From: Spirochaetae bacterium HGW-Spirochaetae-1
Lineage (GTDB): Bacteria > Spirochaetota > UBA4802 > UBA5550
Reading direction: 5' to 3'
NCBI GenBank assembly: GCA_002839375.1
Contig: PGXY01000003.1
Coordinates: forward strand, 95,863-159,862
Length of the DNA stretch: 64,000 nucleotides
Each line of letters opens with the position of its first letter. Positions within the stretch are counted from its first letter, which is position 1. A program made the translations under genes and the position numbers. The notes below the pieces were generated by a model. It had not been told where the DNA came from, made no database searches, and saw only the letters and a list, made by a program, of their open reading frames with translations. Below are positions 1-64,000 of this stretch, one piece after another.

Positions 1-659
1 ATATACAGTATGAGAAGACCAAGAAAAAAAAGCATGTTGAAAAAGAGAGATACAAAATTGGTAATCATGGGACCGAAGGCCTTCAGGTAATAAGAAAAAT
101 AGTCTGACGAAACATCGGCAAGTTCAACGGAACCGCTTATCCCGTTCAGCACATGGGAATATATTCTCAGTGCCACCACGTTATTCCCGCCGTACCGGAT
201 AAGGGATGAAGGAATATGATACACACGGGGATTCTGCCAAGACATGTGATAGGCCAGGCCTTTCCCGGGAATAACACCGGTGCCGCCTATTTGCTGGCCA
301 TTGAACCAGGCCTCGTCGGCTATACCGATCCTGCCCATGACCAGGGAAAGCAACCTGCCCTGCCATTCACTGCCGATGATAACTTTTTTCCTCAGCCATA
401 TGGTTGAGGTCAAATCATCATTTTTTTCAATGGTCCGTCCCCAGTCGCCCGGTATAACCTGGCCGGGGAAACGGCTATCATCAAAATCCGGACTGGCATA
501 CTCCGGTGAATCGGTTATGATTATCTTCCATAATCCCGACAGATTAAGCGCATTTATGCCTGTATCATGTTCGGTTGTGCAGGCAGTCATGAGAACGAGC
601 ATCAAAAAAGATACCGCGCCCAGGAGGTAATAATTTCGATATGTCACTGTTCCCTTCAC
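1..659 (-). CDS. Lipoprotein with sugar-binding-like domain and 7TM region (5' part only)
   Basis: The reading frame is open from a GTG at 659 to the left edge, so only the N-terminal ~219 residues are visible. GGAG lies 7 nt upstream of the GTG. Residues 1-27 form a lipoprotein signal ending LMTAC. Residues ~40-180 have the look of a jelly-roll sugar-binding domain (SGLWKI, DDSRFPG, WLRKKV, ADEAWFNGQQIGG, WQNPRVYHIP), as in glycoside hydrolase 2-like or 7TMR-DISM extracellular sensors. A hydrophobic run follows (FNMLFFLVFSYCI), which looks like the first helix of a 7TM module. Such proteins usually end in a SpoIIE phosphatase, cyclase or kinase, but that part lies outside the window. Sensor function is inferred. 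Confidence 0.7.
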   Translation of the reverse strand, partial: MKGTVTYRNYYLLGAVSFLMLVLMTACTTEHDTGINALNLSGLWKIIITDSPEYASPDFDDSRFPGQVIPGDWGRTIEKNDDLTSTIWLRKKVIIGSEWQGRLLSLVMGRIGIADEAWFNGQQIGGTGVIPGKGLAYHMSWQNPRVYHIPSSLIRYGGNNVVALRIYSHVLNGISGSVELADVSSDYFSYYLKAFGPMITNFVSLFFNMLFFLGLLILY

Positions 660-688
660 ATGAGTACTCCATCGATGGGATTTGTTTA

Positions 689-716
689 AATCTAGCATAC
701 ATTCCTAACCTGTCAA
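689..716 (-). promoter_or_regulatory. Promoter of the truncated sensor gene
   Basis: TTGACA (716-711) and TAGATT (694-689) are 16 bp apart, with TG one base before the -10 (extended -10). The start codon lies at 659, giving a short leader. Confidence 0.45.
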
Positions 717-747
717 TCATTGTTATTTCTCAATGCGCGCTTTTCCA

Positions 748-770
748 CCTGTCAATATTTAATTGACAGG
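748..770. promoter_or_regulatory. Candidate operator palindrome in a divergent promoter region
   Basis: CCTGTCAAT (748-756) and ATTGACAGG (762-770) form 9-bp perfect arms around a 5-nt centre, between two divergently transcribed genes. Each arm contains TTGACA reading outwards. A third CCTGTCAAT lies at 709-717 and supplies the -35 box of the leftward promoter. No T-run follows, so it is not a typical terminator. Operator function is inferred. Confidence 0.4.
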
Positions 771-827
771 GGTCCTTTTTCATGAAAAACTGAAGAAAAT
801 ATATAAACATCAGGGAGTGAGTATACC

Positions 828-2951
828 ATGAACACACAAACGGGCTCACCGCATTATCTCCACAAATTTTTCTATCCCGAAAGCCTTGTCGTTATAGGTG
901 TTTCACTGAAACGCATCAACCTGGGTAAAATTATAGTCATGAACAATAAGAACATCGGGTATACGGGACGCCTTTACGGCATCGGCAGGGATGAAGGAGA
1001 GGTAAGCGGCGTACCGGTTTATAATGACCTGTCGAAAATACCTGAAATACCCGACGCGGCCATCATCATAACCCCGGCCAAAACCATACCGGCCATCATG
1101 ACCCAGTGCGGTGAAAAGGGAATAAAACATGTTGTCATCGAGTCGGGAGGCTTCAGTGAGTATTCCCGCGGCGATCACAGCCTTGAGCAGGAGGTCCTGG
1201 AAGCAGCCCGCCGCTACGGAATCCGTATCATCGGGCCCAACTGCATCGGGACCATCAATATAGAAAACCACCTGGCCATGCCCTTTGCCATTTTCAAGGG
1301 ATCGGGCATGATATATCCGGGTCCCATATCCATCATCTCCCAGAGCGGCGGCGTCGGAGACACCTATCTCCGCATAGCCATAGAGAATCACGTCTTCTTC
1401 AACAAGTTCGTGGCCACGGGAAACAAGCTCGACCTGGACGAGGTTGATTACCTGGATTACCTCATGCAGGACCCGCAGACAAAATCCATTTTCATGTACC
1501 TGGAGGGTTTCAGCCGCGGCCGTGAATTCTTCGACCTGGCCATGACCTCGGAAAAGCCCATCGTGGTGCAGAAGTCCAACCGCTCCGCCATGAGTGCCGG
1601 CATCGCCCAATCACACACCGCTGCCCTCTCGGCCGCTGACGATGTAGTAGGATCGGCCCTGCACCAGGCAGCCGTTATACGCGTCAAGGACGAATCAGAG
1701 CTTATCGTCGCTGCAAAAACTCTGCTCCTGCCCCTCATGAAAGGGAAACGTGTCGCAGTCCTTTCACGGTCAGGGGGCCATGCCGTCATCACCGTGGATG
1801 CCTGCTACAAGTACGGCTTCGAACTCGTCCCTTTTCCCGGCGAATACCTTGAAAAAATAAAAACGTTATATGATACAAATATCATCGCCCACCAGAACCC
1901 GCTGGATCTCGGCGAGATATTCGATTACACCATATTCATAAAGATTCTCGAGGAAACCCTTAAACTGGACAACGTCGACGGTATTATATTCAACCATGTG
2001 TACCAGTCAAGCTACGAGGCCGAAATGTCCCGCACCTTTCTCAACGGCGTGCAGGAACTGACGGCGAAGTACGGGAAACCCGTGGCCGTTACCCTCATCT
2101 CCGATGCCGATGAAATTCTCGACATCCAGAAAAATCATCCATTCCCCACTTTCACCACACCCCTGCAGGCCACCACGTCACTCTGGGGCTCGTATTACTA
2201 CTACACGCGCCTCAGGGACCGGAACGGCAGGGGCAAACCAGTGGAATATCCCGTGAAAAACAATCAGATCGATTCCATCAAGTCACTGTGTCTGCATGAG
2301 AAACGGATTCCCCTTACCAACGAGGCCCTGGAGATATGCCGGGCCGTCGGCATTGAACCGGTAAAGCAATGCGTCATACAAAACGAAAAGGATGCACGGG
2401 GCTGCAGCCTGACCTGGCCCGTTGCAGCAAAGCTCCTCTCGCGCGACGCCTCACACAAAAGCGACGTGGGCGGTGTACAGCTTGATATTAATTCGACGGC
2501 AGAACTTGAAAAGGCCGTGAAGGACATGACAACCTCCATTTCGAAACTTCCAGGCAGCCCTGCCATGGACGGATTTCTTGTCCAGGAGATGGCGCCAAAG
2601 GGCGAGGAATTTTTTGTGGGCGCCAGCCGGGACCCCGTGTTCGGCCCCATTGTGGTGGCGGGATTCGGCGGCATATTTATCGAGGTGCTGAAGGACCGGG
2701 CCATCCGCATTGCTCCCGTAACGGAATTAGAGGTGCGGGAGATGCTTAACCAGCTGAAGATGGCGCCCCTCCTGAAGGGTGTACGCGGCAGGCCCGCCCT
2801 GGATGTGGATGCCCTGACGGATCTCATCTGCCGCGTCTCGTGGCTCATCCATACACGGAGCGATATCCACGAGCTGGATCTGAACCCCGTTATAGTGCAT
2901 CCCGCGGGAAAGGGCCTTTCCATTGTGGACGCCCGTGTCTTTTTCGGTTGA
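828..2951 (+). CDS. Acyl-CoA synthetase (ADP-forming), fused alpha-beta type
   Basis: 707 residues, the usual size of fused NDP-forming acetate/acyl-CoA ligases, which interconvert acyl-CoA + ADP + Pi and acid + CoA + ATP. An N-terminal CoA-binding Rossmann domain (VVIGVS near residue 20) is followed by ligase-CoA domains (IGPNCIGTIN, SQSGGVG). The motif SQSHTAAL carries His263, at the place of the phosphohistidine of this family. The C-terminal ~230 residues are an ATP-grasp domain (SHKSDVGGV near 543, HELDLNPV near 680). There is no acetyltransferase domain, so it is not a Pat-type protein. The acyl substrate cannot be read from the sequence. A lipoprotein gene follows 63 bp downstream. Confidence 0.88.
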   Translation: MNTQTGSPHYLHKFFYPESLVVIGVSLKRINLGKIIVMNNKNIGYTGRLYGIGRDEGEVSGVPVYNDLSKIPEIPDAAIIITPAKTIPAIMTQCGEKGIKHVVIESGGFSEYSRGDHSLEQEVLEAARRYGIRIIGPNCIGTINIENHLAMPFAIFKGSGMIYPGPISIISQSGGVGDTYLRIAIENHVFFNKFVATGNKLDLDEVDYLDYLMQDPQTKSIFMYLEGFSRGREFFDLAMTSEKPIVVQKSNRSAMSAGIAQSHTAALSAADDVVGSALHQAAVIRVKDESELIVAAKTLLLPLMKGKRVAVLSRSGGHAVITVDACYKYGFELVPFPGEYLEKIKTLYDTNIIAHQNPLDLGEIFDYTIFIKILEETLKLDNVDGIIFNHVYQSSYEAEMSRTFLNGVQELTAKYGKPVAVTLISDADEILDIQKNHPFPTFTTPLQATTSLWGSYYYYTRLRDRNGRGKPVEYPVKNNQIDSIKSLCLHEKRIPLTNEALEICRAVGIEPVKQCVIQNEKDARGCSLTWPVAAKLLSRDASHKSDVGGVQLDINSTAELEKAVKDMTTSISKLPGSPAMDGFLVQEMAPKGEEFFVGASRDPVFGPIVVAGFGGIFIEVLKDRAIRIAPVTELEVREMLNQLKMAPLLKGVRGRPALDVDALTDLICRVSWLIHTRSDIHELDLNPVIVHPAGKGLSIVDARVFFG

Positions 2952-3014
2952 CGGAAATCGAAATTGACAGTACCTTGAGGCAAGCACAGAGTCAGAAAGC
3001 AGGGAGATGCATAT

Positions 3015-4010
3015 ATGCCTTTTAAAAGAGCGCGGAATTTATTCAGCATAGTTTATCTGGTCTGCGCTTTTTTAATTACAGGCTGTGCCGGATTCTACGA
3101 CTACGCAACAAAAGGCGTGCCCCTGGTCTATGCCTTCTCCTCCGACGGCGGCATCCTCACCATCCATATAGCAAGCGAGGAGAGCCATTACGCCTTTGAG
3201 CAAACCTTAGCCTTCACCCCGAGCGGCATTTCGGTCAACGGCCGCAGTCAGATAATGGCATGGGACGCCTCAACCACCTATGTAAGCCAGGACGGTTTTT
3301 CCAGCCTGACTTCGTGGACCGGCTCCCCCTTAGAAGCACCGATTGGTCTTAATGATAATTTCATATTACCGGACAATTCCGACTTTATGACATTCGACAT
3401 GGACACAGGCACCTGGACATTGGCACATACTTTTTCCGGTGCGGGCTCTCCCATCACGAACATATTTCAGGGTCAGGGACAAGAAGCATATTTCTGTGTA
3501 AACAACGCTCCTACCTCGCTCGACATCTACAGGCTATACGAAAGCGGCTCCACGCTTGTTTCAAGCAATACCTACCCGACCATGCCCGGATCTTTCACGA
3601 CCGGATTCCGTTACGGGGATACTTTTTATCTGTGCAACACCATAACCACTCTTGAAAACGTATTCGTCGTTAAAAACGGAGTGGCCACTTCTCTCAATCC
3701 GACCTTTGTGTCCGGCAACAGTGTTTCAAGCATAGCCGTAACCGAAGCGGGCGGTATTTATTTAATCGTCAATACCGGCGGCGCCTTTGAATTAAGACAG
3801 ATTTCGGCCGTTGATACGATAATAACGGTTATCTCCCTGGGAACGAGCGGGTCCTTCACCATGCCCCCCCTGGGCAGGAACAGGCTGGTTATCGCGGCAA
3901 ACAGTGCAGATACGGGCTACAACGGCCTGTATATCTTTGATATCGAAAAAAATGCCATCACCACACATTTTACCGACTCAGACACCTTTGCAGTATGCGC
4001 GGTGTATTAA
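3015..4010 (+). CDS. Lipoprotein of unknown function
   Basis: 331 residues starting with a lipoprotein signal (MPFKRARNLFSIVYL ... LITGC, Cys near residue 24). GGGAG lies 8 nt before the ATG. The mature part is rich in Ser, Thr, Gly and aromatics, with repeating short beta-like stretches such as GGILTIHIAS and GGIYLIVNTGG, and could be a beta-propeller. I recognise no catalytic motif. It is co-oriented with the acyl-CoA synthetase upstream and the membrane protein 25 bp downstream. Confidence 0.75.
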   Translation: MPFKRARNLFSIVYLVCAFLITGCAGFYDYATKGVPLVYAFSSDGGILTIHIASEESHYAFEQTLAFTPSGISVNGRSQIMAWDASTTYVSQDGFSSLTSWTGSPLEAPIGLNDNFILPDNSDFMTFDMDTGTWTLAHTFSGAGSPITNIFQGQGQEAYFCVNNAPTSLDIYRLYESGSTLVSSNTYPTMPGSFTTGFRYGDTFYLCNTITTLENVFVVKNGVATSLNPTFVSGNSVSSIAVTEAGGIYLIVNTGGAFELRQISAVDTIITVISLGTSGSFTMPPLGRNRLVIAANSADTGYNGLYIFDIEKNAITTHFTDSDTFAVCAVY

Positions 4011-4035
4011 AAATTTCCAGGGAGGAAATCAAAGC

Positions 4036-4722
4036 ATGACACTAACTTTTACAAAGGGCGAACGGGATGCCCTGATTTTTCACCTGACATTCACCCTTTT
4101 CAGTATCATGATTCTCGCCGCACCCTTTAATCTGAATGTCGGGCCCCGGCTCCTGATACTCACAATTTTATACAACCTGAGCCTCCCCCTGGCGGCAAAG
4201 CGCCTGGGACATACAGAATGGTTTCTGCCGTGGCTCTTTTCCTTCTGCGTGAGCCTGTTCCAGGTTTTCCCCGACTGGTTCCTTTCGGCGGCCCTGGATA
4301 TTCTCGCATTTCCCGAGGACGGGCTCTTTAAAATCGGTACGGTCTCGGGATACATGCCCTTCCTATGGACCATTCCCATGTTCTTGGTGATCTATTCCGC
4401 TGAAAGAATAAAAAACCGTAAAGGCAATGCTGCATCATACCTGACAGCAGCCCTGGCGGCCCTCATCATCTTCGGCGGATCGGAGCAGACCATGTGGATA
4501 CTGGGATCGTGGTACCCGAAAAATGTCACCCTGGTGAGCCACACGGCTATTTACATACTCATTCCGGAAATGCTCCTGGGACTCTTCGGCTATTTCATGT
4601 ACAGGGTCGTGGAGGGAAAAAACAGATGGTCCATCATACCGGCGGCCTTTGCCGTCATGCTCCTGTACCTGGGAGCGGCCTCTTTCTTCTATCTGATGAT
4701 TGAAAAGGTGATTCTGGCATGA
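4036..4722 (+). CDS. Integral membrane protein of unknown function
   Basis: 228 residues from the ATG at 4036, chosen because GGGAGGAAATC lies just upstream; a longer frame overlapping the lipoprotein gene has no such site. About six to seven hydrophobic segments span the protein. Conserved-looking features are FPDWFLS, PFLWTIPMFLVIYSAERIKNR and SWYPKNVTLVSHTAIYILIPE. I do not recognise a family. It ends 108 bp before the convergent aldolase gene. Confidence 0.7.
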   Translation: MTLTFTKGERDALIFHLTFTLFSIMILAAPFNLNVGPRLLILTILYNLSLPLAAKRLGHTEWFLPWLFSFCVSLFQVFPDWFLSAALDILAFPEDGLFKIGTVSGYMPFLWTIPMFLVIYSAERIKNRKGNAASYLTAALAALIIFGGSEQTMWILGSWYPKNVTLVSHTAIYILIPEMLLGLFGYFMYRVVEGKNRWSIIPAAFAVMLLYLGAASFFYLMIEKVILA

Positions 4723-4741
4723 CAACATGGTGTGCAGACAC

Positions 4742-4780
4742 GGTTAGTAGTGAACGGTTTGAAACCGTTCACTACTAACC
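4742..4780. repeat. 39-bp perfect palindrome with degenerate partial copies
   Basis: GGTTAGTAGTGAACGGTTT (4742-4760) is the exact reverse complement of 4762-4780, around a single G. Partial copies follow: ACCGTTCGCTAC (4787-4798) and AAACCGTT near 4806. It lies between convergent genes. No T-run follows on either strand, so it is more like a REP-type dispersed palindrome than a classical terminator. Confidence 0.7.
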
Positions 4781-4830
4781 ATAATACCGTTCGCTACATG
4801 CCGCAAAACCGTTAAATTCAAAAAATGCCT

Positions 4831-5487
4831 TTACTTATTCGTTTCCGCAGCCTTTGAATATTTCAGAACATAGACGAACCGCATAAGGTTTCTTTCAACG
4901 GCGTTGATAATAACACCTCCGCCAAGAAAGGCCGATTCGATAAAACACTTGCATCCCTTTTCCATAACCTGGGCCACGGCATGGGCTTCATCGAAGTTGC
5001 TGCCGCCGCAGAGGGCCCCGTGATCTGCCAGGAGCACGCCGCTGCGGCGGCGCAGTCCCTTGAGGACGGACCGGATTTCTTTCTTACCCGGTGTTACAGT
5101 GAATGCGGCCACCTTAGCCGATGCGCCCACTATCTGGGCCATGTCATCGAGCATGGGCCGCACCTCGTGCCCCGCCTTTGAAGCCGTCATTATGTTAAGC
5201 TGCGTCGCATGCACCAGGGCATTCATTTTTTTCTTTTTCAGATAAACAGCGGCATGTAGAATATACTCCGGCGACGGCTTTGTTTTGCCTCCCCAGGAGA
5301 AATCCTCGAGACTCACGGCAACCATGTCATCGGGGCGGCATTTACCGGGGTCGGCGTTTTCCGGTGTGATGATCATACAATCGCTGAATCGGCAGCTTAT
5401 AACGCAGCCGGTTCCCTGGATAACTCCCTCTTCGGCGAGTTTTTCCATCCACCGGCATACCTGCTTTTTGGTTTCTTCCAGATTCAT
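4831..5487 (-). CDS. Class II aldolase/adducin-family protein, altered metal site
   Basis: 218 residues, whole-domain match to the class II (Zn-dependent) aldolase/adducin fold. The family acid (Glu74 in PSPEYILHAA) and one metal His (His156 in ADHGALCGG) are present. The usual HxH pair reads His93-Ala-Thr95 (VHATQLN), so the second ligand is replaced by Thr. The paralogue 3 bp upstream keeps HTH. GAGGTAATCC precedes the ATG. It could be a non-catalytic partner or have shifted metal chemistry. Last gene of an aminotransferase-aldolase-aldolase operon. Confidence 0.83.
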   Translation of the reverse strand: MNLEETKKQVCRWMEKLAEEGVIQGTGCVISCRFSDCMIITPENADPGKCRPDDMVAVSLEDFSWGGKTKPSPEYILHAAVYLKKKKMNALVHATQLNIMTASKAGHEVRPMLDDMAQIVGASAKVAAFTVTPGKKEIRSVLKGLRRRSGVLLADHGALCGGSNFDEAHAVAQVMEKGCKCFIESAFLGGGVIINAVERNLMRFVYVLKYSKAAETNK

Positions 5488-5490
5488 GGA

Positions 5491-6135
5491 TTACCTCTTC
5501 GCATATTTTTTCAGATAATATTCATGCATGCGCTTCACATCAAAGGCGCCGCTTTCTCCGGCTTCCTTCATGTACTGCTTCTCGATGTAGGCCGCGCACA
5601 TCTCTTCAAGTTTTTTTGAGACCATGAAGGCCTCGTTCATGTCGGCCCCGGCGCAAACGGCACCGTGGTTTGCCATGAGAGCTGCCTTGCGTCCCTGCAG
5701 CGCGGCTGCCGTACCCCGGGCAAGTTTCCCCGTTCCCGGCAGGGCATAGGGGGCCACCCTGACGGAAGAACCGACCAGGCGCGCCATCTCATCATCAATG
5801 GCCGGGACCTCCTTCCGGGCCGCAGCCACCGTGGAGGCATTCATCTGGTGCGTATGAACAACAGCGCCGATACCCCTGTCCAGTTTATACACCTCGGCAT
5901 GGAGACCCTTTTCCGATGAAGGCTTAATGTGGCTGTCATAGCTGAGATCAGCGATTTTCACTAAAACAATATCATCGGGCGTGAGGTCCTCATAGGTCCT
6001 TCCGCTGGGGGTTATGACAAAACTGTCATCATCGACCCGCACGCTGATATTGCCCCAGGTCCTGGCCACGAGTCCTTCCTTCAAAAGCTTAATGCCCGCT
6101 TCACACACGGTTTTTTTCGCCTGTTGTATATCCAT
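5491..6135 (-). CDS. Class II aldolase/adducin-family protein
   Basis: 214 residues, full length for the L-fuculose-phosphate aldolase / ribulose-phosphate epimerase superfamily. Metal ligands His94, His96 (VVHTHQMN) and His157 (MANHGAVCAG) and the acid Glu75 (SSEKGLHAEVY) are all visible, so it should be an active metal aldolase or a related epimerase/decarboxylase. The substrate is unknown. GGGAG lies 7 nt before the ATG. It starts 14 bp after the aminotransferase gene and is followed 3 bp on by its altered paralogue, so the two may form a hetero-oligomer (inference). Confidence 0.88.
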   Translation of the reverse strand: MDIQQAKKTVCEAGIKLLKEGLVARTWGNISVRVDDDSFVITPSGRTYEDLTPDDIVLVKIADLSYDSHIKPSSEKGLHAEVYKLDRGIGAVVHTHQMNASTVAAARKEVPAIDDEMARLVGSSVRVAPYALPGTGKLARGTAAALQGRKAALMANHGAVCAGADMNEAFMVSKKLEEMCAAYIEKQYMKEAGESGAFDVKRMHEYYLKKYAKR

Positions 6136-6149
6136 GATCGCTCTCCCTG

Positions 6150-7658
6150 TTATTTCACGCCCTCGATATTTTTAAATACGCGCTCGAAACGTTTCAGGGC
6201 GTCATCGATGACCGCATCACTCTGCGTGGCATTGGTATAGAGACGGCTCCCCGCCAGAGTAACCACGCCCTCGGCCATATAGGCGCAGCCCATATGTTCC
6301 ATAATCACTTTCCGCTCCTTGGCTCCCTTAATGGTGGCGGAAATAGTCCATGGTTTTTTCCAGTTCACATCGAGGAGCATGGTTCCTACGGTTTCCAGAT
6401 GGCAGATGGATCCCTGATTGAAGGCCACGAAGGGAAGATTGTATTTATTGATGAGGCTCTGGAGCCCCCTGGTCAGCCTGTCCCCGGCCCTTCCTGCTTT
6501 TTCAGCTGCATTCTGCTTTTCCATTTCACAGATGGTGAAATACCCCGCAGCCGAACTGAGCGGATTGGCCGCCATGGTTCCTCCCACAAGGGCCTTCTTC
6601 TGTTTGCCTCCGGCGATTCCGGCCGAAAGGAATTTCATGTATTCTTTCTTGCCGGCGAGTCCTCCAGCCGATGGATAGCCGCCAGCCAGGACCTTGCCGA
6701 GAACCGTGAGGTCCGGTGTCACACCGAAATAGCCCTGTGCCCCGCTGAGACCAATACGGAAAGCCGTGACGACTTCATCGAAAATGAGGAGTGCCCCATA
6801 TTTATCACAAAGCTGGCGCACCTGCTGGTTGAAATCCTTATCGAGTGGGCGTGTACCGCTTTCAGGACCGATGGGTTCCATGATGACGGCAGCCGTGCCT
6901 CCACGGAATTTGTTCAGCCACAGCCGCCGCTCGAGGGATTTGATGTCATTGGGATAAAATTCCTGCGTATACTTGAAACAGTTTCGGGGAACACCGTGGG
7001 CTTCCAGGTGCATGGTCCCCGGTAAACGGATGCCGTAGGCCAGCTGATCGCTCCAGCCGTGATAAGCACCACCCATCTTAATGATATATTTCTTCTTTGT
7101 TGCCAAACGGGCCACGCGGATAGCGGCCATGTCAGCCTCGGTACCGCTGCCCAGCATGCGGAGCATATCCACACCGGGCATGAGTTCGGCTACTTTTTTC
7201 GCCAGCAGGTATTCGTACTCATGAAAAAGACCGGTAACGGGACCGCATGTTTTCAGAAGCTCCATGACCTTGTCACGGACAACTTTCGGGTTGCTTCCCA
7301 GGACCGTAGGTCCCCCTGCCTGGAGAAAATCGATGTATTTATGCCCGTCCAGGTCGTAGAGATATCCTCCATCTGCCTTTGTAAAAACAAGGGGAAAGGG
7401 GTGGTTGAAGGCCAGATTATGCTGCACCCCCCCGGGGATATATTTCACGGCCTCGTCGATCATGGCTTTAGACTTCTTACATTCCCGGTAAAACCACTGC
7501 TCATAGGACTCCAGGGTTTCCTTTTTCAGCGTCCGTATGGGACTGCTGATCAGTTTATAGAGCTGCCGGTAAACCTCTTTTGTATCAGGGTATTCACTTA
7601 TGGCAAAACCCGTGGTTTGCATTGTTTCTTTCTTTGTTTTTCCCTTTGTTTGTTTCAT
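6150..7658 (-). CDS. Class III PLP aminotransferase / GSA aminomutase-like
   Basis: 502 residues. Typical fold-type I class III features are present: GSGTEA phosphate loop (171-175), GGAYHGW (196-202), LIFDEVVTAFR with the PLP-contacting Asp294, and TVLGKVLAGGYPS with Lys322 as the Schiff-base lysine. The closest family feel is glutamate-1-semialdehyde aminomutase, but about 70 extra residues precede the core and the neighbours are two aldolases rather than haem genes. It may therefore act in catabolism or synthesis of an amino-aldehyde or keto acid (inference). AGGAGG lies 5 nt before the ATG. First gene of the operon. Confidence 0.88.
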   Translation of the reverse strand: MKQTKGKTKKETMQTTGFAISEYPDTKEVYRQLYKLISSPIRTLKKETLESYEQWFYRECKKSKAMIDEAVKYIPGGVQHNLAFNHPFPLVFTKADGGYLYDLDGHKYIDFLQAGGPTVLGSNPKVVRDKVMELLKTCGPVTGLFHEYEYLLAKKVAELMPGVDMLRMLGSGTEADMAAIRVARLATKKKYIIKMGGAYHGWSDQLAYGIRLPGTMHLEAHGVPRNCFKYTQEFYPNDIKSLERRLWLNKFRGGTAAVIMEPIGPESGTRPLDKDFNQQVRQLCDKYGALLIFDEVVTAFRIGLSGAQGYFGVTPDLTVLGKVLAGGYPSAGGLAGKKEYMKFLSAGIAGGKQKKALVGGTMAANPLSSAAGYFTICEMEKQNAAEKAGRAGDRLTRGLQSLINKYNLPFVAFNQGSICHLETVGTMLLDVNWKKPWTISATIKGAKERKVIMEHMGCAYMAEGVVTLAGSRLYTNATQSDAVIDDALKRFERVFKNIEGVK

Positions 7659-8047
7659 TGGTTCCTCCTAATCCTTTCATCGGCGGTCTTCCGGACTTTA
7701 ACAGTATGATGAAGTGCCGTGACTACCCCTATCCGTCATATCCGTTTCATGGACGACGGGTGCGGTTATTCCGCTCTTCCTGACATAGTATGTATCAATA
7801 AAAATGCCCCTTGTCTTATCACAACCTGATTAATCATAAATTGGATACCATGAAATCAAACCAGGTTGCAACAATTTTCAGGGATATTCCCCATCTGTAA
7901 ACAATTTACTCCGGGAAAAGCAGTATCCCTACTGTCATATTTTACCTCTTTTATTCAGCCTGTCTATTGAAATATTTTACCATCGTAGCTATCCTGATAA
8001 TATATGCTTTTATTGAGAACGTCCATGTATATCACGGAACTCCAATT
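7659..8047. other. Intergenic region between divergent genes
   Basis: About 390 bp separating the aminotransferase operon from the Arg-rich repeat gene. It contains the AGGAGG site of the aminotransferase (7660s). I found no convincing promoter pair, hairpin or small gene. The frame of the Arg-rich protein stays open upstream to a TTG at 7967, which would add a hydrophobic N-terminus (KYFTIVAILIIYAF). Confidence 0.4.
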
Positions 8048-8470
8048 ATGACAATTATCAACCGGCGAAACAATCCCAGAAGGCAGGTAGAACGAAGGTA
8101 TTCTGAGCGCAGAGCACGGAGTAGAAGGAGTATAGACCTGGGAATTGCCGGAAGAGGAAGCTTCAGAGAGCGTTCCCCGAACGACCGCCGCCTGATGGAG
8201 CGGCGCCTTCATGACCGGCGCGACACGGATCGGCGTGTTGAAAACAGGGGAAGGTCTTTTTCCGCCGACATCACCGGGCGGGAGGGAAAGGACCGACGCC
8301 GCCTTGAAAGGAGAGGGGAGCAGCGCCGATATTCCGATCGCCGTAGTACAGCCAGCATCATCAGCCTGGCGATGAACCTCTGTGAGCGGAAACAACACGA
8401 CCGACGAAGCAATGAACGCCGCAGTATTGATCGCCGCGACATGGACCGCAGGCTGACGGAAGAGGATTGA
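8048..8470 (+). CDS. Arg-Arg pentad repeat protein (36-residue super-repeat)
   Basis: 140 residues from ATG 8048. The protein is built from pentads ending in RR: NNPRR, QVERR, YSERR, ARSRR, then four more such runs. Counting from this Met, RR pairs end at residues 12/17/22/27, 48/53/58/63, 84/89/94/99 and 120/125/130/135, so the four-pentad blocks recur exactly every 36 residues (108 bp). Spacers of 16 residues between blocks are less alike. It is very basic and lacks a known domain; nucleic-acid or acidic-polymer binding is possible but unproven. The ribosome site is weak, and a TTG start at 7967 would add a membrane-like N-terminus. Antisense frames exist but are of ordinary shadow composition. 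Confidence 0.65.
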   Translation: MTIINRRNNPRRQVERRYSERRARSRRSIDLGIAGRGSFRERSPNDRRLMERRLHDRRDTDRRVENRGRSFSADITGREGKDRRRLERRGEQRRYSDRRSTASIISLAMNLCERKQHDRRSNERRSIDRRDMDRRLTEED

Positions 8471-8544
8471 TATCCGCAACCCTTTCATTCATTATTAAAA
8501 TAAAAGGGCCGGTTGCCTGAATCCACCCCGATTAATATATTCGT

Positions 8545-9771
8545 TTAATGAGGCCCGTTCAAATCTCTCTCGGGAAAAACCGGTAGATATTTTACCGCAA
8601 GGATATAGAGAAAAACCATGCTTACAAAAATCCCCGCTGTTACAAACACTTCCTGCGCCGAAGGAATATATGTATTAAACCTGCGCCAGGGAAAGCAGGG
8701 AACCGCGCATCCTCTTATGGTAAGCACCAGTTTATTGATGATCATTGCCGTCACTCCTGAAGCGGCGCCTGCCAGCATGCAGACATCCCTCTTTTTAAAA
8801 CCATTTAATAGTACGACAGAAACAGCCAGAAGAACAAGCTCCACCACGAGCAGATACATGCCATTGATACCACTCCAGAGTTCCGGGAAGCTTCTATCTG
8901 CAAGCGGAACATAATAGAAAGCCAGAATACAGATATCCACAATTCTCAAAATTAAAAATATTAAAAAGACATTGCCTGATATTCCCGCAAGCTTCCCGTA
9001 GGCGGCTCGCGGAATGGATTCCCTGCCGACTTTTATTTCATAGAAGCGTGTGACAAAAACAGTAAAAGATGATCCTGCCGCCATGGCCCCGATGATAGAC
9101 AGAAAAAAAAGATGGGGTCCGTACCATGCCGGGCGCGCATAGAGTACGCCGAAAAGCCCTCCCAGGGATCCCTGGTGGAAAAAGGAAAGAAAGGTTCCCG
9201 TTGCCGCCATTATCCACATCATCTTATGGAGATAGTGTCCCGCCTCCCGCAGAAACCGGTATTTTGCCAGCATCCGGTTTTTCAGAACAACCGGTGTAAA
9301 TTCCACGCAGAGTATACACAGGTACATGAGGACGCAGAAAGCCACCTCGGTCATCATGGAAACAGGCATCAGTCCTCTCCCCCAATTAGGATAGATATAG
9401 AGAAACCACGACCGAACAGGCTGGCCCACATCGAAAATAATAAAAACCGGCGTAAAAACATAACAAAGGAGACCAATTAGCACGGCCGAATTCACCAGGG
9501 GCTTTAATTCATCGATATGCAGAATGTAAAACATGAAACCGGTAAAAAATGCACCTCCTCCCAGGGCAATGAGACCCAGATCGCCCACAATCCACAAAGC
9601 CCAGGGCATATGATTGCTCATCCCTGTGCAGCCGAGCCCACCCAGTAAAACCTGAATTGCCGAAATGACGAATCCGGCTTCAATAATCAGTGCGGCATAT
9701 ATGACTACTCTCGTCTTCAGATTATATGAATTGATCCTCCCAATCAATCCCTTCACGGTCACTCTCTCCAT
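8545..9771 (-). CDS. NrfD/HybB-type membrane protein (quinone-interacting)
   Basis: 408 residues from ATG 9771, with GAGG 7 nt upstream. A frame open to 9849 would begin inside the promoter region and is rejected. About ten transmembrane helices with NrfD/PsrC-like features (GGGAFFTGFMFYI, FDVGQPVRSWFLYIYPNWGRG, HKMMWIMAATGTFLSFFHQGS). Family members oxidise or reduce quinone together with an iron-sulfur and usually a molybdopterin or cytochrome subunit; no such partner is encoded nearby. It lies 84 bp downstream of a TetR gene, with two palindromes in the gap. Confidence 0.85.
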   Translation of the reverse strand: MERVTVKGLIGRINSYNLKTRVVIYAALIIEAGFVISAIQVLLGGLGCTGMSNHMPWALWIVGDLGLIALGGGAFFTGFMFYILHIDELKPLVNSAVLIGLLCYVFTPVFIIFDVGQPVRSWFLYIYPNWGRGLMPVSMMTEVAFCVLMYLCILCVEFTPVVLKNRMLAKYRFLREAGHYLHKMMWIMAATGTFLSFFHQGSLGGLFGVLYARPAWYGPHLFFLSIIGAMAAGSSFTVFVTRFYEIKVGRESIPRAAYGKLAGISGNVFLIFLILRIVDICILAFYYVPLADRSFPELWSGINGMYLLVVELVLLAVSVVLLNGFKKRDVCMLAGAASGVTAMIINKLVLTIRGCAVPCFPWRRFNTYIPSAQEVFVTAGIFVSMVFLYILAVKYLPVFPERDLNGPH

Positions 9772-9795
9772 GGCTAACCTCACAATTTCAACTAT

Positions 9796-9850
9796 TAGAG
9801 TAATTACTCTACACAAATACATGTCTAGAGTATATACTCTATTTGTCAAT
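9796..9850 (-). promoter_or_regulatory. Twin TetR-type operators and promoter of the nrfD-like gene
   Basis: TAGAGTAATTACTCTA (9796-9811) and TAGAGTATATACTCTA (9826-9841) are both perfect 16-bp palindromes differing only in the central bases, with centres 30 bp apart. TTGACA sits at 9850-9845, six bases after the TetR stop codon, so the first palindrome falls in the -35/-10 spacer, a classical repressor position. The regulator encoded immediately upstream is the obvious candidate (inference). Confidence 0.65.
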
Positions 9851-9855
9851 TCATT

Positions 9856-10476
9856 TTAATCAGAAATTGCCAGAAGCTGCATTATGGCGGTCCATACAGC
9901 GGGCTTGACATATGGCTTTAAAAGAAAACGAAACTGCAGAAGACGGATGCGGATATTTCCGGCGGTGATCTTTTCCCCGTGGATGTACATGGAAGAGATG
10001 AGAAACTCGGTTCCGGTCCAGAACACATTGATGAAGGCGTCCCTTTCAACGCCCGACAGGGGCCGTTCCAGAAGGCCGGCATTGTTCATAAAATCAATTA
10101 TTTTTGCCACATCCCTGAACCTGATATTTTTATTCTTCACATACCGCTCCCGGAGAACCTTATCGCGGGAAAGAAGAGCGGGCAGGTCCAGATAAAAAAA
10201 CCGGTAATCATAAAAAAGAAGACACGATTTATCCACTATCTCAACGAGATCGGACAGTTCGGGAATGGAGGATTCTCTCTGCCATAATCGGTCAAAGGAA
10301 AGTACCCACCGGTCAAAGATGAAACGGATGATCTCCTCCTTATTTCTGAAGTGGTAATAGAGGTTACCGGGACTGATTGACAGTTCCTTTGCTATATGGT
10401 TCGTCGTTATATTCAGTGATCCATGCTCGTTAAAAAGAGCAAGCGAAGTCTTGATTATACGTTCTCTGGTATCCAT
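9856..10476 (-). CDS. TetR/AcrR-family transcriptional regulator
   Basis: 206 residues. The N-terminal domain is a clear TetR helix-turn-helix (RERIIKTSLALFNEHG, then ITTNHIAKELSISPGNLYYHF, then RNKEEI). The C-terminal ~140 residues are a helical ligand/dimer domain with no recognisable ligand. It follows the flavoprotein reductase gene by 18 bp and precedes the NrfD-like gene, whose promoter carries two palindromes suited to a TetR dimer. Repression of that gene is inferred. Confidence 0.9.
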   Translation of the reverse strand: MDTRERIIKTSLALFNEHGSLNITTNHIAKELSISPGNLYYHFRNKEEIIRFIFDRWVLSFDRLWQRESSIPELSDLVEIVDKSCLLFYDYRFFYLDLPALLSRDKVLRERYVKNKNIRFRDVAKIIDFMNNAGLLERPLSGVERDAFINVFWTGTEFLISSMYIHGEKITAGNIRIRLLQFRFLLKPYVKPAVWTAIMQLLAISD

Positions 10477-10494
10477 TAAAAACCTTTGATTCGC

Positions 10495-11067
10495 TTAATA
10501 TAACTTTTCCATCAGCCATGCCATATTCTGACCCAGGGTTCTCATCACCTGTACCCCCTCCTCGTCCTGTTCGACGTCGCCGATATTCCTGCCAACACCG
10601 CTGTTCCAGTAATTCGAGCCGGGAATGATCATTTCGGCGATAAGAAAAAAATAATTAAGGGAACTGAACACGTGATTTGCCCCGCTCCGCCGGACGGCCA
10701 CAACGGACGCCCCGACCTTCCGCCGGTACAGATCGGTATTGGCGCGGCCCACCATGCCTGCCCGGTCGATGAGGGCCTTCATCTCCGTGGTGACATTGGA
10801 AAAATAGGTGGGTGATCCCAAAATGATCCCCTGGGCATCACGCATTTTATCAATGCATTCGTTGATTATATCATCATTGAATATGCAATGGCCGTCCTTT
10901 TTCTCAAAACATTTATAACAGGCCGCACAGCCCCTGATAAGTCTTCGGCCTATGTGGACCGTTTCACATTCGATTCCTTCTTTCTTCAGCTCATCAAATA
11001 CAATATTGATGAGAATATTCGTGTTCCCTTCGGCACGCGGACTTCCGTTAAAAGCAACTACTTTCAT
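10495..11067 (-). CDS. NADPH-dependent FMN reductase / iron-sulfur flavoprotein-like
   Basis: 190 residues from ATG 11067; AAGGGG is 5 nt upstream, and the ATG overlaps the TGA of the preceding gene. Flavodoxin-like fold: FNGSPRAEGNTN binds the FMN phosphate, and GSPTYFSNVT is the second flavin loop. The segment RGCAACYKCF plus a later Cys (DGHC) resembles the cysteine cluster of archaeal-type iron-sulfur flavoproteins, so it may carry an FeS centre. It probably passes electrons from NAD(P)H to a small acceptor or quinone. Part of the 13.8-8.5 kb run. Confidence 0.85.
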   Translation of the reverse strand: MKVVAFNGSPRAEGNTNILINIVFDELKKEGIECETVHIGRRLIRGCAACYKCFEKKDGHCIFNDDIINECIDKMRDAQGIILGSPTYFSNVTTEMKALIDRAGMVGRANTDLYRRKVGASVVAVRRSGANHVFSSLNYFFLIAEMIIPGSNYWNSGVGRNIGDVEQDEEGVQVMRTLGQNMAWLMEKLY

Positions 11068-12899
11068 CACAACCCCTTTTCTTTTTCGATATAACCGGAA
11101 ATTACACGATCCAGGATGTCCAGTGGCATGCTCCCGTTCAGGAGGATAAGATCATGAAACTTCCTGATATCGAAACGGCTTCCCAGCTCCCTTTTCATTC
11201 TTTCCCGGTATTCCAGCAGTTTAATCATACCGATTTTATATGCACAGGCCTGTCCCGGCATGACAATATACCGTTCGATCTCGGCCGTTACATCCGTGAC
11301 GGACATGCCGGTTTTTTCCAGCATGTAGGCTATGGCCCTCTCCCTGGTCCACTTTTTCCGGTGTATGCCCGTATCAACAACGAGTCTCACGGCCCGGAAC
11401 ATTTCGGCCTGGAGCCGGCCCAGGTTGCTGAAAGGATCATCCTGATATCCCTGCTCCCACGCGAGCCTTTCGGCATAGAGGGCCCAGCCCTCAACATAGG
11501 CGGTAAAGGGATACACCTTCCTGAACATGGGCACACCCTTTAAGTCCATGGCGATAGCCAGCTGCGTATGATGGCCCGGGACCGCTTCATGATAGGCCAG
11601 GGTACGCATGCCGAACCTGACCTGGTCCCCGGTATTTCTCAGGTTAACATAAAATATCCCGGGCCTGCCGCCGTCCATGGAAGGCGGATTGTAATATGCC
11701 GTCGGCGAAGTGGCCTCCTTGAAAACGGGGAGCCGTTTTACCTCGACCTTCCGGTCCGTACCCGTGGCAATAAAGCTTTTCACTCCCGCCTCCATCTCGC
11801 GCACAATGGCCTCGTAGTCCCGGAGAACCTGTTCTTTCCCCGGAGCTGTATCGGGGTACAAAAACCTTTTCTCTTTTGCGAGTCTGTTCATAAACACAGA
11901 CACGGGAGCCCCGGTATATCCCTGCGATTGAAGTATTTCTCTCATTTCCGATTCTATGCGCTTCACTTCGGCCAGGCCCAGTTCGTGGACCGATTCAGGG
12001 GTCATATCAGTTGTTATGTGCCAGCGAAGAATCCAGGCGTAGTAAGCGTCCCCATCGGGCAGCTTCCAGACACCGTCATCGGTTCCGGTCTTCATCTTCA
12101 GATCCTTCATGTAGGCGATGAGTTTTCCGTATGCCGGGTATACCGTTGAAGATATATCCTGCAGGGCCTGCTTTTTTAATTTCTCCCTTTCTTCCCTGTC
12201 AATGGTCCTGCATGCATCAATCTTTGCAGCAAAGGAGGTATACAGTATATTTTCCGACGGCGGCGCGGCAATGAAACTTTCCATCTGGTTTATCACTTTA
12301 GTGACGACGAAACGCGGCGGTATGGCTTTCATCGCTTCACGCATACGCAGGGATTCCAGGACCTGGTCGAATTTAACACGGAAAGCCCGGAGACGCTGTA
12401 TGTAGCGGTCGGCACTCTTCTTTCCGGTTATACGGTGCATGGATTCAAGAAAGGCCGGCACCTCGCTCTGGACGCCGAAAAGCTGATTGACGGGATAGGG
12501 TGTCGGGCAGTTGACATTGTTCAGGTGGTAAGGGAATCTTTCCGATTCAACCTGATCCCGCAGGTACCGGCTGAAAATATCATCGGTGAGCTGTTCCTGA
12601 CGGGACAGGCCGGACCGGTCATATCCCTGTAAAAGCACGAGTCCCTTCTTCGCCATTTCACGGCTCTCTCTTTCATGGGCAGGCGATGAATCGGTGAGTT
12701 TCCCGCTGTGAAAATCCAGAAGGGTGTTGTCGATAAAACCCAGATAGGTGAGCATCTCCGGGTCCCCCATGAGACTCTGCAGCGTAATTCTCTCCACGGC
12801 ATGATTGAAACTGCAGGGCCTGCCCAGAAAGAGTTTATACGTCCATATGCCGACAGCCAGAATTATGATCAGAGCCATGCCAATAAAATATTTTTTCAC
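11067..12899 (-). CDS. DUF885 family protein, membrane-anchored putative peptidase
   Basis: 610 residues from GTG 12899, chosen because GGGAGG (12910-12905) precedes it; a frame open to 12950 overlaps the upstream gene. One N-terminal transmembrane anchor (YFIGMALIIILAVGIWTY) suggests attachment to the membrane with the bulk outside. The motif AYHEAVPGHHTQLAIAM is the metal-site signature of DUF885 (collagenase-like/M3-like) proteins. The substrate is unknown. It lies 31 bp after a flavoprotein gene and overlaps the next by a base, so it is part of a single transcript. Confidence 0.82.
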   Translation of the reverse strand: MKKYFIGMALIIILAVGIWTYKLFLGRPCSFNHAVERITLQSLMGDPEMLTYLGFIDNTLLDFHSGKLTDSSPAHERESREMAKKGLVLLQGYDRSGLSRQEQLTDDIFSRYLRDQVESERFPYHLNNVNCPTPYPVNQLFGVQSEVPAFLESMHRITGKKSADRYIQRLRAFRVKFDQVLESLRMREAMKAIPPRFVVTKVINQMESFIAAPPSENILYTSFAAKIDACRTIDREEREKLKKQALQDISSTVYPAYGKLIAYMKDLKMKTGTDDGVWKLPDGDAYYAWILRWHITTDMTPESVHELGLAEVKRIESEMREILQSQGYTGAPVSVFMNRLAKEKRFLYPDTAPGKEQVLRDYEAIVREMEAGVKSFIATGTDRKVEVKRLPVFKEATSPTAYYNPPSMDGGRPGIFYVNLRNTGDQVRFGMRTLAYHEAVPGHHTQLAIAMDLKGVPMFRKVYPFTAYVEGWALYAERLAWEQGYQDDPFSNLGRLQAEMFRAVRLVVDTGIHRKKWTRERAIAYMLEKTGMSVTDVTAEIERYIVMPGQACAYKIGMIKLLEYRERMKRELGSRFDIRKFHDLILLNGSMPLDILDRVISGYIEKEKGL

Positions 12900-12930
12900 A
12901 GGAACCTCCCATATGAAATCCGTTTCTTTT

Positions 12931-13797
12931 TCATCGGCCCGCATCCGCATCGACCGAGTCCCGCTCCGGCATCAGCCAGCGTCCCGGACCGTATTCATCC
13001 TGCACAGCTCGCAGCCTGTCACGCATGCCGGCAAATTCCTGTTTTTTCATGAGGAGCCACTTCATATGTTCCATCAGGCCCTCGGGTGAAAACTCGCGGG
13101 GAAACCGGGAGAAAGAAATATCCTCTCCCTCCAGGGTTCCCTCGGCCTTGCACAGGGCACACTCCAGTTTCCCGTTTCTGACGCGAAAGAGGTCCGAATG
13201 ACACCGGGGACATCTTCCCGGCTGCGGAGGCATTACAATTCCGTCGGCAAGAGGACGCGCGAGCCCTTCGATCCTGTCGGCAAACCCGTCACCCAGGACT
13301 GCCTCGCCGGGGTGTGTTCCGTGAAATATTCCCAGGCCCAAGACCCTGAAACCCAGGGCGCTCACCTGTGATATGAGGGCCGTATCGGCATAGCCGCGGT
13401 AGTCCTCCCTCCCCAACGTCAGGGCCGCAACAACGGGTATTTTTTTAAAGACGGCGTGATAGCGTCCGGCCTGGAGCGCCCGGTCAGCGGCCATCTTCAA
13501 AATTCCCACGGGGCCCAGGACATAATCGGGGACGGCGAAAATGAGGGCCCCTGCCCGGGCCATCTGTTCCAGTAGCCACTCCATATCATCTTTTATATTG
13601 CAGGACACGCCTGGAAGGAGGCACGCATAGCATCCCTTGCAGGGACGTATGTCCAGTGAAGCAAGGCGGATGAGTTCGAGATCGTCCTCGCGTCCCAGGC
13701 TCCGCGCCATGGCCCTGATCACCAGTTCACTGTTGCCCTTTTTCCTGTATGAGCCCGTAATGCCGAGCAGCGTCTTTCCTTTCGTTTCTTTTTCCAT
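12931..13797 (-). CDS. Flavodoxin-fold NAD(P)H reductase with C-terminal zinc ribbon
   Basis: 288 residues from ATG 13797. The frame is open to 13896, but a consensus promoter (13912-13884) places the RNA start inside that extension, so the longest start is unlikely; ATG 13812 or 13863 remain possible. FMN-binding GITGSYRKKGNSE and a cysteine cluster (PCKGCYACLLPGVSC) are followed by VPDYVLGPVG. After the flavodoxin domain come CPRCHSDLF and LECALC, a four-Cys zinc ribbon not usual in this family. First gene of the run leading to the NrfD-like gene. Confidence 0.8.
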   Translation of the reverse strand: MEKETKGKTLLGITGSYRKKGNSELVIRAMARSLGREDDLELIRLASLDIRPCKGCYACLLPGVSCNIKDDMEWLLEQMARAGALIFAVPDYVLGPVGILKMAADRALQAGRYHAVFKKIPVVAALTLGREDYRGYADTALISQVSALGFRVLGLGIFHGTHPGEAVLGDGFADRIEGLARPLADGIVMPPQPGRCPRCHSDLFRVRNGKLECALCKAEGTLEGEDISFSRFPREFSPEGLMEHMKWLLMKKQEFAGMRDRLRAVQDEYGPGRWLMPERDSVDADAGR

Positions 13798-13883
13798 CAT
13801 CCCCGTCCGCATATGGTTATATTTTCCGTCATCGGCTCCATGAATCCAGCCGCGCCCCGGCATCTTCACGAAACGCCGATCGT

Positions 13884-13912
13884 ATCCTAATGACATGCAG
13901 CCGGTATGTCAA
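13884..13912 (-). promoter_or_regulatory. Promoter of the flavoprotein-DUF885-TetR gene run
   Basis: TTGACA (13912-13907) and TAGGAT (13889-13884) are separated by 17 bp. The predicted RNA start is near 13877. Confidence 0.6.
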
Positions 13913-14008
13913 AACAAATACGGATTGATTGCTTCATTTCCGCTATAAAGACACAATCATAATCATGGTTTATTACAATGAATATTATTCACTCCGGTAA
14001 TATTATGT

Positions 14009-14036
14009 TTGAAATTTTTCTGTACCGACGTATAAT
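14009..14036 (+). promoter_or_regulatory. Promoter of the small Cys/His protein gene
   Basis: TTGAAA (14009-14014) and a perfect TATAAT (14031-14036) are 16 bp apart. The start codon lies at 14128, leaving a leader of about 85 nt with no obvious structure. Confidence 0.6.
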
Positions 14037-14127
14037 GAGGCCATAAAAAAAAGCAGTATTATTTACCGGACAAAGCTTGAATAATGTTCAGTAATAAGGA
14101 CAACTGCAACACAAAAGGGGTAGTTTT

Positions 14128-14409
14128 ATGAGCAGAAAGGATTATCAATCGGGGATGTTCTGTATCGATATCAACTGCGCACACCATAAGGCCCTGGAGG
14201 GTCTGAAAGACAATGCCTACATGGACCGGAAAAAAGAGCTCTGCGGGGGCTGCTACGCTTGGAAGTTTTTTGTCTGGCTCCAGGATCACAAATACCGCAT
14301 GGTTCAGACCCTGCCGGAGATGCCCAACAGGGAACTGGTGGCGCGCATCAAGGGCATTGACCCGGTACGCGTTGAAGATCTCACCGACGATGAGATTCTC
14401 TGCCTGTAA
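14128..14409 (+). CDS. Small Cys/His protein, possible zinc or metal binder
   Basis: 93 residues with AAGGGG 7 nt upstream of the ATG and a consensus promoter further up, so it is very probably expressed. The N-terminal half holds FCIDINCAHHKA and CGGCYAW, a C-x4-C-x-H-H ... C-x2-C arrangement suited to metal binding. The C-terminal half (MPNRELVARIKGIDP, VEDLTDDEILCL) is acidic and helical. I do not recognise the family. Convergent with the phosphatase gene, 15 bp away. Confidence 0.7.
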   Translation: MSRKDYQSGMFCIDINCAHHKALEGLKDNAYMDRKKELCGGCYAWKFFVWLQDHKYRMVQTLPEMPNRELVARIKGIDPVRVEDLTDDEILCL

Positions 14410-14424
14410 TCAGGCGGGCAGGGA

Positions 14425-16017
14425 TTACTTTTTCCTGAGAACCATGACAGCGATGTCATCTCCGGCGCCGCTGTTCCGTATATGCCTGTTGAAATCGCGC
14501 ATAATATCATCAAGTATCTCCCGCGCCGTATTGCCCGCCGTGTTCTTCAATGAATTTTTTATCCCGTCCATGCCGAACTCCTGTCCATCGGCATTCAGAC
14601 CTTCCAGCAGGCCGTCGGTGAAGAGGAGCAGAATATCGCCCCGATTCACGTTGAAACGTATGGAATCATATACTGGCTTTGATCCTTTTATTCCCACGGG
14701 CATGCCCCGCAGGGCTCCGTCATTGGGCCGAACGCGCACAACCTTGCCCGACGATTCCTGCCTGACAAAGAGATCGGGATGCCCGGCATTGACGTACTCC
14801 ACCGTTCCCCCGCTAAACCGGAGGACGATGCCGCAGAGATAATTATCCACATTTTCCAACTCATCCTCTATCTCCGCATTTACTTTTTCCAGGAGCGCTC
14901 CGAGTTTTTCATCTTCGAAGGCGGAGAAATTCCGCACCAGTATGGATTTCGAAAGGAGTGTGATAAGGCCCGAAGCGATGCCGTGTCCCGAAACATCGAA
15001 GAGTGACAGGCCGTGGAGCACATTATTCTTAATATAGAAGTCATAAAAGTCGCCCGATATTCCCGACATGGGAAGAAAGGCCAGGGCTATATCCCAGTCG
15101 GGAAGCAGCGGCGGCGTCTGCGGAAGCATGCTGGTCTGAACATTGACCGCCATGTCCATGTCTATTTTCGCTATGCGCTGCGCCTCTTCCATATTTTTAT
15201 TCGTATGTATAAGCTGATCATTCACTGACTCCAGCTCTTCCATGGCGCTCTCCAGTTCCTCGGTGCGAGCCTTCACTTTATTCTCCAGGTCCCTGTTGAG
15301 TTCCGAAACCTCGTGATACAGGTCCAGGAATTCACCCTGAAGTACATAGGCCATGGACAGGACAATAAGCATGAAAGCATACTCGATCAGGTACACGAAG
15401 GGATAAAGTGCCATGCCCACCAGGATGTCGTTAACCGCTGCGGCGAAAAAAAGTCCCATGGCCACGAGAAGAGGCGTGGCATGGCGACGAAACCCGCCGG
15501 CATAATGCCTGACAATGACATAAATGATAAATACGAAACCGAGCAGGAGAGAAGCATATTCCACTACATAAATGAGGCCAGGATTGGCCTCGTAGTAGGT
15601 CACGCTTGTCAGGCTTCCCAGCTTCACATAGCGCTTGATGCTGTTTTCCGCCGACAGGGTCAGGTCATTGCGAACCACGAGTCCCAAGATGAAAAGAACA
15701 CCGAACCATACCGTCGAGAAAATAAAAAGGGGCTTTTTCTCATACTTGGCATAATATCGTATAAACCATATTATGGAGATACTCATAAGGGCAATGCTGG
15801 CGAACTGCAGGCGTTGCCATACAATTCCCTCTTCCACGGAGCCGGCATTGTAGAGCATGAAACAGAAGATATCATACAGGGCCGTTGAAAAGCAGGTCAG
15901 GGCGAAGAACAGGTCTTCACGCCCGGTTTGTCTCCGCAGATAGAACAGGGAGTAGTATAATCCAACATAGAATGATACGGCCGTCATGCAGGCCACGGGC
16001 AGCGATACTATGTTCAT
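14425..16017 (-). CDS. 7TM sensor SpoIIE/PP2C-type serine phosphatase
   Basis: 530 residues. Residues 1-225 contain about seven transmembrane helices of the type found at the N-terminus of some histidine kinases. A coiled coil follows (LENKVKARTEELESAMEELE). The PP2C domain from ~295 has its metal and core motifs: SGISGDFYDF, FDVSGHGIASG, NAGHPD, LLLFTDGLLEG and GAGDDIAVMVL. Such proteins dephosphorylate anti-sigma-antagonist (STAS) proteins in partner-switch systems; a REC-STAS-like protein is encoded at 26.6 kb, but a link is only a guess. Confidence 0.9.
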   Translation of the reverse strand: MNIVSLPVACMTAVSFYVGLYYSLFYLRRQTGREDLFFALTCFSTALYDIFCFMLYNAGSVEEGIVWQRLQFASIALMSISIIWFIRYYAKYEKKPLFIFSTVWFGVLFILGLVVRNDLTLSAENSIKRYVKLGSLTSVTYYEANPGLIYVVEYASLLLGFVFIIYVIVRHYAGGFRRHATPLLVAMGLFFAAAVNDILVGMALYPFVYLIEYAFMLIVLSMAYVLQGEFLDLYHEVSELNRDLENKVKARTEELESAMEELESVNDQLIHTNKNMEEAQRIAKIDMDMAVNVQTSMLPQTPPLLPDWDIALAFLPMSGISGDFYDFYIKNNVLHGLSLFDVSGHGIASGLITLLSKSILVRNFSAFEDEKLGALLEKVNAEIEDELENVDNYLCGIVLRFSGGTVEYVNAGHPDLFVRQESSGKVVRVRPNDGALRGMPVGIKGSKPVYDSIRFNVNRGDILLLFTDGLLEGLNADGQEFGMDGIKNSLKNTAGNTAREILDDIMRDFNRHIRNSGAGDDIAVMVLRKK

Positions 16018-16183
16018 GGAGCCCTTCCTTTAGAAAATCTTCCTTATCCCCATGGGCAGCCGCCCGGAGAAAATCCCCTGACGCATCAGGTGCGACAAGG
16101 GAACCGTTTCTCATCAGAACTATCAGAAATGAAGATAAACATCAAACCATTTTCCCGATAATCAGGAAATGACCTGTGGACTC

Positions 16184-17974
16184 TTATTGATACGACACTC
16201 CCATCATGGTGAATACCGTACGGTACAGATCCTCATAGACATGTACCTCATCAAGTTCACCGGCATCTTCGGCAGCGGTTTCCGTCAGGGAAATATCCCC
16301 GTCAAGAATCATTTTCTTATATTTTCCCTCCAGCAGTGATACAGGTTCCCACAGGGGCAGGTCCCCGCTGTTGGGATCGCCGTTGCGCATAAACTGCGAC
16401 CAGTACTCCATCATGGTCCGGGACAGGGACTCCCGTTCAGCCTCCGTATTACTGCTCCAGGCGAAACGGAAAAGGCTTGTTGGAGACGTGTCAAAGACGC
16501 CGAAAAGAAAACTGATCTCCAGACCGTGACACGCACCGATGACAAAATCGATGGGTCCTGTCTCGTTATCCCAGTCAAACCGGTATGCATACACATCATC
16601 CTGGTACAGGGACATGGCAAAGGCCGGTACCTCAACGCCCATGATACTGAAGAGCCCGCTCCCCGCCAGGGACAGGGGCTCATACACGGGCAGCAGCGCG
16701 GGATACAGTATGTCACTGGCTTCCAATCCCGGATCATCGGGATCCATCGTTGCAATGAGCTCTGCCAGTTCCCGGTCCGTCAGCCTTGATATGAGCAGGG
16801 GCAAAAATATCTTCATCTCTTCGCGGTTGCAGCCCGCAATAAAGGGAACACGGTTATACCGGCCCGACTTCAGCCTGGCCAGGGCACCTTTCGGTATGAC
16901 CACGCCGTCCTCATAAATCTGCCCGGGACCTCCCGTGGTAAGGCCCCCGGGTCCGACTGCCAGCATCCCGTAAAGATCCCCAGGACTTTTGGCCCGCAGG
17001 TAGGCGGCCAGCCAGACATTGCCCTTTTCCGCCATGAGTGCCTCCGCCGCCTCACGGGTTTCGGCAAGCCCGTCCTTCACCAGCAGGCTCACGATAAGAG
17101 CATCGGAGGCGCTCTCTCCCGAAGCAACTGTATTGGTCGAGATAAAACCGCTCTGCGATATGGCCCTGTGGAAGAGTCCCGCGGCCTTGGGTGAAATCAG
17201 CATGGAATAGACATTGGCACCGCCGGCCGACTCGCCGGCTATAGTAACATTTCCGGGATCACCGCCGAAGGCCGTGATATTATCCCGGACCCACTTCAAT
17301 GCCATGATGATGTCAAGAGTTCCATAGTTGCCCGAATCATCGAGGGGATCTCCGGTTTCCAGGCAGGGGTGCCGGAACCATCCCATGAGCCCCAGGCGGT
17401 AGTTGATACTCACCACCACGGTGCCGGTCCTCGCAGCGAAATGTGCCCCGTTATAAATACTGATAGCCGCATTCCCCGTGGTATTGCCGCCTCCATGTAT
17501 CCACACCAGCACAGGAAGCCCGTCCTGGCTTCCAGCGGGACGCCATATATTAAGCGACAGACAATCCTCGCTGCCCATGGGAACGCCGAATATGTCGGCA
17601 TCGAGCATGAAGCCCAGAAGGCTTCCCACCTGGGGACACATGGCGCAGAATTCACGGGCTTCACGCACGCCTTCCCAGGAGCGCGGCGGCCTGGGAGCCT
17701 TCCAGCGGAGAGTGCCCGCGGGCGTTTCCGCGTAGGGAATGCCAAGCCATGCCAGGGTATTCTCCACATCGGTAAAGCCCTGCACTGCCCCGTACATGGT
17801 CTGCTTCACCAGGTCAGCATCGGTATCTACAGAACCGGAACCCATGGTAATCCGGTCACCGGTATTACAGGACTGTTCCGGGTTTTCCGTTGAATTGTCG
17901 CACCGGGGAAATATAATAACAGCAATGATGAAAAAAAGAGGAATAAGAGCGGTACATTCAATAAATCTTTTCAT
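16184..17974 (-). CDS. Type B carboxylesterase, exported
   Basis: 596 residues, typical of the carboxylesterase/lipase type B family of alpha/beta hydrolases. An N-terminal hydrophobic segment (ALIPLFFIIAVIIF, then PRC) suggests export, possibly as a lipoprotein, although Arg before the Cys is atypical. The oxyanion loop WIHGGG, nucleophile GESAGGAN and the terminal HGLEISFLFG His region are present. It hydrolyses carboxylic esters; the natural substrate is unknown. Monocistronic, downstream of the pot operon terminator. Confidence 0.88.
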   Translation of the reverse strand: MKRFIECTALIPLFFIIAVIIFPRCDNSTENPEQSCNTGDRITMGSGSVDTDADLVKQTMYGAVQGFTDVENTLAWLGIPYAETPAGTLRWKAPRPPRSWEGVREAREFCAMCPQVGSLLGFMLDADIFGVPMGSEDCLSLNIWRPAGSQDGLPVLVWIHGGGNTTGNAAISIYNGAHFAARTGTVVVSINYRLGLMGWFRHPCLETGDPLDDSGNYGTLDIIMALKWVRDNITAFGGDPGNVTIAGESAGGANVYSMLISPKAAGLFHRAISQSGFISTNTVASGESASDALIVSLLVKDGLAETREAAEALMAEKGNVWLAAYLRAKSPGDLYGMLAVGPGGLTTGGPGQIYEDGVVIPKGALARLKSGRYNRVPFIAGCNREEMKIFLPLLISRLTDRELAELIATMDPDDPGLEASDILYPALLPVYEPLSLAGSGLFSIMGVEVPAFAMSLYQDDVYAYRFDWDNETGPIDFVIGACHGLEISFLFGVFDTSPTSLFRFAWSSNTEAERESLSRTMMEYWSQFMRNGDPNSGDLPLWEPVSLLEGKYKKMILDGDISLTETAAEDAGELDEVHVYEDLYRTVFTMMGVSYQ

Positions 17975-18080
17975 AAACCCTCCCGAAAAAGATTTTTCAA
18001 TGCCTTATATTCCTGTCATCATAGGCTGAAATTACATCATTAGCAATCATTTTTCCGGCCAGCCGGAATTTATTTTTTCC

Positions 18081-18122
18081 TGATAAATAAAACGGCTCTG
18101 TCCACACAGGCGTGTCAGAGCC
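18081..18122 (-). terminator. Rho-independent terminator of the pot operon
   Basis: GGCTCTG (18094-18100) pairs with CAGAGCC (18116-18122), with an inner ACAC/GTGT pairing. On the minus strand the stem is followed by GTTTTATTTAT. It lies about 34 bp past the potD stop. Confidence 0.75.
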
Positions 18123-18155
18123 ATTCAATGTTTATTCTTTACCGCTGATAGTATA

Positions 18156-19193
18156 TTACTGAGCCATCTTTATTTCATCCCATACTTTACTGTATTTAAC
18201 ATTCTCCGCTCCCATATCCTTCAGTACATCGGATTTTTTTACAATGGATGCGGGAAGGTTTACCGCCGGATTCTTCAGAAAATCTTCAGGCATGAGCTTC
18301 TGTGCTGCCGTATTGGGTGCCAGGTAGTTTATGTACTCCATGTTTTTCGCACTCACAGCCGGGTCCAGCATGAAGTTAATGAAGGCGTAGGCAAGTTTGA
18401 TATTCTGGGCGGTTTCCGGGATCACCATGTCATCACAGCTCAGCGAGGTGCCTTCCTCGGGAACGGCAAAGGCCAGTTTCTTGTTCTGGTCCATGAGCTG
18501 CAGGGCATCGCCATTATAGGTATGGATAAGATAAAATTCCCCGGCATCAAGACCGCGCTTTGCCTCGTCCACTTCAAACTTGGCGATATTTTTCTTCCAC
18601 TTGATAACCGTATCCCCGGCTTTTGCCAGTTCTGTTTCGCTGTGAGTGTTATAACTGAACCCATTGTATTTCAGAGCGGCTCCCACGGTTTCCCGTACAT
18701 CATTGAGAAGCGTCATGCGTCCCTTAAGGTCCTCCCTTTCAAACATGGACCATGATGCCTTGAAGTTTTTAACTTTATCTTTGTTATACGCGATACCGGC
18801 AAAGCTCATCATGTAAGGGACGCTGTATTGCATGTCTTTGTCAAGGGCGAGTTTGAGATATTCTTTATCCACATTTCTCAGGTTGTCGATTTTCCCGTGG
18901 TCCAGGGATTTCAGCATGTTCTGTTGATGCATCACGTTTATCATATAACTTGAGCAGATGTACAGATCATAGCCCACGGCACCGGCCTTAACCTTTGCAT
19001 AGAGAGCCTCGTTGGAATCAAAAAAATCCATGATAACACGGCAATTGTTCGCCTTTTCAAACTGCGTAATCACTTCGGGATTCACGTAATCGGCCCAGTT
19101 GTATACATGCAGTTCCGTTTCCTTTTTCCCGCAGGATGTTCCCGCGAAAACAACCAGTGCAGCCAGCAGACACAGTACGATTCTTTTCATCAT
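18156..19193 (-). CDS. potD: Spermidine/putrescine-binding lipoprotein PotD
   Basis: 345 residues. Lipoprotein signal MKRIVLCLLAALVVFAGTSC, then a PotD/PotF-type solute-binding protein starting LHVYNWADYVNPEVITQFEK. Typical family elements are YDLYICSSYMINVMHQQNML, SVPYMMSFAGIAYNKDK and GTSLSCDDMVIPETAQN. It binds polyamines outside the inner membrane and delivers them to PotBC. Its start codon overlaps the potC stop, and a terminator follows, so it ends the operon. Confidence 0.93.
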   Translation of the reverse strand: MMKRIVLCLLAALVVFAGTSCGKKETELHVYNWADYVNPEVITQFEKANNCRVIMDFFDSNEALYAKVKAGAVGYDLYICSSYMINVMHQQNMLKSLDHGKIDNLRNVDKEYLKLALDKDMQYSVPYMMSFAGIAYNKDKVKNFKASWSMFEREDLKGRMTLLNDVRETVGAALKYNGFSYNTHSETELAKAGDTVIKWKKNIAKFEVDEAKRGLDAGEFYLIHTYNGDALQLMDQNKKLAFAVPEEGTSLSCDDMVIPETAQNIKLAYAFINFMLDPAVSAKNMEYINYLAPNTAAQKLMPEDFLKNPAVNLPASIVKKSDVLKDMGAENVKYSKVWDEIKMAQ

Positions 19194-19960
19194 TATTTCT
19201 CCTCCAGAAGTTTTTTACTGATAATAATAATTATAAAGGTGAACGTTAAAAATATTCCCGTCAACGCGTTTATCACCATGGGAGACCCGTGTTTCATCAT
19301 GCTGTATATGTAAAGCGGGAGCGTGGCCGCTCCCGGACCGGTAACAAAAAAGGTGATAACGAAATCATCGATTGAAAGGGTGAATGCTAAAAGGCCCCCG
19401 GCGAAGATACCCGGCGCCAGTATGGGTATCATAATCCTGCGCACGGCGGTAAACCACGACGCACCCAGGTCCATGGCGGCCTCCATCACGGAGTAGTTGA
19501 AATCCTGGAGGCGGCCCATGACCACCATGGCAACGTAGCTGATGCAGAAGGTCACATGGGCGAGATATATGGTGAACAGTCCCAGATGCACCTTCAGCGC
19601 GACAAAAAAGAGCAGGAGACTTATGCCGATAAGTATGTCGGGAACAACAAGGGGCATGTAGATGAATACGTTATTCACCGACTGCAGAAAAGTCCTGAAG
19701 CGGTACAGGGCAATGGCGGCCACAGTACCCAGGACCATGGAGGTGAATGTTGTAGAAAGGGCCACGATGAGGGAGTTGCTCAGGGCATGCCATACGTCCC
19801 TGTCATTGAAAAGCTTGCCGTACCACTTGAGAGTGAATCCGCCCCATTCGCCGCCGAAGCGCGACATATTGAAGGAATTAATTATAACGATCAACAGGGG
19901 AACATAAAGAAACACGATGATACCCATGACTATGTAGAAGGGAGTTCTGGACCTGTTCAC
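19193..19960 (-). CDS. potC: Polyamine ABC transporter permease PotC
   Basis: 255 residues, six transmembrane helices. The binding-protein-dependent permease EAA loop is visible (VMEAAMDLGASWFTAVRRIMIPILAPG), and the C-terminal DDFVITFFVTGPGAATLP segment is typical of PotC. It overlaps potB by 4 bp and potD by 1 bp, so translation is probably coupled. With PotB it forms the membrane channel. Confidence 0.93.
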   Translation of the reverse strand: MNRSRTPFYIVMGIIVFLYVPLLIVIINSFNMSRFGGEWGGFTLKWYGKLFNDRDVWHALSNSLIVALSTTFTSMVLGTVAAIALYRFRTFLQSVNNVFIYMPLVVPDILIGISLLLFFVALKVHLGLFTIYLAHVTFCISYVAMVVMGRLQDFNYSVMEAAMDLGASWFTAVRRIMIPILAPGIFAGGLLAFTLSIDDFVITFFVTGPGAATLPLYIYSMMKHGSPMVINALTGIFLTFTFIIIIISKKLLEEK

Positions 19961-20835
19961 ATGAATCCTCCCCTCGTATCGGCCTCATCGTTCTTCCTGC
20001 CCCGGGTTGCCAGGCGTATTATGAGTGGCACCATGACGATGAGTATGAGAAGCGTGGAGATAACGCTGGCCTGGGGAAGGTTCCTGTCCACAAAGGTCCT
20101 CTGGGCGATCTTGTTCCCTATCATTTCGCCGCCGGGACCTCCAACGATATCGGGAATGACATAACTCCCCAGTGCCGGGATAAGGACCACCATTATTGCC
20201 GTTATAAGTCCCTGCTTAATGCCGGGAAGATAGACGCGGATAAAAGCCTGTATTCTTCCGGCGCCCAGGTCATAGGCCGCTTCCATGAGGGAAAAGTTAA
20301 ATTTTTCCGCGGCCGCATAAATAGGGAGAAGTGCGAAAGGGAGATAGGTGTACACCAGGACCAGAAGCACCGCCTCGCTGCGGTAAAGAAGAAAAGTATT
20401 TTCTGATGCGAGATGAAAAAAAACAAGAACCTGTTTAAGCAGGCCTTCGGGATGCAGGACAACCTTCCAGGCGAAAATACGGATGAGAAAATTGCTCCAG
20501 AAGGGGACGATGATGAGCAGCAGAAGGATATCACGCCATTTCTTTTCCGCCCTGGCCAGATAATATGCCGATGGAACGGCAAGGACCAGGCAGATGACCG
20601 TGGTCAGGAGGCTCAGCCATATGGTTCTCCACATGATGACGGGATATGAGGGATTTGCCAGCTCGGAAAAATTCCGCAACGTCCACTCCCGGCCTATACC
20701 GCCGAAACTATCCCCTGCCTTGAAGGCGATAATGAATATGACGATGGTGGGAATAACAAAGAAAATGACGAGCCACACCATGGCGGGCATTGTGAGCAGC
20801 AGTTCCGCGAAACGTTTGTTTATGCGTTCCTTCAT
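19957..20835 (-). CDS. potB: Polyamine ABC transporter permease PotB
   Basis: 292 residues, six transmembrane helices. The N-terminal part LLTMPAMVWLVIFFVIPT and the EAA loop (SLMEAAYDLGAGRIQAFIRV) followed by PGIKQGLITA and GSYVIPDIVGG match PotB. It begins 3 bp after the potA stop and overlaps potC by 4 bp. Confidence 0.93.
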   Translation of the reverse strand: MKERINKRFAELLLTMPAMVWLVIFFVIPTIVIFIIAFKAGDSFGGIGREWTLRNFSELANPSYPVIMWRTIWLSLLTTVICLVLAVPSAYYLARAEKKWRDILLLLIIVPFWSNFLIRIFAWKVVLHPEGLLKQVLVFFHLASENTFLLYRSEAVLLVLVYTYLPFALLPIYAAAEKFNFSLMEAAYDLGAGRIQAFIRVYLPGIKQGLITAIMVVLIPALGSYVIPDIVGGPGGEMIGNKIAQRTFVDRNLPQASVISTLLILIVMVPLIIRLATRGRKNDEADTRGGFM

Positions 20836-20838
20836 CTC

Positions 20839-22011
20839 CTATTCTTCACCGGGGGCCGAAGATTCGCTTTCCATGGCGTCAGCATCGGGAAGCGTCAGCA
20901 GCGATTCATCCTTGACGTTATACCTGTCCAGCATGTAACAGTTGTCGGCATGCCATGATATCCACACGTCATTGCCGTGTTCTATGATTTTCTGGTCGAG
21001 AAGGAAACGGTCATGGGACTTCCGTATCTGTATGAGGTACTCATTGGCCCTGACCCAGTACGTTGTGTGGGTTCCCAGGTAGATGATATCCTCGACAACG
21101 CCCCTGATCATGTTGATACGCCGGTGCTCCTCGGGCTTGTCCAGCGTTATGTTGAATTTTTCCGGGCGGATGCTGAGATAAACCTTGCTTCCCTCGTGAA
21201 AGTTCTTGTCATTGTAGACCATGATATCGGTAAATTCCTCGATGTGGAGATAGCTGTAGGAGCCGTCATTCTTGGTGATCTCGGTTTCAAAAAAATTCGT
21301 ATCGCCGATAAAGGCCGCCACGAAACTATTGGAGGGAGCTTCATACACGGCGGCAGGGGTGCCGTGCTGTTCAATTTTACCCATATTCATTATGGCGATG
21401 TGATCGCTGATACTCATGGCCTCGCCCTGGTCATGCGTCACATAGAGAAAAGTGATGCCCACTTCGTCATGAATCCAGTCCAACTCGACGAGCATGCGCT
21501 GACGCAGCTTAAGGTCCAGGGCCGCCAGGGGTTCATCAAGCAGCAGCACCTGCGGCTTGTTGATGAGAGCCCGGGCTATTGCCACCCTCTGCATCTGACC
21601 GCCGCTCAGTTTCGTGGCCTTTTTATCGGCCTGGTCGGTCATCTGGATAAGATCGAGAAACTTGTCCACTTCACGGGATATCTGGTTTTTAGCGACTTTT
21701 GCCATCTGGAGCCCGAATGATATATTTTCACGGACCGTCATGTGGGGGAACAGGGCGTAGTTCTGAAATACCGTATTGACCTGGCGCTTGTTGGAACCCT
21801 GATCGGTGATTTCCTTTCCGTTGAGGATGACACGGCCGCTATCGGGGGTTTCAAATCCGGCACAGATGCGCAGGAGCGTTGTTTTACCGCAGCCGCTGGG
21901 ACCCAGGATGGAAAATATCTCCCCCTTTCCGATGGAGAGCGATACATTATCCAGCACCTTCAAGTCTCCAAAACTTTTTGAGATCCCCTCAAAGATCAGG
22001 AATTCGTTCAT
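20839..22011 (-). CDS. potA: Polyamine ABC transporter ATPase PotA
   Basis: 390 residues. Walker A GPSGCGKTT, Q-loop NTVFQNYALFPHMTV, signature LSGGQMQRVAIARAL, Walker B LLLDEPLAALD and the switch His (YVTHDQGEA) are all present. The C-terminal ~130 residues are the TOBE-type regulatory domain of PotA/MalK ATPases. First gene of potABCD, with a promoter about 100 bp upstream. Confidence 0.94.
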   Translation of the reverse strand: MNEFLIFEGISKSFGDLKVLDNVSLSIGKGEIFSILGPSGCGKTTLLRICAGFETPDSGRVILNGKEITDQGSNKRQVNTVFQNYALFPHMTVRENISFGLQMAKVAKNQISREVDKFLDLIQMTDQADKKATKLSGGQMQRVAIARALINKPQVLLLDEPLAALDLKLRQRMLVELDWIHDEVGITFLYVTHDQGEAMSISDHIAIMNMGKIEQHGTPAAVYEAPSNSFVAAFIGDTNFFETEITKNDGSYSYLHIEEFTDIMVYNDKNFHEGSKVYLSIRPEKFNITLDKPEEHRRINMIRGVVEDIIYLGTHTTYWVRANEYLIQIRKSHDRFLLDQKIIEHGNDVWISWHADNCYMLDRYNVKDESLLTLPDADAMESESSAPGEE

Positions 22012-22109
22012 GGGCGTCCCTCAGAAGCAGGTATAAATAAACGGTTACATTCAGAGAACCTGCATACGGCACGCCCCCTGACGGCAGCACGGTAGAGACA
22101 GAACAACTA

Positions 22110-22137
22110 ACTGTAACAGATGCGCACGACAAGTCAA
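22110..22137 (-). promoter_or_regulatory. Promoter of the potABCD operon
   Basis: TTGACT (22137-22132) and TACAGT (22115-22110) are 16 bp apart, with TG just before the -10 (extended -10). An AT-rich partial inverted repeat (ATGTTTTTT ... AAAAAAACAT, about 22140-22163) lies directly upstream and could bind a regulator. The rest of the 22012-22271 gap shows nothing clear. Confidence 0.45.
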
Positions 22138-22271
22138 AAATGTTTTTTCCCATAAAAAAAACATACTATTTCCGGGGTATCATCGAGAAAACGGGAAGGC
22201 CTATACAGACTAGTAGTGTTCAAATTCCCGCTCTGCCGATGCACCTCCTCTAAAAAAAATATGTTCCGCTC

Positions 22272-25200
22272 TCACCGGGTTTTTGCCCTCAGGAATGCGG
22301 TCACCCTCTCGTACTCTTTTTTAATGTCGCACAGAAGGTCATCATAGTTCCTCTCCTCTTCGCTCCCGGCACTTGTCTCCATGTCAAGCATGAGCGCAGC
22401 CAGACCTTCGATACGAAGATTTGCCGCGGTTCCTTTCAGGCGATGAGCATTCCCGCACATGCCTTCAAAATCCCCCCGCTCCACGGAATTCTCCAGGGCT
22501 ATTATGCACTCGCCGGCATTTTTAATAAAATTCTCCAGCAGCGTCTTCAGCGCCGGCATGGGAATTCCCAGTTCGCCGGCCACTTTCCTGAAATCATAAT
22601 TCACCGGCTCTCCGGGTCTGACGCCGGCTTCATTTTCACCGGTCGTTCCGGAAGACTCCGTCACGGAATCTACGGGTTCCAGGTACCGTGACAGCATTTT
22701 CCTCAGTTCCGCGGCCTCCAGGGGTTTGGGCAGATAATCGTCCATACCCCGTGCAAGCAGGTATTCCCGGTCGCCCTTCATGGCCTTGGCAGTCAGGGCG
22801 ATAATAGGCGTATGCTTCAGGTTTTTCTCGCGCTCATAATTGAGTATCATTTCCGTTGTTTCAATACCGTCCGATACGGGCATATTGACATCCATCAATA
22901 TAAGGTCACAGCGGCTTTCCCGGAAAAGATCAAAGGCCTCCAGGCCATTTGTGGCCATAACGGTTTCAATGCCGTACTGCCCCAGCATGAGCTTCATGAG
23001 CATCCTGTTTACGGCATTGTCCTCGGCCACGAGAACCCGTGCACTGAAGGATCGGGGGCCTTCATCACCATCGGGTTCCAGCGAAACCGTTTTTAACAAT
23101 TCAGGATGCAGCACATTTACCAGGGCATTATACAGCTTGGATCCATTCACCGGCAGCGTTATCACATGGGTGTCCCTGCCGGTAATATCCAGCACCTCGG
23201 GAAGCTCATCACCGTGGGCGGCCACGACAAGGGGAATGCCGCTTTTTTTCATCATTACCGACCGGAGCGCCTCGCGTTTTTTCGGCGAGTAGACGAAAAA
23301 AAGTATATCTATATCGCGCTCATATTCCTCTTCGAAATCGAGTACCACCGTCACCTGGCACTGGAGGGATTGCAGATAACGCATTACCAGTTCCTCCTGG
23401 AGAGAATCGGTAGTCTCATTAGTAAAGACAGCGGCCCTGGCCGTTATCGCACCTACTTTCAGAATCGCCCCGCCCATCTCAGGCGATTCAGCCTCCTCCA
23501 GGTTGAGGATGAATCTGAATGTGCTTCCCTCCCCTGCCTCGCTCTCCAGATCAATATCGCTCCCCATGAGGCGTACGAGGTTTAGGCTGATGGAAAGGCC
23601 AAGACCCGTACCTCCGTATTTCCGCGTTATTGACGTATCAAGCTGCTGGAAGGCTTCGAATATCTGCTTTTTCTTGTAGTCGGGAATTCCAATGCCCGTA
23701 TCGGCCACGGAGAAGAGAATCCGGCAGGTGCCGGCATCCCCACCGATTTTTTCAACGGTGATTATGATGATACCCCGTTCCGGCGTGAACTTGACGGCAT
23801 TACTCAGCAGGTTGCTGAGCACCTGCTTTATTCGAAGAGGATCACCCATGACCAGGCCAGGAAGCAGCGGATCTATGAAGGGAAGAAGTTCTATCTTCTT
23901 CTCTCCGGCCTTGACATGGAAGAGATCTATCACCGATTCAAATTCCCGCTTGGGATCGAAAGCAACGCTGTCGATTGCCAGTTTTCTGCTTTCAATCTTT
24001 GAAAAATCCAGGATGTCGTTTATGATGCCCAACAGGCTTCTGGCGCTGGTACTGACAATATTCAGATATTCCTTCTGCAGTACGTCCATGCCGGTCTGTT
24101 TCAGTATCTCGATGAATCCCAGTATGCTGTGAAGGGGCGTCCTGATTTCATGGCTCATATTAGCCAGGAACTCGCTCTTCGCCCTGTTGGCCGATTCAGC
24201 CTCGTCCCGAGCCTTCTTCATTTCATCTTCAACGGTTTTCCGGTCCGTGACATTACGCAGTATGACCAGGACCTCGGAAAGACCGCTGATTATGATACGC
24301 GCCTCATAATAACGGACCTCATCCCTGAGATACACGGGATATTCGTAGACCTGGATCTCTCTTGTCGCAAAGGCCTTGCCGATAACATTTATGATGTCGG
24401 GCATGATACTGTCGGGAAATACTTTTCTGATCTTGTCCCTGAGATAGTCGTCTATGTACATACCACGATCATCGAGCCTGAACATGAGGTCGGGTACGGC
24501 TTCCACGAGCGCCCTGTTCCTGCCCTCGCTCTTTTGCATTTCACTTTCCGTTTTTTTTCTTTCCGTGATGTCCTCAAGCACCGCCACATATCCCGAAATA
24601 GTTCCATCACGGCGGATAAAGGGCGACACTTCCATTTCCACTTCGATGATCCGGTTATCGGCCGTGATATTCCTGTATTCAAATACATGACTCCGATCAT
24701 ACTCCCATGTAAGCGCAAGCGTTGATTCCCAGAGGACTCTGTCATCAACATAAATAAAATCAGTCACAGCATGGTTATAAAGCGAATCCTCGTCACTGAC
24801 TGCCTGGAGATCGAGAAAGGCCCTGTTAACCTGGATGATCCCGCCGATGAGATCGAGGAGCGCCACACCGTCGGCAATAGATTGAAAGATGGCCCGGAAC
24901 TTTTCCTCGGACCGGACAAGCTCGCCGGTGACCTTTTGAAGATCGGTGAGATCCTCCCTGACGGAGACACAACTGGTGCCGTATCCGCGGGTCTTACGCA
25001 ACAAGGCCTTCATGACCGCTTCCACGAGAACATCCTCGTCAAGACAGTCGTCGTAAAGAATATCGTCGGCTCCCATGGAAATCAGCTCTAAAGTTGCATC
25101 GCCGCTCCGGCGCGTGATCATGATGAGGGGGATATCGAAGCTGCCGGGATCGTCGATTCCCACAGCGGGGTAAAGTCCGGGACGCGATATAATGCACGAT

Positions 25201-25361
25201 ACACTTTCACCAGCTTTAAATAATCCTATTGCCGTGGCCGCATCATGGGCCTCCCTCATTATAAAGGACCGGATCCGGTTCCCCGTCAGAAGCTGCTTCC
25301 ATATCGCCCGGTCTTCAACTGGGCCTATCAGTAGTATGATATACTGTTCCTGTTCCGTCAT
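22272..25361 (-). CDS. Hybrid sensor histidine kinase with PAS, REC and HPt domains
   Basis: 1029 residues from ATG 25361; a frame open to 25457 would add 32 residues encoded by AT-rich DNA next to the divergent gene and is disfavoured. Order: a receiver-like N-terminal domain without the phospho-Asp; two PAS domains (SEEKFRAIFQSIADG; RNRALVEAVPDLMFRL); HisKA with His in MSHEIRTPLHS (~402); HATPase (DTGIGIP, GGTGLGLSIS); a second degenerate receiver; a true receiver with Asp ~824 (LILMDVNMPVSDG) and KP; and an HPt with His ~972 (NAHRLKGTAAN). No transmembrane segment, so it senses inside the cell. Divergent from the HD-GYP regulator, its likely partner. Confidence 0.92.
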   Translation of the reverse strand: MTEQEQYIILLIGPVEDRAIWKQLLTGNRIRSFIMREAHDAATAIGLFKAGESVSCIISRPGLYPAVGIDDPGSFDIPLIMITRRSGDATLELISMGADDILYDDCLDEDVLVEAVMKALLRKTRGYGTSCVSVREDLTDLQKVTGELVRSEEKFRAIFQSIADGVALLDLIGGIIQVNRAFLDLQAVSDEDSLYNHAVTDFIYVDDRVLWESTLALTWEYDRSHVFEYRNITADNRIIEVEMEVSPFIRRDGTISGYVAVLEDITERKKTESEMQKSEGRNRALVEAVPDLMFRLDDRGMYIDDYLRDKIRKVFPDSIMPDIINVIGKAFATREIQVYEYPVYLRDEVRYYEARIIISGLSEVLVILRNVTDRKTVEDEMKKARDEAESANRAKSEFLANMSHEIRTPLHSILGFIEILKQTGMDVLQKEYLNIVSTSARSLLGIINDILDFSKIESRKLAIDSVAFDPKREFESVIDLFHVKAGEKKIELLPFIDPLLPGLVMGDPLRIKQVLSNLLSNAVKFTPERGIIIITVEKIGGDAGTCRILFSVADTGIGIPDYKKKQIFEAFQQLDTSITRKYGGTGLGLSISLNLVRLMGSDIDLESEAGEGSTFRFILNLEEAESPEMGGAILKVGAITARAAVFTNETTDSLQEELVMRYLQSLQCQVTVVLDFEEEYERDIDILFFVYSPKKREALRSVMMKKSGIPLVVAAHGDELPEVLDITGRDTHVITLPVNGSKLYNALVNVLHPELLKTVSLEPDGDEGPRSFSARVLVAEDNAVNRMLMKLMLGQYGIETVMATNGLEAFDLFRESRCDLILMDVNMPVSDGIETTEMILNYEREKNLKHTPIIALTAKAMKGDREYLLARGMDDYLPKPLEAAELRKMLSRYLEPVDSVTESSGTTGENEAGVRPGEPVNYDFRKVAGELGIPMPALKTLLENFIKNAGECIIALENSVERGDFEGMCGNAHRLKGTAANLRIEGLAALMLDMETSAGSEEERNYDDLLCDIKKEYERVTAFLRAKTR

Positions 25362-25501
25362 AATTGCATACTCTGTATGATATACTATACGCCTGAAACC
25401 CGCTATTATCAATAAAAAAATATATGCGCAGATGAAACAATTGTATTGCATTTTCATAAAAGTATGATACGTTTAATACAGGCAGTATAAAGGGATCAGT
25501 C

Positions 25502-26548
25502 ATGACCGAGCATATACATACCATATCAGTGGACGATGATGAATCCAACCTCCTTCTCATTGAAGCCATGGCTAAAGAGATGGATCTTTCTATACACTCT
25601 TTCGCCGATCCCCTGGAATCTTTGCAGTACATGAAGGAGAATACTATAGACCTGGCCTTCATCGATTACCAGATGCCCGGCATGAACGGCATCGACCTCA
25701 TCCGCCACATGCGGGACCTGCATCCCGAGGCCCCCATCATCATGATCACCAGCGTGAATACCGACAACAGCCTTCGTCTCAGGGCCATCGAAGCCGGCGC
25801 CACGGAGTTTCTCAACAAGCCCCTGAACATGCCCGAATTCAGGGCGCGCGTCAGCAACCTGGTGGATCTCCGCATGATGAACATGCTTCTGAAGGACAGG
25901 GCCATGCTCCTGAAGATAGAGGTAAGGAAGGCGACGGATAAAATAATAAGCCGCGAGCGCGAAACCCTGGAAATCCTGGGCCGCGTCGCCGACTACAATG
26001 ACCTGGAAACGGGAAGCCATATCACCCGGGTTGCCCATTACGCAAATATCCTGGCCGTCTCAATCGGTGAAACGGAAGAATTCAGGGATGTCATATTCAA
26101 TGCCTCGCCCCTTCACGACATAGGGAAGGTGGGCATACCGGACACGATTCTCCGCAAGGAAGGCCCTCTGTCGGAAGAAGAACAGGTCCTCATGCGGGCC
26201 CACCCTCTCATCGGTTACAACATACTGAAGTCGGCCGACAGCTCCTATCTCCGCAGCGGAGCCGTCATTTCCCTGCATCACCATGAACGCTTTGACGGAA
26301 GCGGGTATCCGGCCGGTTTGAAGGGTGTTGATATTTCCCTCATGGGACGTATAACCGCCATGTGCGACGTCTTCGATGCCCTCATGACAAAACGCCCCTA
26401 CAAAAGCGCCTGGAGCCTCGAGCATGTCATTGAATATTTTGAGACCGGCAGGGCAACTCACTTCGATCCCATGCTGGTGGATCATTTCATTAAAAACATC
26501 GACGCCTTCGTGAACATATTCACCAGCTTCGGGGATTCAGAGCCCTGA
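25502..26548 (+). CDS. HD-GYP response regulator, cyclic-di-GMP phosphodiesterase
   Basis: 348 residues. Receiver domain with acidic pocket VDDDE, phospho-Asp55 (AFIDYQMPG), Thr and Lys (LNKPL). A helical linker leads to an HD-GYP domain with SPLHDIGKVGIPD and HHERFDGSGYPAGL, both intact. These enzymes hydrolyse cyclic di-GMP. It is divergent from the hybrid kinase gene and ends 4 bp from the convergent REC-STAS gene, so the three form a signalling cluster. Confidence 0.93.
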   Translation: MTEHIHTISVDDDESNLLLIEAMAKEMDLSIHSFADPLESLQYMKENTIDLAFIDYQMPGMNGIDLIRHMRDLHPEAPIIMITSVNTDNSLRLRAIEAGATEFLNKPLNMPEFRARVSNLVDLRMMNMLLKDRAMLLKIEVRKATDKIISRERETLEILGRVADYNDLETGSHITRVAHYANILAVSIGETEEFRDVIFNASPLHDIGKVGIPDTILRKEGPLSEEEQVLMRAHPLIGYNILKSADSSYLRSGAVISLHHHERFDGSGYPAGLKGVDISLMGRITAMCDVFDALMTKRPYKSAWSLEHVIEYFETGRATHFDPMLVDHFIKNIDAFVNIFTSFGDSEP

Positions 26549-26552
26549 TTCA

Positions 26553-27302
26553 TTATTGCAGGCTATCAATAAAAATCTCCAGGTCCCCGGGAGTAAGGAA
26601 AATCCGGTCAGTAACGATGAAATCACACCCGCCCACCAGGACCCCATAAAACTGACCGGCGATGACGAATGTTTTATCATGATTGAAATCCTTAATCAGC
26701 GTTTCCAGGACCCGTACATCGGCAGTATCGAAATCGGGAAGGGATCGGATATCCACTATGAAATAATCCATTTTGATCATATTCCTGAAAGAGGATCCCA
26801 GCGACCGGGCGGTCTCGGTCCTCATGGCGGCATCCTTCAGGCTCCCGCGCAGTACAAGGACGGTCTGTCCGCCGCTGCGGTGGATTACCATGTTTTCCCT
26901 GCGCCGCTTTTCCTTTGTATTTTCTTCCGCTCGGTTCATCTGCACCCTGGCGACCTCGAGTTTTTTCTTCAGGGTCGCCGCATTATATGGCTTCAGCATG
27001 TAATCCACGACATTGTACCTCATGGCCCTGATGACATCATCCTTATCCCTTTTGGCCGTGAGCATGATGATGGGGATTTCTCCCGTGATCTCATCGTCTT
27101 TCAGTTTTTTGATTACCTCAAATCCATTCATGGCGGGCATGGAAATATCGAGGATGATAAGGTCCGGATTACCTGTCTGGGCCAGTTCAATTCCCATGGC
27201 TCCCGATGAAGCGGTATAGGCCGTATAGCCCATGTTGACGAGCTGCATCTTGATGAGCTCGAGTTGTGTCTTATCATCGTCAATGGCCAGGATTGTTTTC
27301 AT
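26553..27302 (-). CDS. Response regulator with C-terminal STAS-like domain
   Basis: 249 residues from ATG 27302, chosen for GGAG 5 nt upstream; the longer frame is unlikely. The receiver has Asp52 (LIILDISMP), LTAKRDK and the Lys of MLKPYN. After a basic linker (NTKEKRRREN) the C-terminal ~110 residues look like a STAS/anti-sigma-antagonist fold (TVLVLRGSLKDAA, DYFIVDIRSLPDFDTADVRV), where the usual phospho-Ser position seems to be an Asp. It may link two-component and partner-switch signalling (inference). Confidence 0.85.
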   Translation of the reverse strand: MKTILAIDDDKTQLELIKMQLVNMGYTAYTASSGAMGIELAQTGNPDLIILDISMPAMNGFEVIKKLKDDEITGEIPIIMLTAKRDKDDVIRAMRYNVVDYMLKPYNAATLKKKLEVARVQMNRAEENTKEKRRRENMVIHRSGGQTVLVLRGSLKDAAMRTETARSLGSSFRNMIKMDYFIVDIRSLPDFDTADVRVLETLIKDFNHDKTFVIAGQFYGVLVGGCDFIVTDRIFLTPGDLEIFIDSLQ

Positions 27303-27490
27303 CGCCTCTCCATACTGCAGCACATGCATGAACCGGCCGGGACGTAAATATATAAACGGCATGATAGTGACCCGGCGTTGCACAGGGTGCATGTATCATA
27401 CAGTATATTACATTCGTTACTATTTCAAATAATTTTTTTCATATGCAGTGTTATCTTACTTTTCCCCATGCCTTTTCCGTACGATAAGAA

Positions 27491-27553
27491 ATAAAAAAGT
27501 CCCCGGAGGGACTTTCGATAATTGGCGGAAAGGGCGGATTTCATCCCGCCCTT
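27491..27553 (-). terminator. Tandem hairpins, terminator of the LamG lipoprotein gene
   Basis: AAAGTCCC (27496-27503) and GGGACTTT (27508-27515) form an 8-bp stem followed on the minus strand by TTTTATTT. A second stem, AAGGGCGG (27530-27537) with CCGCCCTT (27546-27553), lies just before it. Confidence 0.8.
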
Positions 27554-27566
27554 GAGAAACCGTCTG

Positions 27567-28574
27567 TTACTGGTTTACAGCGGCATTATATCTTGCCAGC
27601 ACTTCCGCTTCTTCGATGTAATCGTTCAAAATGATCACACCGTCTATTATCCCGTCCCAGGCATAGCTGCCATAGGTGCTGTTGTACTTCTCGGCCAGCT
27701 GCGAACCGATGGTGAGTCCGCCGCTCGTATCACGTACGCCGCCCGTAGTATTCTGACCGGCCGCATCGATCTCGCCATTAACATAGAGATTCATCTCCGT
27801 TTCATTCCAGGTTGCAATGATATGATACCATGTTCCGGGTATGATATCAAATGTACCATGTACGCCTATCCAGTTGCCGTCATCGCTATAGAGGAAAAAC
27901 AACAGGCGCGCAGCCGATCCTTCATAATTATAGAGCTGAATACCATAGGCCTCGTCGGAATAGGTTTTGCTCTGTCCCTTGGAAACGATACCGGCATAGG
28001 GTACAATACTTTCAGCATTGATCAGCACTTCAATAGTCCCCTTGTCGCGCAGGGTCAGAGCATCACTGTCAGGAGCCAGCACATAGTTGAGTACCGATGG
28101 ATCCCCGTCAAACTTCAGTGCCGAACTCCCTTCGGTTATACCTTCAACCACTGTAGCACCTACAATCTCATAATCTCCCGACTCGGGATCGAAATCACTC
28201 CACGATGCCACAAGCCGCGGATCGGGATTAACGGAAATGGTATAGGTGACAGTTGTTCCGTCCTCGGCAGTCACTACAAGCTGGTATCCGTCCTGGAGGT
28301 CCGTGGCCTCGGTAATGCCATCGGATTCAAGAAGGGCAACCCGGGCAGTTTCGGCAACATTCAGGCCTTCTATAAAGGAATCCAGTGTTGTTCCAAAGGG
28401 AATATCACTGATTATTGTACCATCAATACTTCCCAGAGAGGGAATCACTGATGTGTCACTGCTGAGAACCTGTTCTTCAGCGTCAGCGACAGTAAGGGAT
28501 TTTCCTGATCCGGAGCATCCAATATAAAAAATTGTCAGCACACTGATCATTAAAGTTACTATTTTGTATTTCAT
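27567..28574 (-). CDS. Lipoprotein with LamG/concanavalin A-like domain
   Basis: 335 residues. Lipoprotein signal ending YIGC. Residues ~45-120 form a short beta domain of the kind repeated in surface proteins (DIPFGTTLDSFIEGLNVAE, TAEDGTTVTYTISVN). Residues ~160-335 are a LamG/laminin-type lectin-like domain (LKFDGDPSVLNYV, GTWYHIIATWNETEMNLYVN, DGIIDGVIILND). Probably a surface or periplasmic carbohydrate- or protein-binding lipoprotein. Monocistronic, with its own terminator. Confidence 0.85.
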   Translation of the reverse strand: MKYKIVTLMISVLTIFYIGCSGSGKSLTVADAEEQVLSSDTSVIPSLGSIDGTIISDIPFGTTLDSFIEGLNVAETARVALLESDGITEATDLQDGYQLVVTAEDGTTVTYTISVNPDPRLVASWSDFDPESGDYEIVGATVVEGITEGSSALKFDGDPSVLNYVLAPDSDALTLRDKGTIEVLINAESIVPYAGIVSKGQSKTYSDEAYGIQLYNYEGSAARLLFFLYSDDGNWIGVHGTFDIIPGTWYHIIATWNETEMNLYVNGEIDAAGQNTTGGVRDTSGGLTIGSQLAEKYNSTYGSYAWDGIIDGVIILNDYIEEAEVLARYNAAVNQ

Positions 28575-28643
28575 AATGATTACCTCATTCTCTTTTCATT
28601 ATCAATCTGTAATCAAATGTAATGAAATGGCCCATGAAGTCAA

Positions 28644-28676
28644 GCAAAAAAGCCCGCACAGGCGGGCTTTTTTGCA
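28644..28676 (-). terminator. Rho-independent terminator, bidirectional in form
   Basis: AAAAAAGCCCGC and GCGGGCTTTTTT form a long stem around a 3-4 nt loop, with T-runs on both strands. It ends the minus-strand electron-transfer operon after the START-domain gene. Confidence 0.85.
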
Positions 28677-28767
28677 TTAATTTATAGTATTATGTCGCAT
28701 AATAGCAATTAATTTTAAATGTAAGCTTTAATTATCCGGGAAAATAAGGAATGAGCATAAAATGAAA

Positions 28768-29385
28768 TTAATTCTTCTTATATTTAAACCTGAGATTATA
28801 CAGGCATTGATAAGGGTTTTCAACATTGCCCAGATTACAAATCCACGAGGGGAGTTTACCTGCAGGATCACCTTTACTCGTATATATAACCCGCGTCTTG
28901 TTTTTATCAGCCTCGCTACTTTTAAGAATCCATGAGAATGTTACATTTGTCATACGTATGCAGTCTGTTTTCGGATAGCCGTCAATCCCGGTATTAGTAC
29001 TTTCGTATATTCCTTTTTCCAGATCCACTTTATCCGACATTTGAATATACATATCCCGGTCTTCAGCAGGCCATGGCAGATCAATCTTCATATAAATAAT
29101 TTTTGAATCGGGAGAAAGCTCTTTGACTATTTCGGCCTTCAGCAATCTGTACATCCATTTCTTATAGCGAGGCACATCCTTCAATATTTTTACCGCTTCG
29201 GGCAGGGGGATATCAATAGTCGTTTCAGCCTTAAACTCCTCAACGGCATAGCCATCCGCTTTCCTGGTTGCCACCTTAATCCCCTTTTCATTTTTTTTCA
29301 CTTCCCATGCGGCATGGGGAGAAAGTGAAACAGGCAAAAATAATCCAGCCAATAATAGAAATAACAGATTTCTTTTAAAATTCAT
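28768..29385 (-). CDS. Exported START-like lipid-binding domain protein
   Basis: 205 residues from ATG 29385, with AGGTG about 7 nt upstream; the longer frame to 29475 is unlikely. Signal peptide MNFKRNLLFLLLAGLFLPVS, cleaved near SPHAA. The rest resembles a START/polyketide-cyclase fold (IKVATRKADGY, VEEFKAETTIDIPLPEAVKIL, DVPRYKKWMYRL, DLPWPAEDRDMYI). START domains bind sterols, phospholipids or other hydrophobic ligands. Last gene of the electron-transfer run, 169 bp after the ferredoxin gene, so its tie to the operon is less sure. Confidence 0.75.
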   Translation of the reverse strand: MNFKRNLLFLLLAGLFLPVSLSPHAAWEVKKNEKGIKVATRKADGYAVEEFKAETTIDIPLPEAVKILKDVPRYKKWMYRLLKAEIVKELSPDSKIIYMKIDLPWPAEDRDMYIQMSDKVDLEKGIYESTNTGIDGYPKTDCIRMTNVTFSWILKSSEADKNKTRVIYTSKGDPAGKLPSWICNLGNVENPYQCLYNLRFKYKKN

Positions 29386-29554
29386 CTCTCCCCACCTGCT
29401 GCTTATACTCTGTAAACAATTATCGCCGTGGCAAGATCTCCCTTGCATGAACTTTAATGAGCTTTCTCCCGACAATGGAGACCATTTTTAAATAAAACCG
29501 CGACACATTTCCTGTTCACCGCCGATCGGACATACATGAAAACTGCCGGCCGTA

Positions 29555-29836
29555 TCATCCGTATTTAATAATGATACCGGAGCCGCCCTTCGGATAGTTG
29601 AAATCAATGGCATCATGATTGCATACGGCATAACATGCCGCACACTCCAGGCAAAGTTCGCGATATTTTGGCGACAACCTGGTTTTATTGTTTTTCGGAA
29701 CAGCCCAGAGATTTGCCATGCACACTGAATTACACATACCGCATCCATCGCATTTCTCTTCATTAAATTTTATAAACTCCCCAGTATCGACGTTTTTAGC
29801 CCTGTGCACATAATCCTGTATTACGAAACCATCCAT
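29555..29836 (-). CDS. FixX-like 2[4Fe-4S] ferredoxin
   Basis: 93 residues with two complete cluster motifs: Cys29/32/35/39 (CDGCGMCNSVC) and Cys62/65/68/72 (CLECAACYAVC). The ending HDAIDFNYPKGGSGI is typical of FixX-type ferredoxins that dock with FixC. It starts 16 bp after the FixC-like gene. In ETF:quinone oxidoreductases of animals the FeS domain is fused; here it is separate. Likely carries electrons within the FixC-FixX pair. Confidence 0.92.
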   Translation of the reverse strand: MDGFVIQDYVHRAKNVDTGEFIKFNEEKCDGCGMCNSVCMANLWAVPKNNKTRLSPKYRELCLECAACYAVCNHDAIDFNYPKGGSGIIIKYG

Positions 29837-29852
29837 AGTATTTCCTCCCTGA

Positions 29853-31322
29853 TCAATTGGAAAGCCTGCCCTGAAGGGACACTTTATTTTTCCCGTATTG
29901 TTTCATAAATATTTTCTTGATGAGGCTCTGCGGCAGCACCTTTATCTTTGATGCAATTGAGGGAACAATCATATCGGCGATTTTTTCCATGTTCTCCCTG
30001 CTTATTCCTCTTCCCATGGGAGCGAGGTACTTACTTCCAAATTCTTTTATCTCCGGATCGGCGAGAACATCGAGTAAATATCCCAGGTGCTCATTGAAGG
30101 TGGTCATGTGATCGTCGCTCCAGTCAAAAACCAGGCTCGGCCCGTTAAAGGCCTGCAATTGTCCAAGCAGAACGACAATCTTTTTCATAAACTCGGGATT
30201 GAACGCACTGTTGCGCCAGAAATTGACGTACTCGTGGCCATACTCGAATTCCTTTCCTACGGGTGACTCCTTCCACATTTTTTCATAGACCGAAAGCGAC
30301 TTTTCCGAAACATCTCCTTTGCCTATGGCATTGGCAGCCGTTTCGATGGCCAGCTGTGCAGTCCAGCAGGCATGCCAGACTCCTTCCCCCTCGAGAGGAC
30401 AGGGGAACCCTCCGGCATCGCCTATGAGCAGTACACCGTTTCCATAGGTCTTGCTGCCAGGTTCAGGCATCCATGGAAGCAGGTGTATCTGAAATTCGCG
30501 TATCTTCGCGTCGATAGATCGGCACATGGACTGAAACAGGGGTATTTTCATAACCTGCTTCAAAAGATCTACGGGCTTTCCGTCCCAGACATCGAGCCAC
30601 TGACCCGCGCCAAGATGGAATCCATCCCTGAAGTTTACCTGGTACGCGCCGCAGTACGGTCCAAACCATACCCATTCCGCGTTGCCGATAACATCATCCA
30701 TTTTTGATTCATTACAGGAAAAATCAATCTGCGGGACCAGCGTAACCTCGTTTTTCTTCCACCGTTTCCGTATTCCCGATTTAATGGCGACAGCCGAATG
30801 GGCGCCGTCAGCCCCTATCACCACATCGGCCTTGATCCGTTCCCCGCTGTCGGTTATCACACCCTTGACCCTTCCGTCCTCCTGGATAAGATCCTTTATG
30901 AGCGTCGATGTGCGCAGCTCGGCGCCGGCGGAACAGGCCGTATCGGCGAGCAGTTTGTCAAGATCACTTCGGTATATGCTGGCACCAGTCCATCCCCGAT
31001 TCTGTCCCTTGTACATGATCCTCTTCTCCGGGAGAGAATTTCTCCCCGTCTGGATGGTGGTGATATGCCGATCGTCAACATCGGTTATAATGAAGGAACA
31101 GCGATTGATCTCACGGTAGGACGGCAGCTGCGTGATCTTCTCCATCATTTCGGGAAAATCTCTCCACCACCGCTGCCCCAGCCCGCACCCTGAAGCATTC
31201 TTATTGCCGGGTACTTCCGCTCTTTCAAAAAATATCGTTTTCAATCCTTTCTCCGCGGCTGTTTTCGCGGCATATGATCCCCCCGGGCCCCCACCTACAA
31301 TAGCAACATCAAATTTTTCCAT
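29853..31322 (-). CDS. FixC-like ETF:quinone oxidoreductase (FAD)
   Basis: 489 residues. N-terminal FAD-binding VAIVGGGPGGSYAA, a second FAD motif VVIGADGAHSAVA, and GVLLIGDAGGFPCPLEGEG match the FixC/geranylgeranyl reductase group. The membrane-binding and quinone region is expected in the middle but cannot be proven by eye. It should take electrons from EtfAB and, with the ferredoxin encoded next, reduce membrane quinone. The 84 bp gap to etfB and 16 bp to the ferredoxin fit one operon. Confidence 0.88.
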   Translation of the reverse strand: MEKFDVAIVGGGPGGSYAAKTAAEKGLKTIFFERAEVPGNKNASGCGLGQRWWRDFPEMMEKITQLPSYREINRCSFIITDVDDRHITTIQTGRNSLPEKRIMYKGQNRGWTGASIYRSDLDKLLADTACSAGAELRTSTLIKDLIQEDGRVKGVITDSGERIKADVVIGADGAHSAVAIKSGIRKRWKKNEVTLVPQIDFSCNESKMDDVIGNAEWVWFGPYCGAYQVNFRDGFHLGAGQWLDVWDGKPVDLLKQVMKIPLFQSMCRSIDAKIREFQIHLLPWMPEPGSKTYGNGVLLIGDAGGFPCPLEGEGVWHACWTAQLAIETAANAIGKGDVSEKSLSVYEKMWKESPVGKEFEYGHEYVNFWRNSAFNPEFMKKIVVLLGQLQAFNGPSLVFDWSDDHMTTFNEHLGYLLDVLADPEIKEFGSKYLAPMGRGISRENMEKIADMIVPSIASKIKVLPQSLIKKIFMKQYGKNKVSLQGRLSN

Positions 31323-31406
31323 TGTTTTTATCCCTACCTAATTTTTTGAACTGTTGCGTGCATCCTTACAGGATCAAAGAATGCTGTTTATTTCCCAATC
31401 ATTTAT

Positions 31407-32207
31407 TCATAAAACACTATCGGCTCTCAATCTCTCGGCAAGTTTTTTCCCTGCTTCCTCGAACGTGGTACCGGCAATAATAGTACAATTTCTTTTTTTG
31501 ACATCAGGGGCGTATAGTTTTTTAATAACAACTTTATTGCCTCCACTGACGCTATAGTTGATCTTTGCCGCATTGAGGGCGGTGTTCGGTTTGTTTTTCG
31601 CCTCCCTCCTCTGTATGACCGTGGGATATCTCAGCTGGCCGATTTCATTGCTTACCATTACGACAGCCGGTAACGGTGATTTAAGAACCTCGTATCCCCC
31701 GGGTATGAGCCTTTCCACATAGAGTTCATTGTCCCGTTTCGAAATTTTCCTGGCCATGGTGATAACGGGTATTCCCAGCATCATTGCAACACCGATCCCG
31801 GTCTGACCGGCGTTCCAATCCGCAGCCTGTCGGCCCACAAGTATCAGGTCATAACGACCTATTGTCTTAATTGCACAGGAGAGGGCCTCGGACGTGCGGA
31901 AGCTATCGAGATTCGCGGAATCCAGATCTTCGTCTTCAACTTTGACAAGCTCATCTGCCCCAACCGCCAATGACTTCAACATCACCGCGTCGGATATTTT
32001 TCTTCCCATGGTAAGAACGGTAACCGTACACTCACCTTTCATTTCATCTTTCATTCTCAGGGCCGCTTCAAGGGCATTTTCGTCGAAAATACTGAGCACC
32101 GGCGGTATGCCCCGGGGCTCGACCCTCTTTAATATGGGATCGACGACAAAGGATGACGGGGGACCTTCCGGGTCCGGAACCTGTTTAATGCAGACAATTA
32201 TCCTCAT
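31407..32207 (-). CDS. etfB: Electron transfer flavoprotein beta subunit
   Basis: 266 residues from ATG 32207 (GAGG 9 nt upstream). The start MRIIVCIKQVPDPEG and later LVGRQAADWNAGQTGIGVA are EtfB hallmarks. It pairs with EtfA, encoded 11 bp upstream, to carry electrons from a dehydrogenase. Whether this is a bifurcating or a simple ETF cannot be decided from these motifs alone. Confidence 0.93.
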   Translation of the reverse strand: MRIIVCIKQVPDPEGPPSSFVVDPILKRVEPRGIPPVLSIFDENALEAALRMKDEMKGECTVTVLTMGRKISDAVMLKSLAVGADELVKVEDEDLDSANLDSFRTSEALSCAIKTIGRYDLILVGRQAADWNAGQTGIGVAMMLGIPVITMARKISKRDNELYVERLIPGGYEVLKSPLPAVVMVSNEIGQLRYPTVIQRREAKNKPNTALNAAKINYSVSGGNKVVIKKLYAPDVKKRNCTIIAGTTFEEAGKKLAERLRADSVL

Positions 32208-32218
32208 AAGCGCCATCC

Positions 32219-33211
32219 TCATACACACTCTGCCACGAGAGCGTTACTGAACGAGGGGATGATCTCCTCGTAATTCCCCACGATACCATAATCGGCTATA
32301 TCGAAAATCGGGGCCTGTGCGTCTTTGTTAATAGCGATAATGGTTCGGGAGGTATACATACCCACGATGTGCTGTGTGGATCCCGATATTCCCACGGCGA
32401 TATAAACCGAGGGCCCGACGATTTCTCCGGTTTGCCCCACCTGCGCCTTCGCATTGATCCATCCCAGGTCGCAGGGCGGCCTGCTTGCTCCCAGGGCCGC
32501 TCCCAGGGTCTTCGCCAGTTCAGCAAGAAGGCCGAACCCCTCCTTGCTTCCGATACCGCGTCCCCCGGCCACAATGATATCCGCATCGTCCAGCTGGGGG
32601 CCTTCCTCAAGTTCCAGTACCCGCTCCATCACCCGGACAGTTACATCTTTTTCATCGATCATTTCCGCTATGGGTATTATCTTTCCATTATACGCATCGC
32701 AACGCTGTGCCTTTTCCTGCGTCTTCGCTCTGACGGTTATAACAGCCGGTTTCGATTCGATATTGTACTCGGCAATAACATTGCCGCTATAGACCGGTTT
32801 CGATAAAACAACACGGCCCTCCTCAATCCACATCGCGACGCAATCCGTCACCAGTCCGGTATCGAGACTGAAGGAAACACGCGGCGCGAGATCAAGCCCC
32901 GGCAATGTATTGCCAAAAAGAACGGCCCGCGGTTCTATCTTCCGGCAGAGCCTTGCCATGACACCGCAATACAGCTCGGGATGAAATTCCTTTAAACCCG
33001 GTGAATCGGCCACGTAAACATGATCAACGGAATAATTAATGAGTTCATTGACAGGGCCGCTCATATTTTCGCCGATTATAACGGCTCCCAGACCGCATCC
33101 CCAGTCATCGGCGAGCCTTCTTCCTGCGCCGAGGCACTCCAGGGTCAGCCGGTCAATTTCCTTTTTTTCATTATATTCGGCATAGACAATGATATCATTC
33201 CTGCTGTCCAT
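32219..33211 (-). CDS. etfA: Electron transfer flavoprotein alpha subunit
   Basis: 330 residues from ATG 33211, with GAGGAGG 5 nt upstream; the frame is open further up but overlaps the oxidase gene. C-terminal FAD-binding region is clear: AGGRGIGSKEGFGLL, ASRPPCDLGW, QVGQTGEIVGPSVYIAVGISG and QHIVGM. Forms the ETF heterodimer with EtfB. It starts 10 bp after the large FAD oxidase gene, its likely electron donor. Confidence 0.94.
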   Translation of the reverse strand: MDSRNDIIVYAEYNEKKEIDRLTLECLGAGRRLADDWGCGLGAVIIGENMSGPVNELINYSVDHVYVADSPGLKEFHPELYCGVMARLCRKIEPRAVLFGNTLPGLDLAPRVSFSLDTGLVTDCVAMWIEEGRVVLSKPVYSGNVIAEYNIESKPAVITVRAKTQEKAQRCDAYNGKIIPIAEMIDEKDVTVRVMERVLELEEGPQLDDADIIVAGGRGIGSKEGFGLLAELAKTLGAALGASRPPCDLGWINAKAQVGQTGEIVGPSVYIAVGISGSTQHIVGMYTSRTIIAINKDAQAPIFDIADYGIVGNYEEIIPSFSNALVAECV

Positions 33212-33221
33212 GACGGCCTCC

Positions 33222-34871
33222 TCATTTCTCACTGAATCCCTCAAAGACATCCTCCATGACGGGCGGGACGTAATCCTCCATGTCCTTTTGCAGCTCATCA
33301 AAAGGCGGAATGTAGTGCGACCCGTCTGAAACATTGTTGGGATCAAAGGCCTGCTTTACCTTTGACTGCCAGAGATGATAATCATTCATCATAGGGCCGA
33401 GCCATTTATACATTTTATGCTCCATGGACGACAGTCCGAATCCCAGTGTCTCCTTGATCGTAGCGTGTGTCGTGGCAAAGAGAAATTCAATTCTATTCTT
33501 CTCCGTTTGGGGTTGTCGGCGATCGAACATGGCTATCTCTTCCAGGTGGCCCCAGTTGCTCGTTCCTTCATATATGCCGCCCCAGGTGCAATCGGCCATA
33601 TCGTCGATAAATGTTCCGTTGGCGATATATTTCTCTTTTATCCGCTCGCCTATTTTAGCCTGTTTGACGCAGCACGCATACATCTCGCTGCTTCCCATAC
33701 TGGTGATAAAAGCGCCGCCGGGCCGGAATGCCATGGCTGGATAAATGGACCGGTGCAATCCCCACCAGAAGTTTGAGTGAAATGGCAGATGACTCGTATC
33801 AATCATGATGCTGTCGTTTTCCCCGACGATATCTTTGATCACCTTTTCCTGGTATTGGGCCTCCCCCTCGCTCTGGGCAGCGATGGCAAAAAGTGTCATG
33901 AACTGAAAAGTCTTCATGATGGAACGCAGCCCCTGGGTATCCAGAAGAATTCGCATGGCCCGGGGTGCCAGCAATCCGAACAAGGCCCCGACGGAACCCT
34001 TGCAGTGAATGTAGCCGATCTCGGAATCCCCGATAGCATATGCCACATTCGTAAATGCGTCATAACTGGGAGAAAATATAAAAAAGACCTTGTGCGTTTT
34101 CGGCAATTCAAATTCCGGAATTATATCGCTGAGTACTCCTTTGAAACGCGGCTCCCGCGGACCATCGGGCCATGAGTAAAGTTTTACCGCGCACTTTGTA
34201 AATACGCCCAGACCGCCGGTTGTTCCACCCCATCCGCGCATGATACCACGCAGACTCGGTCCAGGCCCGTCGCCACAAAACCACCCCGCGCCAGATCCGG
34301 GTGTTCCGATATGCAACATTTCTCCGTCGGGAAGCACCCACTCGACGCCCAGGGGATTCCTGCCGCCAAACCCCGTATAGAGACCGGTCCAGCCGTATCC
34401 CCAGGCTGACGTGACGCTGGCCAGCTGGGACGTGTTGGGCCCGGCGCCGATAATATGGCAATTAAGACCGCGCTTCATGGCTTCGGCCTGCAGCTGCGAG
34501 CAGCAGACGTAAGGCTCGATAACTGCAAACATATTCTTCTCATCGATCTCTATGATCCTGTTCATCCGCCTCAGATCGATCTGCACCACTCCCTCTTCAC
34601 CGGGACCGCCCCATGCAGCCCATCCCGTTGAATGGGCCTTGAATTTTATTCCATGCTTATTGCAGGTCCTGACAATATGCTGAACCTCTTCGGATGTTTT
34701 TGGAAGCACCACTGCCGCGGGTCTCGGTATCCAGGCTTCGGTGTTAAGATTAATCGCCGGCTGCCACGCGTATGAATCCAGCAGGGCCGGTTCCCGGGAA
34801 ATATTCTCTTTCCCCAGGACTTCTTCCATCTCACGGTACGCCTGATCGGAAATTATTTTACATTCCAGCAT
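33222..34871 (-). CDS. FAD-linked (PCMH/GlcD-type) oxidoreductase, large form
   Basis: 549 residues with an N-terminal FAD_binding_4 domain (IPRPAAVVLPKTSEEVQHIV, FKAHSTGWAAWGGPGEEGVV) and a glycine-rich stretch GIMRGWGGTTGGLGVFTKC. The C-terminal substrate cap (SNFWWGLHRSIYPAMAFRPG, FLFATTHATIKETLGFG) is long and unlike a standard glycolate or lactate oxidase. It oxidises an unknown substrate, probably a hydroxy acid or phenol-like compound, and hands electrons to the FeS protein or ETF encoded beside it. Confidence 0.85.
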   Translation of the reverse strand: MLECKIISDQAYREMEEVLGKENISREPALLDSYAWQPAINLNTEAWIPRPAAVVLPKTSEEVQHIVRTCNKHGIKFKAHSTGWAAWGGPGEEGVVQIDLRRMNRIIEIDEKNMFAVIEPYVCCSQLQAEAMKRGLNCHIIGAGPNTSQLASVTSAWGYGWTGLYTGFGGRNPLGVEWVLPDGEMLHIGTPGSGAGWFCGDGPGPSLRGIMRGWGGTTGGLGVFTKCAVKLYSWPDGPREPRFKGVLSDIIPEFELPKTHKVFFIFSPSYDAFTNVAYAIGDSEIGYIHCKGSVGALFGLLAPRAMRILLDTQGLRSIMKTFQFMTLFAIAAQSEGEAQYQEKVIKDIVGENDSIMIDTSHLPFHSNFWWGLHRSIYPAMAFRPGGAFITSMGSSEMYACCVKQAKIGERIKEKYIANGTFIDDMADCTWGGIYEGTSNWGHLEEIAMFDRRQPQTEKNRIEFLFATTHATIKETLGFGLSSMEHKMYKWLGPMMNDYHLWQSKVKQAFDPNNVSDGSHYIPPFDELQKDMEDYVPPVMEDVFEGFSEK

Positions 34872-34872
34872 G

Positions 34873-36138
34873 TCATAACTCTCCTAACGATTGAGCTAAA
34901 AGGTCGCATACGTCATAAACAAGAATATCACTGTTGCTTTCCGCGGCCGCGTCTTTGAAAAGACGCTCGCACCAGGGACAGGCCGTCACCAGGGCTTCCG
35001 CACCTGTTGCCAAGGCTTCCGCAAGTCTGTCGTTGGCCGTCCATCGCGCGAAATCGGGATCGAATTCATAGACGCCGCCACCCGAACCGCAGCACCAGCT
35101 GTACTCGCGGATACGTTCCATCTCTACCAGGTCCACTCCCGGTATCGATTTCAATATATCCCGGGGCGGGTCGAAAATACCATATTTACCGCTTTGCTTA
35201 TATTTCACGGGCCGCATCAGTTTATCATCACCATGCCATTCTTTATAAATTTCTCCGCGACGCCCAAGATGACAGGGATCATGATAGGTCACCCTCATGG
35301 GAACCTTCTTCCCGGGGCGTATATCGCCTTTCTTTATCAGGGAATCTATATATTCCGTTATATGGAGAACCTCAACCCCGAGTTTTCTCCCATTTTTAGG
35401 ATAGAGATATTTAAACGTATAATAACAATCAGAACATGGCGTCACCAGTATTTTCGCTCCTGAGGCCTTCACCCTGCTTGCCATATCCTCACTGTAATTT
35501 TTCATCTCCCCCTGGTATCCAATTTCATAGGCCCTGCCGCCGCAGCATGACTCATCACGGCCCGCTATGCCCACCTTAATCCCGTTCTGCAGAAGAAGGC
35601 TGATGGAAAACCGCAGGGTGTCCCGGAGATCTTCATCATAGGAATACCTGCATCCGGCGTGGAACAGAACATCCACTTTCTGCTTATTGATATCGGGAAT
35701 ATCAAGTCCCTCAGCCCAGTTTCCCCTGTCGGACTTGAGCATATTCATGGTGTTGTCTTCCCGCTTCATGCTTTCAATGATATCAAGATGTTCCGCCTGC
35801 ACATACCCTCCTTCAACGCAGTGAGAGCGCATCTCAAGAAGGACATCGGAAAGATCAATATCATCACGATAGGCCTGGCAGGAAACCTGGCATGCACCGC
35901 ATAACTGGCAGCGGTATACTATCTCCGACAGCGCATCGGTCATATCGGTCCTATTCTCCAATAACGAATTTGCCATGATCATTTTTCCGCCGCCGGAATA
36001 AGCATGAAAATTGTACCGGTCGACAGAAGGACAGACCTTTGCGAATCGCCAGCTCTTTATCTGCAGATGGGGAACCCATTTACAGTTGGAACACCGTGAA
36101 CAACCTTCCATATCTCTTTTCAATTCCTGCAAACTCAT
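34873..36138 (-). CDS. GlcF/HdrD-like CCG-domain iron-sulfur protein
   Basis: 421 residues from ATG 36138 (AGGTG 5-6 nt upstream); ATG 36153, overlapping the preceding stop, is the alternative. N-terminal cysteines Cys13/16/19/36 and Cys77/80/83/87 (CQLCGACQVSC) suit two [4Fe-4S] clusters. Two CCG domains follow (DESCCGG near 200; SWCCGSGG near 360), as in heterodisulfide reductase D and glycolate oxidase GlcF. It should wire the FAD oxidases to ETF or to quinone. It lies between two FAD oxidase genes, the arrangement of a GlcDEF-like complex. Confidence 0.88.
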   Translation of the reverse strand: MSLQELKRDMEGCSRCSNCKWVPHLQIKSWRFAKVCPSVDRYNFHAYSGGGKMIMANSLLENRTDMTDALSEIVYRCQLCGACQVSCQAYRDDIDLSDVLLEMRSHCVEGGYVQAEHLDIIESMKREDNTMNMLKSDRGNWAEGLDIPDINKQKVDVLFHAGCRYSYDEDLRDTLRFSISLLLQNGIKVGIAGRDESCCGGRAYEIGYQGEMKNYSEDMASRVKASGAKILVTPCSDCYYTFKYLYPKNGRKLGVEVLHITEYIDSLIKKGDIRPGKKVPMRVTYHDPCHLGRRGEIYKEWHGDDKLMRPVKYKQSGKYGIFDPPRDILKSIPGVDLVEMERIREYSWCCGSGGGVYEFDPDFARWTANDRLAEALATGAEALVTACPWCERLFKDAAAESNSDILVYDVCDLLAQSLGEL

Positions 36139-36149
36139 AATAACACCTG

Positions 36150-37619
36150 TCATTTAGTTTTTTGATTGTTATTGAAACACAATTTACCGGGATTCATGAC
36201 TCCTTTCGGATCAAGAATGCTCTTCACCTTTAATAAAGCAGCCACGGTATCGGCGCACCGATCGTAAACCATATGAGCGGTCTTCCCGTAGGGCCGTGAG
36301 AAAAATCCACCCATCTCCATGATCTTTTTCGTAACACCTGTACAGAATGCCTGCACTCTCTCGGACTCATTTTTATCACTGGCATCATACATGACAGAAA
36401 ATTCAAAATGACATACCCTTCCCTGTTGTACGGGCTGGAGATACACGCCAAGCTTTTCGCCGTCGATTCCATGTGTTTTCATCTCACGATTGATTTCATT
36501 GATAAATTCTGGAGACTTGTCCAGGGTCCCGAGGAATATGATGTCTTCAAAGGAACCTGTCTTCCTCAGTTTCCAGTATGGATCGGCGCTTGACCGGCGA
36601 ATAAGCTTAAGGACCTCATCGGCGTTCACCGGGCCGGTATTAGCTGAAGGCTTTACATTCATTTTCAGAGCCAGATCGGCGATGTCCTTTTCGATATAAC
36701 TAATCCGTTCTTCGGGGAAACGTTCATAACCAGAAATCGTGTAGAACAATATCCATCGGGGAATCTCGCCTTCCGATGCATGATTCACAATAGAAGAAAA
36801 ATTTACATTATTGAGAATAAAACAATGATCGGCATAGCGTTTCCCCGTCAGAGCATAGGTAATATCGACGAGATCATTCAGATTGGAGGCGCTCATAACA
36901 AAGGCTTTTTCAACCCGCGGCATGAGTTCCAGTTTTATGGAGGCCCAGGTAACAATCCCCATAGTTCCCTGAGCTCCTTGAATTATTTTTGCCCAGTCGG
37001 TCTGGGATGGTCCCATGGGACTTTTCTGGGCCTGTCCCGACGCCCATTGCGCCTCGAGACTTCCCGGCCCTGCGGCTGAACCGGTCCGGAAGAGATCCCC
37101 CGAGCCGAATATTACCTCAATGCAGCAGAGGGGATCCTGCATGTCCCAGTGATATTTCGGCAGTGTTGTCGGTTCCCGTTCGAGGAGGCTCCCGACCACC
37201 GACTTCGTTTGTCTCGGAAGAAGAGGCGCCGAGACCCGAAGCCCGCTGGCCCCTGCCGCGTCAATGAGTTCATCGAAAGTGACCCCGGGCTCTACAAGGG
37301 CCGTCTTGCTTCTCCTGTCGATTCGCACGATGGACTTCATATCGCTCATATCAACAATGACCGCCCCCTTTCGTTCCGGCACAGTATCACCCCGGAAACG
37401 CGGCCCGCGGGAGGAAACGGGCACCAGGGGAAATCCCTCCCGGTTGGCCAGCTTTACTATTTCTCTGATCTGTTCCGCTGTCCGGGGTTTCACTACGCGT
37501 GATGGATTTTCGCCGAGAGAAAAGCCGTTGTCACGGGAATAACTTTCGCAGATATCATTATTGCCAATGACGTTTTTATCTCCGACAATAGTTGTTAATA
37601 GATTATCCTGGGTTATCAT
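36150..37619 (-). CDS. FAD-linked GlcD-type oxidase
   Basis: 489 residues, GlcD/vanillyl-alcohol oxidase superfamily. FAD domain: SRVVKPRTAEQIREIVKLAN, PLVPVSSRGPRF, GAVIVDMSDMKSIVRID, ALVEPGVTFDELIDA. A family-typical end is SILDPKGVMNPGKLCF. It overlaps the small upstream gene by 4 bp and the next gene begins at or near its stop, so the subunits are probably made in fixed ratio. Likely the catalytic or second flavin subunit of a three-part dehydrogenase with its neighbours. Confidence 0.88.
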   Translation of the reverse strand: MITQDNLLTTIVGDKNVIGNNDICESYSRDNGFSLGENPSRVVKPRTAEQIREIVKLANREGFPLVPVSSRGPRFRGDTVPERKGAVIVDMSDMKSIVRIDRRSKTALVEPGVTFDELIDAAGASGLRVSAPLLPRQTKSVVGSLLEREPTTLPKYHWDMQDPLCCIEVIFGSGDLFRTGSAAGPGSLEAQWASGQAQKSPMGPSQTDWAKIIQGAQGTMGIVTWASIKLELMPRVEKAFVMSASNLNDLVDITYALTGKRYADHCFILNNVNFSSIVNHASEGEIPRWILFYTISGYERFPEERISYIEKDIADLALKMNVKPSANTGPVNADEVLKLIRRSSADPYWKLRKTGSFEDIIFLGTLDKSPEFINEINREMKTHGIDGEKLGVYLQPVQQGRVCHFEFSVMYDASDKNESERVQAFCTGVTKKIMEMGGFFSRPYGKTAHMVYDRCADTVAALLKVKSILDPKGVMNPGKLCFNNNQKTK

Positions 37620-38143
37620 GAGATTATATCTCCCTTGGCTTTTAGTATTTTTTTCTTCATCCGCCGAAGCACAAGTCGGGTGGTCCAGGAGGGTTTTTGA
37701 GCAATGGCATAATCGATAATGACCGGAGCCATAAATACGGTCAATGGCTTGAGTGAGGACGCAAATCGCATCGCAATGTTTGCCTTTTCCATCACCTTGC
37801 CGAGATCATACCCGGCTTCCCTGACGGACTTCTCCAGGACGGGCTGAAAGATATCTAAAAGAAGGCCGACACCACGGATAAAATTTTCATCGGAAAAAAA
37901 CTGAAGTAACGGCAGGGCCTTGTCCCGAACAGCGACATCTATGTTCGTGCGATCAGCCACACTGAGATTGTCTTCCATCGACCCCAGAACGAGGCTTAAA
38001 TCAATGTGGGGGTCCAGTATGCCCTGGAGAACCTGAAGATTTTTTTCCAGTAAACCGTTTTTGTAGGCGAGAAATAAAAAGTTCCATACTATCAACGCAT
38101 TCTGATCCATAACCATATCCTTAATATTAAAATTAGAGGACAT
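37616..38143 (-). CDS. Helical protein of unknown function, first gene of the ETF operon
   Basis: 175 residues from ATG 38143 (a TTG at 38158 is the alternative). No signal peptide, no Cys clusters. Predicted mostly helical, with hydrophobic stretches (LIVWNFLFLAY, PLTVFMAPVIIDYAIAQ) and a basic tail (RLVLRRMKKKILKAK), so it may sit at the membrane surface. I do not recognise it; DUF1641-like proteins of redox operons are a loose comparison only. Overlaps the FAD oxidase gene by 4 bp. Confidence 0.65.
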   Translation of the reverse strand: MSSNFNIKDMVMDQNALIVWNFLFLAYKNGLLEKNLQVLQGILDPHIDLSLVLGSMEDNLSVADRTNIDVAVRDKALPLLQFFSDENFIRGVGLLLDIFQPVLEKSVREAGYDLGKVMEKANIAMRFASSLKPLTVFMAPVIIDYAIAQKPSWTTRLVLRRMKKKILKAKGDIIS

Positions 38144-38593
38144 CTCAACATCATCCAATGCCGGCCGGATGAGTATTATGTCAGAGTCTTCTGCCGTATG
38201 TCGTACGAACCGCTTTAGTTTTTAGTAAATAATTACCGCAAGAAATATATCTACAGGATTGTATTCATCGCCAGGGTCAATGGGTTCTTTTTAAGAATCC
38301 AGCAACAATAAACACGGATAATAATTATACATACCGTCATTTTATTATCGTAATTAATTATTATATAAGCGCATTATGCCGACATTGTCAAGGATTTATC
38401 CCATAAAAAATGAATTTATTCTATTTTTATACAATTTTTGCTCTTTTTAAGTCATTTTAGCATAATTATTCATTATACATACCGTCACTCAAAAGAGACA
38501 AGATGGTAAAACTTGATTATCAATCACCGGAAAAGACAAGGAAGGGAAAAATGTTAAAAAGACGGGGGAGTAATCACAGCAGAAAGAGAATGC
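38144..38593. other. AT-rich regulatory region upstream of the ETF operon
   Basis: About 450 bp without a credible gene. It holds the operon promoter and two 16-bp direct repeats, described separately, and otherwise AT-rich DNA. Confidence 0.6.
38324..38487 (-). promoter_or_regulatory. Promoter flanked by two identical 16-bp sites
   Basis: ATTATACATACCGTCA occurs exactly at 38324-38339 and 38472-38487, 148 bp apart (about 14 helical turns). Between them TTGACA (38391-38386) and TATATA (38367-38362) make an 18-bp-spaced promoter reading into the operon. Read on the minus strand each copy ends in TATAAT, so the copies could be duplicated -10 regions instead of protein sites. A looping repressor such as the tandem TetR protein encoded next door is an attractive but unproven reading. 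Confidence 0.45.
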
Positions 38594-39853
38594 TTATTTT
38601 TCCTGTGTATTCATATAGTTAAGAAGACTGTGCAGGAAAATACCAAGGTTCTCGGCAAGAATTTCCCGGGAACAATGTATAAATCCACCAAAAAACATGA
38701 ATATTGAATAACTGATCGTGGTAATAATAATTTCCGCGGCAATCAACGAATCCAGCTCCTGGCAGGCACCGTCATCCTGCAATTCCTTGATTTTAACCTG
38801 GATGGGCTTGCTGAATTGAATAAACATCTGTCCGTAAAAACCGCCAAGTTTTTCACTGTAAAAAGCGCCCTGCAGAAGGGTCCAGTTAAAAGATGAATAC
38901 TTATCAAAAAGGTTTATCACAATAGAACTGATTCGGATCAATTCATCCAGGGAAGTCGCATCCAGACTAGAAACCATGAGATCGATCACACTGGTCTGAT
39001 CCCGGTTTTGATAAAACATATCAAGCATGATGGCCTGGATTAAATCATCTTTATCGTTAAAATGCTGATAGAAGGTACCCCTGCTATAACCTGCCTTTTG
39101 TGCAATATCCAGTATTTTGGTATCAAAATAACCATGCTGCGAAAATTCTTCTTTCGCCACATCGAGAAGTTTCTTCTTCGTTAAAAGAGCCGCTTTCCTG
39201 TTTTCGGATTTCTTTTTCCTTACTTTTGTTAATTTCTCATCATAATTAAGAACAGAATAGAGTATAATGGAAATATGCCGTGCGAGAACATCAGGATCGC
39301 ATCGTATGATTCCGAGTGAGAAAATAAAAATCGATAGAAAAAACAATATCGACATTATCTGGGAGAATATCAGGGCATCAATGCGGGAATCCACTCCTTT
39401 AATCTGTTTCTGCTTTATCCTTGCTGAAAAAATATTTCCGATATCCGATGATATTCCGGCAAACAGGTCAAATGTCTCTTTATTCTGAACCATCCCCTGA
39501 ACAAAGGTTTTAAACAAACCCGATGATTCAAGCATAACGGAAACAATAAGCCTTATATCCCGTTCAAAGGCCGGGTAATCTTCCGGATTCAAAAACCCCG
39601 CATCATCATTCTTATCACGCACAATCGAGGAGAGTGTTTCTGCAATCCGGTCTATAAGATAGGCCAGTATATTCTGCTTATTTTTAAAATACAAATAGAA
39701 AGCACCGTGACTTACCCCGGCCCTTTTAGTAATGGAGTCAACACTCGTATTGAAATATCCGTTTTGATTAAATTCCGCAGCAGCCGCGTCAAGCAGTACG
39801 TCTTTCATCAGGGCTGGAGGCTGTGCCTGCAAGGATTTTTTCTTCATTTTCAT
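38594..39853 (-). CDS. Tandem TetR regulator: two complete TetR modules in one chain
   Basis: 419 residues, twice the usual TetR length. Module 1 has a helix-turn-helix at residues 20-59 (LLDAAAAEFNQNGYFNT, ITKRAGVSHGAFYLYF). Module 2 repeats it at 229-268 (LLDVAKEEFSQHGYFDT, IAQKAGYSRGTFYQHF), an offset of 209. The module ends also match (DVLARHISIILYSVLNY against EILAENLGIFLHSLLNY), so the whole gene was duplicated in tandem and fused through a basic linker (KVRKKKSENRK). One chain could mimic a dimer. It lies directly upstream of the ETF operon on the same strand and is its likely regulator (inference). Confidence 0.92.
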   Translation of the reverse strand: MKMKKKSLQAQPPALMKDVLLDAAAAEFNQNGYFNTSVDSITKRAGVSHGAFYLYFKNKQNILAYLIDRIAETLSSIVRDKNDDAGFLNPEDYPAFERDIRLIVSVMLESSGLFKTFVQGMVQNKETFDLFAGISSDIGNIFSARIKQKQIKGVDSRIDALIFSQIMSILFFLSIFIFSLGIIRCDPDVLARHISIILYSVLNYDEKLTKVRKKKSENRKAALLTKKKLLDVAKEEFSQHGYFDTKILDIAQKAGYSRGTFYQHFNDKDDLIQAIMLDMFYQNRDQTSVIDLMVSSLDATSLDELIRISSIVINLFDKYSSFNWTLLQGAFYSEKLGGFYGQMFIQFSKPIQVKIKELQDDGACQELDSLIAAEIIITTISYSIFMFFGGFIHCSREILAENLGIFLHSLLNYMNTQEK

Positions 39854-39863
39854 CTCAACGATT

Positions 39864-39890
39864 ATTATAGAATTACGGGTACGGTGTCAA
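39864..39890 (-). promoter_or_regulatory. Promoter of the tandem tetR gene
   Basis: Perfect TTGACA (39890-39885) and perfect TATAAT (39869-39864), but only 15 bp apart. The RNA would start within a few bases of the ATG at 39853, implying a nearly leaderless message or a start at a later Met. Confidence 0.4.
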
Positions 39891-40253
39891 ACGAATAAGC
39901 ATAGCACGAGGATATTTCCGCATTGAAATTAAATGACATAATGTTCAATATTGCGAAGATCCTATTATTAATTTTTATATACGTTATGTGCTTATATATA
40001 CTTTTATTGGCTGTCTTTTCAATTTTTTTTACATTTTATGCTCTTTGTTGAGAATTATGCTTGCATTATTACTGATGGCATGTACAATAAACTAGCATAG
40101 ATTCCGATAATTCTCCAGGCAATTTTATATTATATATTCATTGAATTGCACTCTAAAGCCTTCTTGTTCCTGAACTAATCATAATTAACAAAAAGTGTAA
40201 ATCACATAGAGGGGTAATTTTTCCAAAAAATTTTTAACACTTTAATAACGCTT

Positions 40254-40265
40254 CCGACCGGTCGG
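40254..40265 (+). promoter_or_regulatory. TetR-type operator palindrome CCGACCGGTCGG
   Basis: A perfect 12-bp palindrome in otherwise AT-rich DNA, just downstream of a TTTAATAA -10-like sequence and 57 bp before the lipoprotein ATG. GACCGGTC cores are common in TetR-family sites. The tandem TetR protein encoded divergently is the nearest candidate. Confidence 0.5.
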
Positions 40266-40321
40266 TTACTGAAATAGGACTTGTGTTTTCAAGTTTTGAA
40301 AAGTATAGCAGGAGGAGTGAT

Positions 40322-43300
40322 ATGAAGTTTCTTTATTACAAAATCTCATATTTCACAATCCTATTTTTATGTCTGATTTTCTTTTCATGTTCCGGAACCG
40401 ACCTCGGATCATTTCAGAAAAACAATCCGGACCCGCCTTATGATCTCTTGCATATATTTGACAATTACCCTGCCATAAATGAAGCCATTTACAATTTAGA
40501 CTCCGTCCCTGCCAATAAAAAGCTCGGCGATTTCATCCAGAACGGAACGGAACTCGATTTGTTCTGTATTAATATCAGCAGCATCTTAAGCGATCAGTCC
40601 GTATCTTTTACCGAAGAAATAGCAAAAATTCTCGGCATGATAATCGAAAAAGATATCTGCTATTACAACAATCCTTCCGACCTGGGATTTTACGCAAACA
40701 GCGACATCGAACACGAAAAGAATTTTTATCGTGCCATAGATGTAATTTTGGATAATAGCGATATTAGTCATGACGCATTGGAAATTATCGAACAGGTATT
40801 GAAATATAACAGGGAGAAGAACCCCGGCGACATAGAACAATCGATTGAAGATTTCATTGAGGATATATCCGATCCTGATTTCAAAAATGATTTCATAGAT
40901 TTCAGTACAGAACTGAGCAAATTCCTGATCACCAATGACTATCCCATCTGGCTTGATACGGAAGGCAACGTTATAACCAGCCGAAAATCAATTGACCCGG
41001 TTAATCATACGAATACCGATATGGGCAATTTAGTCAAAGGCACCATTAAAGTTTTTACCGGTCTGTATGGACTCGCATCAAATGATCAAACGTTACGGGA
41101 AACTATTTATGATATAATTCGCGAAGATGTTAAATCATTAATAAAGCCTGATGTGATAACCCAGGTCGCTAAAAATACCGTTTATAATCTGGCATATTAT
41201 TTTTCAGCGGACGGAGATGGGTACAATACAAGCGATTATTACTGCGACAGTGGCGGCATGTATGTCAACGCCGAGCTTAAAGAGACGATCAGGGAAATGT
41301 TTCCCTCATTGGTCAAACTCTTTATCCGCACCGACGACACGGCATCGGCAGTTCCCGATTATTCCATTGCCTATAATGCAACCGGTCAATCTCCCCTCGA
41401 GGCCTTTACCTGTTCTCTTGATAAATTAAATCAGGCGGGGATTGATTATTCACGAATCGAATTAGAACCTTCACTGCGCAGGATGATCGACTATAACGCA
41501 TGGGGAAAAAGGAGAACTGATTACGGAACAACAAGGCTATCATATTTTGACCACTTTTTATATTCAATCTCAACAGCATATAAGTTCGGTTTTCTTTCAC
41601 GCAAAAGCAGTGATGGCGAGCCTTCTGTAAACTCCAATCATGGACACGGTATTTCCACAAACGGCATACTGACGATCAACGATATCATTTACTCCCTGGA
41701 TATGCCGTCGAATGCTTTATGCCCGGGTCTGAATTTATATGATATGGCGCTCGACGATAGAATCGGCCAGGCGGAAAATATATCCAGAAGTTCAAAAATC
41801 TTTTCGCATTCGGCAATGGCACAGCATAAGTTTTACATGGGAGCCGATTACCCGATAGCGCTTCTGGTTCCATCACTCTGCGCCGGAGACGCCGGACTTC
41901 CCAATGGTGGCGAAACATCCATAACACCGACGTCAAACACAACGACCATTTCAACAAAAGACAATATCTCAAACAATGATTTCCGGACCTACTTCCCCAA
42001 AGTTGCCGACGGCCTCGGAGCGGTAAATACCGCCGAATTTCTTCTCTCATTAATTCCCCGTGCCTGCTGGGATGGCGAAGGACCGTTTTACCATGCGCCT
42101 GACAGCACAGGCACAACTTCTTTCAACTGGCCCGGTAAAGGATTACGTACTGTCAAAATATATTACAAACCGAATAAAGAAATATACGCGTATGTATACA
42201 AGCCCTCATCGAATGCGGAAACATGGGAATATTACTATCCCGTATCGGGTAACGATATCAGCGATGATACGGGCCAGCGTTCAAACAGATACAGGGATAA
42301 GATTGAATCGGATTACTACCTGGTCAAATATAAACAGTTGGGAACAACATATTATGCCGCACCTCCGGTTAATCCCGATGGATCCTGTCTCGTCAAATCC
42401 GGCAACAAGTTCATATTAAAAGGACAAACAAGCTGCAATGCTTCAAATTTTATTCTGGAAGAAAAAATAAAGCAGAATAATCCAATAAGGGAATGCAAAT
42501 CCCAGGAAGAGGCAATATTCCGCAATTACCAGTGGCTCTGTTTTGACAAAAAATTGACTTTCATCATTCCGCTCTATATCAATATGTCGTCAGTAATACA
42601 AATTGCAGGATTCATGTTTACCGAGGGAAACGGCTTTTTGGGTCTTGTTAATTCCCGCAAAGGCCCGAAAAACGCATACTGGCTTTCCAATGAATCGGAT
42701 TTTCCAATCGCTAAATATTCAAATTCAAATATCGGAATCGGCAACATTCCCACGGGAAACAACCCCGATTATATGGAATCGCATATACCCGGCGACGGCA
42801 GATTGATTCTCCTGCTCACACAGGAAAATCCGTATGGCGGAATATTCACCCCCGATTTAATGTTTGATAATCTGATAGGAAAGGGATTCGCATTCCCTGG
42901 CGCAATTGCCTGCAGCATACCGACGGTACTTCGTCTCGCCTTTCTTCAGGAAGAAATGGTGGAAGCTGATTCTTCCGATATAGGCAATTTATCAAGCCCG
43001 ACATGGGACAATAGAAACAGGCTACTCCCCATCATTGTCGCGTTAACCGGAACTCTTCGTGACATGAGTCAATACAATGTACCAGCATCGGGCTATAATT
43101 ACAATTACTCTAAAAAACACAAACTGCCCATATCGGAATTGCTGGAGGGAATAATCTTTCCTTTGACAAAACCTCATCTGCGCTACATGGAAGACCTGGA
43201 ACATTCTCCCGGAGATGACGCCTATTGGGGCAAACGCTGGATTCAGCGAGTGGAGGACGAAAGCCTTGGCGTTTTCTCCTATTTCACTCCCAATATAGTA

Positions 43301-44236
43301 GAGAAAACGAGTGCGGATTTTTTTCTGCCCAATAACAATCTTCGGAGCATACTGAGCGTCCTTTCGGGAAATACTACTTCGGGTTCTGATGGATTGATCC
43401 CCCTTATCACCGATGAAACGAACCTTCTGTCCCGGATCATTTCCATCCTGCAGAAATGCGGAAATTCTCAGATGACTGCCGCACGGAAAAATTTATTCCT
43501 GGGTCTTGAACAATGTATGACATCGATTGGAACCACAAAAAGTGAAATATCGGAGAAAAACCTCTCCCTTATCGACTCCACTCCATATACATGGATGTTC
43601 ACGCCTCGGGAAGAAGACCTCTTGCTTGATGACATCCTGGAGTATGATGGACCAATATTTTCCGATGATCAGCGGTGGGAAGATTTTGATTCATCAATTG
43701 AGACGCTGCATGAGTTTCTTAATGGTGAAAAAGATATTACCGCCAACATTATCAACATCATGGAAGCAGTGCTGGGCAATCAATTATCCGAATCAGAGAT
43801 TGAAGGCGTTATGTATACAATAGGAAAATTGTTCGGGCGATATACCGGCAATGAATGGCAGTTTCACGGAGAAAATTCTGATTACGATGCGATGTACAAA
43901 TTGATATCTTTTCTACCGGTGATTCATGAGATATTAAGAGACACGGACAGCGGCAAAAATTATGTCAACCTCATTGATAATATGCTCCTGCTCCTTGAAA
44001 ACGATTCGAGCCTTTTGCATTACGCGGTAAAGAGTATGCATACCAGCTACTCCAGTGAACAGATATTTAAGGACCTGTATGATTTTTCAACCTGCGAAAT
44101 AACTCATGGAGAAAACGCCCTTCTCTGGCGGGATATGTCCGATTTATTATATGATCTGTCTGATATCGTAAAGAATCCCCCGACATCCGAGGATTTATCT
44201 GCGCTGTATAAACGCTACGGTTTTCAGAGAAACTGA
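40322..44236 (+). CDS. Very large lipoprotein of unknown function (1304 residues)
   Basis: The start at 40322 follows AGGAGG at a 6-nt distance. Lipoprotein signal: KISYFTILFLCLIFFSC, Cys near residue 23. No recognisable domain. Residues ~30-330 are rich in helical, Asn/Asp/Ile-containing segments; the middle has Tyr- and Pro-rich beta-like stretches (KIYYKPNKEIYAYVYKP) and several spaced Cys; the end is helical again. Codon use is AT-rich compared with genes outside 38-44 kb. A TetR-type palindrome in its promoter region suggests regulated expression. It is probably anchored to a membrane and may serve the neighbouring oxidation system, but nothing in the protein proves this. Confidence 0.8.
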   Translation: MKFLYYKISYFTILFLCLIFFSCSGTDLGSFQKNNPDPPYDLLHIFDNYPAINEAIYNLDSVPANKKLGDFIQNGTELDLFCINISSILSDQSVSFTEEIAKILGMIIEKDICYYNNPSDLGFYANSDIEHEKNFYRAIDVILDNSDISHDALEIIEQVLKYNREKNPGDIEQSIEDFIEDISDPDFKNDFIDFSTELSKFLITNDYPIWLDTEGNVITSRKSIDPVNHTNTDMGNLVKGTIKVFTGLYGLASNDQTLRETIYDIIREDVKSLIKPDVITQVAKNTVYNLAYYFSADGDGYNTSDYYCDSGGMYVNAELKETIREMFPSLVKLFIRTDDTASAVPDYSIAYNATGQSPLEAFTCSLDKLNQAGIDYSRIELEPSLRRMIDYNAWGKRRTDYGTTRLSYFDHFLYSISTAYKFGFLSRKSSDGEPSVNSNHGHGISTNGILTINDIIYSLDMPSNALCPGLNLYDMALDDRIGQAENISRSSKIFSHSAMAQHKFYMGADYPIALLVPSLCAGDAGLPNGGETSITPTSNTTTISTKDNISNNDFRTYFPKVADGLGAVNTAEFLLSLIPRACWDGEGPFYHAPDSTGTTSFNWPGKGLRTVKIYYKPNKEIYAYVYKPSSNAETWEYYYPVSGNDISDDTGQRSNRYRDKIESDYYLVKYKQLGTTYYAAPPVNPDGSCLVKSGNKFILKGQTSCNASNFILEEKIKQNNPIRECKSQEEAIFRNYQWLCFDKKLTFIIPLYINMSSVIQIAGFMFTEGNGFLGLVNSRKGPKNAYWLSNESDFPIAKYSNSNIGIGNIPTGNNPDYMESHIPGDGRLILLLTQENPYGGIFTPDLMFDNLIGKGFAFPGAIACSIPTVLRLAFLQEEMVEADSSDIGNLSSPTWDNRNRLLPIIVALTGTLRDMSQYNVPASGYNYNYSKKHKLPISELLEGIIFPLTKPHLRYMEDLEHSPGDDAYWGKRWIQRVEDESLGVFSYFTPNIVEKTSADFFLPNNNLRSILSVLSGNTTSGSDGLIPLITDETNLLSRIISILQKCGNSQMTAARKNLFLGLEQCMTSIGTTKSEISEKNLSLIDSTPYTWMFTPREEDLLLDDILEYDGPIFSDDQRWEDFDSSIETLHEFLNGEKDITANIINIMEAVLGNQLSESEIEGVMYTIGKLFGRYTGNEWQFHGENSDYDAMYKLISFLPVIHEILRDTDSGKNYVNLIDNMLLLLENDSSLLHYAVKSMHTSYSSEQIFKDLYDFSTCEITHGENALLWRDMSDLLYDLSDIVKNPPTSEDLSALYKRYGFQRN

Positions 44237-44447
44237 ACTTTTATTTTTGGGCACCTCACTCAAATAGTAAATTTTCAGATTTTTCCTTTCAAATCAAAAT
44301 ACCCCCAGATGCCCTGGATGGGGCACAAATAGTATTTTCAAAAAATTTGTTTTTTCCATCAATTTTTTTTCCAGCTTATGTCTCCTTATCGCGGTATTTC
44401 ACGGCTTTCTGCCGATAAACAAAAGGGGGAAACCAGGAGGTTACACC

Positions 44448-44528
44448 ATGACGATATCACTGGTAATGATCGGCATTACATGTTTTCTTCTCGGTATTTA
44501 CTGGTCATCCCGCGTGCAGTGGGATTGA
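44448..44528 (+). CDS. 26-residue single-helix membrane microprotein
   Basis: An ATG with AGGAGG 7 nt upstream opens a 26-codon frame: a hydrophobic stretch (ISLVMIGITCFLLGIYW) followed by a short polar tail (SSRVQWD) and TGA. It looks like a one-helix inner-membrane peptide, similar in form to CcoS or KdpF small subunits, though no such enzyme is encoded nearby. It is followed 27 bp later by another small gene with its own ribosome site. Confidence 0.5.
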   Translation: MTISLVMIGITCFLLGIYWSSRVQWD

Positions 44529-44555
44529 CCGCATATTCTAATCCAGGTGTCTGCT

Positions 44556-44798
44556 ATGATAAAAAAGTCAGTACTAAATAAAAACACTGAATCCATGGTG
44601 CAATACGCCATCTACAGGGAAAAGAGGGTGGAGCTTGAAGAGTTCATAACAAAGGAAATACACATCTGGGGAAACTACCAGAACATTCCCGACTGTATTA
44701 AAAAACTGATCGACAAGGAATTCATGGCGCTGGGAAGATACGGCAAGCGCATCAACGTGTATACCATCGAGGAACGACTGCAGACCGGCGATTTATGA
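44556..44798 (+). CDS. Small helical protein of unknown function
   Basis: 80 residues from ATG 44556 with AGGTG 6 nt upstream. Charged and helical (MVQYAIYREKRVELEEFITKE); no signal peptide or Cys motif. Shares a transcript with the microprotein. Its stop overlaps the convergent CaiB-family gene by 6 bp. Confidence 0.6.
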   Translation: MIKKSVLNKNTESMVQYAIYREKRVELEEFITKEIHIWGNYQNIPDCIKKLIDKEFMALGRYGKRINVYTIEERLQTGDL

Positions 44799-45965
44799 AA
44801 CGCCGATAATGTTTTTTTGCAGCATAGTATCAAGCTCCATCTCGCTGTATCCAAGGCCGCGCAGAATATCACGCGTATGATATCCCATAGAGGTTCCGGC
44901 GGCACGCCCGAAATAATGACCGGAACCGAACTTGATGGGATTACCCATCTGCCTCAAAGTATTTCCTTTTTCATTCCTGACGGAAACAATCATATCACGC
45001 TCGACAATAGGTGGCGAGACAATAGCCTCAGACAAAAGCCGTACCGGCTCCACGCAGGCATCCCGGCCGTCGAACTTCGCAATCCAGTGCTCCAGGTCAT
45101 CCCCGCCTATGATGCCGGCTATGAGCCCTTTTGCCTCACGGTTCCCGATTCCCCTTTCCGCCAGTTCGGGGTGTCCTATGACCGAACAGAACTCGTCAAA
45201 AAACTTTCCCTCGATGGGCCCAACGGAGAGATAACGGCCGTCGGCAGTCCGATAATAATCATAGAGCAGACCGCCGTTGAGCATCTCCGATTCCGGTCCC
45301 GGCTCGGGTCCCCCTTCAAGAAAGGGAGCCGTGCTCATTACCGTCATGGAAAAGGCACTGTCGGTAATGGATATGTCGATGCGATCACCCTTCCCCGTGG
45401 TCATTCTCCGGATTACGGCAGCCATTACGGCCATGGCCGTATTCTTTGATCCTCCGGCTATATCGGCTATCTGTATCCCCGAGAGTCCCGGCCCCGATTC
45501 CCTTCGGCCCGAGAAGGAATCAAGGCCCGAGAGGGCCAGGTAGTTGATATCATGGCCGGCACGAGCCGCGTAAGTGCCGGTCTGTCCATACCCGGTAAGC
45601 GAGCAATATATGATGGAATCATTTACTTTTTTCAGATCTTCGTATCCCAGGCCCAGGCGCTGCATGACGCCGGGACGGAACTGCTCAATGACGATATCGT
45701 ATTCCCTGACCAGGTTCAGCACTATCCCGCGCGCCTCCTCCTGTTTCAGGTCAAGGGCCAGGGATTTTTTACCCCGGTTGACATGGGCATAGAGAACGGA
45801 CACACCGTCAACCAGGGGAGGAGCATAGCGCATGAGGTCGGGTTGCCGGAGATTTTCCACCTTGATGATCTGCGCCCCCAGATCCGCCAGCAGCATGGAG
45901 CCGAAAGGGCCCGGCAGCAGGTACGTAAAATCCAGTATCTTAAGAGTATCCAGTGGTGCTTTCAT
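44793..45965 (-). CDS. CaiB/BaiF CoA-transferase family, alpha-methylacyl-CoA racemase-like
   Basis: 390 residues, full-length family III. Start LKILDFTYLLPGPFGSMLLADLGAQIIKVE without long gaps is typical. The motifs RAGHDINYLALSG and QIADIAGGS hold the His and Asp that act as acid/base pair in alpha-methylacyl-CoA racemase, favouring racemase over CoA transfer. It would epimerise 2-methyl-branched acyl-CoAs (fatty or sterol side chains); this fits a lipid- or sterol-degrading theme in the region but is not proof. Confidence 0.85.
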   Translation of the reverse strand: MKAPLDTLKILDFTYLLPGPFGSMLLADLGAQIIKVENLRQPDLMRYAPPLVDGVSVLYAHVNRGKKSLALDLKQEEARGIVLNLVREYDIVIEQFRPGVMQRLGLGYEDLKKVNDSIIYCSLTGYGQTGTYAARAGHDINYLALSGLDSFSGRRESGPGLSGIQIADIAGGSKNTAMAVMAAVIRRMTTGKGDRIDISITDSAFSMTVMSTAPFLEGGPEPGPESEMLNGGLLYDYYRTADGRYLSVGPIEGKFFDEFCSVIGHPELAERGIGNREAKGLIAGIIGGDDLEHWIAKFDGRDACVEPVRLLSEAIVSPPIVERDMIVSVRNEKGNTLRQMGNPIKFGSGHYFGRAAGTSMGYHTRDILRGLGYSEMELDTMLQKNIIGVS

Positions 45966-46084
45966 CGTATCTTGCCCGATCCTTCTACCGCACGATTCCC
46001 GAGATTATAAGATTTTTCGGGAAGCACTGCAATTATTTTACTGATAGTACATAGATCATCACTGCTTCTTCGTCAAGCCACATT

Positions 46085-46110
46085 CAAAAAAAACCGGGGC
46101 AAACCCCGGT
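46085..46110 (-). terminator. Rho-independent terminator of the beta-barrel gene
   Basis: ACCGGGG (46093-46099) and CCCCGGT (46104-46110) form a stem followed on the minus strand by eight Ts. Located 51 bp past the stop at 46161. Confidence 0.85.
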
Positions 46111-46160
46111 CTTGTAATTTTTCAAGTATTGAAAAATCCTTTTCCCTGCGCCCCTTTTCC

Positions 46161-47054
46161 TTAGAAAAGTTTGAAATTTACACCAGCCAGGAGAGCAATG
46201 TAGGGTTTGCCTTCATTATATTTGTCCTGGAGATGCGATCCCGCCAGGAGAACAAAATAAGGCTGCGTTGTGGAATCCAGCGATGCCCAGGCCGGTGTGT
46301 ACAGGGCCATGGCAGCCAGTTTCATGCTGTGTTTCTCAGAACTGTCAATCCAGCAATCATTCCAGTTAACACCCACACGGAATGTTCCTATGGTTCCATA
46401 GGGCCCCAGTTTATACAGGACTTTTACATCATTTCGGTAAAGAATGTCGCTTCCTTTGTGGATTATGAAAGTGCTGGGATCATAATAATAACCACTATAG
46501 TTATAATCATGATATTCCAATTCAAAGGAATAGAGGGCGGCAACGGGCCCCAGTGCAATTTTCAGAGTGGGGATAACCGATCCCCGGAAACCTCCCTTTG
46601 ATTTACCTTCAATAAGTTTACGTGCATCGGAATCGTATTCCGCAGATGGCGATGCCATGGGAATGAAACCCGTAGCGATGAGATCGCTGTCGCCGATTTT
46701 ATACATATAATCATAACCGGCATAGGCCGCAAGATCAAAAAAGGCGATGGGTTCGATCTTCACGAAGGCCGATGTTCTTGTGTAGGTGGGACTCAGATAT
46801 TCCTGGACACCAAGATCGAGTTTTGTCGATTTCCAGAGCATCCCGGAATCATTGATAAGCGGCATGCGGTAATAAATTTCACCTTTAACCGCAAGGCCCA
46901 GATAATTAATTGATGAACCAAAATTAGTATTGAGATACCAGCCCGGAACATTGACATTCCCACCGCCTTCCGCGGCAGGATCATCCTGGGCATACAACAT
47001 GGACGCACACATAAGAAATGCCGAAAGAAATAGTATAATTCCTTTTCGCTTCAT
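46161..47054 (-). CDS. Exported beta-barrel-like outer membrane protein
   Basis: 297 residues with signal peptide IILFLSAFLMCASMLYAQ. Many alternating aromatic strands (YLGLAVKGEIYYRMP, AFVKIEPIAFFDLAAYAGYD) and a C-terminal Phe (LLAGVNFKLF) suit an outer-membrane barrel. No family recognised. GGAGG lies 5 nt before the ATG. Monocistronic, with its own terminator and a plausible promoter. Confidence 0.75.
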   Translation of the reverse strand: MKRKGIILFLSAFLMCASMLYAQDDPAAEGGGNVNVPGWYLNTNFGSSINYLGLAVKGEIYYRMPLINDSGMLWKSTKLDLGVQEYLSPTYTRTSAFVKIEPIAFFDLAAYAGYDYMYKIGDSDLIATGFIPMASPSAEYDSDARKLIEGKSKGGFRGSVIPTLKIALGPVAALYSFELEYHDYNYSGYYYDPSTFIIHKGSDILYRNDVKVLYKLGPYGTIGTFRVGVNWNDCWIDSSEKHSMKLAAMALYTPAWASLDSTTQPYFVLLAGSHLQDKYNEGKPYIALLAGVNFKLF

Positions 47055-47125
47055 AATACCTCCGGTAGAACCAAATTTAAAAGCATCAAAGAGACTTCAC
47101 TTCCATTGCAACCGACTCCGGAATT

Positions 47126-47154
47126 ATTTTATACCGGGATAATGTAAAAAGCAA
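47126..47154 (-). promoter_or_regulatory. Promoter of the beta-barrel protein gene
   Basis: TTGCTT (47154-47149) and TAAAAT (47131-47126) are 17 bp apart, about 70 bp before the start codon. Confidence 0.4.
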
Positions 47155-47258
47155 TACATGTTTCAAAAAAGTATTTTTTTTTTAATGGACAACTTTATTC
47201 CCGGTTCATTACAATTGCCCAACAAATGTATTATTATTTTTATTCGAAAAGGTGTTTT

Positions 47259-47834
47259 ATGGAAAAGAGTCGTACTATAAGGACAGGCATACTTCTCATC
47301 GTTGTTATATGCTCCGTGTTATTCTATATATTCATTCCCCGGCAGAATACGGACGCTTCCGTAAAAAAAGGTTTTTTCCAAATAATAATTTCTGCTGACA
47401 CGAAGCCCGGATATGAAAGGGCAAATACTTTTCATGACGACGAGGTAAAAGACGAAGAAGACATGAAGGGTATGTATGGCCTCGATCCGTATATTCTTCG
47501 CCGGGAATTCCCCCGCAACAGGGCACTGCCGGCAATGAACTCTGAAGAGCAATCCAGGAAAAATGAGGATCGGGAAAGACGGAACCGGGTTTATGGCAGA
47601 ATTATATCGAATCGGGCCTCGGAAAATGAAGTACATCGGTATTACAATGAACAGTCAGAGATCACGGCAGATACGGTGGAACTGCTGGAGTTTATCTTGG
47701 ACCGGTACGGCAATACACTTTCTGAAAAGGACCGGGAAAAGCATGCCTTTCTTCTGGACCAGTACAGAAAACGGCTCAGTGCAATCACCCTGGAAAAGAA
47801 GGAATCACTGGAAAGGATAAGAAAGGCTGACTAA
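47259..47834 (+). CDS. Membrane-anchored protein of unknown function
   Basis: 191 residues from ATG 47259, with AAGGTG just upstream. One N-terminal transmembrane helix (GILLIVVICSVLFYIFI) followed by a charged, Arg/Glu-rich region (NSEEQSRKNEDRERRN) and a helical end. No family recognised; anchored in the inner membrane with a periplasmic helical part. Ends 4 bp from the convergent reductase gene. Confidence 0.65.
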   Translation: MEKSRTIRTGILLIVVICSVLFYIFIPRQNTDASVKKGFFQIIISADTKPGYERANTFHDDEVKDEEDMKGMYGLDPYILRREFPRNRALPAMNSEEQSRKNEDRERRNRVYGRIISNRASENEVHRYYNEQSEITADTVELLEFILDRYGNTLSEKDREKHAFLLDQYRKRLSAITLEKKESLERIRKAD

Positions 47835-47838
47835 CCGG

Positions 47839-48867
<1,029 letters not shown>

Positions 48868-49140
48868 AATCACCTCCCATGATGCTTTTCAGCTGTGGTT
48901 CCCGTCGGATTATTTCTATATATTATTTTGATTGCTTTCTGATTATTTCTGCACAGTGCCCCATGACTGTACATCGGAGCGTAATTTATGCATATACTAT
49001 GTATAGGTATTACCCGCAAAAGGTCAACGAAGAAAGAACCTGTATTGAGATATTTTGCTTGATTAATGTACTCCCTGCCCCTATGCTTTATCAAAGATTC
49101 AAACGGGTGATGAATCCATCATCCTTATAAGGGGTATGCC

Positions 49141-49827
49141 ATGAAAGCAAAAATTCTGGTGGTCGATGATTCCGAACTTTCATTGAAACAGGTGGATAAA
49201 TACCTTAAAAAGACTGATTATACCATCCACCTGGCGGACCATGCCCAGTCCGCCATTGAAAGACTTAAAAGCAACGATTACGATATCATTATAACCGATA
49301 AAAATATGCCGGGCCTATACGACAATACCGATGAAGGTGGCATGGAACTTCTTAGGTATGCTCAAAAAAACCTGCCCAACACTGAAGTTATAATGATGAC
49401 CGGTTTTGCCTCCATTGAAACGGCCATTGAGGCCATGAAACTGGGGGCCTTTGACTACCTGATAAAACCCTTCACCCAGAATGAACTTCTGGACTGCATT
49501 AAGAGATTGCTGGGATACAAGGCCTTCCTCAACCCCGGGACTGCTATCAATATCTATAAAAACATCCACAATGAAATCCTGAAACTCATGGAAAGACTCA
49601 GCATCAATGATGACGAGGATACACATGCCATCCTCAAATCCCTGGACCAGAAAATAGATCACTTTTTCAAAACACAGAAAGACTGGGAAAAAGTTATCAT
49701 CATGCAGCGTGAAGCGCTTGCCAATATTATACCCCTGGCGGAACAGCTAAAGGAGAACCTGCCGAACGATAAAGACGTACAGGATCTGGCAGCTAAAATA
49801 ATCCGTGAAGCCGACAACCGCATATAA
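49141..49827 (+). CDS. Response regulator with helical C-terminal domain
   Basis: 228 residues. The receiver has VVDDSE, phospho-Asp53 (IIITDKNMPG), MMTGFAS and the Lys of LIKPFT. The C-terminal ~95 residues are helical without a known output domain (NIYKNIHNEILKLMERLS, KSLDQKIDHFFKTQKDW). It precedes cheD by 90 bp, so it may feed into chemotaxis-like or adaptation signalling. Confidence 0.88.
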   Translation: MKAKILVVDDSELSLKQVDKYLKKTDYTIHLADHAQSAIERLKSNDYDIIITDKNMPGLYDNTDEGGMELLRYAQKNLPNTEVIMMTGFASIETAIEAMKLGAFDYLIKPFTQNELLDCIKRLLGYKAFLNPGTAINIYKNIHNEILKLMERLSINDDEDTHAILKSLDQKIDHFFKTQKDWEKVIIMQREALANIIPLAEQLKENLPNDKDVQDLAAKIIREADNRI

Positions 49828-49917
49828 AAATAATGCAAGGAACAACTAACCACATGAGTTTGATAGAAATAAATATTACAGGGGAGGCATCAACACCCTG
49901 TACTGCTGAGGGGATAT

Positions 49918-50406
49918 ATGCCTGATCTCGTTCTGGGAATAGGTGACATGGGCGTTTCAAATGACCCCGGGGTCAACATCAAGACCTATGCCCTGGGTTC
50001 ATGTATTGCCGTGGTATTTTACAATGCCGCATTCAAAACAGGCGGCATGGTCCATATTGCCCTGGCCGATTCCAACATCAACGAGGAGAAAAGCAGGATC
50101 AAACCGGGATATTTCGCCGATACGGGGATACCTGAACTATTAGCGTCCATGCGAAAAAAAATGGGATCACTGGACCTGTCGGGCCTGGAGGTTAAACTCA
50201 TTGGAGGCGCCCGGGTCATCAGGGATGAACGTTTTTTCGATATAGGCGGCAAGAATATTGAAACGGCAAGAAAACTGATCCGATCCCTGGGACTAAAAAT
50301 CAGGAGCGAGGATACTGCGGGCGATATCAGCAGAACCGTCACCCTCTTCACCGCCGATGGCAGAACCATGATCTCCAACGTGGAAAGAGGAAAATGGTTT
50401 ATATGA
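49918..50406 (+). CDS. cheD: Chemoreceptor glutamine deamidase CheD
   Basis: 162 residues. The catalytic triad of CheD is visible: Thr23 and Cys29 (KTYALGSCIAVV) and His46 (GGMVHIALADS), followed by the family block VKLIGGARVI. CheD deamidates receptor glutamines and, in many bacteria, binds CheC/CheY-P. No receptor, CheA or CheW is encoded nearby. Its TGA overlaps the ATG of the exported protein gene. Confidence 0.93.
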   Translation: MPDLVLGIGDMGVSNDPGVNIKTYALGSCIAVVFYNAAFKTGGMVHIALADSNINEEKSRIKPGYFADTGIPELLASMRKKMGSLDLSGLEVKLIGGARVIRDERFFDIGGKNIETARKLIRSLGLKIRSEDTAGDISRTVTLFTADGRTMISNVERGKWFI

Positions 50407-51359
50407 AAAATATTCTTTTCCTATCCATCATTGTCCTGTCAGCGGGACTCTTCGCTGCTGAAGAAACGCGGTGGTCCGCCTGTACATACCAGGACAAACG
50501 AATGGTAAAGTCCATGACACTGCATTTCTTCCAGGCTTTCAATGAGAATAAGTACCATGAGATCAGGAAGATGATCGATCCTGTGGAAATGAACTTTGAC
50601 GGCCAGATATGGATGTCATCGCCGAAATTCCTGTATTTCATGGGAACACTCAGGGAAAGGGGGGAGATCCGCTTCGACAATATCCGCGCATACACCTTTG
50701 ATGACTGCGAAGCTGACACCGGTATAAAAAATAACGCCCTGGGCATGTACAGGGTTTTTGACAATCGTTCCATACTCACCATATCAGATCTTGTCTATAC
50801 ACGTAAAAACGAAAAATCCCGGGGCACCCTGCTATTTAAAAAAAGCACCGATAACGGCATCTGGTATATCGCCGCCATATCGGGCTTCAACGCCCAGCTC
50901 GAATTGCCCGCAACGACGAAACCGGGAAAGGACGAAGACTGGCGCGAGGAAGATATCCCCCAGTTAAAAATCACCCTGCCCATGTATTCGTCATTTAATA
51001 AAAAAAGACAGTATGATACCATGATCGCCTACTACGTATCCGGTCTTACAGAGCACGATGCCGCGCTACAGGTCATGGCCGTTAAAACAGGATCACCGGC
51101 GCTGGAAGAAGGATACCGTTTTGTTCAAAAGATACTGGAGACCAGGAAGCATACCGTCGTAAGAATCAAATATCTTCCCGCCGGCTACTGGTTTGAAAGC
51201 GAGGTTCTTGACCGCGATAAAAAAGAAAATAAAATGATAGTGGTATCTTTCCGCAATAAAAAACGTGTGATCATTGTGAGTCTCCTGGCTTATATGAAAA
51301 TTTACGAGGAACAGTGGAAGGAGATGGAGTATACGCTGAGAAATGTTGCGCCCTATTAA
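50403..51359 (+). CDS. Exported protein of unknown function coupled to cheD
   Basis: 318 residues from ATG 50403, which overlaps the cheD stop as ATGA. Signal peptide MKNILFLSIIVLSAGLFA. The first ~150 residues look like an NTF2/SnoaL-like fold (LHFFQAFNENKYHEIRKMID); the end has beta-rich segments (TVVRIKYLPAGYWFESEVL). Family not recognised. Coupled translation with cheD suggests a related role, perhaps sensing. Confidence 0.7.
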   Translation: MKNILFLSIIVLSAGLFAAEETRWSACTYQDKRMVKSMTLHFFQAFNENKYHEIRKMIDPVEMNFDGQIWMSSPKFLYFMGTLRERGEIRFDNIRAYTFDDCEADTGIKNNALGMYRVFDNRSILTISDLVYTRKNEKSRGTLLFKKSTDNGIWYIAAISGFNAQLELPATTKPGKDEDWREEDIPQLKITLPMYSSFNKKRQYDTMIAYYVSGLTEHDAALQVMAVKTGSPALEEGYRFVQKILETRKHTVVRIKYLPAGYWFESEVLDRDKKENKMIVVSFRNKKRVIIVSLLAYMKIYEEQWKEMEYTLRNVAPY

Positions 51360-51428
51360 TAATAGGGGCGAACCATTTCGCCGGTACAATCCTTTCTTGC
51401 CCTATCTCCCTGCACCCCTCCTCCAACA

Positions 51429-52337
51429 TTACAGCCGAGGCGGCCCGATATACTCACTGTCAATCGCTTCTATGGTCCTCTTTTTAAGATTTTTTGTGCC
51501 CACGTAACGAATTTCCTTATCGTGTTTTCTCCACCATATCCCGGCCTTCTCGCTGAATTTTTCCTCGCGCAGGACCATGGGCGGGTGAGACATGAAATAA
51601 TCACGTATTATATTGGCCTCTCTTTCATCCCGCATCCCGTTCTGTTTCATGTACTGGAGAAACCGTGCGAAGGCCCTTCCTTCAGCCCCTGGATCATATT
51701 TGCTGTTTATCAGAAGTTCAAACGCATAGTTATCGGCATCATTCTCCTGCGTCTTGCTGAAGGAATGACGCAGAAGCAGGTTCATGGCAAAATCGGCCAC
51801 TTTACCAAGCGTTTCATTGCCGGTTTTCCCGGCGAGGAGCTGGAAACGAACGACATCAAGACAATGCGATAACTCGATATGCCCCATCTCGTGTGAGAGA
51901 ATTGCCGCGAGCTCTGCCTCACTTTTCAGTGTTTTTATAAGCCCGCGGGTAACGAATATGACACCCCCTGGAAGTGCGAAGGCATTTGGCGACGAGCTTT
52001 CATGCATATAGACGCGGTAAGGAAATGGTTTACGGGCAAACCGGGATATCTGTGACATGACGGCGTTCACATACACATAATCTTTATCGCCTGAATCGTT
52101 ATGGTCGTCGCACCGGGCCTTTATGGCCTCGCCATATTCCTTTTCATCCAGGGAATCGACCGCTATTATTTCAGTCAACGCACGGCTTATTCCCCGCGTG
52201 GCATGACCGAGAAGCATATATGCCGGTGCGAGCGTTGAATCCAGCTTCGGTTGCGGTTTATGCAGATAAAACAGGGCAGCCAGCCCGGCACCTGCGGTGA
52301 TGATCAACACGAAAAATATCCACCTGCCTTTTCCCAT
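51429..52337 (-). CDS. M48-family membrane-anchored zinc metalloprotease
   Basis: 302 residues. One N-terminal transmembrane anchor, then the M48 zinc signature HEMGHIELSH near residue 150, with the third-ligand region FSKTQENDADNYAFELL. HtpX/BepA/LoiP-type periplasmic protease likely. Starts 2 bp after the stop of the DUF2339 gene, so both share a transcript. Confidence 0.88.
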   Translation of the reverse strand: MGKGRWIFFVLIITAGAGLAALFYLHKPQPKLDSTLAPAYMLLGHATRGISRALTEIIAVDSLDEKEYGEAIKARCDDHNDSGDKDYVYVNAVMSQISRFARKPFPYRVYMHESSSPNAFALPGGVIFVTRGLIKTLKSEAELAAILSHEMGHIELSHCLDVVRFQLLAGKTGNETLGKVADFAMNLLLRHSFSKTQENDADNYAFELLINSKYDPGAEGRAFARFLQYMKQNGMRDEREANIIRDYFMSHPPMVLREEKFSEKAGIWWRKHDKEIRYVGTKNLKKRTIEAIDSEYIGPPRL

Positions 52338-52339
52338 AA

Positions 52340-55300
52340 TCAGAACCTGTCCCTGTATTTATTATAAATAATGTTCATCGCCAGCATGAGCAGGCCTACA
52401 CATACAAACACAATGCCTTTAATCACGGTTCCCGATCTCGCAAGATCATAGATCAAAAGCCTGATCAGGCAGAGAGCGAGAACTCCCATGGCAAGATACC
52501 GGAAATGATTTTCCTTCAGAATAACACTCACGACAAAAATTGCAAAAGATTCCACAACCCACAGCAGCGTGTGCAGCGTTTCATCAAAGGACTTCCGGAT
52601 AAAAAGGGCAATGCTGACAAAGAAAGGATAATAGATAATCAGGTTCCTGTGCCGCGACACCAGTGATATGGGAGACTTCATAAAAGCAACTGCCACGGGA
52701 AGCTCCAGGGATTCAAGTTCGCCAAAACGATGGAAAAGCATGATGTACAGAAACTGGAGAGCAATGGCAGCGCTTCCCCAGAACCATACCTGGTCCAGGA
52801 AATACGTTGAAGGAACAGCCTGTGATACCAGTACAAAGGCTATGGTAAAAAGGGCAATCCAGTGAAAGATGAGAGAATAAAAACGAAAGCGGGAAACCTT
52901 CACCTGGAATATCCTTCCCGATAGAAGCAGAACTATGGCTGCCGATATCCATAACAGAGGATGATACCGTGATGGTATCTCCATGATAAGTACCGTCATT
53001 GAAAATAGTATGATAAGCTCCCAGAAAAGCGGATGTAGAATATCCCATCCGAAATAATTCTTTTCCCGCTCCGGCTTCCTTGTAAGGGCCCAATAGGTGA
53101 AAACCGCCAATGCGAAAATTTCAATCATCAATCTGACCGGAAAGACTCCCACATGGATTTCAGACTGAATGTGAACGAGAAAATGCCTTATGAGAAAGGC
53201 GGCAATGAATGCATATCCCGAATTGATAAGGCAGTTGTCGATATAATCACCCTGCATGAGGGCCTCACCGTACCTCGCTTCCATCCACCGGGCAAGCTCA
53301 AGAAACATAACTGAAAATATGAGCCACAGTATGCCCGGAATGAAAGGGGATACGGGATTGAAAAACTTATAGATCGCGTACAGTATGGATGCGCTGAATG
53401 TATAATAAATAACGATATTTCTTTGTTTCACAATAAAAACTGCCGCACTTTCCATAAATTTGACAGGAGCCGGCAGTGTAATATCCTTCAACCTGCTGTA
53501 TTTGTACAGAGCAGCGGCAAATATGAACTGCATGACAAGGGTGATCATGCCGAAAAGCCATGCCTGATCAAACCAGTTTTCCGATGGAACCGATTGAACA
53601 CTGAGAAGGAATGTCACATTGAACATGGAGGCCCAGAAAAGGAACACCGAATAGAGTCTCATTCTCGATATGGCCCCGAACCTGTTTCCAATGACAAGGA
53701 GAAAAACCGCCATGGAAACCCAGATAAGCGAGTGATACACATCGGGAGTTTCAATGGTCAGTGTTATCACCGAAAATATCAGCACCATTTCCCACATGAG
53801 AGGGTGAAGATATTTCCAACTCAGCAAATCAACGGCGGAAGGCTTGACCGTGGCCCAGTATAAAAAAACCGCCACGGAGAAAATTTCCACCATGAGTCGC
53901 ACCTGCAGTCCCGCTATGGTCAGTTCCGACTGCATATCGACCATGAAATATCGTGCGACAAAAAGGCCGATAAAGGCATAGGCTGCATGGAGTATGTACC
54001 TGTCCGTCTCCCCTTTTCCTGTCAGGACAAGAGCGTATTTCCGGCGCAGGAAGCGTGCAACTTCAAGATATATGACCGACACAGTGAGCCAGACCGGCCC
54101 CGGGATCATTGGTGAAACCGGTTCAAGGACTGCATACAGTACAACGGCAAGACTTATGGAGAAGAGGTAGACCCCGGGCCATTTGACATATCTGTCCAGC
54201 GTTTTAACAAATGAAGCCCGTATAACAACTGCGGCAAGAAGGAAAACAGGTGCAGCATAGAGCATGACAGCACTCTTTGATATATCTTCGGTTCCCAGGA
54301 TATGCCGCCATGCCATGATAAATATCAGGGGAACAAGGAGAATAAGCCCCATACCGATTCCATTTGACTGCCGCAACTGCCGCACAACAAGCAGGAATAT
54401 GCATATTGCCGATATGACGGCGGCGGCCCATGTATAGGTAAAAGTGTAACGCCAGAAAAGAAGCGCCATGACAGGAATAATAAAGCCGCTTATGGAGAAC
54501 CTGCCGACGGGCTCCCTGGACAGGTAAGCCCGGGGCGAGTCAAAGGACTCTCCGTTTTTTCCCACGGCGTAGAGATGAAAGGCCGTTTCTACCAGCAAAG
54601 CCGCCAGGATCACCGCTGAATTTTTAACCGCCATGGGAGCATCGGCAGGATCAAATATAGACGCCGACCATCCCATGAGAAACAGCAGGGACAGGTGATG
54701 CAGCGCCATCCCGATTTTTTGCAGAATCCAGTCACCCTCCCTGTCGACTATGAGCAGGAATATGATAATCTCAATATAGGCCGTTGCCGAAATCATGAGC
54801 GTGTCAAAACCCCACCGGGACAGAGATATAACCGTGAAAAGCGCCAGCGACTGGGATATGAGAATATCCGTCACATACAGCCAGCGAATGCCCAGAGTCC
54901 GCGCATGTTTAGCCAGAAAAAATATAATCACCGTTGCAAAGGCCAATACAAGGGAATTCCATTTTGCTCCCGTTGAATAAAAGAGCAGCCCTACCCCGAG
55001 AAAGGTCCAGTTCAGGATATGCACGACAAAGGGCAGAGTTTCGAAACGCTCCGTTTTATATATCTGCCGATAGTGCGAAAAAACGGCGATGATACCCACA
55101 GCCAGTGTTGTGGCTATACCGGCAATTCTCATATTCACGGGCATTAGTTCCGCCGTATAACCGCTGATATAATGCCAGTAGAGATGATAGGCAAAAAATG
55201 CCGTAATGGTCACCAGGAGATGGTACTCCCATCGGGACCGAAAGGCGATGGCAATACTGAAAAACACGATTATGCCGGCGATTATAAAAGTAAGACTGCT

Positions 55301-56176
55301 CTGGGGAACAACTGCCATACCGGCCAGGCTGATAAGGGCATGAAGGGAGGCAAAGTACTGCGTGCCACCGGCATAACCGGAATAGAGATTCACCGCGATA
55401 CCCATAATGACAAGGACCAGGGCCACACCCTCATTATCAATGAACTTCAGGCCGGGAATTCCTCCAGCGCCGATAACGGCGAAGAGGAGCACGGCGCTGC
55501 CGGCGCTTCTCAACCACCGGGCCAGTTTCATCCATGAATCCTTTTTCCTTAGAAGTACATATGAGGCAAATAGCGCCAGTGCCACGAGTATTATCATACC
55601 AAAACGGAAAAGGGCCGACAGTGTCAGCAAAGCGTATATGCCGAGAAAGCCAACACCCATCACAAGGATGGCGGCGCCCAGGATACCCGTCCAGTTTTCC
55701 ACCAGTTGTTTTTCAAATTTGCTCCACAGCTCCGGATATGCTTCTTTTAAACGCCGCGGGATAAAACCGGCCCGTGTTCCTGCTGCCGACGGGGAAGTCT
55801 TAACCTTCATGTGCTCAACAGGCGGCACACTTACGGATTGCGTTTTCTTTTTGCTCACTGAATCAGAATCTTTCAGTGCTTCGCCACCCTGACTCACCGC
55901 CCTGAAAGCAGCCTCGGGAAGGGGCAGCACTTCCGGTGCGGGTGGAATAGGCGTTTTCTTCTCTGTCAATTTTTCCGGCGCTTTCCCGGTTTCAGCAGCC
56001 GCTGCTTCAGGTTTATGCACCACAACACCTTGTTCCATTTCGGCAGTCTTACTGCCTCCCTTCTCCAGAATCCTGATCTTATCTTCAAGACCACCTATTC
56101 TTTTATCCAGGTTCCGGCTCCGAAGCCAGAGGAAAAAAATGCAGACAAAAACGATAAATAGCAAGGTACTATCCAT
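52340..56176 (-). CDS. DUF2339 multi-helix membrane protein
   Basis: 1278 residues. One N-terminal helix, a coiled coil (LDKRIGGLEDKIRILEK), a Pro/Glu/Lys-rich linker of about 100 residues, then ELWSKFEKQLVENWTGILGAAILVMGVGF, which marks the DUF2339 family. More than thirty hydrophobic helices follow, in internally similar blocks (FWASMFNVTFLLSVQSVPSE against FHWIALFTIAFVLVSQAVPS). Function unknown; an envelope role is likely. Confidence 0.88.
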   Translation of the reverse strand: MDSTLLFIVFVCIFFLWLRSRNLDKRIGGLEDKIRILEKGGSKTAEMEQGVVVHKPEAAAAETGKAPEKLTEKKTPIPPAPEVLPLPEAAFRAVSQGGEALKDSDSVSKKKTQSVSVPPVEHMKVKTSPSAAGTRAGFIPRRLKEAYPELWSKFEKQLVENWTGILGAAILVMGVGFLGIYALLTLSALFRFGMIILVALALFASYVLLRKKDSWMKLARWLRSAGSAVLLFAVIGAGGIPGLKFIDNEGVALVLVIMGIAVNLYSGYAGGTQYFASLHALISLAGMAVVPQSSLTFIIAGIIVFFSIAIAFRSRWEYHLLVTITAFFAYHLYWHYISGYTAELMPVNMRIAGIATTLAVGIIAVFSHYRQIYKTERFETLPFVVHILNWTFLGVGLLFYSTGAKWNSLVLAFATVIIFFLAKHARTLGIRWLYVTDILISQSLALFTVISLSRWGFDTLMISATAYIEIIIFLLIVDREGDWILQKIGMALHHLSLLFLMGWSASIFDPADAPMAVKNSAVILAALLVETAFHLYAVGKNGESFDSPRAYLSREPVGRFSISGFIIPVMALLFWRYTFTYTWAAAVISAICIFLLVVRQLRQSNGIGMGLILLVPLIFIMAWRHILGTEDISKSAVMLYAAPVFLLAAVVIRASFVKTLDRYVKWPGVYLFSISLAVVLYAVLEPVSPMIPGPVWLTVSVIYLEVARFLRRKYALVLTGKGETDRYILHAAYAFIGLFVARYFMVDMQSELTIAGLQVRLMVEIFSVAVFLYWATVKPSAVDLLSWKYLHPLMWEMVLIFSVITLTIETPDVYHSLIWVSMAVFLLVIGNRFGAISRMRLYSVFLFWASMFNVTFLLSVQSVPSENWFDQAWLFGMITLVMQFIFAAALYKYSRLKDITLPAPVKFMESAAVFIVKQRNIVIYYTFSASILYAIYKFFNPVSPFIPGILWLIFSVMFLELARWMEARYGEALMQGDYIDNCLINSGYAFIAAFLIRHFLVHIQSEIHVGVFPVRLMIEIFALAVFTYWALTRKPEREKNYFGWDILHPLFWELIILFSMTVLIMEIPSRYHPLLWISAAIVLLLSGRIFQVKVSRFRFYSLIFHWIALFTIAFVLVSQAVPSTYFLDQVWFWGSAAIALQFLYIMLFHRFGELESLELPVAVAFMKSPISLVSRHRNLIIYYPFFVSIALFIRKSFDETLHTLLWVVESFAIFVVSVILKENHFRYLAMGVLALCLIRLLIYDLARSGTVIKGIVFVCVGLLMLAMNIIYNKYRDRF

Positions 56177-56362
56177 TATGGCAACCCCGTTGAACTTTCA
56201 GATTACATTAACCGCGACAAATGGGCAGCAGCATTTTCTCATAGCTTGTTAAGGCTGAAATAGCAAGAATTATTTCAACTTTTATTTTAAGAGCTGTGCA
56301 GGATATTTCCGGCAGGTAATTATTCGCCTTTAGTTATTTCGCCATGCCTGGATACTTACGGG

Positions 56363-56596
56363 CTACAGCTTTCTTATAAGATCAATCAGTTTACCTTTGA
56401 GCTCAATCTGATCATTAATATTTTTATAGCTGCGAATATACTTTTCCAGATATTCCGTGAGTCTTCCATTGACCTCAATATCGTGCTTCCCCATTTCCCC
56501 AGCCGGGACCTTTCCTGAATCGGCATTACACCCGGTCAGTGCATCAAGACCAGCTATAGTATCATTTCCGAACAGGGACTGCTGACTCTGTTTCAT
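56363..56596 (-). CDS. Small soluble protein of unknown function
   Basis: 77 residues with AGGAGG 7 nt before the ATG, hence probably real. Polar N-terminal half, helical C-terminal half (LTEYLEKYIRSYKNINDQIE). No family recognised. Confidence 0.55.
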   Translation of the reverse strand: MKQSQQSLFGNDTIAGLDALTGCNADSGKVPAGEMGKHDIEVNGRLTEYLEKYIRSYKNINDQIELKGKLIDLIRKL

Positions 56597-56712
56597 GACC
56601 GCGCCTCCTGATCCTCAATCTGTTTTAATTATCGTATAAAAGGGCGTGAAGAATAACCTGAAGCGGCCTGTTTGGATTATATTTTTGCGGTACATGCAGA
56701 ATGGTATATGTT

Positions 56713-56758
56713 CATTACACGCCATGTGCTCTCCATGGGGAATACATGGCGTGTAATG
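56713..56758. repeat. 15-bp inverted repeat hairpin
   Basis: CATTACACGCCATGT (56713-56727) is exactly complementary to 56744-56758 around a 16-nt loop that itself contains CCATGG. It lies 39 bp past the RND stop codon. No T-run follows on the minus strand, so termination, RNA stabilisation or a dispersed repeat are all possible. Confidence 0.6.
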
Positions 56759-56796
56759 CCGGGGAAACAGTGAGAGGTCAGAAAATATCTTCTTTT

Positions 56797-59700
56797 TTAC
56801 TTCTTTTTAACCGGGGGCTTCCCCTTCTTTGACGGCTTACCACGCTGGATTGCGTCGACCAAATCGTGAGTAATTTCATTTTTCAGCCGGGCCACCAGGT
56901 CCGCTTCAACCTTACTCTCAATTTCTTTCTCCAGTTCCAGTTTGGCCGTTTCGGAAAGCTCCTCGCGGGGTTTCTCCTGATATTCTTCCTTAAATATAAG
57001 CTGGCGAATATCCGACAACATGACATAGAGTATGGGCGTGCCTATAAGCGTAATCAGGGTCCCGAAGACAAGACCATAGGAGAGGGAAAGAGCCATGGGC
57101 TTCAGGAAAGGGTCATATCCGCCAATACCATAAGCCGTTGGCATGAGCCCCAGTACCGTGGTAATGGTGGTAAGAAATATGGGACGCAGCCTCGTGGCCC
57201 CCGCCTCAACACAGGCCTCTACGGGATGCAGGCCTTCAACACGTTTCTTCTGTATAAAATCAACTAGCACGATGGAATCATTGACAACGACACCGGCCAG
57301 TCCTACCACTCCCATAAGGGCGAGAAAGGAAATGGGGAGACCATGAAAAAAGAAAGTCCAGATAACACCTATCAGTGTCATGGGAATAACCATGACGATA
57401 ATGAGGGGATGCACCAGCGACCTGAAAAGGGCAACGAGAATGATATATATAGCCACAAAGGCAATGACAAAGGACTTCATAAGGTCCTCAACGGATTCCT
57501 GTGTGTCCTTGAATTCACCTTCATAGCTCACGGCATATCCGGGATAACGTTGTTCAATTCCTTCAAATTTTTTCGTTAACATACGGTTCACCGTAACCGA
57601 TGTTACACCCTTGGCATGCTCGTCGATGTCAGCCGTGACATTGACGACACGCCGGTAATCCTTACGGGTAATAAGGGACATGCCCTGGGTTGTTTCAAAA
57701 TGGGCAATCCGCGACAGGGGTATGAGGTTCCCCATGCGGTTCGCGATCTTGATATTCTGGAGACTTGCCACCCTGTTTTTAATGCCTTCGGGAAAATTGA
57801 CCCTCACATCGATAACCTCGTCGGTCTTTCTGATACTTGTGGCAACGGTACCCTCGTAACAGGAGCGGACGGTTGAGGCCACATCGTACACCGTGATACC
57901 GGCGATGGCCGCTGTTCTCTCATCAACCACTACGCGTATTTCGTCCTTCTTGTCTTCAAAGTCGTCCTTGATATCCTTCAAACCTTTTATCGTATGCAGG
58001 TAGGTTTTAAAATCACCGGATATTTTCCTGAGTACATCAAAATCATCACCTTTGATGGTGACCTGCACGGGCTTCCCCACGGGAGGACCATTGGCTATAT
58101 AAGCAAATTCCAGCTTGGTAAACTCTTTTTTAAAAGGAGCACATTTTTTCCGCACCTCGTCGATTATTTCATCGGCCTTACGTTTTCGGTTTTGTTCAGG
58201 CGTTAAATAAATCATAACGATACCATAGTTGGAACCGCGCTTTGTGTTGGGATCATTAGGCTGCTCCTGAAGAATCCCGGCGCTGGCCGTATAGGTATCA
58301 AGATCGATTGCAGGCAACTCTCCCACGACCTTCTCCACAAGGCCCAGTTTTCGGCTCATATCCTGAACAAGCGTCCCCGAGGTTGCTTCGGCCTTTACCA
58401 CGGCTATTTCGACACCGCCCTGGGGAAACAGTATAAACTTTATATGCGTCACGGCAAAAATAATGGACGCGATAAAAAACACGCTGATCAGAAACAGTGA
58501 CTTATACCGGTTCGTAAGAATAACTGAGATAAAGGCCTTGTATTTGTTCATGAAAAAAACATGAAGACCTCCTTCCTCGTCCTTCAGGGCCTTGTGATTA
58601 CTCCTGTCCTTTTCGATGTCCTTGATATGGGAGGGCAAAATGAACATGCACTCGATCCATGAGGCCAATAGAGCTACAATAACCACGGCAGGCAGAGTCC
58701 ACATGAACTTGCCCATGATACCCTTCATTAGAATAAGAGGCGAAAAGGCCACGACAGTGGTGAGAATTGTACCCATGACGGGAATAATAACCTCACTGGT
58801 ACCGTTAACCACGGCCTGTTTCACGGACTCTCCTTCCTCCATGTGCCGGTAGATATTTTCCGCCACGACAATAGCATCATCGACGAGCATACCCAGCACC
58901 ATGATGAGACCGAACATGGACATAAGATTGATACTGATACCATACCAGGCCATCCAGATAAAGGTGGCAAAAAAGGCCGTTGGTATGCCAAGGGCCGTAA
59001 CAATTGATATACGCCATCCCAGTGTGATAAGAAGCGAAAGGACTACCAGGGTGAAACCGATAATTCCGTTGGTCACCAGAACATTCAGCCTGCGCTTTAC
59101 ATAATATGAGAAGTCCCTGTATATTGAGATGTTATACTCTTTAGGCAGTATCTTCTTGAATTTATCAACCTCCACCATGACACTGTCCACCAGCGTTATA
59201 ATGTCGGCCGATTCTTTTTTCACCACGGTAAGAGCGATGGATTTTTCCCCCCGGGTCTTATTGATAACGGTTTCCTCTTCGAAGGAGTCACGAACCTGGG
59301 CAACATCACCTATGGTGACCCAGTTTCCCATATCGTTAGCCCTGATGAGGACTTTCCTTATTTCATCAACGTTCTTAACCTCACCCACAGTGCGGATCAG
59401 AACCTCCCGGCCATCCTCCTTAATAACACCTCCGGGAAAATCCAGGCTCTTCCTGGACAGGGCAAGTATAACCTCATTGATGGCTACGTGATATGAATCA
59501 AGCAATCCGGGTTTTACATCTATAATCATCTCCCTGTCGCGGTATCCTTTTTTGTCCACCTTGGCCACGCCGCTTACATCGACAATTTTATCCTCCAGCA
59601 TTTTGGCGTACCGGCGCAGCTCAAATTCCTGCGCATCATTGTTTACACCGTTTTTGCTGAAAATAGAAATTTCAATGATAGGCTGCTGCTTCGTATTGAG

Positions 59701-60093
59701 TTCCCGTACATCGGGGTCCTCGGCATCATCGGGCATATCATCAACCTTGTCTACGGCATTCTTTATATCATTGATCGTCTTATCCTTGTTGTCCAGGTCG
59801 GGGTCCAGCTGGATAGCGATAACGGACCGTGACTCCAGAGAACTGGCATGAATCTGCTTGATACCATCCACTTCGCGCAATTCATCCTCTACAGGCTTGG
59901 TGATGTGCTTCTCCACATCCGCAGGTGTTGCTCCGGGATAGACCGTTGTGATAAGGACCCAGTCAAAATCAACATTGGGAAAGGCCTCCCTTTTGGCGGA
60001 AAAAATAAAAACGAGGCCCGCGATGAGGAGTCCTACAGTAAAGATATTAACCAGCAGTGATCTTTCAGCAAAATAGGCAACGAGACGTTTCAT
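56797..60093 (-). CDS. RND-family efflux permease
   Basis: 1098 residues, a full two-fold RND pump. Proton-relay aspartates occur in GMLVDDAIVVAENIYRH, the second half has GVVVNDSIVLVDFI, and large periplasmic loops lie after TM1 and TM7. The tail is Lys/Pro-rich (PSKKGKPPVKKK), which is unusual. No membrane-fusion protein or outer-membrane channel gene lies within the window, so it may work with unlinked partners. The substrate is unknown. Confidence 0.92.
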   Translation of the reverse strand: MKRLVAYFAERSLLVNIFTVGLLIAGLVFIFSAKREAFPNVDFDWVLITTVYPGATPADVEKHITKPVEDELREVDGIKQIHASSLESRSVIAIQLDPDLDNKDKTINDIKNAVDKVDDMPDDAEDPDVRELNTKQQPIIEISIFSKNGVNNDAQEFELRRYAKMLEDKIVDVSGVAKVDKKGYRDREMIIDVKPGLLDSYHVAINEVILALSRKSLDFPGGVIKEDGREVLIRTVGEVKNVDEIRKVLIRANDMGNWVTIGDVAQVRDSFEEETVINKTRGEKSIALTVVKKESADIITLVDSVMVEVDKFKKILPKEYNISIYRDFSYYVKRRLNVLVTNGIIGFTLVVLSLLITLGWRISIVTALGIPTAFFATFIWMAWYGISINLMSMFGLIMVLGMLVDDAIVVAENIYRHMEEGESVKQAVVNGTSEVIIPVMGTILTTVVAFSPLILMKGIMGKFMWTLPAVVIVALLASWIECMFILPSHIKDIEKDRSNHKALKDEEGGLHVFFMNKYKAFISVILTNRYKSLFLISVFFIASIIFAVTHIKFILFPQGGVEIAVVKAEATSGTLVQDMSRKLGLVEKVVGELPAIDLDTYTASAGILQEQPNDPNTKRGSNYGIVMIYLTPEQNRKRKADEIIDEVRKKCAPFKKEFTKLEFAYIANGPPVGKPVQVTIKGDDFDVLRKISGDFKTYLHTIKGLKDIKDDFEDKKDEIRVVVDERTAAIAGITVYDVASTVRSCYEGTVATSIRKTDEVIDVRVNFPEGIKNRVASLQNIKIANRMGNLIPLSRIAHFETTQGMSLITRKDYRRVVNVTADIDEHAKGVTSVTVNRMLTKKFEGIEQRYPGYAVSYEGEFKDTQESVEDLMKSFVIAFVAIYIILVALFRSLVHPLIIVMVIPMTLIGVIWTFFFHGLPISFLALMGVVGLAGVVVNDSIVLVDFIQKKRVEGLHPVEACVEAGATRLRPIFLTTITTVLGLMPTAYGIGGYDPFLKPMALSLSYGLVFGTLITLIGTPILYVMLSDIRQLIFKEEYQEKPREELSETAKLELEKEIESKVEADLVARLKNEITHDLVDAIQRGKPSKKGKPPVKKK

Positions 60094-60185
60094 AGGATTT
60101 TATCCATTTGTTAGTTTTTTATGGCAATATATATATTCTCCTCATCAAGTCACTTCAGACGGTTCTTATTACCAAGGAAAAGGCT

Positions 60186-60385
60186 GCCGCAGAGACACAG
60201 AGCCACGGAGAATGAGGAAAATTAATTAAATGTATGATTCATTGCCCGTATGGAAATGTCTGTCAAGAAATAATTTACAATCGTATACAATTAAGAATAT
60301 ATTGGGAAATATTAATAAATGACACTTTATATTTCAATTTTGTACCTTTATCGTCAGGCCACGCTCTCTGTGTCTCCGTCGTGGC
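60186..60385. repeat. Possible small dispersed element with inverted GAGACACAGAG ends
   Basis: GAGACACAGAG (60192-60202) and its exact complement CTCTGTGTCTC (60366-60376) bracket 163 bp of AT-rich DNA. The left copy sits in GCCGCAGAGACACAGAGCC; the right copy is flanked by GCCACG/CGTGGC (60358-60363, 60380-60385). It fills most of the 300-bp gap between the RND and dinB genes; I see no gene in it. Confidence 0.45.
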
Positions 60386-60393
60386 TGCTTTAT

Positions 60394-61503
60394 CTACTGT
60401 GCGTACATGCGGGCAAAACTCAGGTTTTCCCTGAAGGGCAAAAGGAGCTGGATATCGACGGAGCCCTTTTCAATCTCCCTGTCGAAACCGGAAACGGAAA
60501 TTCCCAGAAGCCTTACAAGCCTGTCCCCGGCCTCTGTTCTGTCGAGGAGAAGTGGTATATGTCGTATAATGTCTTCCGCCGTTGTGATGCTTTCAGCAAG
60601 GGTCAGGCTTCTCGTGCAGGATACAAAATCATGGTATTTAACTTTAAGTGTAACGGTTCTTCCCCGGATTTGCATCTCCTCCATCATGCCGCCGACCTGG
60701 CGGGCAAGATCTTCGACTATACCCAGCATGGCTTCCCGGTCGCTCATATCCTTCTGAAAAGTCGTTTCTTTCCCGATAGATTTTCTCTCATGGCATGGTT
60801 CAACATCACGACAATCCCGGCCATGGGCTATTTCGTAATACCATTCACCGGACTTGCCGAAAAACCGTACAAGCGTATGGCGGTCCATTCTCCTCAGGTC
60901 AGCACCGGTATGGACTCCCATATCCTTCATCCGTTTTTCCGTTGCCTTGCCGATGCCGTGAAATTTACCGATGGGAAGAGAGCTGATAAAATCATCGGCA
61001 CGATCGGGAGTCACCACGGTGATGCCATTGGGTTTGTTGAAATCCGATGCCACCTTTGCCAGGAACTTATTATACGAGACACCGGCTGAAGCCGTAAGAT
61101 GCGTTACATTATAAATCTTCTTCCTGATTTCGTCGGCTATCCATGTCGCGGAAGGTATGTTGGGCCTGTTCTCCGTCACATCGAGGTATGCTTCATCGAG
61201 AGAAAGGGGCTCCACCAGATCGGTATACTCATGAAATATCTCCTGTATCTGTTCCGAAACTTCATGATATGCATCAAATCTTCCGCGCACAAAAACAGCC
61301 TGCGGACAGAGCCGGTACGCCATACTGGACGGCATGGCCGAATGAATGCCGAATCTCCGGGCTTCATAGGAACAGGCGGCAACTACTCCCCTGCTGTCAG
61401 GCGGTCCTCCTACAATGACAGGCCTTCCCCGCAACGCCCGGTTATCACGCTGCTCGACGGCAGCGAAGAAGGCATCCATGTCGATGTGGATAATTTTTTT
61501 CAT
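60394..61503 (-). CDS. dinB: DNA polymerase IV (Y family)
   Basis: 369 residues. Catalytic acids Asp8 (IIHIDMDAFFAAVEQ) and Asp103-Glu104 (SLDEAYLD), steric-gate Phe13, RGRPVIVGG, and CSYEARRFGIHSAMP are all typical. Near the end DIQLLLPF is a beta-clamp binding motif. Translesion synthesis past damaged bases. No LexA box was noticed upstream. Confidence 0.95.
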   Translation of the reverse strand: MKKIIHIDMDAFFAAVEQRDNRALRGRPVIVGGPPDSRGVVAACSYEARRFGIHSAMPSSMAYRLCPQAVFVRGRFDAYHEVSEQIQEIFHEYTDLVEPLSLDEAYLDVTENRPNIPSATWIADEIRKKIYNVTHLTASAGVSYNKFLAKVASDFNKPNGITVVTPDRADDFISSLPIGKFHGIGKATEKRMKDMGVHTGADLRRMDRHTLVRFFGKSGEWYYEIAHGRDCRDVEPCHERKSIGKETTFQKDMSDREAMLGIVEDLARQVGGMMEEMQIRGRTVTLKVKYHDFVSCTRSLTLAESITTAEDIIRHIPLLLDRTEAGDRLVRLLGISVSGFDREIEKGSVDIQLLLPFRENLSFARMYAQ

Positions 61504-61582
61504 AATTTAATCCAACAACCCCGGCGAATTCACATTCCCTTTTTAAGAATCAGGTGTCGCCACCCCTGAGAGGGGTTTAACA

Positions 61583-61942
61583 CTATCTGGTTTCAAGTTC
61601 GTGATATATTTTCTTTAATACATTATCAATAGAATTTTCTATTTCTCTATTGCTAATACGAAGAGTTTTTATATCGACACCCTGGAGAAACATATCTCTA
61701 TATTCATCATAGTCCTTCCTTCTGTTGTGGATTTCCCCATCAACTTCCACAGCCAGTTTTTTCTCATGACAATAAAAATCCAAAATATAGCGATAGACAG
61801 GATGCTGACACCTAAACCGATATCCACCAAGTTTTCTTTTTCTTATTTGTTCCCATAATAAATTCTCAGCATAGGTTAAACTGATCCTCATTCCCCTGGC
61901 AAGTTGAATCACATATCCTGGTGTTTTTAACTTTTGAGTCAT
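61583..61942 (-). CDS. DUF559 family nuclease-like protein
   Basis: 119 residues from ATG 61942. Family hallmarks: AENLLWEQIRKRKLGGYRFR, DFYCHEKKLAVEVDGEIH. These give a restriction-endonuclease-like (VSR-like) site with Glu26, Asp55, Glu66 and Asp68. Such genes often sit beside GC-rich tandem repeats in environmental genomes, as here. Biological role unclear. Confidence 0.85.
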   Translation of the reverse strand: MTQKLKTPGYVIQLARGMRISLTYAENLLWEQIRKRKLGGYRFRCQHPVYRYILDFYCHEKKLAVEVDGEIHNRRKDYDEYRDMFLQGVDIKTLRISNREIENSIDNVLKKIYHELETR

Positions 61943-61970
61943 CAGCAATCTTTATATCCTATCCTTATTT

Positions 61971-62057
61971 AAGTCCCCCTCTGGGGGATTTAGGGGGGTA
62001 AGTCCCCCTCTGGGGGATTTAGGGGGGCAAGTCCCCCTCTGGGGGATTTAGGGGGCT
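61971..62057. repeat. Three tandem 29-bp GC-rich repeats
   Basis: Copies at 61971-61999, 62000-62028 and 62029-62057, each beginning AAGTCCCCCTCTGGGGG and ending in a G-run; they differ only in the last two positions. Each unit contains a CCCCC-TCT-GGGGG hairpin and a GGGGATTTAGGGGG G-rich strand. There are no spacers. They fill the gap upstream of the DUF559 gene and cover the stop codon of the GxxExxY gene. Confidence 0.9.
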
Positions 62058-62466
62058 ATGCACAAACCGAATACGGTACTTCCTCACCGTGCCGCATATC
62101 TCTCCCCTCACCCATCTTTCGGCACATCTCCGGCGCTGTGCCGAAATTAAGCAGTATCCCCGCCTCGCAGCACGTGGCCAGAACAGCATTTTCTATTCCA
62201 TATTCATCGGCATCGGCCAAAAAGGGATCGGCTTTTATTGATACAATGATCCTGTTATTTATCACCAGGTCCGTATCATAGGTTCCGACTATAATCCCTT
62301 CATAGTAAACGTTCAGGGCATGATCGATTCTGTATTCAATATGCATACAGTCCAGCTCCACCATGAAGGCCCGAAGATAGATATCCCGTGCAAAGCCGTA
62401 TCCCAAAGTATTATACACCCGGTAGAAGGCCTCACTAATTCTGTTTATCGTGTCAATTTTTTTCAC
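62056..62466 (-). CDS. GxxExxY-family protein with degenerate signature
   Basis: 136 residues from GTG 62466, with AGGAGG 6 nt upstream. The fold alignment is clear (AFYRVYNTLGYGFARDIYL, DTDLVINNRIIVSIKA, LLNFG), but the GxxExxY motif reads GFARDIY (Arg27 for Glu) and the usual VELKA is VSIKA (Ser76 for Glu; Lys78 kept). These Glu residues are expected to be important for the nuclease-like site, so it is probably inactive. The stop codon falls inside the third 29-bp repeat. Confidence 0.8.
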   Translation of the reverse strand: MKKIDTINRISEAFYRVYNTLGYGFARDIYLRAFMVELDCMHIEYRIDHALNVYYEGIIVGTYDTDLVINNRIIVSIKADPFLADADEYGIENAVLATCCEAGILLNFGTAPEMCRKMGEGRDMRHGEEVPYSVCA

Positions 62467-62501
62467 CTGTAACCTCCTGTAGAACTCTCATCCATGAAAG
62501 A

Positions 62502-63284
62502 TTATTCTCTAATAGCATCAAAAAGCTCCGCATCGCCGGGTATATCGAACTTCACACCGCGACGCGCCAGGATCCGTGCCGCCACCATGTACACCGACAG
62601 GGCGTCGGCCCTGCAATAGGCGACAAGCTTATCCCGGGCGCTCCTGTCCCCGGCCTGCCACCGGTAGTAAAGATCAACGGCTTCAAATCCGTCCACGTCC
62701 TTAATTTCCCCGGGACGCCTGATATTTATTTCTTTCTCAATCGATTTGAGGCCGCCGCGGTACCCTTCGTGATACGCCACCCAGCGCAGGTCAACATGGG
62801 GACACGATATTTCCGGAATATTAAAGGTCTTTTCAATGAAGGGAATATCAAAGCAGTTGCCGTTGAAGGTCACCAGGAGCTCGGAATCATCGACGAGCAT
62901 AAGAAAATCGTCGAGGTTCTCACCATGTACAAAAGAATACATCTTCCCCCGATGCCAGGCGGCTATGACCGATGCGTGATTGTAGTGCCATGACAATCCC
63001 GTAGTCTCGATATCAAACCAGGTAGCCCGGTCAAAATACTGGGCCAGTATACGCCAGTGTTCCCTGGCAGGATAGGCATTGACAAAATAAGCTATATCCC
63101 CCGTGGCCAGGGCCTCCCTGCTCCGCTCCAGCGTATCGATGACTCTCCGGAGACGCGCTCCCTTCATGGGAATTCTCCCGGTCTCCTCAAGGCAATCGTC
63201 CCAGTTGGAGAGACCCAGTTCCCTGAAGCGTGTTTCAGTCCGTGGACCGATGCCGGGACAGTGTAACAGACATTCCGATATCAA
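62502..63284 (-). CDS. mrfB: MrfB-like (YprB) DEDD exonuclease
   Basis: 260 residues; starts with TTG overlapping the helicase stop (TTGA), with GGGAG 8 nt upstream. An N-terminal helix-hairpin-helix-like part (PGIGPRTETRFRELG) precedes an RNase H-like exonuclease: Asp91/Glu93 (FDIETTGL), Asp146 (FNGNCFDIPFI) and Asp227 with Tyr223 (YCRADAL, DEDDy form). In Bacillus subtilis MrfA and MrfB act in mitomycin-damage repair; the shared operon here supports that role. Confidence 0.85.
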   Translation of the reverse strand: MISECLLHCPGIGPRTETRFRELGLSNWDDCLEETGRIPMKGARLRRVIDTLERSREALATGDIAYFVNAYPAREHWRILAQYFDRATWFDIETTGLSWHYNHASVIAAWHRGKMYSFVHGENLDDFLMLVDDSELLVTFNGNCFDIPFIEKTFNIPEISCPHVDLRWVAYHEGYRGGLKSIEKEINIRRPGEIKDVDGFEAVDLYYRWQAGDRSARDKLVAYCRADALSVYMVAARILARRGVKFDIPGDAELFDAIRE

Positions 63285-64000
63285 TGGAGACGCTCCCTCT
63301 TTCTCTGTAGTATTCTGGCCGCCCGGTCCAGCTTTTCATTGATGAGCTTTTTTTCCAGATCAACGGGCGGAGCTTCAATGGGAAATTCAACAGGTGTCGT
63401 AAAATACTGCACTTCCGGCACCACGGTTTCCCCCGACAGCAGGGCCTGTATGAGCGACAGGGTGCACTTCGTCGAGGCGTTTGATTCCACCAGGAATATT
63501 TCCAGCTCCCGGGAATCGACGCCCGGCGGCAGGGGCGGCACGCAGGAAGGGCATCCACCCTTGCAGTCACACTCATCTATGATGGTCCTGCACAGGTCCA
63601 GGCAAAGCTCATGCTTCTCGAATATTTTTTCGGCATAGCCGACACCGCCCTCGATGGTGTCGTACAGGTAAAGGGCGCTCTTCCACTGATCGTCCTCTAC
63701 CTCCACGAGAGAAACATCCGTAGAGATATCGGAAACATCGGCCATACATATAAGGGGAGCGGCGTGGCGCAGGATATAGGCCAGGCCGTGGAAAGCTGCG
63801 CCTACCATTCGTTTGTCTACGGCCTCCAGTGCCCCGGTCCATTTCTTCGGCGCCATGAGGCTAAAGCCCGTTGTATCGTATTCAAAAGCCGCCAGGGTGA
63901 TGGGGCCGTACCCGATATTCTCGTAACTGCGCTCCCGGATCTTTTTGTAAAGCTTGGGCTGTTTGTTCACATTTATAAAACCGAATTCCATCCTGGCGCC
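63281..64000 (-). CDS. mrfA: MrfA-like (YprA) DEAD/DEAH helicase, C-terminal part
   Basis: The frame is open through the right edge, so the helicase motor itself lies outside. The visible ~239 residues are the DUF1998 region, with zinc-binding CDCKGGCPSC preceded by HELCLDLC, and GGVGYAEKIF. Overlap with the YprB-like gene and the domain content identify it as MrfA (YprA). Its ending RILQRKRERLH is basic. Confidence 0.85.
   Translation of the reverse strand, partial: GARMEFGFINVNKQPKLYKKIRERSYENIGYGPITLAAFEYDTTGFSLMAPKKWTGALEAVDKRMVGAAFHGLAYILRHAAPLICMADVSDISTDVSLVEVEDDQWKSALYLYDTIEGGVGYAEKIFEKHELCLDLCRTIIDECDCKGGCPSCVPPLPPGVDSRELEIFLVESNASTKCTLSLIQALLSGETVVPEVQYFTTPVEFPIEAPPVDLEKKLINEKLDRAARILQRKRERLH

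Follow-up and report, generated by a model that had tools for sequence, protein, structure and literature searches.

We describe a small, strongly basic bacterial protein, probably real, that is built of five-residue units ending in a pair of arginines and is encoded in the 64,000-nucleotide stretch of Spirochaetae bacterium HGW-Spirochaetae-1 DNA analyzed here (the window). Our best overall explanation, which we put forward only tentatively, is that this is a genuine basic pentad protein of spirochaetes, expanded by duplication of a 108-bp unit, with a putative helical tail that holds a polyanion. Judged by its sequence, it can be placed loosely in an unnamed set of spirochaete proteins with [DE]RR pentads, most often predicted to be short membrane proteins with a single pass and two pentad groups in the cytoplasmic tail. 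These unnamed membrane-anchored pentad proteins of one spirochaete order are a more interesting find than the basic-rod reading of the window open reading frame (ORF).

Repeat architecture and coding status

The protein running from ATG 8048 to the stop at 8470 has 43 arginines among its 140 residues, a net charge of +20 and a pI of 11.7. Its arginine pairs start at residues 6, 11, 16, 21 and 26, then at 47, 52, 57 and 62, at 83/84, 88, 93 and 98, and at 119, 124, 129 and 134. Spacing is thus 5 inside groups and 21 between them, giving a period of 36 residues or 108 bp, with each unit made of 20 residues of pentads and a 16-residue linker (Table 1). At lag 36 the protein is 0.365 identical to itself, compared with 0.129 for shuffled sequences (z 7.9), and lag 5 also stands out (z 5.8); neither value was reached in 2000 shuffles, and the top self-match lag of the ORF's DNA is 108. 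These figures confirm the pattern first predicted, RR pentads in groups that recur every 36 residues. The accompanying description of four blocks of four pentads holds for the number of groups, but group 1 contains five RR pairs, an NRR preceding its first full pentad. [DE]RR occurs 13 times in the protein, and the exceptions among the pentads include NPRR, RSRR and EQRR.

Table 1. Positions of the pentad ORF, its parts and the elements upstream of it, in window coordinates
Feature	Position	Strand	Remarks
Pentad-protein ORF, 140 aa from ATG	8048..8470	+	RR each 5 aa, groups each 36 aa
Pentad group 1, NNPRR QVERR YSERR ARSRR	8069..8128	+	
Linker 1, 16 aa	8129..8176	+	linker DNA similarity
Pentad group 2, PNDRR LMERR LHDRR DTDRR	8177..8236	+	
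Linker 2, 16 aa	8237..8284	+	linker DNA similarity
Pentad group 3, GKDRR RLERR GEQRR YSDRR	8285..8344	+	
Linker 3, 16 aa	8345..8392	+	linker DNA similarity
Pentad group 4, QHDRR SNERR SIDRR DMDRR	8393..8452	+	
Possible in-frame N-terminal extension from TTG, hydrophobic stretch KYFTIVAILIIYAFI	7967..8047	+	frame open back to 7901
Sigma-70-like promoter match TTGAAA-17-TATCCT	7967..7995	+	consensus match only; region has 8 vs 1.7 expected

The linkers speak to where the long period came from. Compared in register, the three have a mean DNA identity of 0.396, against 0.277 for codon-shuffled versions (p 0.0014), and a protein identity of 0.167 against 0.085 (p 0.049). This residual DNA similarity points to a 108-bp unit that was duplicated in tandem long ago, and the exact 36-residue blocks are well supported by the sequence as the product of that event. 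The relatives space their groups differently, with RR-to-RR gaps of 9, 10, 12, 13, 14, 15, 17 or 31, and ten helical turns are therefore no conserved rule. The idea that 36 residues were set by design to equal ten alpha-helical turns is unsupported on both counts.

All six arginine codons are used in the ORF (CGC 14, CGG 7, AGG 7, CGA 6, AGA 6, CGT 3), the DNA identity of pentads within blocks averages 0.47, and no Tandem Repeats Finder array falls at 8048-8470. We therefore reject a plain arginine-codon microsatellite without conservation in relatives, the alternative raised with the original prediction, and relatives do exist. The window's only Tandem Repeats Finder array lies at 61970-62055, where a 29-bp unit occurs three times in nearly identical copies (TAAGTCCCCCTCTGGGGGATTTAGGGGGG); scanning the window for Rfam families and tRNAs gave no match. 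The maintenance of RR through six synonymous codons is the strongest argument for coding. Codon usage gives no help and does not resemble that of a gene: the ORF scores -0.06 bits per codon, the top of the six frames but lower than the 0.04 to 0.18 of seven neighbouring ORFs. An antisense ORF at 8209-8442 likewise shows RR spacing, which is expected because CGNCGN read in reverse can again give RR. The AGA and AGG codons present in group 1 yield no antisense RR, and so we take the sense frame to be the selected one.

Pentad proteins in spirochaetes and beyond

The window protein matched no family in Pfam or NCBIfam, which bears out the earlier statement that no described family has this form. 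A PDB sequence search gave no usable match, tblastn found none in plasmids and phages, a pattern search for related loci in genome contigs yielded 57 fitting stretches of which none was confirmed, and we found no description of the [DE]RR-pentad motif in the open-licence PMC literature. A DNA pattern for three pentads in a row ([DE]RRxx[DE]RRxx[DE]RR) was more productive, with eight matches in the protein's own genome against none for the reversed pattern. Four places in that genome carry pentads: the window, a 110-aa ORF (L002/L174), a 59-aa ORF (L003/L175) and the N-terminus of GrpE (L010/L188). The three-pentad pattern matches 13 of 59 genomes (own included), though part of these matches are out of frame or microsatellites (e.g. 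L013, L018, L027, L034), and phylum-wide it matches 27 of 296 (own included), of which most beyond the order are serine codons, microsatellites or wrong frames.

Nine ORFs of 84-139 aa share one layout: each has an N-terminal hydrophobic segment and, after it, two pentad groups with a linker between them. They are spread over six genomes of the host's family and order (one each in G000, G006, G033 and G042, two in G028, three in G024). The best 19-residue hydropathy of that segment is 2.06 to 3.29 in the eight of nine ORFs measured. In three other small pentad ORFs (L175, L181 and the second ORF of L183) no such segment is clear, and G006, from the host's family, carries two pentad ORFs on one contig. 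Across 16 sequences, D or E directly precedes RR in 101 of 126 cases, and by eye the linker RGFYxxKGFFD is kept in L177 and L182. An upstream gene suspected to be common to L174 and L177 was rejected, the candidates having no similarity.

An alignment of eight of the nine ORFs (A1) has 11 invariant columns, all arginine. Searched against 296 genomes, its profile found 14 at E <= 0.001 (own included), as well as two doubtful matches in distant families (E 5e-4 and 7e-4). The window locus matches at E 3.4e-6 and, with its four groups, shares the two or more RR-pentad groups of A1-type proteins. The score is strongly composition-driven (24.7 bits for the first domain, with a bias term of 24.1), and since the bias term nearly equals the domain score the match marks a shared kind of sequence and is not proof of descent.

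The window protein may likewise be membrane-anchored, via the hydrophobic stretch encoded upstream of ATG 8048. The best 19-residue hydropathy there is 1.82 from TTG 7967 and 2.34 across the open frame, which exceeds dinucleotide shuffles (p 0.0285); equally high values, however, occur in 8% of the window's AT-rich open segments (243 of 2990). We rejected the profile match as proof of this segment, as shuffling the order of the upstream hydrophobic residues gave an equal or higher A1 score in 88 of 200 trials. Neither TTG 7967 nor ATG 8048 has a clear ribosome site, and the promoter match upstream would favour the ATG.

Its flanking genes, for a class-III aminotransferase (6150-7658) and an NrfD-like protein (8545-9849), both lie on the - strand, and the ORF is a lone + strand gene between them. 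No pentad ORF lies within ~1.5 kb of the NrfD-like neighbour at any of 19 relatives' loci (20 of 34 places were retrieved, one being the window itself), and the pentad gene may be a recent or easily lost addition at this site. Two adjoining class II aldolase-family genes sit beside the aminotransferase gene (4831-6135, -).

Pentads also occur on proteins of unrelated kinds. A four-pentad DNA pattern matched at least 118 loci in genome contigs; among the matches listed, 31 loci lack an in-frame array, 17 of 89 arrays have a pentad DNA identity below 0.75, and the remaining arrays, being either microsatellites of 15-bp units or frames within GC-rich DNA, were discarded. Eight of the 17 were run through Pfam and two more are spirochaete ORFs of L136. 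One of the eight (L134) has no Pfam family; the other seven are examples among the matches listed and not rates, with pentads on SpoU rRNA methylases (L060, L068) and ribosomal protein S3 (L069), and inside CheA (L045), receiver-DUF4388 proteins (L088, L121) and a PilS-like kinase (L120). The spirochaete searches, separate from the four-pentad scan, added pentads inside CheR (L166) and on GrpE (L188), both by Pfam.

Two further sets were seen. In three genomes from the host's family GrpE is extended at its N-terminus by [DE]RR pentads (L188:5980-6735, L021, L022), with the GrpE identity resting on Pfam for L188 and assigned by eye for the others. A protein of ~360-400 aa, with no confident Pfam family, bears a pentad C-terminal tail in G003, G017, G018 and G019 (L184:5176-6249, L185:1-750, L240, L243), and in three of these four genomes (G003, G017, G018) a GCDANGxDRR linker separates the pentad groups.

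What the pentad tail may do

Most likely the pentads would form a basic cytoplasmic tail, probably helical, whose role would be to bind a polyanion such as RNA, an acidic lipid or a cyclic dinucleotide. Single-sequence AlphaFold2 predicts helices at residues 10-33 and 44-139 of the window protein (mean pLDDT 76.1, pTM 0.32) and a single helix at 4-83 of the L136 relative (mean pLDDT 88.5), though single-sequence runs lean towards helices when a sequence is charged. The tail would then be one straight helix, rich in charge, whose acidic residues could each pair with two arginines, 4 and 3 positions earlier, while the surplus arginines would wind around the rod and hold RNA, acidic phospholipid or nucleotide. 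If translation begins upstream of ATG 8048, the tail would be tethered at the membrane. Of the basic, polyanion-binding rod originally proposed, the protein-level repeat, the charge and the predicted helix 44-139 survive and binding is a fair guess, but the ten-turn design is unsupported. That proposal overlooked both the relatives and the possible membrane segment ahead of its start codon.

Unlikely, but to be taken seriously, is the view that the pentads are an inert charged spacer, either a salt-bridged single alpha-helix or a disordered solubility tract, whose length and linker drift free of any ligand. That arginines are the sole invariant residues of A1 fits such a spacer, as do the variable pentad spacing and linkers, the patchy distribution, and the presence of pentads on unrelated proteins including the N-terminus of GrpE. 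It is less easily squared with linkers (RGFYxxKGFFD, GCDANGxDRR) that are kept between genera or species, or with small stand-alone pentad proteins that have little else to space. The charged single alpha-helices described in the excerpted text of PMC5347031 are alike in combining arginine with acidic residues, in the long predicted helix and in possible i/i+4 pairs; they are balanced in charge there, unlike the window protein at +20 with its strict five-residue RR period, and unlike the pentad relatives, which are mostly membrane-anchored.

A more specific proposal names the ligand as c-di-GMP. RRxx[DE]RR, which occurs in nine of nine proteins examined, contains both RxxD and RxxxR, motifs of the diguanylate cyclase I-site and of the PilZ domain. 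By analogy the pentad protein could be an arginine-rich receptor acting like the tail of CleD, its repeated units perhaps binding intercalated c-di-GMP dimers, a reading we regard as improbable. In the excerpted text of PMC5677366, CleD is one of the Cle proteins of Caulobacter, and its tail binds c-di-GMP through tandem [YF]xGP[DE][RK]R with the core [DE][RK]R. As described in those excerpts, the CleD-type arginine-rich region resembles the pentads in being a short tandem motif of arginine pairs, each preceded by an acidic residue, on a graftable tail; it differs in its [YF]xGP part, in its CheY receiver domain and in having far fewer repeats. Tandem [YF]xGP[DE][RK]R has no occurrence in the nine proteins, the [YF]xGP part is absent from all nine, and Pfam finds no CheY-like receiver domain in the window protein.

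Gene neighbourhoods lend the c-di-GMP proposal some support. Genes of c-di-GMP type flank 3 of 12 small pentad ORFs and fill 3 of 24 neighbour slots (HD-GYP genes at L175 and L182, a YcgR-like gene at L174:7024-8184) against 0.39 expected (P(>=3) 0.007); the expectation takes ~76 such genes in the own genome and an assumed 1.1 kb per gene, but it applies one genome's rate to others and the category was picked after the data were seen. The other 21 slots hold unrelated or unnamed genes. Pentads inside CheA, CheR, receiver-DUF4388 and PilS-like proteins also favour a signalling ligand of this kind, but the same pentads sit on GrpE and ribosomal S3.

The own genome matches HD_5 17 times, GGDEF 49 times and PilZ 13 times (nine PilZ over the cut-off), and one HD-GYP (HD_5) gene lies in the window at 25997-26473 (G000:C3:121859-122335), ~18 kb from the pentad ORF. 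The YcgR-like gene at L174 has no Pfam match of its own; two homologs in the same genome, similar over nearly their full length, match PilZ with 24.9 bits and, slightly below the cut-off, 21.9 bits. In one own-genome copy it is the C-terminal region that has a PilZ match, just over the cut-off. Such proteins of ~380 aa (L189-L218) occur in 41 of 59 genomes (own included), in up to four copies. A tie between the YcgR-like gene and pentad ORFs was rejected, the [DE]RR tract being present, by eye, only at the own-genome locus among these 30 loci. The L174 gene is possibly of the kind with a GAF-like insertion that PMC11800159 describes among spirochaete YcgR-like proteins; it is a neighbour of the paralog and no relative of the pentad protein.

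Rather doubtful is the broader scheme in which [DE]RR pentad tails would be a portable polyanion or c-di-GMP module, serving as membrane-tethered sinks or scaffolds in one spirochaete order and grafted onto chemotaxis and two-component proteins elsewhere, with the window protein as a four-fold multivalent version.

We give similarly little credence to a soluble nucleic-acid binder, protamine-like or RNA-binding, that starts at ATG 8048. With the promoter match at 7967-7995 the leader would end at that ATG, the pI is high, and pentads occur on SpoU methylases and S3; however, most relatives have a membrane segment, and an acidic residue in most pentads should weaken nucleic-acid binding. The arginine-rich extensions of SpoU and S3 (L060, L068, L069) carry [DE]RR pentads as the window protein does, but there they extend a folded RNA-binding protein, whereas in the window protein the pentads are nearly the whole.

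Very improbable indeed is an untranslated intergenic frame that is open by chance: codon usage not distinct from other frames, RR spacing in the antisense ORF and the absence of an ortholog at the 19 relatives' loci all speak for it, but it does not account for six different arginine codons retaining RR, for AGA/AGG in group 1 that cannot make RR antisense, or for a sense-frame motif common to paralogs and relatives.

Pentad proteins are invisible to current family libraries whichever reading is true. If the pentads are inert, they would offer a natural series of salt-bridged arginine helices of graded length. If instead they bind nucleotide or RNA at the membrane, an unannotated class of 60-140 aa proteins would gain both a function and a simple motif.

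Follow-up and report, generated by a model that had tools for sequence, protein, structure and literature searches.

Repressors that carry two TetR modules in one polypeptide are rare, and only Mce3R (Rv1963c) of Mycobacterium tuberculosis has been studied structurally. In its solved DNA complex (PDB 9b7y), a single chain forms an M1-M2 pseudo-dimer through a four-helix bundle and sits on a non-palindromic operator, and M1 alone is inactive (PMC11667970). The Mce3R operators are 25 bp long and occur in two copies 53 bp apart, for which looping has been suggested (PMC11667970). A further 204 double TetRs have been predicted in actinomycetes (quoted in PMC11667970). The layout has also been engineered: single-chain Tet transregulators, in which two TetR modules are linked head to tail and fold intramolecularly, are functional (PMC1797012).

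Here we describe tetR2, a double TetR repressor gene of Spirochaetae bacterium HGW-Spirochaetae-1 that lies in a stretch of 64,000 nucleotides (hereafter the window; contig PGXY01000003.1, positions 95,863 to 159,862). Because of the Mce3R precedent, which was missing from the preliminary description of this DNA, the double-TetR architecture has to be regarded as already known; what is new is a separate case of it together with a candidate regulon. Like Mce3R, the tetR2 product holds two TetR modules in a chain of about 400 residues with a similar offset between the helix-turn-helix domains (HTHs; 36-55 and 240-259 in Mce3R), and its candidate operators are non-palindromic and present in two copies per control region. 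The setting also recalls Mce3R, which is autoregulated, divergent from its target operon and directed at lipid-related genes. In contrast to Mce3R, whose two modules fall into different TetR subgroups (PMC11667970), the two tetR2 halves are sisters. The tetR2 motifs are 16 bp long and 139-151 bp apart, unlike the 25-bp operators of Mce3R with their 53-bp separation, and the putative target is a flavin/Fe-S/ETF operon rather than a yrbE/mce lipid-transport operon. No Mce or YrbE match was found among the tetR2 neighbours searched.

At the sequence level, the tetR2 product matched Mce3R in the HTH only (37 bits), whereas FadR-type proteins reached 43 bits and several single-domain TetRs also scored higher. 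Since the similarity is no higher than that to ordinary TetRs, tetR2 is probably not an Mce3R ortholog. The 204 actinomycete proteins, which we could set against tetR2 by description only, have the same two-module layout, but tetR2 comes from two genera of another lineage. The engineered single-chain Tet proteins share the head-to-tail two-module chain; unlike tetR2, they were built artificially from identical or near-identical halves joined by a designed linker, and their site is the symmetric tetO.

Two TetR modules of common origin

The tetR2 open reading frame spans exactly 38594-39853 on the minus strand, starts with ATG and encodes 419 aa whose halves are homologous end to end. Searched as one chain, the product matched Pfam TetR_N (PF00440) at residues 20-65 and again at 229-275 (2e-32), so the offset of 209 residues between two HTHs given in the preliminary description is right; both C-terminal ends quoted there as matching are indeed present in the protein. 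When the halves were searched separately, each exceeded the curated TetR_N cut-off of 24 bits on its own (3e-15 and 8e-16; 56.0 and 58.1 bits). Genome-wide there are 65 TetR_N matches, and tetR2 is the sole frame with two of them. Module M1 (residues 1-211; 39221..39853, minus strand), delimited by Pfam, predicted helices and a match to EthR, comprises the HTH (about 15-64), helices a4-a7 (65-158) and helices a8-a9 (159-205). Module M2 (residues 212-419; 38597..39220, minus strand) is delimited by Pfam, a predicted HTH with pLDDT above 90 and a match to TtgR/DesT, with the HTH at about 226-275 and a8-a9 at 367-414. This confirms the observation of two full-length TetR modules in one tetR2 chain.

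Structure prediction with AlphaFold2 was performed on a 43-row alignment and gave a mean pLDDT of 75.5 and a pTM of 0.47; single-domain rows aligned to M2 only, and the M1 model thus rests on few rows. A run with a two-row alignment reached a pLDDT of 47 and was discarded. Each module was modelled with nine helices, M2 mostly above 80 pLDDT and both HTHs mostly at 83-96, and in both the HTH is followed by an all-helical a4-a9 ligand/dimerisation domain. M1 (13-205) superposed on EthR (Z 20.7, rmsd 2.2, 188 aligned), and M2 (215-419) on TtgR (Z 15.7, rmsd 3.1, 190 aligned) and, likewise with Z 15.7, on DesT. The concern that module 2 might not be a TetR is thereby answered, as the prediction for M2, of good confidence, is a complete nine-helix TetR fold. 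In a Foldseek search with the whole chain, Mce3R (9b7y) ranked first (E 1.4e-6), yet with a TM of 0.33 and an rmsd of 25 A, so the model does not reproduce its inter-module placement; the two proteins superpose module by module only, and inter-module packing in the model is of low confidence. Mce3R was absent from the 50 rows listed in the structural comparison by module, which carries no weight, since those rows are single-domain chains.

The relationship between the halves extends well beyond the HTH. Residues 4-205 of M1 and 213-414 of M2 aligned with 60/206 identities (29%) and a score of 232 (best of 1,000 shuffles, 58), and the parts after the HTH scored 121 by themselves (best of 2,000 shuffles, 60). 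The HTHs of the halves are 46% identical and helices a8-a9 40%, against 16% for a4-a7; in sequence, then, the DNA-binding and dimerisation surfaces have remained similar, and it is the ligand core that has diverged. A profile built from the halves gave 327-355 bits for all four of them in the two genomes that carry the gene, compared with 73 bits for the best single-domain TetR there. Orthologs aside, M1 and M2 are mutual best full-length matches, and in a tree of 41 sequences, which leaves out Mce3R and has long internal branches, the halves group together, apart from 37 single-domain TetRs, at a support of 97/96. The end-to-end alignment, together with this clade apart from single TetRs, supports for the sequences sampled the earlier proposal that one gene was duplicated as a whole in tandem, as opposed to a fusion of unrelated TetRs.

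An apparent fusion of this kind could also result if two neighbouring tetR genes had been joined by a frameshift or in assembly. Nothing was found in favour of this, and another genus of the same family (genome G003) holds an intact, syntenic tetR2 ortholog in one open frame, with 69% identity over the whole chain, which rules out such an artefact to the point where its chance is negligible. Purifying selection also runs across the linker, which is 70% conserved between the two proteins (dN 0.19, dS saturated). A locus in the source genome (L002) was considered as a broken double tetR and rejected, its read-through similarity being spurious intergenic matching.

Full-length relatives of tetR2, counted as genomes with the same fusion, occurred in 2/393 genomes sampled from the phylum, namely the source genome and G003. 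Neither the double TetR nor the FAD oxidase of the neighbouring operon brought up a relative in genome-contig scans, and tblastn of plasmids gave partial, single-domain matches with no full double TetR. The gene and a close version of that operon were present together in the same 2/59 genomes. tetR2 is a separate double-TetR case that probably arose independently. Elsewhere in the source genome, we also observed an adjacent pair of genes that each join a MerR helix-turn-helix to a TetR module (L005 554-2313; C6, about 318.2-319.9 kb); their products are 280 and 305 aa, and the genes are separated by a few bases.

The neighbouring operon and candidate operators

Downstream of tetR2 in the window, and on the same strand, lies its predicted target operon (28768..38158, minus strand), a designation based on gene families and on the gene order kept beside tetR2 in G003. 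The operon encodes a 180-aa protein, an FAD oxidase, a CCG Fe-S protein, a second FAD oxidase, EtfA, EtfB, a GGR/FixC-like flavoprotein, a 4Fe-4S ferredoxin (29555-29836) and a START-domain protein. Its FAD oxidases are GlcD-like, and its substrate could be a lipid. On the other side of tetR2, and divergent from it in both genomes, is a giant lipoprotein gene that is likely co-regulated (40322..44236, plus strand; listed ORF from 40283). The lipoprotein-like product (1317 aa) carries a Cys-lipidation-like signal as judged by eye, and a Pfam search assigned it no family. It belongs to a large paralogous family with matches in 19/59 related genomes, often as tandem copies. In G003 the same operon adjoins tetR2 in inverted orientation, with the lipoprotein gene divergent as in the window.

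Distant paralogous FAD oxidase/CCG Fe-S/FAD oxidase modules in relatives have a single tetR alongside (L046, L048 and L049, with a weaker match at L047), so the module seems to be habitually TetR-controlled. These regulators stand beside the same three-gene oxidoreductase module as tetR2 does, but they have one domain, and they are not close relatives of either tetR2 half.

The control regions share a non-palindromic 16-bp motif, TGACGNNATGTAYAAY, with two same-orientation copies in each of the 4/4 regions, these being the operon promoter and the tetR2/lipoprotein intergenic region of the window genome and of G003, the two genomes that could be compared. In the operon promoter of the window, the candidate operators O1 (proximal; 38324..38339, minus strand) and O2 (distal; 38472..38487, minus strand, 148 bp from O1) form an exact 16-bp direct repeat of TGACGGTATGTATAAT, and a repeat of equal length arose in 1/2,000 shuffles. 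The orthologous promoter of G003 contains TGACGCCATGTATAAT and TGACGCCATGTACAAC. Each tetR2/lipoprotein intergenic region holds exactly two more matches to the consensus, at 1-2 mismatches: O3, TGACATAATGTTCAAT (39934..39949, plus strand; 2 mismatches), and O4, TGATGGCATGTACAAT (40073..40088, plus strand; 1 mismatch), 139 bp apart in the window, and copies at L032 19577 and 19728 in G003. At least two matches appeared in 1/1,500 shuffled intergenic regions for the window and in 0/1,500 for G003, and the random expectation for two matches in one divergent region is about 1e-4 each; these probabilities are indicative only, because the consensus was fixed after the operon copies had been seen and the mismatch limit was set after a first look.

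The spacings of the pairs are 148, 139, 139 and 151 bp, and every copy points away from tetR2. Across both 5 Mb genomes, the operon promoters are the only places with exact matches to the consensus, and each has two. The 12 other one-mismatch sites in the window's genome are all inside long open frames, as is one paired weak site, and we therefore do not claim further regulon members. Alignment of the eight copies revealed invariant TGA, TGT and AA blocks with unconserved flanks and without a central dyad. The repeated motif fits an asymmetric operator that would be read by unequal HTHs, and its occurrence in the four control regions outlines a candidate regulon; this candidate operator, which is well supported, is our main addition to what was described before.

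A perfect 12-bp palindrome, CCGACCGGTCGG (40254-40265), lies 57 bp upstream of the start codon of the lipoprotein gene (ATG at 40322). It has the shape typical of TetR-type operators and is the sole copy in the 5.2 Mb genome. It was our first operator candidate and was demoted because it is not conserved in G003; it looks like the operator of some other TetR-type regulator.

Proposed mode of action and its alternatives

The whole is best explained, with a probability of about two in three, by a self-duplicated single-chain TetR repressor whose paired modules would recognise an asymmetric operator and thereby control the operon, the lipoprotein gene and tetR2 itself. M1 and M2 most likely pair within the chain through their a8-a9 helices, an arrangement suggested by the Mce3R precedent and the conservation of these helices rather than by the model. 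One polypeptide would then offer two non-identical HTHs to one asymmetric operator, TGAC(G/A)NNATGTNYAAT, in which one HTH would read the TGAC block and the other, about one helical turn away, the TGTnYAA block. At two aligned positions that are base-contacting in TetR, the modules differ (H49 and L54 in M1, R258 and Q263 in M2), and each residue is kept in the ortholog. The preliminary proposal of a pseudo-dimer on asymmetric operators gains from the Mce3R precedent and the eight motif copies; the pairing itself is inferred, and the modelled inter-module geometry, of low confidence, is unlike that of Mce3R.

The same features could be read as a conventional homodimer in trans (M1-M1', M2-M2'), in which four HTHs bridge two palindromic or near-palindromic operators with one module type per motif. 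The a8-a9 helices are kept in both modules, the candidate operators are paired 139-151 bp apart, and one G003 intergenic copy, GACATcATGTC, is nearly palindromic, all of which would suit such a dimer. However, a central dyad is absent from 7/8 sites, and in Mce3R, for which alone a structure has been solved, M1 and M2 of one chain pair with each other, and M1 alone does not bind (PMC11667970), which makes pairing in trans rather unlikely. It is unlikely, too, and slightly more so, that the motif is a promoter element or the site of another regulator, with tetR2 acting elsewhere, for example at the CCGACCGGTCGG palindrome. O1 and O2 do overlap TATAAT, and a promoter-like TTGTCT-18-TATAAT match ends at O2, so part of the signal in the operon copies could be a promoter element; the palindrome, for its part, is unique and TetR-type in shape. 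Yet the invariant TGA, TGT and AA are unlike a -10 box, position 2 of the hexamer varies, and in neither genome does the exact motif occur outside these promoters. The palindrome lacks conservation in G003.

A role for one module as a fixed dimerisation partner only, its DNA or ligand binding having been lost, would agree with the ligand core being the part least similar between the halves (16%). Against it, both HTHs show conservation across the two genera (82% and 76%) and are confidently predicted (pLDDT mostly 83-96), and the Tyr and Lys that would contact the motif are kept in both. We consider such a loss improbable.

For the single-chain repressor, the two sites per control region, about 140-150 bp apart, would perhaps be held by a dimer of single-chain molecules. 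The flavin/iron-sulfur/ETF oxidoreductase operon, the divergent lipoprotein gene and tetR2 itself would be repressed, and release would follow from a small molecule binding the diverged a4-a7 core, probably a lipophilic substrate or product of the operon. An acyl or other lipophilic operon substrate as inducer is a guess from the enzymes and the START protein.

A broader evolutionary reading, which we put forward tentatively, is that a self-duplicated, single-chain TetR pseudo-dimer evolved independently in a lineage other than the actinomycetes, and that its promoters co-evolved, a palindromic operator giving way to paired asymmetric ones that the repressor bridges by DNA looping. If true, this would show symmetry breaking in a repressor and its operator in a natural case that can be dated. 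As a second and probably independent double TetR, with sister halves and eight conserved candidate operator copies, tetR2 would be a clean case for studying how homodimeric repressors and their palindromic operators become asymmetric, and it opens a specific protein to biochemical work in a bacterium that is not a pathogen.
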